From a virus: DNA of 25,359 bases. Position 1 is the stretch's first letter, and each line of letters opens with the position of its first letter. Positions 1 to 25,359 of this stretch are shown in pieces. The notes beneath the pieces are model-generated. The model did not search any database. It saw nothing but the letters and a program-made list of their open reading frames with translations, and was not told the origin of the DNA. The translations under genes were made by a program, and so were the position numbers. The stretch spans positions 1-25,359 of the IMG/VR virus record IMGVR_UViG_3300044730_001493, one strand, 5' to 3'.

Positions 1-88
1 TATGATTCCTTGGGAAAGGGAGGTTTATATTACTCTTCTCCAACAATATATTGAAGAGGAAACCCTGAAGAATCAAGCGAATGGATAG
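1..88 (+). CDS. 3' end of an upstream gene, probably a baseplate hub protein (partial)
   Basis: An open frame runs from the window edge to the TAG at 86-88. The visible C-terminus reads IPWEREVYITLLQQYIEEE followed by a short polar tail, an amphipathic Trp/Glu-rich helix. Such endings are familiar from small T4-like baseplate or tail-assembly proteins, and a gp26-type (T4_baseplate family) protein would suit the location just before hub genes. That name is only a guess from context and a short tail. The ATG at base 2 could be a true start of a 28-residue peptide, but a continuation from upstream is more likely. The stop lies inside the next gene (8-base overlap), so the two are probably translationally coupled. 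Confidence 0.5.
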   Translation, partial: MIPWEREVYITLLQQYIEEETLKNQANG

Positions 89-1688
89 GGCAGAAGCTGG
101 TTTAAGAGCACAAACAGGTGAAAAACCAGGTGGTGGGTATTATACTGCTTCGGATAGAATTACTCTGCAAAAGTTTTCACTTGGTAGAATTACAACTCTC
201 CCAAGATCTGTTTTCGGTGGGCGTGTAGTCTCTGGCGGCGGAGGTAGTGCTGGAGTGGGTGGAGGAGGCGGCGGTGCTGGTGCCACTACTGGCACAGCAA
301 TTGTAGTTAGACCTCAAGTCAGTTTAGTTGATAGAGCACAAGACTTAAGAATTCAAACAACTCAACAAACAGTTGGTGGTCTTCAGCAGAGTCTTGATGT
401 AATTCGTGTGCAAGTCACTGACTTAAATCAGGGAGTGCAAAACACTGCCAAATTATTGCAGGCAGAAAGTGCTATTGAGCAGAATCAACTCAAGCAAGAG
501 CAAGAACAGGAAAGAAGATTAGCAGAGCGTAAAATTCGTCTTGGAAAAGAAAGTGCTCTTGAAAGAGGAATACAAGTAGCACTAGCAAAACCAATACTTA
601 AACTTCAACAAACCATTACAAGTTTGTTTGACCGTATTATGGGGTCTCTGACAACATTATTCTTTGGATGGCTTACAAATCAAGGTATTGAAACCTTAAA
701 AGCACTTACTGAAGGAAATAGTAAAAAACTTGAAGAAATTAAGAATAATGTTATTAAGAATGTTTTATATGCAATAGGTGCTTTTGCGGCAGTTAAAATA
801 GGATTCGGTCTCTTAATGAGAACGATTACTGGATTAACATTGAGATTGACAGGTCTTGTTGCTAAAATTGCTTTAGCACCTTTTAGATTGGCAGGAGCAG
901 CAATTGGTGGACTACTTGGACTTGGTAGAGGAGCAGCAAGAGCAGTTACAGGTGCTGGCGGTAGGACTCCCATTACCACAAGTGGTGGAAGGGCTTTGAG
1001 TAGAAGTGGACCTTTAGCAAGGTTTTTGGGTGGAATTGGAAATATTGGAAAAGGTGCTCAAGGAGTTTTGAGAGGGGCTGGAAATGTTGCTTCTAAACTT
1101 TTTGCTCCTATAGCACTTGGAGTTGGAACTTATAGAATTGCACAGGGAGACATTACTGGTGGATTATTATCTTATGCATCTGCTGTTCCACTTATCGGAC
1201 TTCCTGCTTTAGGTGTTGACATTGCGAGAGAGTATGGTGCTTTCGAAGGAACATTCTTGGGTAAGAAAAAAGATAATGCACCAACACCAACACCAACAGC
1301 AGCAAAAGTAGCACCATCACAACCACAAACTCCTGCAATGCCACCAGCATCTGAAATGAAATTCAGTGTGGATACTGCAAATATGCTACAGGCACCAGCA
1401 CAACCTTTAGCACAAGAAACAGCACCTCCTTACGGCACATTAAATGTTGAAGGATTGATTCAAGAAAAACCAGCAGCAAATATGCAGGCACCACCAAAAC
1501 CTGTTACTCCTGTTGGCACATTGCCTGAAGCAAAGGCAAATATCATTATGGCAGGTGGTGGTAGAGATAGAACACAAACAATGGTAGCACAGCAAGAACC
1601 ATTGACCGATGTGCCATTCATACCATCTTCCAATACTGATAATTTTTATGTGCTTTATTCGCAAATGAATTATAATGTGGTGATGTGA
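81..1688 (+). CDS. Virion structural protein with coiled coil and hydrophobic Gly-rich core (tail/baseplate)
   Basis: 535 residues. In order: a Gly-rich linker (about 50-68), a Gln/Glu-rich predicted coiled coil (about 85-160), a helical hydrophobic stretch (about 170-205, containing LFDRIMG and GWLTN), strongly hydrophobic and Gly/Ala-rich segments (about 228-395), a Pro/Thr/Ala/Gln linker (400-480) and a conserved-looking C-terminus ending FYVLYSQMNYNVVM. There is no catalytic motif. Proteins of this layout are annotated as virion structural proteins in T4-like cyanophages; the exact role is unknown. Its N-terminal helical motif and C-terminal tail resemble those of the next gene, the wall hydrolase, which starts one base after this stop. 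The hydrophobic core could contact the host membrane or line the tail. That is inference. The start overlaps the upstream stop. Confidence 0.8.
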   Translation: MDRAEAGLRAQTGEKPGGGYYTASDRITLQKFSLGRITTLPRSVFGGRVVSGGGGSAGVGGGGGGAGATTGTAIVVRPQVSLVDRAQDLRIQTTQQTVGGLQQSLDVIRVQVTDLNQGVQNTAKLLQAESAIEQNQLKQEQEQERRLAERKIRLGKESALERGIQVALAKPILKLQQTITSLFDRIMGSLTTLFFGWLTNQGIETLKALTEGNSKKLEEIKNNVIKNVLYAIGAFAAVKIGFGLLMRTITGLTLRLTGLVAKIALAPFRLAGAAIGGLLGLGRGAARAVTGAGGRTPITTSGGRALSRSGPLARFLGGIGNIGKGAQGVLRGAGNVASKLFAPIALGVGTYRIAQGDITGGLLSYASAVPLIGLPALGVDIAREYGAFEGTFLGKKKDNAPTPTPTAAKVAPSQPQTPAMPPASEMKFSVDTANMLQAPAQPLAQETAPPYGTLNVEGLIQEKPAANMQAPPKPVTPVGTLPEAKANIIMAGGGRDRTQTMVAQQEPLTDVPFIPSSNTDNFYVLYSQMNYNVVM

Positions 1689-1689
1689 T

Positions 1690-3639
1690 ATGGTAGTAGC
1701 ATCTCCTCTAAATTTAAAAAAAGTTACGACTTCGGCAAGTGATTCTCAAAAGAAAGTCACTGAAGCGCGAAGTTCTGTAAAAAATATTGGTCAAGTTATT
1801 CTAAAAAGAACTAAAGTTAAAAGAGAATCATTCGCACAGACAAATCTTTTTAGAAAAAGAAGAGAAGAAAATGAAAAAAGAATGATGCTTGAGGATGAAC
1901 TTGAAGCGCCAAGAGTTGCTATTAGTCTTAATGGTCCTCAAAAACTTATTCAGGCAACAGGTGTTGGTGGATTTTTTAATCGAATTTTAGGATTTATTGG
2001 ATACTTATCTGCTGGTTGGTTGATGAATAATCTTCCAACCTTGATTGCAATGGGTAAAGAGTTTGTTGCAAGAATTCAAAAAGCAGGAGAAATTTTATCT
2101 GGATTCTTCAATAACACTATTAGATTATTTTTTAATGTAGGAAATATTTTAGGAGCACTAGGTCAAAATCTATTGCAGTTTGATTTCTTTGATACTTCAA
2201 ACCGTGTCAAAACTGCAATGGGTGATTTGAACTTTACGATGGAAAATCTTACAAGTCAAATTGAAGAAGCATTTGGACTATTGACAACTCCACTCACAGA
2301 AGGAAAATATAGTGGGGAGCAGATTCCTGAAACAGGAACACAACGAACTGATGAGGGTGCTTATGCTACACCACCACCTTATAGTGGTCCATCACCATCA
2401 ACCGGAAATATAACCAATACGCAAAAACAAGCATTAAATATACTTTCCAAATATGAATCTGCTGGGTCTGGAGGATATGATGCAGTAAATCAAATAGGTA
2501 TAAGAGGTGGTAGAGGAGTAATGGGATATAGTGGTGATTTTAAAAAAATGCCTCAACACGGTGGAAGATCACTCACTGATATGACGATTGCCGAGATTAT
2601 GTCTTTGCAGGCACCTAGATCTGGAATGTCAAATCAGGAGTGGATACGACAAGGTAGGTTGCACGCAGTTGGAAGATATCAGTTTATCGGAATGACTTTA
2701 CCTGGAGTAGTTAAGAGATCGGGAATACCTATAACTGCAAAATTTACACCAGAAGTGCAAGATTTATTGGCATTGCAATATTTAAAAGAAGCAGGAATTG
2801 GTGCTTGGGTTGGTCCTGCAGATAAAGCTACACGACAAGAAAGAGCAATTATAGAGGCAGCTAGAAAAGAACCTATAAATTATAGACCACCAGTATCTAC
2901 AAGTTCATCACCACAACCTAGACAAAATCTTCCTGTAAGAGGAAGATTTACACCATTAACAGGAACTAGTGGGAATTCAATGGGAAATAGACCACTATCA
3001 ACCCCAACAAGTCCATTCTTGGGTAAAGCGGGACCAATTACTTCTGGTTTTGGTTATAGATGGGGTAGAATGCATAGGGGATATGATATTGGTGTTCCAA
3101 CTGGGACTCCTGTCTATGCCTACCTGCCAGGTGTTGTAACTAGAATTGGATATGATCCATATGGATATGGGCATTATATTGAATGGAAAGATAGTATTCA
3201 CAATCAATTTCATTTCTTTGGACACTTAAAACAAAAACCTTCTTTAAGAGAGGGTCAATCTTTTGAATCTGGAGCTCCTTTAGGATTAACTGGTAGTACT
3301 GGAAGATCAACTGCCCCTCATTTACACTGGGAAATTGGACCACAAGGATCTCAAGTTGACCCAGGCAAGTGGTTAAAGGGTATAGGATCTAAACAATTGC
3401 CCGTATCTCCTACAGCATCTCAAATCTCCGCACCACCACAACAAACAAATATGGTGCCATTGTCACTGGCGCCGGAAAGAAAGGGTCAAGATATTATGAT
3501 TATTGAACCTCAACAACAACAGAATATCATTACTCCTGCATCTGGTGGTGGGGATATGTTGCCATCTCCAATCAGTGATTTTCAACTGTTAAATAACTTT
3601 ATCAAGAATAAACTTCTTCTAGATTTAGCATACGTATAA
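1690..3639 (+). CDS. Tail-associated peptidoglycan hydrolase: lysozyme-like domain plus M23 endopeptidase
   Basis: 649 residues. Residues 1-75 are basic and coiled; 93-165 are hydrophobic helices with FFNRILG and GWLMNN; 245-395 resemble a lysozyme/transglycosylase fold, with candidate catalytic Glu256 in KYESAG and a GRYQFI motif at 328-333; 448-562 are an M23 (LytM) metallopeptidase. The M23 zinc ligands are visible: H462 and D466 (HxxxD) and H546 of HLH (544-546), with H512 in FFGHL. Pro/Ser/Gln linkers separate the domains. M23 enzymes cut peptide cross-links in peptidoglycan and the other domain would cut glycan strands, so one virion protein could attack both bonds during DNA entry. It lies between a structural gene and the gp27-like hub, with TAATG overlap to the latter. 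M23 assignment is firm; the lysozyme-like domain is less so. Confidence 0.88.
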   Translation: MVVASPLNLKKVTTSASDSQKKVTEARSSVKNIGQVILKRTKVKRESFAQTNLFRKRREENEKRMMLEDELEAPRVAISLNGPQKLIQATGVGGFFNRILGFIGYLSAGWLMNNLPTLIAMGKEFVARIQKAGEILSGFFNNTIRLFFNVGNILGALGQNLLQFDFFDTSNRVKTAMGDLNFTMENLTSQIEEAFGLLTTPLTEGKYSGEQIPETGTQRTDEGAYATPPPYSGPSPSTGNITNTQKQALNILSKYESAGSGGYDAVNQIGIRGGRGVMGYSGDFKKMPQHGGRSLTDMTIAEIMSLQAPRSGMSNQEWIRQGRLHAVGRYQFIGMTLPGVVKRSGIPITAKFTPEVQDLLALQYLKEAGIGAWVGPADKATRQERAIIEAARKEPINYRPPVSTSSSPQPRQNLPVRGRFTPLTGTSGNSMGNRPLSTPTSPFLGKAGPITSGFGYRWGRMHRGYDIGVPTGTPVYAYLPGVVTRIGYDPYGYGHYIEWKDSIHNQFHFFGHLKQKPSLREGQSFESGAPLGLTGSTGRSTAPHLHWEIGPQGSQVDPGKWLKGIGSKQLPVSPTASQISAPPQQTNMVPLSLAPERKGQDIMIIEPQQQQNIITPASGGGDMLPSPISDFQLLNNFIKNKLLLDLAYV

Positions 3640-4988
3640 TGTCAATTCAAAAGTCCATATATGAAGAGTTAATTTTAGAATCGAGCGACCGTAGTCGAAC
3701 GATTGACATTTCAACAGGTGCGATTTCTATTGATTATTATGAAGATATTTTCTCTCCAACCATCACAGCAAAAATAAAAGTCATTAACACCGGAAACACA
3801 ATTGTTGCAGAGAATGGCACTGGAAGGCAGTCAATTTATAATGGTCTTCCCTTGAGGGGTGGTGAAAGAGTTTCGATGAAAATTGCAGGAAACTCTGCAA
3901 CAAATCCTGGACTAGATTTTACAAAAAGAGTTGCAGACTACCTATATGTTTCAAGTATTACTGATGTAATTTCGGAAACTAATCAAGAAAGTTTTACACT
4001 TCACTTGGTTTCTAGAGAAGCAATCACAAATGAAACTGTAAGAGTCGGTAAAAAGTTTAAGGTTGATAGTGCAATTAGTGATTCTGTAGAAAATATCTTA
4101 ACAAATTATCTCAAAACTGAAAAAATAGGTGCAATTGATAAATCCTCAAACAAATATGGATTTATAGGGAATTTGAGGAAACCTTTTACTCTTTTAGTCT
4201 GGTTGGCATCAAAGGCAGTTCCTCAATCTTCTGGAAGTGCAACTGCTGGATTTTTATTCTATCAAACGCAAGATGGATTTCAGTTTAGATCTGTCGATGG
4301 ATTGATTACACAAACACCCAGAACAGATATAAACGATAACCGTGTTGTTTACACCTACAACCAGGTCAATCAAGCATATGATGAAAATGATAACAAGGTT
4401 AACAATGACTTTAGAATTTTAAACTACTACGTTGAGAAAAATCAAAATCTAATTGAAAAACTTAAACTTGGGACTTATGCAAGTCATCGAATGTTTTTCA
4501 ATCCACTAGATTTTTCATTCTCTAAACCAGAGGAAGGAAAGTTTAAACTTGAAGATTATGCTGGAAAGTCAAATAATCTTGGCAGTCAAATTAAACTTCC
4601 ACCATTATCTGATGGCTCTGATTTAACACTGGGAGATGTGCCAACTAGAATTATTACTGCAGTTTATGATGTTGGAACAATGGATCCTGGAGTTTCGACA
4701 AAAATTAATTCGGACCAGACTTTATATCAATCTCAATCTTTAATGAGATATAATATTTTATTTACTCAAACTTTGAGTATTATTGTGCCGTCCAATACAA
4801 ATTTAAGGGCAGGGGATGTTATTGAGTGTCGTTTCCCAAATATTACACAATCATCTGCGAAAGAATATGACACTGAAACGAGTGGTCTATATATGATTAA
4901 GGAATTGTGTCATCACTTTGATGCTACTCGTTCATATACTTCTATGAAATTAATCAGAGACACTTTTGGAATTAACAAGAAGGCATAA
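3639..4988 (+). CDS. Baseplate hub protein, T4 gp27-like
   Basis: 449 residues, near the 391 of T4 gp27. The beginning (SIQKSIYEELILESSDRS, then DISTGAISIDYYEDIFSPT) is the usual opening of cyanophage gp27-like hub subunits, followed by beta-rich domains of the tail-tube/hub type. The last third has the VPSNTNLRAGDVIECRFP signature of hub barrels and ends in a helix-rich tail. T4 gp27 forms a trimeric ring under the tail tube and carries the gp5 spike. Here the gp5-like gene follows directly (three bases apart), which supports the assignment. The start ATG shares its A with the upstream TAA stop, so translation is probably coupled to the wall hydrolase. I see no frameshift or missing part. 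The family assignment is recognition from sequence; a profile search would confirm it. Confidence 0.8.
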   Translation: MSIQKSIYEELILESSDRSRTIDISTGAISIDYYEDIFSPTITAKIKVINTGNTIVAENGTGRQSIYNGLPLRGGERVSMKIAGNSATNPGLDFTKRVADYLYVSSITDVISETNQESFTLHLVSREAITNETVRVGKKFKVDSAISDSVENILTNYLKTEKIGAIDKSSNKYGFIGNLRKPFTLLVWLASKAVPQSSGSATAGFLFYQTQDGFQFRSVDGLITQTPRTDINDNRVVYTYNQVNQAYDENDNKVNNDFRILNYYVEKNQNLIEKLKLGTYASHRMFFNPLDFSFSKPEEGKFKLEDYAGKSNNLGSQIKLPPLSDGSDLTLGDVPTRIITAVYDVGTMDPGVSTKINSDQTLYQSQSLMRYNILFTQTLSIIVPSNTNLRAGDVIECRFPNITQSSAKEYDTETSGLYMIKELCHHFDATRSYTSMKLIRDTFGINKKA

Positions 4989-4991
4989 TAA

Positions 4992-6992
4992 ATGATAGAC
5001 GAATCACTTCTTAAAAGTAATTTTATTGGTAGAGACGGTTTTCGTTGGTGGATTGGGCAGATTCCTCCTATAGAAAATATGGGTGGTCAAGTAGATGGTC
5101 AGGGATGGGGAAATAGATTTAAGGTAAGAATTATTGGATATCATCCTTATAGTGAAGCAGAACTTCCTACTAAAGACCTTCCTTGGGCACAATGCTTAAT
5201 CCCAACTACCGCAGGAAGTGGAGCGGCAAACGTCGCAACTGGTGTGCAACTTCAACCAGGTGATGTTGTTCTTGGATTCTTTTTGGATGGCGATAATGCT
5301 CAAATTCCTGTAATTTTAGCAACATTTGGTAGAAGTGATTCCGTTCCTTCGAAAACTTATCAGTCACCATTCACCCCCTTTACTGGATATTCAAGTAAAG
5401 TTGAAAAGGCAAAAGTCACTCCAATTCAATCAAATGAAATAAAAGAAAATTCAAATCCATCGCCACCAAGTGTTACTGAAGAGCAAGCAGCAGCAATAGC
5501 ACAGAGAGTTGGTTATCAAGTTTTCTCTGAAAACTTTGCAATTGGAAATCAAATTCCACTAGCAAACACTGTTAAGAATACGAGAGTTGATAAGATTAAA
5601 TCAATTGTCAAGAATCTTCTTCGTAAATTAAATAATCTTCAAGGAAATCTTGCAAGAATTGAACAAACGATTCGTGAGGCAGCAAATAAGATTGTAACCT
5701 TATGTAATGATTTGATTGGTGGTATGTTTAATTTCTTAATTGACCAACTCATCAATCTTTTAAAGCAGGGACTAGATTTACTTTACAAATTAGTTTTTGC
5801 ACAAGTGCTTGCTGCAACAGGCAATCCAATTGCTGCTCATCTTGCTGGTGTTGCTGCACAAGAAGCAATGGTTTTACCAGTTAAAGCATTGGAGGAAGCA
5901 TTTGGATGTATTGCTGGCGCCGCAATTGAAAGTATGAAGAGTTTAGTCTTTGATATTCTAAATTCTACGGTTAATAATGTAGACCGTTTTGTAAGTTGTG
6001 CTGCAGATCAATTTGCTGGCACGTTATTGAATTCAATTATTGGTGTGCTTGAAACACTATTTGAAAGTCCTTTAGCAGGAGTTGCAAAGTTACTTCAATT
6101 CTTTTCAGGTTTTAATCTTGGAAATACTCTTCGTGAAGGAATTGGTGCTTTGTCTGAATTTGGAGCAGGATTTGCTTGTAATCAGAGTTTAGATAATTAT
6201 AGGGGTCTTGTAAATGAATGGACTGTTGGTGCTGGACCTTCAGGTTCAGTTTCATCAACAGCATCTTCTCTTGCCAACACTTATGGAAACATCAGAGATA
6301 TTACAAACATTATTAGTTCTGGTGTAGACATTAATTCTGTAACGCAATGTTTTACTGGTGCTTTACAATTTGCAAGTCCACCGGCAATTAATATCTTCGG
6401 TGGTCGTGGATCTGGAGCATCAGCAATTCCAATCTTTGGGAATCTTGTTACAAATCCAGATGGAAATACAACTGCAAGTATTATTGGAGCGCAATTGACA
6501 AATCCAGGATCTGGATATGCTTATTCTCCATTTGTAGAAATTATAGATGATAATGATCAAGGATATGGTGCTGTAGCAAGAGCACTTATTAATCAAAGTG
6601 GTGAAGTTGAATCAATCTATATGGTTTCTGAAGGTGAGAATTATTCTGTTGGCAATCTCGCAGAGTTTTCTGTGTTGAGAGTATTGGTTGAAGATGGTGG
6701 AAGTGGATATGATAATGACACAGTTATTACTGATAATCTTGGTAATGAATACAATTATAAGATTACAGATGGTCGTATCACTCAAGTCACACCTCTAAAT
6801 AATATTGTTGATAGTCTACCTGTGATTAGTATTGCATCAGATACTGGATTTGGTGCCATCTTGCGCCCAGTAGTTGGTGCTTTTAAAGAAACTGGACCCA
6901 TTCCTGCTTCTCCAGACGCAGATCCTAATTCACCAAATTCTGCAAATCTATTTGCACAACAAGTTCAAACATCGATAGATTGCCCAATATAA
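4992..6992 (+). CDS. Baseplate hub/spike protein, gp5-like with N-terminal OB fold and no lysozyme
   Basis: 666 residues. Residues about 10-115 match the gp5/VgrG-type OB fold: RFKVRIIGYHP (42-52), LQPGDVVLGFFLDGD (87-101) and the closing IPVILATFGR (105-114). T4 gp5 follows this with a lysozyme and a triple beta-helix. Here instead there is a long helical, partly hydrophobic region (about 195-400) and a C-terminal beta-rich segment with repeated GSGY-type modules (about 500-625). No lysozyme catalytic arrangement is visible. The beta-helix needle appears to be the next gene, and wall-degrading activity is in the gene at 1690. It starts three bases after the gp27-like gene and probably binds it. 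The function as hub/spike adaptor is inferred from the OB fold and gene order. Confidence 0.8.
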   Translation: MIDESLLKSNFIGRDGFRWWIGQIPPIENMGGQVDGQGWGNRFKVRIIGYHPYSEAELPTKDLPWAQCLIPTTAGSGAANVATGVQLQPGDVVLGFFLDGDNAQIPVILATFGRSDSVPSKTYQSPFTPFTGYSSKVEKAKVTPIQSNEIKENSNPSPPSVTEEQAAAIAQRVGYQVFSENFAIGNQIPLANTVKNTRVDKIKSIVKNLLRKLNNLQGNLARIEQTIREAANKIVTLCNDLIGGMFNFLIDQLINLLKQGLDLLYKLVFAQVLAATGNPIAAHLAGVAAQEAMVLPVKALEEAFGCIAGAAIESMKSLVFDILNSTVNNVDRFVSCAADQFAGTLLNSIIGVLETLFESPLAGVAKLLQFFSGFNLGNTLREGIGALSEFGAGFACNQSLDNYRGLVNEWTVGAGPSGSVSSTASSLANTYGNIRDITNIISSGVDINSVTQCFTGALQFASPPAINIFGGRGSGASAIPIFGNLVTNPDGNTTASIIGAQLTNPGSGYAYSPFVEIIDDNDQGYGAVARALINQSGEVESIYMVSEGENYSVGNLAEFSVLRVLVEDGGSGYDNDTVITDNLGNEYNYKITDGRITQVTPLNNIVDSLPVISIASDTGFGAILRPVVGAFKETGPIPASPDADPNSPNSANLFAQQVQTSIDCPI

Positions 6993-6993
6993 A

Positions 6994-7569
6994 ATGGCAG
7001 AAAGAAATAAAAACGTCTTTAAGAGACAATTAATTAGTTTTAACCCAAACTTTAGAATTGACACTGCCAATCCTCAAATGGGATTGAGTGGAACTGATGT
7101 TTATAAAATTTATGGTGTAACTGATACTGGAGATAATCAATCTTCGATTAGTTTGAGTAGTGGAGGACTGTTTTCAATTTATAACGACCAAACAATTCAA
7201 ATTTCTGGTGGTGCTAAAAATCCAGAAGGAAGAGAAGATGTCGTTATTATTGGAAACAATGGAAATGTTTCGATTTCGGCAAATGGAATGGTTCGCGTAT
7301 ATGCGACCAATATTATGATTGAGGCAGAAGAAGATATTCAGTTTAAGGCAGGAAGAAACATCACTATGAAGAGTGGTGCTGGTAGAATCCTGATAGATGG
7401 TCAAAGAGTTGATATAAAAGGAACTAGCGGAAATATACCTTCCTTACTTGGACTTGACTTTACTAGCAGAATTTTTTCTGGAAGTTTTGTTGGTGCTGAC
7501 TTTATTACGAATGCTGTAGGTGGAATTGTTGGTAATGTTGTCAACACTGTAATTGATTCGGTGTTATGA
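6994..7569 (+). CDS. Baseplate spike needle, beta-helix protein (gp5 C-terminal-like)
   Basis: 191 residues. After about 25 N-terminal residues the chain becomes a series of short alternating strands: ISLSSGGLFSIYND, then ISANGMVRVYATNIMIEAE, EDIQFKAGRNITMKSG and RILIDGQRVDIKG. This periodic pattern is that of the triple-stranded beta-helix at the C-terminus of T4 gp5 and VgrG spikes, including the typical run of EAEEDIQFKAGRNI. The last 45 residues are hydrophobic and Gly/Val-rich. It would form the membrane-puncturing needle below the OB-fold hub encoded immediately upstream, one base away. No PAAR-type tip protein is seen beside it. The needle assignment is from pattern and context. Confidence 0.75.
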   Translation: MAERNKNVFKRQLISFNPNFRIDTANPQMGLSGTDVYKIYGVTDTGDNQSSISLSSGGLFSIYNDQTIQISGGAKNPEGREDVVIIGNNGNVSISANGMVRVYATNIMIEAEEDIQFKAGRNITMKSGAGRILIDGQRVDIKGTSGNIPSLLGLDFTSRIFSGSFVGADFITNAVGGIVGNVVNTVIDSVL

Positions 7570-7727
7570 GTAACAATCAGTATTTTGGTTTAGAAACTTT
7601 CTTTAATGAAAAAGCAACTTTTTTTAAAAGTTTAGAAGGTGAGTTGATTATAACTTCTCCATCTGGCAAAAAATATAAATTAGTTGTTGATGATTCTGGA
7701 AATTTGTCTACTGAATTAATTTCCTGA
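7566..7727 (+). CDS. Small conserved-type protein of the tail cluster, function unknown
   Basis: 53 residues, start ATG overlapping the needle gene's TGA by four bases (ATGA), which supports translation by coupling even though there is no Shine-Dalgarno. The second half reads ELIITSPSGKKYKLVVDDSG, a beta-hairpin rich in Gly/Lys/Asp that recurs at the C-termini of small cyanophage structural proteins. It could be a spike accessory or tip protein, but no known motif proves that. It is the last gene of the late block; a sigma70 promoter follows eleven bases after its stop. Confidence 0.6.
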   Translation: MSNNQYFGLETFFNEKATFFKSLEGELIITSPSGKKYKLVVDDSGNLSTELIS

Positions 7728-7737
7728 CCCAGACCCC

Positions 7738-7766
7738 TTGACACCAGACCCAAGACCCTCTATAAT
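7738..7766 (+). promoter_or_regulatory. Sigma70-type promoter, perfect -35 and -10
   Basis: TTGACA at 7738-7743, a 17-base spacer, and TATAAT at 7761-7766. Transcription would start near 7773. The region around it repeats GACCC (7726, 7732, 7747, 7754). It faces the two small genes at 7791 and 7988, so it separates the late tail block from an early-type operon. Its spacer resembles those of the promoters at 8167, 20711 and 22296. Confidence 0.88.
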
Positions 7767-7790
7767 ATGGGGGTAATCAATCAAACCCCT

Positions 7791-7982
7791 ATGACTGCCC
7801 ACACTGAAGAGTTCCTGACCCGATGTGTAGTTGATACTCTTGGTAGAAAGTTCTATCTGTATTCTAGCGATGGTAATGAGCAAGTTGTGGAATGCGAAAC
7901 TGTGGATCAGTTTATGAATGTATTGGAAGTCGTTAGGAATCAGGTTGATGAAGATATGCTTGCCTATTCAGATCCTTTTTGA
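7791..7982 (+). CDS. Small protein, function unknown
   Basis: 63 residues beginning MTAHTEEFLTRCVVDTLGRK. An in-frame ATG at 7767 abuts the TATAAT box and lies upstream of the expected transcription start, so 7791 was chosen; that leaves a leader of about 18 bases with no Shine-Dalgarno. The protein looks like a mixed alpha/beta fold, with strands about 10-35 and an acidic helix about 36-57. No membrane segment or known motif is seen. It is followed five bases later by a Phd-type antitoxin gene and then by tRNAs. The upstream position next to an antitoxin invites a toxin guess, but size, acidity and order do not match known toxin families. Confidence 0.7.
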   Translation: MTAHTEEFLTRCVVDTLGRKFYLYSSDGNEQVVECETVDQFMNVLEVVRNQVDEDMLAYSDPF

Positions 7983-7987
7983 GAATT

Positions 7988-8170
7988 ATGAAGACGCTTA
8001 CAGTTCAAGAAGTAGAAGAAAACTTTGATGCTATTATGTCCCGTGTAAAGAAGGGAGAAAGTTTTGTCATTAGTAGTGAGTTTGGAAATGCAATGTTAAT
8101 GCCTTATTATGAGCATAAAGAAGTTGATGACCTGATACGAATACACACGGATCACGAAGAAGGTTGTTGA
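7988..8170 (+). CDS. Phd/YefM-type antitoxin-like protein
   Basis: 60 residues. The beginning TLTVQEVEENFDAIMSRVKK followed by GESFVISSEFGNAMLMPY fits the DNA-binding half of the Phd/YefM family: a first strand, the helix ending in a lysine pair, GE, then a strand and the G-x-x-x-x-L/V-M/P turn. In this family the N-terminus binds operator DNA as a dimer and the C-terminus neutralises a toxin (Doc, RelE/YoeB). The short acidic C-terminus (DLIRIHTDHEEGC) could still bind a toxin. No toxin gene is adjacent. It may counter a host toxin or act as a repressor; both are inference. ATG 7988 was preferred over TTG 7979. Its stop codon lies inside the -35 box of the tRNA promoter. Confidence 0.7.
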   Translation: MKTLTVQEVEENFDAIMSRVKKGESFVISSEFGNAMLMPYYEHKEVDDLIRIHTDHEEGC

Positions 8171-8195
8171 CACAGAGTTCCAGATCCTTTATAAT
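8167..8195 (+). promoter_or_regulatory. Sigma70-type promoter for the tRNA cluster
   Basis: TTGACA at 8167-8172, spacer of 17, TATAAT at 8190-8195. The TGA stop of the antitoxin gene is bases 2-4 of the -35 box. The first tRNA starts at 8210, about eight bases after the expected transcription start, so the promoter probably serves the three tRNAs. Confidence 0.85.
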
Positions 8196-8209
8196 TTATC
8201 TGGGTTTAT

Positions 8210-8281
8210 GGGAGTATAGCTTAATGGTCAGAGCGGCCTGCTTATAACGGGTTAGTCTGGGTTCAACTCCCAGTACTCCTA
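8210..8281 (+). tRNA. tRNA-Ile(UAU)
   Basis: A full cloverleaf folds by hand: acceptor 8210-8216 with 8274-8280 (G1.U72 wobble), D stem 8219-8222 with 8231-8234, anticodon stem 8236-8240 with 8248-8252 (two G.U pairs), loop 8241-8247, variable loop 8253-8256, T stem 8257-8261 with 8269-8273 and loop TTCAACT. The anticodon at 8243-8245 is TAT, reading AUA. A at 8281 is the discriminator; CCA is not encoded. Most bacteria read AUA with a lysidine-modified CAU tRNA, so a UAU tRNA is uncommon. Confidence 0.88.
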
Positions 8282-8283
8282 TT

Positions 8284-8306
8284 GCTATTCGTTATTTGCG
8301 AATAGC
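8284..8306 (+). other. Hairpin between tRNA genes
   Basis: GCTATTCG at 8284-8291 is the exact reverse complement of CGAATAGC at 8299-8306, with a 7-base loop. It lies between the first two tRNAs and no T run follows, so it is not an ordinary terminator. It could be a processing signal or a tRNA remnant. Confidence 0.55.
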
Positions 8307-8311
8307 GAATA

Positions 8312-8388
8312 GGTCGTATAGCAATCTGTTCGAATGCAGCGGTCTCATAAACCGCCGAAGGTGGGTTAGATTCCCACTGCGACCACCA
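8312..8388 (+). tRNA. tRNA-Met(CAU), elongator type or possibly Ile2
   Basis: Acceptor GGTCGTA (8312-8318) pairs with TGCGACC (8378-8384), with one G.U. Anticodon stem GCGGT/ACCGC (8339-8343, 8351-8355) is perfect; loop CTCATAA gives anticodon CAT at 8346-8348. T stem GTGGG/CCCAC (8361-8365, 8373-8377) has loop TTAGATT. The D stem is only three pairs (8321-8323 with 8335-8337) and the D loop is atypical. A discriminator and CCA are encoded (8385-8388). The G1-C72 pair and the anticodon stem argue against an initiator. Whether it is charged with Met or becomes a lysidine-type Ile tRNA cannot be told from sequence. Confidence 0.8.
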
Positions 8389-8461
8389 GCCCGATTAGTC
8401 CAGCGGAAGAGACAGAGCACTTAAAATGCTTCCAGGGTCGGTTCGAATCCGACATCGGGCA
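8389..8461 (+). tRNA. tRNA with anticodon UAA (nominally Leu) but class I, short variable loop
   Basis: Acceptor GCCCGAT/ATCGGGC (8389-8395, 8454-8460) and T stem GTCGG/CCGAC (8437-8441, 8449-8453, loop TTCGAAT) are perfect. The anticodon stem is GAGCA/TGCTT (8415-8419, 8427-8431); loop CTTAAAA puts TAA at 8422-8424, reading UUA. The variable loop is only CCAGG (8432-8436), whereas bacterial tRNA-Leu normally has a long variable arm. The D stem has three pairs. The gene begins directly after the CCA of the preceding tRNA. The discriminator is A8461; no CCA is encoded. Confidence 0.8.
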
Positions 8462-8465
8462 TAAA

Positions 8466-8473
8466 AATAAATA
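8466..8473 (+). promoter_or_regulatory. NATAAATA late-promoter-like motif
   Basis: AATAAATA at 8466-8473 matches the T4-type late promoter core (TATAAATA in T4, NATAAATA reported in cyanophage S-PM2), 21 bases before the ATG at 8495. In AT-rich DNA such 8-mers also arise by chance. Confidence 0.4.
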
Positions 8474-8494
8474 TAAGATATGGGAGCAAATCCT

Positions 8495-8800
8495 ATGTCT
8501 TATAAAATCACTCAAGCATACTGCTGGTATAACAATGGTAGTATGATAGTGAAAATGTATTTCATCAACGAGTTGCCATTTACTTTTGATGAATTGCCAG
8601 AAGGTCATCTATATGATCAGGATCTTTGTAGAGAAGCAGACAAATATCTAGCATACGAACCAGAAGACTTATATTTAAATTCTTTCTATTTGATAGATGA
8701 AGAAGCACATCCTTGCTTCTTTCCAGTTGATATAGAAAACCCACAAGATTTGCCAGAAGACCTTCAATACGATCTTGATGAGGAGGATCTCGCTAACTAA
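8495..8800 (+). CDS. Acidic protein of unknown function
   Basis: 101 residues beginning MSYKITQAYCWYNNGSMIVK. The upstream in-frame ATG at 8480 was rejected because GGGAG at 8482-8486 is a good ribosome site placed eight bases before 8495. The protein is strongly acidic toward the C-terminus, with runs of Glu/Asp (FDELPEG, YEPEDLYL, DLDEEDL). No membrane segment or recognised motif is visible. It stands between the tRNAs and the first tail fibre. A CTAAATA motif overlaps its stop (8797-8803) and may be a weak late promoter for the fibre gene. Confidence 0.7.
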   Translation: MSYKITQAYCWYNNGSMIVKMYFINELPFTFDELPEGHLYDQDLCREADKYLAYEPEDLYLNSFYLIDEEAHPCFFPVDIENPQDLPEDLQYDLDEEDLAN

Positions 8801-8832
8801 ATAAAAGATAATGAGATCTCAAGAATAGAAAA

Positions 8833-11800
8833 ATGCCTCTGAATAAGTTAGATAACTTTATCAAAAATGTTGATGGGCGTACATTATATGTAAATCCAAA
8901 TGATTTAGACGCTACAGATTCAATTACGAATACTGGTAACTCTCTTGCTCAACCGTTTAAAACCATACAAAGAGCACTGTTAGAGGCAGCAAGATTTTCT
9001 TTTGTAAGTGGAAAAGATAACGATTTAGTAGAAAAGACAACTATTTTAGTTTGGCCTGGTGAACATTTAATTGATAACAGACCTGGTTTTGCAATTTATG
9101 ATAATGGTGGCACAGCATATGCAGTTCCACCAACAGGAGGAACAGGTTCTCCTGCACAAGGCGTCTTATCATTAGAATTGGATTCCAATTTCGATTTAAC
9201 GCAAGAAGATAATATTCTCTATAAGTTTAATAGTATTAATGGTGGTGTTGTAGTTCCCAGAGGAACTTCTATTGTTGGTCTTGACTTAAGAAAAACAAAA
9301 GTCAGACCAAAGTATGTTCCTAATCCAACAGACCCATTAGTTGCTAAATCTGCAATTTTTAGAGTCACCGGCGCCTGTTACTTCTGGCAGTTTTCTTTCT
9401 TTGATGGAGACGATTCTGGACTTGTTTATACTCATCCATCATTTTTCACTAGCAACTATCAATCAACTCCAAGATTCTCTCACCACAAACTGACTTGCTT
9501 TGAGTATGCTGATGGTGTCAATGAGGTTGGTACTTATGGTCTAACTGACCTTGATATGTATTATAGCAAGTTATCGAATGCTTTTAATTCATATCGTCCA
9601 ATTCCAACAACTGCAAAGTTTCCTGCAAGTGATGAGGATTTTGCAAAGAGAAATTCGGAATGGGAGATTGTTGGTGCATTTGCATCAGACCCACTTGATA
9701 TTTCTTCAATTATTTCTGGAAATGGAACTACAGCAAGTACACAAGTTACTGTAACAACTTCAGAAGCACATAATCTAAATGTAGGCACTCCAATTAAAAT
9801 CAGAGGAGTTTCTGCACCAGAATATAATATTGCTTCAGTAGTCCAATCTGTAATTAGTGATACTCAATTTACATATTTACTTGAAACATTCCCAATTACT
9901 CTTCCCGCTAACCCAAGCGCATCTGGTGCGACAGTTGTAGTTGAAACTGATACCGTATCTGGTGCGTCTCCTTACATCTTCAACTGCTCATTGAGATCAG
10001 TTTGGGGTATGAATGGAATGCACGCTGATGGTAGTAAAGCATCAGGATTCCGTTCGATGGTTGTTGCACAGTTTACTGCTGTGTCACTTCAAAAAGACGA
10101 CCGTGCATTTGTAAAGTATGATAAAGAAACAAGATCTTATAATGGAGTCATTTATAGCACTGTTTATGGTGGAGATTTGCCAACCGGTGCTTCACAAACA
10201 GATACTACAAAAGTTTATCACCTAGATCCAGATGCGATTTATCGACACGGGTGGGAAACTAGTCACATTAAAGTTACAAATGATTCTTTCATTCAGGTTG
10301 TTTCTGTTTTCGCAATCGGATTCAACAAACACTTTGACCTAGAGTCTGGTGGTGATGCATCGATTACCAACTCAAACTCTAACTTTGGTCAGATTTCATT
10401 AAACTCTGATGGATATAAGGCACAAGCATTTTCAAAAGATAATAATGCTTTCATTACATCAATTATCACACCTAGAGATATTAATCCAGTAGAAGAAGAT
10501 ATTGAATGGTTGTCAATCGATGTTGGTCTTACAACATCTGTTGGTATTACAACTCATCTTTATCTTTTTGGTCTCAATGCAGTAGATAGTATTCCTGTAA
10601 GTGTTACTCAAGGATATCGAATTGGTGCAAGAGTAAATGATAAACTTTATCTTTCAATCGGTTCGACAGAATATTCTGCAAACATTTATATGCAAGATGG
10701 AGTTACAAGCTCCTTCCACGCATATTCAGTAACAAGTGTATCTTCTTCAACTCTAACTCTTGGAACTCACGCTATTCAAACTGGTGAGAAGATTATTATT
10801 AACAGTGAAACTGGAGATCTTCCAGAAAATGTAACTCCACATATTGTTTATTATGCAATTCGTGTTAACTCAACTCAAATTCGTCTTGCAACATCATTCA
10901 CCAATGCTCTGAACAATGAGGCATTAACTCTGTATGGTGGCACTCAACTGGAAGTTTACAGTAGAGTTTCTGATAAAATTGCAGGGGATATTGGATCTCC
11001 AATTCAATTTAACTCTACAGTAGGAAACTGGTATGTTACTGTAAATAGTGCAAACGAAATTTATAATCAACTTAATGCACTAGGAGTCGCGGAGTTAGGT
11101 GAAACAACAGATCTTACTTATGTTAAGAGAATCGTTGATGAAAGAAGTTTGGATGAGAGAGTTTATAAGATTAGAGCAGTTATTCCAAAAGAACTCACTG
11201 CTGCTAAAGATCCTGAAGAAGGATTTATTATTCAGGATTCAAGCACAACTGGTGCCCGTCCAAATGACTTTACAAGAACTAGTATTGCGAGCACGGATTA
11301 TGAGTATAACAAGAATCCAAGATTTATTACAACCTGTTCTGTAAGTTCCAATACAATTACAGTATTGTCTGAAATTCCTCACGATTTGAATATTGGTGAT
11401 ATTGTTGTTGTTAAGAATGTAACTGACAGTAATAATCTACCTGGCACAGATAATCGTGGTTATAACGGACGCTTCCGTGTTGCATCCGTTGTAGATGATA
11501 TGTCATTTACATATTCTACAACTGACTTAAGTGGAAGAGTTCATACTCCCGGAGCAACGAGCACAAATAATATTGACTTGAGAGTTACGGATGACCAAGT
11601 TAGAGAACTTCCACGTTTTGAAAGAAATGATATTCAACAAAACTTGTATGTTTATCGAAATGAAGTCATCTCCCCATATGTTCAAGGGCAGCAGGATGGA
11701 ATTTACCACTTGTATGTTTTAAATGCAAGTAATGGAATTCCAGAAGAATTTATCAATCTCAAGTATTCGCAGAGTCCTGTAGACCTCTATCCACAGTTGG

Positions 11801-14418
11801 ATAGAGATAATGTTGAGGCAAATCCCCCATCGGCAAAGACATTTGCTCTTCGTGCTCCAATTGGTGACACAAACACCAGTGATTTAAAGAAGAGTATTAC
11901 CAGAGAAACTGTTGATAAATTTGCAATATCTTTGGGAATTGGTCAATCAATTACTGCAGCATCCACAACACCAACGAGTTCAACACTCACATTCGGCAGA
12001 AGACACGGATTTGGTGCAATTACTCTCGGTGCAATTACTGCAGGAGCATCCTATAATAATGGAACTTATTATGATGTAAAACTCTTAAATACAGACCCAA
12101 ATCCACTTGTTGGAACTTGGAAAGGTGCAACAGCAAAAGTTGTTGTATCTGGCGGCGCTGTCACTTCTGTTGATATTATTTCTGCTGGTTCTGGTTATAC
12201 AAATGGAGAGGCACTCTATTTTGATAATACCAGAATTGGTGCTGGTAATGGTAATGCAAGATATACCTTATCCACTGCTGGTATTTCTACAAGCGTTGGT
12301 GATGTAGTTCAGGTTACTGGTATCGGTACAACCGCAGATTCATATCATCGTATCAGTGCAGTCAACTCTGCAACTCAAATTTCTATTGCTAAAACTGCAG
12401 GAGACCCAAATCCTGTTGTTGGACAATATGCTGTAGTTGTTGGTCCATCCGCAAGAGTTACATCAACGAGTTATAGTTCTGTAACAGGAATTGCAACATT
12501 TACAACAGCAACCCCACACGGATTGTTAGCAGGAAATAAGTTTAGAATTATTGATTCTTCAAATAATAATGTTGGAGACTACATTGTAAAAGAAAGAGTA
12601 GGTGTTACTACATTTACAGCAACAACGAATAAGTCTTTAAGTGTTGTAAATGGATTTGTTTTAAAGCACTCTCTATCTGCAAATGATGCAATCTCTGATG
12701 TTAGAGAAGAAAACTTTGGTGTCCGTCAAATTTCTTTCTATGGAAATGAAATTGTAAGACTCACAACAGCAATTACAGACGATTCTGCTGCGACAACACT
12801 TCAAGTTTCTTCCATCACTTCAGGTATTGGCACCGGTGCAAGATTCCCAATGGGTTCTTACATTCAGGTTGATAGTGAGGTAATGCGAATTACTTCTTCA
12901 AGTAATAACTCTCAATTTACAGTTCTTCGTGGTGCTCTTGGAACAAGAAAAGAAAGTCACGATGCTGGTTCTTTGATTCGCAAAATTAATCCCCTTCCCG
13001 TTGAGTTCCGCAGACCATCTATCGTTCGTGCTTCTGGACATACATTTGAATATCTTGGATATGGTCCTGGAAACTATTCCACAGGTCTTCCTCAAGTTCA
13101 ATTGAAGTCTCTGACTGAAAGAGAAGACTTCCTAGTACAATCTCAAGAAAGGTCTGGTGGTATTGTTGTTTATACTGGTATGAATAATAGTGGTGATTTC
13201 TTCAGTGGAAACACCAAAACATCTTCATCTTCTGGTGAAATCACTTCATATGATATTCCAACTCCTACAGTAACTGGTGAAGACCCTTCCAAGTCTAGTG
13301 TTGTTTATGATGAAGTCACTGTTAAGGAGAGGCTACTTGTAGAAGGTGGTGATTCTGGCACAATCCTTTCCCAGTTTGACGGTCCAGTTACATTCAACAA
13401 GCAAATTAGAGCAAAAGACGCTGTAACCTTTAGTGGTCAAGTTAGAATCACTAATGCATCAACTTCAGATTCTGTTGGAAAAGGTGCTCTAATTGTTAAG
13501 GGTGGAGTTGGAATTGGTGAGAATCTTTATGTCGGTGGGAATACATTTTACACCGGCACTGTTGCAATTGCAAATGCAACAGATTCTACAACCACAACCA
13601 CTGGAGCATTTACAGTTGCTGGTGGAGTCGGAATCGCAAAGAATCTGAATGTCGGTGGTTCATTATCAGTTGCAGGTGTATCAACATTTACTGGTCTTCT
13701 TGACGCAAATGGTGGAGCAACAATCGACAACATTAGAATTGGTGTTGCTGGAGACAATGAAATTGACACTTCCACTGGAAACTTAACAATTGATTCTGCT
13801 GGTGGTACTACAACTCTTGATGACAACGTTAATATTACTGGCACTGCAACAGTTACAGGTCTCCTTGATGCAAATGGTGGGGCATCGATTGATAACATTC
13901 AAATCGGAATCACTGGTGACAATGAAATTGATACTTCCACTGGTAATCTAACAATTGATTCTGCTGGTGGTACTACAACTCTTGATGATAATGTCAGCGT
14001 CACAGGTACTCTATCGGTAACTAGCACTTTAAGTGTAAATGGAAATACAACTCTTGGTAATGATAGTGGTGACATTACAACTGTTAATGGGGAGTTGAGA
14101 GTTACTGGAGACATCACTGCATTCTATACTTCTGACCAAAGATTCAAAGATAATATCCAACCAATTGAAAATCCACTTGCTAAAGTCCTTTCAATCAGTG
14201 GTAATACTTATTCTTGGAATGAGAAATCTGGAAAAGAAGGAAATGATGTTGGTGTAATCGCACAAGAAGTTCTAGAAGTTCTTCCTGAAGCAGTTACAAA
14301 TAGAGATAATGGTTACTTGGCAGTTGATTATCAAAGACTCGTTCCTCTGCTTGTAGAAGCAATTAAAGAGTTGTCAGGTAAAGTTGAATATCTTGAGCAA
14401 AAACTCCAAGATAAATAA
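8833..14418 (+). CDS. Long tail fibre with C-terminal S74 intramolecular chaperone
   Basis: 1861 residues. The N-terminus (KNVDGRTLYVNPNDLDATDS, then PFKTIQRALLEAARF) resembles the start of pectate-lyase-like beta-helices used in phage fibres. The long middle is beta-rich, with modules such as SAGSGYTNGEALYFDN and VTTFTATTNKS. Residues about 1620-1730 hold two 55-residue repeats of the TGLLDANGG ... NEIDTSTGNLTIDSAGG type. The last 96 residues are a Peptidase_S74 chaperone: S1767, D1768, R1770 and K1772 form the SDxRxK signature, followed by GVIAQEVLEVLPEAV and a terminal coiled coil. In this family the domain trimerises the fibre and then cuts itself off just before the serine. It would therefore shape a trimeric receptor-binding or side fibre. 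The distal receptor-binding part cannot be pinpointed. Confidence 0.9.
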   Translation: MPLNKLDNFIKNVDGRTLYVNPNDLDATDSITNTGNSLAQPFKTIQRALLEAARFSFVSGKDNDLVEKTTILVWPGEHLIDNRPGFAIYDNGGTAYAVPPTGGTGSPAQGVLSLELDSNFDLTQEDNILYKFNSINGGVVVPRGTSIVGLDLRKTKVRPKYVPNPTDPLVAKSAIFRVTGACYFWQFSFFDGDDSGLVYTHPSFFTSNYQSTPRFSHHKLTCFEYADGVNEVGTYGLTDLDMYYSKLSNAFNSYRPIPTTAKFPASDEDFAKRNSEWEIVGAFASDPLDISSIISGNGTTASTQVTVTTSEAHNLNVGTPIKIRGVSAPEYNIASVVQSVISDTQFTYLLETFPITLPANPSASGATVVVETDTVSGASPYIFNCSLRSVWGMNGMHADGSKASGFRSMVVAQFTAVSLQKDDRAFVKYDKETRSYNGVIYSTVYGGDLPTGASQTDTTKVYHLDPDAIYRHGWETSHIKVTNDSFIQVVSVFAIGFNKHFDLESGGDASITNSNSNFGQISLNSDGYKAQAFSKDNNAFITSIITPRDINPVEEDIEWLSIDVGLTTSVGITTHLYLFGLNAVDSIPVSVTQGYRIGARVNDKLYLSIGSTEYSANIYMQDGVTSSFHAYSVTSVSSSTLTLGTHAIQTGEKIIINSETGDLPENVTPHIVYYAIRVNSTQIRLATSFTNALNNEALTLYGGTQLEVYSRVSDKIAGDIGSPIQFNSTVGNWYVTVNSANEIYNQLNALGVAELGETTDLTYVKRIVDERSLDERVYKIRAVIPKELTAAKDPEEGFIIQDSSTTGARPNDFTRTSIASTDYEYNKNPRFITTCSVSSNTITVLSEIPHDLNIGDIVVVKNVTDSNNLPGTDNRGYNGRFRVASVVDDMSFTYSTTDLSGRVHTPGATSTNNIDLRVTDDQVRELPRFERNDIQQNLYVYRNEVISPYVQGQQDGIYHLYVLNASNGIPEEFINLKYSQSPVDLYPQLDRDNVEANPPSAKTFALRAPIGDTNTSDLKKSITRETVDKFAISLGIGQSITAASTTPTSSTLTFGRRHGFGAITLGAITAGASYNNGTYYDVKLLNTDPNPLVGTWKGATAKVVVSGGAVTSVDIISAGSGYTNGEALYFDNTRIGAGNGNARYTLSTAGISTSVGDVVQVTGIGTTADSYHRISAVNSATQISIAKTAGDPNPVVGQYAVVVGPSARVTSTSYSSVTGIATFTTATPHGLLAGNKFRIIDSSNNNVGDYIVKERVGVTTFTATTNKSLSVVNGFVLKHSLSANDAISDVREENFGVRQISFYGNEIVRLTTAITDDSAATTLQVSSITSGIGTGARFPMGSYIQVDSEVMRITSSSNNSQFTVLRGALGTRKESHDAGSLIRKINPLPVEFRRPSIVRASGHTFEYLGYGPGNYSTGLPQVQLKSLTEREDFLVQSQERSGGIVVYTGMNNSGDFFSGNTKTSSSSGEITSYDIPTPTVTGEDPSKSSVVYDEVTVKERLLVEGGDSGTILSQFDGPVTFNKQIRAKDAVTFSGQVRITNASTSDSVGKGALIVKGGVGIGENLYVGGNTFYTGTVAIANATDSTTTTTGAFTVAGGVGIAKNLNVGGSLSVAGVSTFTGLLDANGGATIDNIRIGVAGDNEIDTSTGNLTIDSAGGTTTLDDNVNITGTATVTGLLDANGGASIDNIQIGITGDNEIDTSTGNLTIDSAGGTTTLDDNVSVTGTLSVTSTLSVNGNTTLGNDSGDITTVNGELRVTGDITAFYTSDQRFKDNIQPIENPLAKVLSISGNTYSWNEKSGKEGNDVGVIAQEVLEVLPEAVTNRDNGYLAVDYQRLVPLLVEAIKELSGKVEYLEQKLQDK
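13693..14022 (+). repeat. Two tandem 165-base repeats inside the fibre gene
   Basis: The unit at 13693-13857 is repeated at 13858-14022, offset exactly 165 bases (55 codons). Similarity is strongest over about the first 135 bases and then fades. Differences are mostly at third codon positions. The encoded unit includes DNEIDTSTGNLTIDSAGGTT. Confidence 0.8.
14410..14417 (+). promoter_or_regulatory. NATAAATA late-promoter-like motif
   Basis: GATAAATA at 14410-14417 spans the last codons and stop region of the long fibre gene and lies 17 bases before the ATG of the next fibre gene. It fits the T4-type late promoter core. Confidence 0.4.
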
Positions 14419-14434
14419 CTAAAAAACATATAAG

Positions 14435-16438
14435 ATGGCAAATTATAAAAAGTCATTTAATTTTAGAAATGGCGTTCAGGTTGATGAAGATAATTTTGTC
14501 GTAAATGCTAATGGTTTGGTGGGAATCGGAACAACGATTCCCGAAGGATATCTTTTGAATGTATATGGTGACACTAGAATTACTGGTCTTGTCACAGCAA
14601 GTCAGTTAAACATTGGAGTTGCAACTGTTGGATTCTTAACTGCAACTGGAGCATCGGTTTCTGGAGTAGTAACTGCAGCATCTTTCTCTGGAAGTGCTGC
14701 AGGATTAACTGGAATTTATGCAATTGCCGTAGATGGGTGGTATATTGATGGTGGATATATCTCTACTACATCGAATGTTGGAATTGGAACAACACTACCA
14801 ACTGGAAATTTCCAAGTTGGCACTGCTGTTACGATTAATAACACTGGAAATGCAACCTATACTGGTATTATAACAGCAGCAGGATTTACTGGAATTGGTA
14901 CAATTTCTGCAGCAACTTTTGTTGGAACTGGTCCTGGTCTTACATCTTTAAATGCATCTAATATTGCATCAGGAACTTTATCAAACGATAGACTACCTTC
15001 AAATATTAGTGTTGCTGGAGTAGTAACTGCTTCGAGTTTTGTCGGAGTTGGGTCAGACTTAACATTACTTAATGCAACTAATATTGCATCGGGGACTTTA
15101 TCAAACAGTAGACTCCCTTCAAATATCAGTGTTGCTGGCGTAGTAACTGCTTCGAGTTTTGTTGGTTCTGGAATTGGAATTACACAAATTAATGCAAGCA
15201 ACATAGAGTCTGGAACTCTATCAAACAGCAGACTTCCCTCAAGCATCAGTGTTTCGGGAATTGTAACTGCAACTACTTTTGTTGGCAACTTAACTGGAAC
15301 TGCAACAACTGCAACTTCTTTATCTGGAAGTCCAAATATCGTTGTTGGAATTGCAACAGCATCTAATTCTCTAAATGTAGGAACTGCAGGTACAGGATTC
15401 TCTGCACTATCAACTGGAAATGTTGGTATAGGTACTGCAATTCCAACATCAGAATTGCAAATTATTAAAAATAATAACACTCTTGTCGAAGTTATTTCGC
15501 AGACCAACCAAGCAAGAATTAGTATTGGTCAATCTGTTGGAGTAGGCAGAAGTACAGCAGTTATTAGATTTGGAAGTACAAATAAAACTCTTGATATTTT
15601 AAACAATGATACTGGAAATGTAAATCTTTATCTTCACGCTGGACCTTCTGGTATTGGCACTGGTAGATTCGATTGGATTTATGGTCAGACAAATACTGAA
15701 TTAATGTCTCTGACCTATGCAGGATACTTGGGAATTGGAATCACAAATCCAACAAGTAATCTTCACGTCGTAGGAACTTCAACAGTTACAGGTAATGCCA
15801 ATTTCGGAAGCAATGTAACAATTGTAGGTAATCTTACTGTTGGTAGTATAACTTTACCATCCCTGATTACTAACACTAACATTATTAATTCTTCTGGTGT
15901 CTCAACATTCTTCGATTTAGATGTATCTGATAATCTAATAGTTACCAATAACATTGGAATTGGAACTACATCAGCAATTACTGATTTAGATGCCAGAGGA
16001 AAAGTTGCTTTATTTGGAAGTATAGGAATTAACACTGATGTTGTTCCTACTGAAAGTCTAGTTGTCGGTGGATATTCTTACTCTGATGGAGTTGGAATAG
16101 GAACTACTGCAACTGATGCACATCTTGGAGTTTATGGAAATATTGAGATTTATCCTCCAGATGAGGGATATCAATCTATCATCAACGTTTACGGTGGAAA
16201 TGTAATTTTTGATAATACTTCTACGGTTGGTGTAGGAACTACGGTTGCCCTAGCGGCAGTTGACTTCTCAAATGCTGGTTATGGTATTACAAATAAGATT
16301 GCATCCTTTATGATTATACCAAGAATAACCGCATCAGAAAGAGTAGGACTGATTACTCAAATCGGAGCAATCGTTTATAATTTGACAACTAATAAGTTTC
16401 AGGGATACACTGGAGTAGGTTGGACGGATTTCCATTAA
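14435..16438 (+). CDS. Second tail fibre-like protein with GIGTT and 40-residue repeats
   Basis: 667 residues, low complexity and rich in Gly, Thr, Ser, Asn and Ile. It opens with YKKSFNFRNGVQVDEDNFVV and contains about eight copies of a VGIGTTxPxxxLxVxG motif spread along the chain, a hallmark of phage fibre shafts. Residues about 173-292 are three tandem 40-residue repeats (ASNIASGTLSNSRLPSNISV, then AGVVTASSFVG). The C-terminus ends in a compact domain (ERVGLITQIGAIVYN, then NKFQGYTGVGWTDF) common to phage fibres and likely the folding or tip end. No S74 chaperone is present, unlike the gene upstream. It starts 16 bases after that gene's stop and precedes the halogenase. It probably forms a trimeric shaft; receptor specificity is unknown. 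Confidence 0.85.
   Translation: MANYKKSFNFRNGVQVDEDNFVVNANGLVGIGTTIPEGYLLNVYGDTRITGLVTASQLNIGVATVGFLTATGASVSGVVTAASFSGSAAGLTGIYAIAVDGWYIDGGYISTTSNVGIGTTLPTGNFQVGTAVTINNTGNATYTGIITAAGFTGIGTISAATFVGTGPGLTSLNASNIASGTLSNDRLPSNISVAGVVTASSFVGVGSDLTLLNATNIASGTLSNSRLPSNISVAGVVTASSFVGSGIGITQINASNIESGTLSNSRLPSSISVSGIVTATTFVGNLTGTATTATSLSGSPNIVVGIATASNSLNVGTAGTGFSALSTGNVGIGTAIPTSELQIIKNNNTLVEVISQTNQARISIGQSVGVGRSTAVIRFGSTNKTLDILNNDTGNVNLYLHAGPSGIGTGRFDWIYGQTNTELMSLTYAGYLGIGITNPTSNLHVVGTSTVTGNANFGSNVTIVGNLTVGSITLPSLITNTNIINSSGVSTFFDLDVSDNLIVTNNIGIGTTSAITDLDARGKVALFGSIGINTDVVPTESLVVGGYSYSDGVGIGTTATDAHLGVYGNIEIYPPDEGYQSIINVYGGNVIFDNTSTVGVGTTVALAAVDFSNAGYGITNKIASFMIIPRITASERVGLITQIGAIVYNLTTNKFQGYTGVGWTDFH
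14951..15310 (+). repeat. Three tandem 120-base repeats inside the fibre gene
   Basis: Units begin at 14951, 15071 and 15191, exactly 120 bases apart. The first two are nearly identical through GTAGTAACTGCTTCGAGTTT; the third is more diverged. A partial earlier copy may precede 14951. In frame, each unit is 40 residues. Confidence 0.88.
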
Positions 16439-16461
16439 ATAGTATAACTTAATTTGTAAAT

Positions 16462-17925
16462 ATGAAAAAATTTGTAATTCTTGGGTCTGGAACTTCTGGG
16501 TTGATTGCTGCGACAATGATAAAAAAACGTTGGGGAGACCAGGTAAGTGTCTCCCTATATTATGATGCAAAGAAAAGAAACATTGCAGTTGGTGAAAGCA
16601 CAACACCAATTGTCACATATTTCCTAAAAAAATATCTAGATGTAGATATTACTGATTTTTTAAAGGATACTGGAAGTACCGTAAAACTAGGAATTAATTT
16701 TAAAGATTGGATTCCTGGAGTAGAATATTTTCACGGATTTCCAGAATTAGATTTTTCTAATACTCATTATCCTGAAAGTTTGTATTCAATTTTAATTGAC
16801 AATTATGATGGAGGAATGAATTACTCTAAAGCAACTTCAACCTTGCCGAGTCATACATTTAGATTTGTTCACGCCCTACACATAGACACTCAAGTATTTT
16901 CAAAGTATCTTGAAGAAAGAATTGGGAATGATATTGAAATCATTGATGATATTGCAGAAAAGGTAAACTCTGATGGTGAAAATATTCAGAGTATTGTTTT
17001 TAAAAATTCTGGTGAGGTAAAGGCAGATTTTTATATCGATGCATCTGGATTTAACGCAATCTTGTTAAAAGAATTAAATCCAAAGTGGAATGATATATCA
17101 GACTATTTGCCTATTAATAGAGCAATTCCTCAACAAGTTCCCCATCAATTTGCAGAAGTTCCTTCGTACACTCTGGCAGAAGCAACTGACAATGGATGGA
17201 TATGGAGAATTCCAATCGGAAATAGATACGGAACTGGATACTTATATTCATCCAGATTTACTTCTGATGAAGAAGCAAGAATAAAATACAATCAGTGGAT
17301 TGTAGAAAATTTCAATACAGAACTTCAAACAGATAGAATTATTGAATACAATCCAGGATATTATGAAAATCACTGGATAGGTAATTGTATGGCAGTAGGA
17401 TTGTCAAGCGGATTTGTTGAACCTTTAGAATCCACTGGTATTCATATTATCATTCAGCAACTGAAAGATTTTATTGAGTATAATCCAACACTTAATAACT
17501 TAAAATACAACAGAATGGAGTGCAACCGTCGTTGTAATAGTTTGTATAAAGAAGTCGTAGAGTTTGTCTGTTTACATTACAATACCAATCGCACAGATTC
17601 TGAATTCTGGAGATATATGACTTCTCATAAAACAGAATGGGTAAAAGCATTTGATGAGAAATGTAGAGAAGAGTTTCTAGAAGAAATTAGTATTGAAAAT
17701 GGTAAAGAGTTTTGGCACGTTGATAGTTATATTCAGGTTGCTCAAGGTCTTCAAATGTTTAATCCAGAATCAATTCAAAAGTTTTTAGATTCTTTGCCAG
17801 ATGGAAAACAAATTTTAGAAAATTGTCGTATTCGTTATGAAGAAGTTCAGAGAGCAAAAAGACAGAATATGAATATCCCTCACCATTCCGTATTAAATGG
17901 GTCGGTCATCATAAATAATCATTAA
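16462..17925 (+). CDS. Flavin-dependent halogenase (tryptophan halogenase family), VirX1-like
   Basis: 487 residues. The N-terminal FAD-binding Rossmann motif is GSGTSG (8-13). VGESTTP (43-49) is the halogenase flavin loop. K75 in VKLGINF is at the position of the catalytic lysine. WIWRIP (246-251) is the WxWxIP signature that separates halogenases from monooxygenases. SGFVEPLESTG (316-326) carries the catalytic Glu323 and the halide-site residues S324-G326. All key residues are present, so an active enzyme is expected: it would turn FADH2, oxygen and halide into a halogenating species. Cyanophage Syn10 encodes a relative, VirX1, reported to iodinate varied aromatic substrates. It sits between fibre genes, with ATTAAATA at 16434-16441 as a weak late-promoter candidate. 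A flavin reductase is not encoded here and must come from the host. The natural substrate is unknown. Confidence 0.9.
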   Translation: MKKFVILGSGTSGLIAATMIKKRWGDQVSVSLYYDAKKRNIAVGESTTPIVTYFLKKYLDVDITDFLKDTGSTVKLGINFKDWIPGVEYFHGFPELDFSNTHYPESLYSILIDNYDGGMNYSKATSTLPSHTFRFVHALHIDTQVFSKYLEERIGNDIEIIDDIAEKVNSDGENIQSIVFKNSGEVKADFYIDASGFNAILLKELNPKWNDISDYLPINRAIPQQVPHQFAEVPSYTLAEATDNGWIWRIPIGNRYGTGYLYSSRFTSDEEARIKYNQWIVENFNTELQTDRIIEYNPGYYENHWIGNCMAVGLSSGFVEPLESTGIHIIIQQLKDFIEYNPTLNNLKYNRMECNRRCNSLYKEVVEFVCLHYNTNRTDSEFWRYMTSHKTEWVKAFDEKCREEFLEEISIENGKEFWHVDSYIQVAQGLQMFNPESIQKFLDSLPDGKQILENCRIRYEEVQRAKRQNMNIPHHSVLNGSVIINNH

Positions 17926-17940
17926 AAAGTAGTAAGTGAT

Positions 17941-19029
17941 ATGGCAGCATCTGTAACAAAAGAAGGTCCTTACTATTCTTCTGGGTCTATTTCTTTTAGT
18001 TCTTTGAGAAGTAATTTCAAAGAAGCAGGGTCTGGTTCAATTAGTGCATCAGAGTTAAGAAGAAACACAACTGTAACAAATACAAATCCAATTGTTCCAG
18101 ACGCTACAGAAAATAGCAATATTTCTACTTCTTCAAATCTAGCAATATCACAATTCAGAAATTCAATCAAGTTTTATTACATCACTCAAACTGGCACTGA
18201 TGTCAATTTTGATATTGATGCTCAATCTTGGAATGGTAATCTAACTAAAAACATCAGAAAGTGGATGTATATCAATGGAACTTGTGGTTCCAATTCTGTA
18301 TCCTCAACAGCAGCAGACTTTAATACAACTGCTTATAACTTAACTGTTGATGTTTCTGGTGGAATTTATGGTGCCTCTGGTGCTGGTGGCACCGGTGCTA
18401 CTATCAGTGGTGGTAGTGGTGGTCCTGCTCTGTCTATGAATTCTTCTGGTGGAAATAATATCGTCGTATTTGTAAGAAGTAGTGCTAACATTTATGGTGG
18501 TGGTGGAGGTGGAGAAAAAGGAGCAACAGGTGCAGCAGGAAGCCCTGGAACTTGCACAGATTCTTATACTGCTTCTAATTGTGGAGGTTGTCCTGGATGT
18601 GCTAGTGGATATGTTGAAGGTGGTTGTTGGAGTGCTGGCGAATGTGCTAGAAGGCAGGTTTGTAACTGGTGGGGAAATTGTTGGTGGGAAGCATCTGCTT
18701 GGACGCATTATAGAACTTGCACTAGAACCTATGGAGTTTCTGGTGGAACTGGTGGAGAAGGAGGTAATGGTGGACCCGGAAGGGGTTATAATAATGCAGG
18801 ATCTTTAGCGGGTGCTGGTGGTGCCGCTGGTGGTCCTAATAATGGATGTGGTTCTACCAATGGCGCAACAGGAGAAACTGGTGGTAGTGGTGGAGACTGG
18901 GGTTCTAGTGGTGGTAATACAACAAATAGTGGAAATGGTGGATCTTCAGGAAGAGCAATTTCTGGATCTAATTATACAGTCACTGGCACAATTAATTCCT
19001 CAACAATTAAAGGATTATACCTACCATAA
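17941..19029 (+). CDS. Gly-rich, Cys/Trp-rich adhesin-like tail protein
   Basis: 362 residues. The N-terminus has repeated SGSIS(F/A)S(S/E)LR motifs (14-42, again near 68-76) that occur in cyanophage tail fibre proteins. Residues 139-200 and 267-340 are Gly-rich, and 191-205 show five collagen-like Gly-X-Y triplets. Between them, 205-260 holds nine cysteines (205, 214, 217, 220, 229, 235, 241, 247, 260) and six tryptophans (230, 243, 244, 248, 249, 254). The C-terminus (NYTVTGTINSSTIKGLYLP) is a short conserved-looking tip. Gly-rich sandwiches with variable inserts are known from T4-like receptor-binding adhesins such as phage S16 gp38; similarity is in style only. It follows the halogenase by 15 bases and is probably virion-surface exposed. 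Cysteines may form disulfides or bind metal. Confidence 0.8.
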   Translation: MAASVTKEGPYYSSGSISFSSLRSNFKEAGSGSISASELRRNTTVTNTNPIVPDATENSNISTSSNLAISQFRNSIKFYYITQTGTDVNFDIDAQSWNGNLTKNIRKWMYINGTCGSNSVSSTAADFNTTAYNLTVDVSGGIYGASGAGGTGATISGGSGGPALSMNSSGGNNIVVFVRSSANIYGGGGGGEKGATGAAGSPGTCTDSYTASNCGGCPGCASGYVEGGCWSAGECARRQVCNWWGNCWWEASAWTHYRTCTRTYGVSGGTGGEGGNGGPGRGYNNAGSLAGAGGAAGGPNNGCGSTNGATGETGGSGGDWGSSGGNTTNSGNGGSSGRAISGSNYTVTGTINSSTIKGLYLP

Positions 19030-19035
19030 TAAATA
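19028..19035 (+). promoter_or_regulatory. NATAAATA late-promoter-like motif
   Basis: AATAAATA at 19028-19035 overlaps the stop of the adhesin-like gene and lies 24 bases before the ATG at 19060. It is the third such motif at a gene boundary in the fibre region. Confidence 0.4.
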
Positions 19036-19059
19036 TTTTTAAAATTTGAATTGATTAAA

Positions 19060-19380
19060 ATGTCTGAAAATCAAGATTATCCTTCATTACTAGAGCAGGG
19101 TAAAAATCTAGCAAAGTTTTCTTGGGATGTAATTAACTACATTCATAAAAATCAGGGAGAAGTGTTAATCGTCTCTGATAAAGTATTTGATGAAAGACTT
19201 GAAATTTGTAGAGGTTGTGAAAAATATGATAAGTATGAGAATAGGTGTAGAGAATGTGGATGCTTCATTCCAGCGAAAGCAAAAATTATCTTGGATAGTT
19301 GTCCACTAAACAAATGGACGGAAGATAAGGAAGGTTGGGATAAGAAGTTTGAAGATATTACAAAAAAACTTGAAGAATAG
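19060..19380 (+). CDS. Small zinc-ribbon-like protein, function unknown
   Basis: 106 residues starting MSENQDYPSLLEQGKNLAKF; ATG 19060 was chosen over TTG 19051. C50-x2-C53, C63-x2-C66, C68 and C81 in CRGCEKY, CRECGCF and CPLNKW form a likely metal-binding knuckle. The ICxxC ... CxxCGC ... CPLxKW pattern is common in small cyanophage proteins near tail genes and host-like proteins of unknown role. The flanks are helical and charged (N-terminal helix about 7-30, C-terminal KKFEDITKKLEE). It is the last gene before a strong terminator, so it closes the fibre/halogenase transcription unit. Confidence 0.72.
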   Translation: MSENQDYPSLLEQGKNLAKFSWDVINYIHKNQGEVLIVSDKVFDERLEICRGCEKYDKYENRCRECGCFIPAKAKIILDSCPLNKWTEDKEGWDKKFEDITKKLEE

Positions 19381-19399
19381 ACACTTGACAAACTGGCAC

Positions 19400-19424
19400 A
19401 GGGGGGTCGCAAGACCCCTTTTTT
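19400..19424 (+). terminator. Rho-independent terminator
   Basis: GGGGTC (19403-19408), loop GCAA, GACCCC (19413-19418), extendable by two G.T pairs and one A-T, followed by a T run to 19424. It lies 20 bases after the stop of the zinc-ribbon gene and would end the late fibre transcript ahead of the helicase. It also sits between a TTGACA and a TATAAT. Confidence 0.9.
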
Positions 19425-19429
19425 GCTGC

Positions 19430-19435
19430 TATAAT
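19430..19435 (+). promoter_or_regulatory. -10 box of the helicase promoter; -35 displaced or weak
   Basis: TATAAT at 19430-19435 precedes the helicase start by 13 bases (or 22 to the second ATG). The hexamer 17 bases upstream is only TCGCAA. A perfect TTGACA at 19385-19390 lies 39 bases away, with the terminator hairpin in between. Confidence 0.6.
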
Positions 19436-19448
19436 ATTCCTATATTCA

Positions 19449-20684
19449 ATGAGACCGATGATTCAACTTCGTCCTCACCAACAAATTGCTCTGGATGCTC
19501 TGGCACAGCATCTTAAAGGGGTGTGTGTCTTCCCCACTGGCGGCGGTAAGACCAACGTGGGCATCTTTGATGCTCTGCGTGTGTTTGAGTCTGCTACTCC
19601 CAAGACCATTGTGGTGACGGCACCCCGCATCCTCCTGGCAGAGCAGTTGTCTGCTGAATACCTTGAGTTTATCACCAATGCTTCTGTGATGCACGTTCAC
19701 AGCGGTGAAACTCATCACTTCAGCAGCACTCGTCCCAACGTGATTCGCACTTGGTATGAGCAAACTCAAGGTCACAAACTGATCTTCACCACTTACAACT
19801 CTCTGCAGCAACTTGCAAAGGCAGATATTGAGGTGGATACGATTTACTTTGATGAGGCACATAATAGCGTTCAACGTCACTTCTTTCCTGCTGTAGAGCA
19901 TTTTGCTGCTGAAGCAAAGCGTTGCTACTTCTTTACTGCAACTCCCAAATATTCTGCCACCGTTGCAAAACCTGGTATGAATGATGTTGCTGTCTACGGC
20001 AATATTATCGCCAAAGTTCCTGCTCCTGAATTGGTGCAGGGTGGTTATATCATTCCTCCCAAAGTGATTACTGCTCCGATGCGTCTGTCCGTCAAGGGTG
20101 AGGATATTGCTCAACGGGACTGTGAGTATCTGATGCAAATTATTCAGGACAATCCTGTTGATAAGATTCTGGTGTGTGCAAAGGCAACTCGCCACATTAT
20201 TGCTTTGCTGTCTGAATCTGACTTTGCCGACCAACTTGCCGAGCAAGGTTACTCTGTGCTGCACATTACTGCCAAGCACGGTGCTTTTATTGACGGGCAG
20301 AAGGTCAATCGTGAAGTGTTTTTTGACACCCTGAATGCTTGGGGCAAAGACCCTGACAAAAAGTTTGTGGTCCTGCATCACAGCATTCTGGCAGAGGGCA
20401 TCAACATTTCTGCTCTGGAAGCGGTCGTATTCCTCCGCTCTATGGACGTTGTGGGCATCGGTCAGACCGTTGGTCGGACTCTGCGTCTGCACCCCCAGGA
20501 TGCTGCTGGAATCCGCTCTGGGACGCTTCAGGCAGGCGACCTGGAGTCCTACACCAAATCCTATGGTCTGGTGGTCTGCCCCGTCTTTGACAAGGCATCC
20601 ACGGGCACTGCGAAGGCAGTCCAGAATGTGGTGGACATCATCTTCAAGCAAGGTGAGGTTGCTGTGTCGGTGGTCCGCCGCTGA
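19449..20684 (+). CDS. SF2 DNA/RNA helicase, DEAH-box (UvsW/ResIII-like)
   Basis: 411 residues. Helicase motifs are all visible: Q-like LRPHQQ (7-12), motif I PTGGGKT (29-35), Ia TAPR (57-60), II DEAH (135-138), III TATP (163-166), V EGINI (316-320) and VI QTVGRTLR (339-346). It would unwind or anneal nucleic acid using ATP. T4 UvsW has the same layout and controls recombination and replication switching; this gene is shorter and may be a separate helicase. The leader is almost absent if ATG 19449 is used. ATG 19458 gives a 22-base gap from the -10, matching other promoters here, and may be the real start. The gene is clearly richer in GC than its neighbours, most of all in its last third, which suggests a different origin or codon selection. 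Confidence 0.88.
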   Translation: MRPMIQLRPHQQIALDALAQHLKGVCVFPTGGGKTNVGIFDALRVFESATPKTIVVTAPRILLAEQLSAEYLEFITNASVMHVHSGETHHFSSTRPNVIRTWYEQTQGHKLIFTTYNSLQQLAKADIEVDTIYFDEAHNSVQRHFFPAVEHFAAEAKRCYFFTATPKYSATVAKPGMNDVAVYGNIIAKVPAPELVQGGYIIPPKVITAPMRLSVKGEDIAQRDCEYLMQIIQDNPVDKILVCAKATRHIIALLSESDFADQLAEQGYSVLHITAKHGAFIDGQKVNREVFFDTLNAWGKDPDKKFVVLHHSILAEGINISALEAVVFLRSMDVVGIGQTVGRTLRLHPQDAAGIRSGTLQAGDLESYTKSYGLVVCPVFDKASTGTAKAVQNVVDIIFKQGEVAVSVVRR

Positions 20685-20701
20685 CACTTTGCAAACTGTC
20701 A
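20682..20701. promoter_or_regulatory. 20-base near-perfect palindrome, possible operator
   Basis: TGACACTTTGCAAACTGTCA reads the same on both strands except for one symmetric pair. It starts at the helicase stop codon and lies about ten bases upstream of the weak -35 at 20711. It has no loop, which favours a dimer binding site over a terminator. Confidence 0.4.
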
Positions 20702-20710
20702 CAACAGACA

Positions 20711-20738
20711 CTTAAAGACTGCCCAAATCCCTTATAAT
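20711..20738 (+). promoter_or_regulatory. Sigma70-type promoter with weak -35
   Basis: TATAAT at 20733-20738, with CTTAAA at 20711-20716 (16-base spacer, three of six consensus matches). The spacer (AGACTGCCCAAATCCC) resembles the spacers of the promoters at 7738, 8167 and 22296. It faces the small gene at 20768. Confidence 0.65.
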
Positions 20739-20767
20739 ATACTCATACACAAAGGAGGAATCCTCAA

Positions 20768-20908
20768 ATGCGTTGCAAAGTTCAACTCTACGTTGCTGGC
20801 AAAGTCTTCTATGAGGAAGTGCAAGCACGGGATTATGATGATGCCAAGCGTACTGCTCTTGCTCGCAATCCTAGTGCTAGAATTATCAGTGTCACTGTAG
20901 TTTATTGA
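20768..20908 (+). CDS. 46-residue protein of unknown function
   Basis: The frame begins MRCKVQLYVAGKVFYEEVQA and ends with IISVTVVY, reading as strand-strand-helix-strand. It has the strongest ribosome site in the window, AAGGAGG at 20752-20758, nine bases before the ATG, which supports translation. The length and the central helix ARDYDDAKRTALARNP resemble small proteins repeatedly found in cyanophage early regions, but no function is known to me. Base composition is closer to the helicase than to the genes downstream. Its TGA shares the A with the next ATG, so the two are coupled. Confidence 0.72.
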   Translation: MRCKVQLYVAGKVFYEEVQARDYDDAKRTALARNPSARIISVTVVY

Positions 20909-21135
20909 TGACTAATATTCAAAAAGAAGGTATTCTTGATCCTAAACCGGGAGACCCAAATGGTTTTGTAAGTAAAGATGGTGAATGGGCAGCAGTGTGC
21001 TGGACTGGTAAAAAATACATCATCATTTACAAAGGACAACAAGTTCACACTGCAAACAATTATAAATCTGCAGTGTCCTATATCAAAAAAGCAAGCAAAG
21101 GTCAATCTGTCTCATCTTTGGATCAATTTCTATGA
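20908..21135 (+). CDS. Small basic protein, function unknown
   Basis: 75 residues beginning MTNIQKEGILDPKPGDPNGF. The start ATG overlaps the upstream TGA (TGATG); an in-frame TTG at 20905 is less likely. The middle (GEWAAVCWTGKKYIIIYKGQ) is a predicted beta-sheet and the C-terminal third is basic and helical (YKSAVSYIKKASKG). No metal site or membrane segment is seen. Basic charge and size would suit nucleic-acid or protein binding, which is inference only. Confidence 0.68.
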   Translation: MTNIQKEGILDPKPGDPNGFVSKDGEWAAVCWTGKKYIIIYKGQQVHTANNYKSAVSYIKKASKGQSVSSLDQFL

Positions 21136-21335
21136 AAAGACTTCTTGCAATTCCGTTTCTGATTGCGTTTGCGACTCCAGCATCTGCAAATGAGATGATG
21201 ATTACTGTAAATGTAAATCGGGTTTGTGCTGCGATTGTGAATATTCCTTATGCATCGGATAATTTTTCTGATGCGGAATGGGAACAATTCAAGCAATGTT
21301 TGCAATTTATGAGGCAGTTTAACGGTATTAAATAG
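21132..21335 (+). CDS. Small secreted protein with Sec signal peptide
   Basis: 67 residues. MKR is followed by a hydrophobic core (LLAIPFLIAFA) and an ASA|NE cleavage site after residue 19, a textbook Sec signal peptide. The mature 48 residues carry C32 and C56, which could form a disulfide in the periplasm, and an aromatic acidic helix (SDAEWEQFKQ). The start overlaps the upstream stop (ATGA). A periplasmic role during infection, for example in lysis control or superinfection exclusion, is possible, but nothing in the sequence specifies it. Confidence 0.7.
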   Translation: MKRLLAIPFLIAFATPASANEMMITVNVNRVCAAIVNIPYASDNFSDAEWEQFKQCLQFMRQFNGIK

Positions 21336-21353
21336 ACATAATGCTTTAATTAA

Positions 21354-21632
21354 ATGACTGCTTCCTACTATTTTTGGTTTTTTGTTTTTGCTGTAATTGC
21401 TTACTTTATCGTAACTGATAATAGTGTTGCAATTCTAGTGAATCTTATTTCCAAATTAGTAGGAATTTGGTTTGAAAGAATGAAGTGGATGCTACTGAAT
21501 GATCCAAGAAATCCAATTGTAAAATACTTGATTTGGCGTCGTTCTTTGAAACTTGCGAAGGAAATTCAAAATGAAATCGAAATGGAACGTAGATCCAAAG
21601 AATCCAACGACAATCGCAAGACTGTTGAGTGA
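21354..21632 (+). CDS. Small membrane protein, function unknown
   Basis: 92 residues beginning MTASYYFWFFVFAVIAYFIV. One membrane segment spans about 5-20 and a second hydrophobic stretch about 24-40; the rest is a basic then charged cytoplasmic-type tail (IWRRSLKLAKEIQNEIEMER). One or two membrane helices and a charged tail are compatible with a holin-like or inner-membrane regulator, but no family is recognised. There is no clear ribosome site. It overlaps the next gene by 62 bases in another frame. Confidence 0.62.
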   Translation: MTASYYFWFFVFAVIAYFIVTDNSVAILVNLISKLVGIWFERMKWMLLNDPRNPIVKYLIWRRSLKLAKEIQNEIEMERRSKESNDNRKTVE

Positions 21633-21747
21633 ATTAGAAGGAGCAACCTACATTTTAGATTGTCTTGATGACCAGGAAGCGTATGATTATATCAGTAAAT
21701 TAAAACAAAAATACTACAAGGAATATTTTAGATCAAATGCTAAATAA
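21571..21747 (+). CDS. 58-residue protein, function unknown
   Basis: Start ATG 21571 (MKSKWNVDPKNPTTIARLLS) is preceded by GAAGGAAA, a fair ribosome site; an in-frame TTG at 21553 was not used. The chain is almost all helical, with ELEGATYILDCLDDQEAYDY and a basic end (KLKQKYYKEYF). It begins inside the upstream membrane-protein gene. Long overlaps like this are common for compact cyanophage early genes. No motif is recognised. Confidence 0.6.
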   Translation: MKSKWNVDPKNPTTIARLLSELEGATYILDCLDDQEAYDYISKLKQKYYKEYFRSNAK

Positions 21748-21766
21748 CCCCATATGGAGATTACAT

Positions 21767-22096
21767 ATGCTCTCTACCCAATATAGATTGAAACTTGAAG
21801 GTATTTGTGAAAAGATTGCAAAGCAACAAGAAGTATCTCTGGAGGAGATGATCTGGGCAGAGAAACTTGCAAATGTAAATCCAACAGCAGCAAAGTTTCT
21901 TCGTCAGGCAAGAAGAAATGCAGAGAATCCTAATATGCAAGAAGGTGATATGGATGACTTTCTAAACCAGTTGGATATCGGTGGTTTGGGTCACGAAAGT
22001 AAAGGAATCAGAGGTTTTGATTCGCCTGATGACATTGCAGAATGGTTTGGTCGTGATAGGGACAATGATAATGATGAGTGGAGAAGGAGAGACTGA
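21767..22096 (+). CDS. Conserved-type cyanophage protein, function unknown
   Basis: 109 residues. ATG 21767 has GGAGA six bases upstream and is preferred over ATG 21737. The N-terminal 70 residues are helical (STQYRLKLEGICEKIAKQQE, then LEEMIWAEKLANVNPTAAKF), followed by an Asp/Gly-rich linker (QEGDMDDFLNQLDIGG) and a short C-terminal helix ending EWRRRD. I recognise the style from conserved hypothetical proteins in T4-like cyanophages, but know no function. The stop shares a base with the next start. Confidence 0.7.
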   Translation: MLSTQYRLKLEGICEKIAKQQEVSLEEMIWAEKLANVNPTAAKFLRQARRNAENPNMQEGDMDDFLNQLDIGGLGHESKGIRGFDSPDDIAEWFGRDRDNDNDEWRRRD

Positions 22097-22299
22097 TGAA
22101 AACATTTCCGGAGTTTCTTTTTGAAGAAGAAAAATCTTCAAAGGCAACAGCAGGATATATTGACGAACCAAAAGGCAATGAAAAGTGCTCCAATTGCAAT
22201 ATGTGGAGACCACCTAATGCCTGCACTGCTGTAAAAGGTAAAATTTCCCCTGATGGATGGTGTAAGTGGCATCAGTATGACCGCAAAAACAAGTCTTGA
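22096..22299 (+). CDS. HiPIP-like small protein with four cysteines
   Basis: 67 residues from ATG 22096 (TGATG overlap with the upstream stop). Four cysteines, C31, C34, C43 and C56, sit in CSNCNMWRPPNAC and ISPDGWCKWHQ. The C-x2-C ... C ... GWCxxW/H arrangement with the conserved GWC is that of high-potential iron-sulphur proteins, which hold a 4Fe-4S cluster for electron transfer, though the spacing (x8, x12) is shorter than in classic members. Small phage proteins with this pattern are widespread and uncharacterised. Without a signal peptide it would be cytoplasmic, unlike most HiPIPs, so zinc binding is a real alternative. Its stop codon lies in the -35 box of the next promoter. Confidence 0.65.
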   Translation: MKTFPEFLFEEEKSSKATAGYIDEPKGNEKCSNCNMWRPPNACTAVKGKISPDGWCKWHQYDRKNKS

Positions 22300-22324
22300 C
22301 AAAAGACTCTAAACACCCTATAAT
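22296..22324 (+). promoter_or_regulatory. Sigma70-type promoter, perfect boxes
   Basis: TTGACA at 22296-22301, 17-base spacer, TATAAT at 22319-22324. The TGA of the HiPIP-like gene is within the -35. It faces the gene at 22347, leaving 22 bases between the -10 and the ATG. Confidence 0.88.
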
Positions 22325-22346
22325 ACACCCATATACACCCATTATT

Positions 22347-22550
22347 ATGGAATACAAACCCTACAGTATGGAATGGAGTCGGCGGAGGTATCTTGCCGAA
22401 GCAATTCAACAATACTTTAATACTGATGCGTCTCTGGATGTGGTTCTTGACGACATTGTGAGTGTGCTTGAGGAGAATGTAGAGCATCATAAGAGTCGTG
22501 CTGACCGCTTTCAAGAAGTTTTGGACGGTTTAAAATCTTTACCATATTAA
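22347..22550 (+). CDS. Small acidic helical protein, function unknown
   Basis: 67 residues, MEYKPYSMEWSRRRYLAEAI onward. The only ATG downstream of the promoter fitting the frame is 22347; upstream codons lie within the promoter. The chain looks all-helical, with an aromatic/basic start and an acidic middle (DASLDVVLDDIVSVLEENVE). No ribosome site precedes it, and the leader is about 16 bases. No known family. Confidence 0.66.
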   Translation: MEYKPYSMEWSRRRYLAEAIQQYFNTDASLDVVLDDIVSVLEENVEHHKSRADRFQEVLDGLKSLPY

Positions 22551-22571
22551 GTGTATAGTTATGTGAAGCAA

Positions 22572-22599
22572 TTATCATAAAATCCAAACATTATGATAA
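22572..22599. repeat. Perfect 9-base inverted repeat in a 117-base intergenic gap
   Basis: TTATCATAA (22572-22580) and TTATGATAA (22591-22599) are exact reverse complements, with centres 19 bases apart, near two helical turns. It could be an operator or a weak hairpin; no T tract follows. The rest of the gap holds a possible -10. Confidence 0.5.
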
Positions 22600-22638
22600 A
22601 ATAGTAATGTGAGAGCACTACAACATAAAACTCTTTAT

Positions 22639-22644
22639 TATAAT
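22639..22644 (+). promoter_or_regulatory. Possible -10 box for the gene at 22668
   Basis: TATAAT at 22639-22644, 23 bases before the ATG, the same distance as at the other promoters here. The best -35 (ACTACA, 22617-22622) is poor. An activator acting at the inverted repeat upstream could compensate, which is inference. Confidence 0.4.
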
Positions 22645-22667
22645 GTTTTTTGTGCGTGGAGGTCATT

Positions 22668-22841
22668 ATGCACAATCTTATTTCTCATAATCAACTTGCT
22701 TCGTGGAAACATCTTGAAAATACATTTAATCAATTTATAGCAGAAGGGGAATTAATTAATGACTATTATGCGTGTTTAATTGAATGTAATGAAAGTCAAA
22801 CAGAATGTAAACGAGTGTGTAGGGAATTATTGAAAAACTAA
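22668..22841 (+). CDS. 57-residue protein with Cys-rich C-terminus
   Basis: ATG 22668 has GGAGG five bases upstream (22658-22662), deciding the start over upstream near-cognate codons. The chain is helical: HNLISHNQLASWKHLENTFN, then a segment with three cysteines (ACLIECNESQTECKRVCREL contains four, counting the first). The C-x3-C-x6-C-x3-C spacing recalls twin Cx3C hairpins that can form disulfides or bind metal; nothing identifies a function. Confidence 0.65.
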   Translation: MHNLISHNQLASWKHLENTFNQFIAEGELINDYYACLIECNESQTECKRVCRELLKN

Positions 22842-22855
22842 TTGAATAGACCATT

Positions 22856-22882
22856 GACCCTTGACTTTTTGAGTTAAGGGTC
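22856..22882 (+). other. Hairpin overlapping a promoter
   Basis: GACCCTTGACT (22856-22866) pairs with AGTTAAGGGTC (22872-22882), ten Watson-Crick pairs and one G.T, with a 5-base loop. The left arm contains the -35 box of the promoter at 22861. As RNA it may end the upstream transcript, although only a short U-containing stretch follows. Confidence 0.7.
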
Positions 22883-22889
22883 TTATAGT
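22861..22889 (+). promoter_or_regulatory. Sigma70-type promoter embedded in a hairpin
   Basis: TTGACT at 22861-22866, 17-base spacer, TATAGT at 22884-22889. It faces the gene chain starting at 22900 or 22912. Confidence 0.7.
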
Positions 22890-22899
22890 ATCTACATAT

Positions 22900-23097
22900 A
22901 TGATTGAACTGATGAAACCCAACTTTCGTAAAGTATTGGAAATGGCACTTGAAGAAGGTGTTCGTTATGGGTATAATCGTGCTCATAAACACGTAGAGAA
23001 TCCAACAGAAGGTGCTATTACTGATAATATTGTGGAACAAGTTATGAATTCCCTGTATGAATGGTTTGACTTTGAGGATGAATGTAAAGATGACTGA
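22900..23097 (+). CDS. Small protein, function unknown
   Basis: 65 residues from ATG 22900, or 61 from ATG 22912 (MKPNFRKVLEMALEEGVRYG). The second start leaves 22 bases after the -10, as at the other promoters, and is perhaps the real one; the first would be nearly leaderless. The chain is helical and acidic at the end (NSLYEWFDFEDECKDD). It heads a run of overlapping small genes to the window end. No known motif. Confidence 0.64.
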   Translation: MIELMKPNFRKVLEMALEEGVRYGYNRAHKHVENPTEGAITDNIVEQVMNSLYEWFDFEDECKDD

Positions 23098-23284
23098 AAG
23101 AGCACAAGAGTTTATGAATAAAATCTGGGAAGCACGGAATTCTGATGCTGACACAGAAGAAAAGTTGGTTGCCGCAATTCTTAATCTTGCAGCAGAAAAT
23201 ATTCAATTTTTCCAAGCACAAGATGGAAGAATTGTTCTAGATAAAAATGATATGTTACAACTTGCAGAGGAACTGAATCAATGA
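23090..23284 (+). CDS. Small acidic protein, function unknown
   Basis: 64 residues, MTERAQEFMNKIWEARNSDA onward. ATG 23090 lies inside the end of the previous gene (8-base overlap) and is preferred over an out-of-context ATG at 23057. Helical first half, short beta hairpin (DGRIVLDKND) and a terminal helix. No recognised family. The stop overlaps the next start by ATGA. Confidence 0.62.
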   Translation: MTERAQEFMNKIWEARNSDADTEEKLVAAILNLAAENIQFFQAQDGRIVLDKNDMLQLAEELNQ

Positions 23285-23553
23285 AACTTATTAAATTTGC
23301 CAAAAGAGAAGACTTTGGGACAGATTGGTACGCCCAAATATTGAATGTTAAAAATTTTAGTTTGCTTCAAGTGTCTATATCTTGGAATGATTATCCATCT
23401 TATCCATATCTACAAATTAAATCAGGAACTGGAGATGTTTTAGATATTTTGTTTTGGGTTTATAAGTTTGGAATTGATGTGACTCTGTTGGGTAGAACTT
23501 GGAATTGGGATTATCTGGAGAAAATGAATGAAAACGAAACTGAATTGGTTTGA
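23281..23553 (+). CDS. 90-residue protein, function unknown
   Basis: Begins MKLIKFAKREDFGTDWYAQI with ATGA overlap to the preceding gene. It is rich in aromatic residues, with alternating strands (FSLLQVSISWNDYPSYPYLQ, then DVLDILFWVYKFGIDVTLLG). It is too mixed for a membrane protein and reads as a beta-rich soluble domain. No known motif. It overlaps the next gene by 26 bases. Confidence 0.62.
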   Translation: MKLIKFAKREDFGTDWYAQILNVKNFSLLQVSISWNDYPSYPYLQIKSGTGDVLDILFWVYKFGIDVTLLGRTWNWDYLEKMNENETELV

Positions 23554-23875
23554 GTATTATTTTGGTCATTGTTTCCAGACTGGTTGGAGAGAGATGTGGA
23601 ACAATTTCAAGATGTGGCGTGACCTTATCACTGGAAACTATGCCGATTATGCTCTTCTAAAAACTGATGACCCTTATCAAGAGTGTTATGAATGGTTTTG
23701 GGCAAGCATTAACCTTGATGAAACATATCCAAAAGAGTTTCTTGAATACCTGATGGAAATGTGCGATAGAATTGATAGAGGTGAAGAGAAGTTGATACCT
23801 ATGGATGAAGATTTTTTTGATAGAATAAAAGACCTTATTGATGATGTAGAATTGGATGATGAAGACTTTACCTGA
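23528..23875 (+). CDS. Acidic Trp-rich protein, function unknown
   Basis: 115 residues starting MKTKLNWFEYYFGHCFQTGW. GGAG at 23517-23520 is seven bases before ATG 23528, which favours this start inside the upstream gene. The N-terminal third is Trp/Phe-rich, and the C-terminal half is strongly acidic and helical (KEFLEYLMEMCDRIDRGEEK, ending VELDDEDFT). Acidic phage proteins can mimic DNA or bind host regulators, but that is speculation here. Confidence 0.62.
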   Translation: MKTKLNWFEYYFGHCFQTGWREMWNNFKMWRDLITGNYADYALLKTDDPYQECYEWFWASINLDETYPKEFLEYLMEMCDRIDRGEEKLIPMDEDFFDRIKDLIDDVELDDEDFT

Positions 23876-24059
23876 TAAGCAGCAACTTGATATTATGTGG
23901 ACGGTCGCAACGAGTGGCAGTTTGGAAACCGGCACAAGACCCCATTACGGGTTTGCCGACCTGCTGTATGATTACCTCACAGACAACCTCAAAAACAAAT
24001 ACGGAGTTGAACTCTGCTATGAACCTCAAAGAGAAAAAAGCACTCCTGAAGAAACTTGA
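23856..24059 (+). CDS. 67-residue protein, function unknown
   Basis: Starts at ATG 23856 or 23859 inside the end of the previous gene (20-base overlap). It reads KTLPDKQQLDIMWTVATSGS and then HYGFADLLYDYLTDNLKNKY, mostly helical. It overlaps the next gene by about 40 bases. Its slightly GC-richer stretch near 23900-23990 stands out from the neighbours. No motif is recognised. Confidence 0.58.
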   Translation: MMKTLPDKQQLDIMWTVATSGSLETGTRPHYGFADLLYDYLTDNLKNKYGVELCYEPQREKSTPEET

Positions 24060-24291
24060 AACTGCCTATAATACTTGCTTTGACTGTGGTAAAAAGTATG
24101 GTGTTTATTCTGTAGGATGCTCCTCCGTTTATGAGTCTAAATGTGGTGTGTGTGGTGAAATCAAACCCATTACAGAGACTCGTGACTTTGCTTACTTCAT
24201 TACTGGTATTCGTAAACTGAAACTGGAAATTCAAAATGAGAAAAGTAATCGTAAAACCGAAAAGCAGCAAGGCGAAGAATCGTCTGTGTAA
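24019..24291 (+). CDS. Small zinc-finger-like protein
   Basis: 90 residues from ATG 24019. Five cysteines, C20-x2-C23, C34 and C42-x2-C45 (CFDCGKKYG and KCGVCGEIKP), make a zinc ribbon of the type common in small T4-like phage proteins, followed by the frequent TETRDFAYF motif and a basic helix (TGIRKLKLEIQNEKSNRKTE). Nucleic-acid or host-protein binding is plausible. Upstream in-frame codons from 23887 are excluded because they lie over another gene without a ribosome site. It overlaps the next gene by 56 bases. Confidence 0.64.
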   Translation: MNLKEKKALLKKLETAYNTCFDCGKKYGVYSVGCSSVYESKCGVCGEIKPITETRDFAYFITGIRKLKLEIQNEKSNRKTEKQQGEESSV

Positions 24292-24436
24292 TATGATGGG
24301 CAACAATCCCATCTGCATTGTGGAGCAAGATAGGGGTGATGGGATGCTGTTTCTAGCATCAGAAAACCAGAAATACTTTTTCTGGGTTAATGTAAGCAAT
24401 GATTGTCATTGGGAATGTGATTGGGAGGTAATTTAA
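24236..24436 (+). CDS. Small conserved-type cyanophage protein
   Basis: 66 residues, MRKVIVKPKSSKAKNRLCNM onward. A basic N-terminus is followed by a small beta domain (NPICIVEQDRGDGMLFLASE, then KYFFWVN) and a Trp/Cys end (CHWECDWEVI). I recall similar proteins in T4-like cyanophages without assigned function. The start lies in the tail of the zinc-finger gene; its TAA shares a base with the next ATG. Confidence 0.62.
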   Translation: MRKVIVKPKSSKAKNRLCNMMGNNPICIVEQDRGDGMLFLASENQKYFFWVNVSNDCHWECDWEVI

Positions 24437-24720
24437 TGAGTTTTTCTAAAACTGTTTCCGTTTTTGCTGCTCTTGCAAGTATCTTTGCTGCTGGCGCTAC
24501 TGGTTGGAAACTTGCTGATTCTCAAAAAGAAGTTCCTTTGAGTCCACTGGACCAAAAGGTAATGGAGTTGGAAAAGAAACTTGACCAAGCACAACAACCC
24601 CAAGTTTCTCCACAACCTGTAATTCTTCCTACCCCCCAACCTCAACTGCCTCAAACATCTCAAACCCCTCCATCTCAACCGCTTCCTCCTCCCCCTGTTA
24701 CAGAAAATGTCACTCCTTGA
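24436..24720 (+). CDS. Membrane-anchored or secreted Pro/Gln-rich protein
   Basis: 94 residues from ATG 24436, with GGGAGG at 24423-24428 as ribosome site. Residues about 5-25 are a hydrophobic anchor or signal (VSVFAALASIFAAGATGWKL), 30-54 a short charged helix (LDQKVMELEKKLDQAQQP) and 55-94 an extended Pro/Gln/Thr region (QPVILPTPQPQLPQTSQTPP). N-terminal anchor, coil and Pro-rich stretch are reminiscent of spanin-type or envelope-spanning proteins, but no partner gene is seen and the identity is open. Confidence 0.66.
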   Translation: MSFSKTVSVFAALASIFAAGATGWKLADSQKEVPLSPLDQKVMELEKKLDQAQQPQVSPQPVILPTPQPQLPQTSQTPPSQPLPPPPVTENVTP

Positions 24721-24919
24721 TACTCTTGAATACTTCATTGATGATGTTGAGCAGCATCTAGGTTGTCTTGAATGGGAGATTCGTGAAGAGACAAATTATG
24801 ATGATGAAGGACACCAGGAGCGATTTGATGACTTCTGTGGGCAGTATGATGAGCACAAACAACGACTAGAAGACCTCAAACAAATTAAAACTATGTTGGA
24901 GAACAATGAGATTTCGTAA
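24707..24919 (+). CDS. Acidic coiled-coil-like small protein
   Basis: 70 residues, MSLLDTLEYFIDDVEQHLGC onward, overlapping the preceding gene by 14 bases. Nearly all helical and very acidic, with heptad-like spacing in the C-terminal half (YDEHKQRLEDLKQIKTMLEN). Two cysteines (20 and 44) are isolated. Dimerisation through the coil is likely; function unknown. Confidence 0.62.
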   Translation: MSLLDTLEYFIDDVEQHLGCLEWEIREETNYDDEGHQERFDDFCGQYDEHKQRLEDLKQIKTMLENNEIS

Positions 24920-25163
24920 CATAGAGTTTCGTTGGAGTAAATTCAACAACAAGTATGAACTCGTCAGGTGGTATGAAGACATTCCAGGGAAAGAAATCTG
25001 TTATGTGATTGCTTTCTTTGATAAAGGCAAAGAGTGTTATGATATGAGAACCATAGGCGATCGGTTCTTTGAGGATAAAGATGCCTGGGTCGTTGGTAAG
25101 TATGGTTTGGAGTTTCTAAATGAAATCTTTGAGATTGAGAAAGTAGAAGAGGAACTGAAATGA
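24906..25163 (+). CDS. 85-residue conserved-type protein, function unknown
   Basis: Starts at ATG 24906 inside the end of the previous gene (14-base overlap): MRFRNIEFRWSKFNNKYELV. A beta-rich core (KEICYVIAFFDKGKECYDMR) is followed by an acidic C-terminal helix. The pattern resembles conserved hypothetical proteins of T4-like cyanophages whose core reads YVIAxFDKGKExYDMRTIG. No function known. Stop overlaps the next ATG. Confidence 0.64.
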   Translation: MRFRNIEFRWSKFNNKYELVRWYEDIPGKEICYVIAFFDKGKECYDMRTIGDRFFEDKDAWVVGKYGLEFLNEIFEIEKVEEELK

Positions 25164-25359
25164 CTAAAATCCCACTCAAAGCTGTCACAGTAACTTACAC
25201 CCGAACTCTCACAGTTGCTCCCACAACTGAAATGTTTGAGGACTGGGAGGATTATCCAGACCAGGAAGCATTTGAGAGTTTAGTGCTTGGAGAATTGTTT
25301 GATAAAATCCATTATGAGATGGGAGGACCTGCAAATCCTATGCCTTACACTAATGTAGA
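25160..25359 (+). CDS. 5' part of a small protein gene, runs off the window
   Basis: ATG 25160 (ATGA overlap with the preceding stop) opens a frame that remains open to the window edge, 66 codons: MTKIPLKAVTVTYTRTLTVA, then an acidic helix (EDWEDYPDQEAFESL) and a Gly/Pro-rich stretch. An N-terminal beta strand pair followed by a helix is all that can be said. Confidence 0.6.
   Translation, partial: MTKIPLKAVTVTYTRTLTVAPTTEMFEDWEDYPDQEAFESLVLGELFDKIHYEMGGPANPMPYTNV

Follow-up and report, generated by a model that had tools for sequence, protein, structure and literature searches.

Among phage enzymes, VirX1 of cyanophage Syn10 (PDB 6qgm) resembles the one described here in being a flavin-dependent halogenase of family PF04820 encoded behind tail-fibre and Gly-rich tip genes, and it iodinates diverse aromatics in vitro (PMC8407142). 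The RiPP enzymes SrpI, MppI, MibH and ChlH are likewise flavin-dependent and act on Trp in ribosomally made peptides (PMC12615548, PMC12518702). The free-tryptophan halogenases PrnA, PyrH and RebH provide the closest solved folds and share the catalytic motifs. On the side of host recognition, the gp38 proteins of S16 (6f45) and PP01 (9v85) have the Gly-rich tip fold with variable loops that we also find here, and the loops of PP01 gp38 that protrude from the poly-glycine lattice touch the receptor (PMC12892980).

The locus analysed here lies in a virus record of 25,359 bases (IMG/VR IMGVR_UViG_3300044730_001493), hereafter the window, and differs from each of these systems. Its halogenase falls in a clade separate from VirX1, with a multiple-alignment identity of about 24%, and its cassette has one gp38-type tip in place of the small gp40 protein and the numerous 2OG-Fe(II) oxygenases that accompany VirX1. 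The enzyme is 24-27% identical to PrnA, PyrH and RebH and shorter than these between residues 96 and 121. The substrates of SrpI, MppI, MibH and ChlH are short precursor peptides in natural-product clusters, whereas the Trp proposed as target here is internal to a folded protein of the virion. No RiPP leader-core precursor and no processing or export genes were found by the halogenase, whose neighbours are only the tail, tip, DUF6171 and helicase genes. The window's adhesin differs from S16 and PP01 gp38 in its Cys/Trp-rich hairpin insert and in having a halogenase gene as its partner. The pairing of a halogenase with a gp38-type adhesin appears to be new: full-text searches of open-access papers gave no title or abstract that links a halogenase to a tail fibre or a phage receptor-binding protein, and we know of no established natural substrate of a viral halogenase.

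A halogenase gene between tail and tip

The closest match to the window in the phage collection is Synechococcus phage S-SRM01 (Kyanoviridae, Serangoon Reservoir), whose tip is 88% identical. The cassette, all of it on the plus strand, starts with a gene for a long tail fibre of 1861 amino acids with a C-terminal Peptidase_S74 chaperone domain (8833..14418; PF13884, E 1e-16), whose S-SRM01 orthologue is annotated as long tail fiber protein distal subunit. It is followed by a tail protein gene (14435..16438; phrog_3269, E 5e-49) that ends 23 bases before the halogenase gene (16462..17925; 487 amino acids). The adhesin gene (17941..19029; 362 amino acids) begins 15 bases 3' of the halogenase end, so that the coordinates bear out the sequence-only reading, which had the halogenase flanked by genes for a tail protein and an adhesin. 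A small Cys-rich DUF6171 protein (19051..19380; PF19668, E 6e-10) and a DEAD/DEAH helicase (19449..20684; PF04851/PF00270), which forms the conserved downstream border, complete the cassette. The order fibre, tail, halogenase, tip, DUF6171, helicase is common to S-SRM01 and six metagenomic contigs, compared as far as each contig extends, whose halogenases are 78-100% identical to that of the window. Whether or not a halogenase is present, nearly every cassette has the DUF6171 gene next after its gp38-type tip, and the gene also adjoins a sister-clade halogenase in locus L113. Just 5' of the fibre gene, positions 8209-8274 are 95% identical to the tRNA-Ile of Synechococcus phage S-CREM1. Scanning of the window for the late promoter pattern TATAAATA gave 0 matches, and sigma-70 and terminator scans of the window gave the same counts as shuffled sequences, so that the late transcript supposed in the sequence-only reading gains no support from these scans.

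The product of 16462..17925 matches PF04820 (Trp_halogenase) over residues 3-446 (E 8.9e-84; profile positions 1-457 of 458) as well as phrog_2928 (E 4e-99). Its GxGxxG motif occupies residues 8-13. The catalytic residues named in the sequence-only reading are all present, namely K75 (codon at 16684-16686), the WxWxIP motif WIWRIP at residues 246-251 (17197-17214) and E323 (17428-17430), and K75, W246, P251 and E323 are invariant in an alignment of 24 members. The Lys and Glu of flavin-dependent halogenases are needed for halogenation. The AlphaFold2 model (pLDDT 91) finds its best folds in PyrH, SttH and PrnA, with an E of 1.7e-40 and a TM of 0.84 for PyrH 2wet. Since gene order is kept and dN/dS is low (0.05-0.08, purifying selection), the gene is a maintained one. 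Judged by profile, motif and predicted fold, it encodes an intact flavin-dependent tryptophan halogenase (PF04820).

A tree of 153 phage halogenases places the 19 tip-cassette enzymes in a clade of their own, with support of 100, apart from VirX1. Because the enzyme lies outside the VirX1 clade, the in vitro profile of VirX1, which the sequence-only reading had cited, is not transferable to it; VirX1 was rejected as a direct model. A recent bacterial origin was rejected as well, as none of the best 80 matches in GTDB genomes exceeds 35% identity.

We collected 53 distinct family loci with enzymes at least 48% identical to that of locus L197. A tip gene lies within three genes of the enzyme in 42 of these 53, which answers in the negative the question whether relatives occur mostly away from fibre genes. 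In L361 and L376 the family enzyme is near a fibre gene, the contig of L351 stops just past the tail gene and the enzyme, and that of L374 stops at the enzyme. Exceptions to the pairing are L355, L356 and L373, where the enzyme is located elsewhere, and L337-L341, where it follows the helicase on the opposite strand and the locus shows no tip. Two further loci have a gp38-type tip beside a halogenase that is not placed in the tip-cassette clade: the enzyme of L273 (1179-5316) lies outside this clade and groups with that of S-SSM7, and the enzyme of L281 (1328-4015) is too short for the tree. These may possibly represent a separate recruitment of a halogenase beside a gp38-type tip. In the window-type cassettes L204, L211, L202, L209 and L344, a 2OG oxygenase-like gene adjoins the tip or splits halogenase and tip.

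An adhesin with a Cys/Trp-rich insert

A PDB sequence search with the 362-residue adhesin returned a chance match only. As no solved relative was found in this way, a fold search was needed. The AlphaFold2 model has a mean pLDDT of 82, with block means of 72-97 from residue 81 onwards. It matches PP01 gp38 in its receptor-binding domain (9v85; E 1.4e-5, probability 1.00) and the gp37-gp38 tip of S16 (6f45; E 1.8e-4, probability 1.00); predicted viral gp38 proteins were matched as well. The sequence belongs to phrog_11439 (tail fiber). On the strength of this modelled fold, the product of 17941..19029 is a gp38-type receptor-binding adhesin, that is, the putative tip of the tail fibre, in keeping with the gene order fibre, tail, tip. 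Among 84 relatives the Gly-rich columns are invariant and the insert is strongly variable, and dN/dS of 0.09-0.22 indicates purifying selection on the adhesin.

The hypervariable insert comprises residues 205-260 (18553..18720). As the sequence-only reading had noted, it contains six Trp (230, 243, 244, 248, 249 and 254), and these are accompanied by three Tyr and nine Cys. At 1.3% Trp, the occurrence of six Trp among 56 residues has a binomial p of 9e-5, and all six are invariant across seven relatives, down to 64% identity. The insert (about residues 203-266) is modelled as three long strands with block pLDDT values of 86-94. The segment NWWGN (242-246), which includes Trp243-244, forms the turn between predicted strands 225-241 and 247-266 and is flanked by Cys241 and Cys247 in the model. 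We propose this loop, C241-N-W-W-G-N-C247 (18661..18681), as the target of the halogenase; Cys241 and Cys247 may form a disulphide, and the Trp may be exposed.

Insert tryptophan in tips with and without the enzyme

Many IMG/VR contigs show that the cassette occurs both with and without a halogenase between tail and tip genes, which constitutes a natural experiment. In halogenase-free relatives the phrog_3269 tail gene directly precedes the tip gene. Relatives of the tip were collected by patterns of the N-terminal domain only and, in addition, by approach from the halogenase side. The pattern of the first tip scan, RRQ[VE]CNW, overlapped the Trp motif and could bias Trp counts; the link held with the N-terminal patterns. 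In the final set of 91 distinct tips, 46 have a halogenase no more than three genes away and 45 have none; the latter were judged on the contig, so that the genome may carry a halogenase elsewhere. In 30 of the 45 halogenase-free cases, tail and tip genes were directly joined.

The Trp hypothesis had been set by the sequence-only reading before the tests were run. Mean insert Trp was 3.98 in tips with and 1.18 in tips without a halogenase (Mann-Whitney 3e-10, 91 tips). All 46 tips with the enzyme have at least one insert Trp, compared to 24 of the 45 without, and the co-occurrence with a Trp-rich tip that was to be surveyed is therefore found. In the same 91 tips, insert Tyr was lower in the presence of the halogenase, and Phe and His were not raised. 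The rise in Trp was confined to the insert: Trp outside it was 1.03 versus 0.90% (p 0.34), Trp in the upstream tail gene was the same (p 0.66), and the helicase, fibre and DUF6171 genes differed little, fibre and DUF6171 in the opposite direction. A Cys-bracketed loop of at most eight residues containing Trp, a pattern drawn up after the data had been seen, is present in 45 of the 46 tips with and in 8 of the 45 without a halogenase.

The phylogenetic tests used a tree of the tip N-terminus with the insert left out, on which the halogenase state changes at least 10 times. Phylogenetic generalised least squares (PGLS) gave an increase of 1.88 insert Trp with the halogenase (p 0.0036), and one of 1.7 Cys (p 0.001), which is as strong as that of Trp. 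Pagel's test favoured dependence on the halogenase for three or more Trp (p 7e-4), for the Cys-Trp loop (p 5e-6), for nine or more Cys (p 6e-4) and for one or more Phe (p 0.004, with Phe less frequent where the enzyme is present), but not for Tyr (p 0.14) or Arg (p 0.62). Tests of this kind are liberal where few events carry the signal. A strict independent-pairs sign test on the tips had too few events and was not relied on. There is thus strong comparative support for a link between halogenase and insert Trp that survives correction for tip phylogeny, with Cys accompanying Trp. Because Cys rises as strongly, the link is possibly with a type of insert and not with Trp alone. The earlier proposal that Trp and Tyr of the phage's own virion are the substrate is hence supported in its Trp part by comparative genomics. 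Tyr, which is not raised in tips with a halogenase, was rejected as a target.

Proposed modification of the tip and alternative explanations

The association of the enzyme with insert Trp points to chemical modification by the phage of its own host-recognition protein. We assign a probability of roughly 0.6 to the reading that the halogenase serves specifically to modify the phage's receptor-binding protein and halogenates Trp of its loop. Reduced flavin, probably from a host reductase, together with O2 and halide would feed the enzyme, which would add Cl, Br or I to Trp of the Cys-flanked hairpin loop (C241-NWWGN-C247 and its neighbours) in the gp38-type adhesin, the product of the following gene. 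The host-contact surface would thereby be altered in bulk, hydrophobicity and electronics. The comparative data establish an intact enzyme, an adhesin of gp38 type, a stable pairing of the two genes and a dependence of the adhesin's Trp content, limited to the insert, on the enzyme; the activity of the enzyme, the adhesin as its substrate, the choice of Trp and the altered receptor binding we infer. Trp halogenation in ribosomal peptides by SrpI, MibH and MppI offers a chemical precedent (PMC12615548), whereas acceptance of only a C-terminal Trp by the peptide brominase SrpI (PMC10286304) counts against an internal loop as target, and presence of the Cys-bracketed Trp loop in eight halogenase-free tips counts against the adhesin as substrate, as do the loci named above as exceptions to the pairing. 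For the further suggestion that the enzyme cross-reacts with host surface aromatics, no supporting result was found.

The main rival is linked inheritance, in which halogenase and Cys/Trp-rich insert type travel together as neighbours and the enzyme acts on something else, such as free Trp, an indole or a host molecule. It would fit the adjacency of the two genes, the single clade of tip-cassette enzymes, the rise of Cys alongside Trp and the shortage of events in the strict independent-pairs test. However, the tip N-terminal domain separates the halogenase from the insert, and yet insert Trp follows the repeated changes of the halogenase on the tree of this domain. The loops, moreover, vary widely in sequence (CNWWGNC, CGGPWNSFC, CSGWWFWFGC, CGWGGTC) and have mainly Trp near Cys in common, and insert Trp also occurs in the tip of L273, whose neighbouring halogenase is of another lineage, close to that of S-SSM7. 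We consider linked inheritance unlikely, although it deserves to be taken seriously.

In a metabolic or chemical-warfare role, as proposed for cyanophage prnA genes, host metabolites would be halogenated or an antibiotic-like compound made, and the position in the cassette would be incidental. Antibiotic protection of the host (PMC2984593) and altered host metabolites (PMC10452541) have been suggested for phage halogenases before, and talC, hli or psbA do accompany some other phage halogenases in metabolic islands. The family of the window's enzyme, in contrast, is found mostly in the tail-tip cassette with no biosynthetic genes alongside, and its presence predicts insert Trp content, which makes such a role very improbable. 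About as improbable is that the enzyme binds the tip or modifies it otherwise (e.g. by Trp hydroxylation), or serves as a flavoprotein chaperone or redox partner of the insert without halogenation, which would suit the Cys-richness of the insert and the rise of Cys with the enzyme but sits poorly with the retained Lys and Glu needed for halogenation and the low dN/dS.

The reading that the adhesin loop is halogenated singles out one protein, and within it a loop some seven residues long, as the candidate target, so that the question of the substrate of viral halogenases becomes directly testable. If it is true, phages would change how they recognise their hosts through halogenation after translation in addition to sequence variation, a chemical route that has gone unrecognised. 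Enzymes able to halogenate internal Trp residues in folded proteins would then be available from this family, and halo-tryptophan carried on virions would add a new source of organohalogens to fresh and sea water.

Halogenases elsewhere in phages

Of 17 isolates inspected, 10 carry the halogenase in a fibre cassette (S-SRM01, Syn9, Syn10, S-H38, P-TIM40, S-SSM7, P-RSM6, S-CREM1, S-WAM1 and S-SZBM1). In Syn1, S-PM2, S-MbCM6 and Sf-CH3 it lies in a metabolic island, and in P-SSM2, HTVC008M and S-SCSM2R elsewhere. The halogenase pair of Syn10, which includes VirX1, follows Gly-rich tip proteins and precedes a run of 2OG-Fe(II) oxygenase-like genes. A common order in IMG/VR is Gly_rich_2 proteins, a small phrog_1787 protein (gp40), one or more halogenases and 3-9 2OG oxygenases; these tandem oxygenases include a JmjC/cupin gene. 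Loci of this VirX1 type (L004, L016, L018, L020-L023 and L025-L104) hold one to three Gly_rich_2 tips and one or two halogenases. A fibre or tip gene lies within five genes in 25 of 42 VirX1-anchored loci, and a 2OG oxygenase is present in 35 of the 42. Presence of gp40 and of the halogenase agreed in 47 of 47 fibre-anchored loci that have 5 kb downstream, with both present in 6 and both absent in 41.

The VirX1-type cassette has the appearance of an island for modifying tail-tip proteins. A broader proposal, on which we are evenly divided, is that phages carry dedicated protein halogenases, which would place Cl, Br or I on Trp of their own virion receptor-binding loops, and that the VirX1-type cassettes, in which Gly-rich tips are accompanied by one or two halogenases and as many as nine 2OG-Fe(II) oxygenases, represent this system of tail-tip modification on a larger scale. 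In L019 (2751-5144; S-SSM7) and L041 (162-3415; a 280-kb contig), Gly-rich, Cys/Trp-rich paralogues with 28-46 Cys and 8-18 Trp each lie near a halogenase and 2OG oxygenases, and represent a second, unrelated-looking set of Cys/Trp-rich proteins beside a halogenase.
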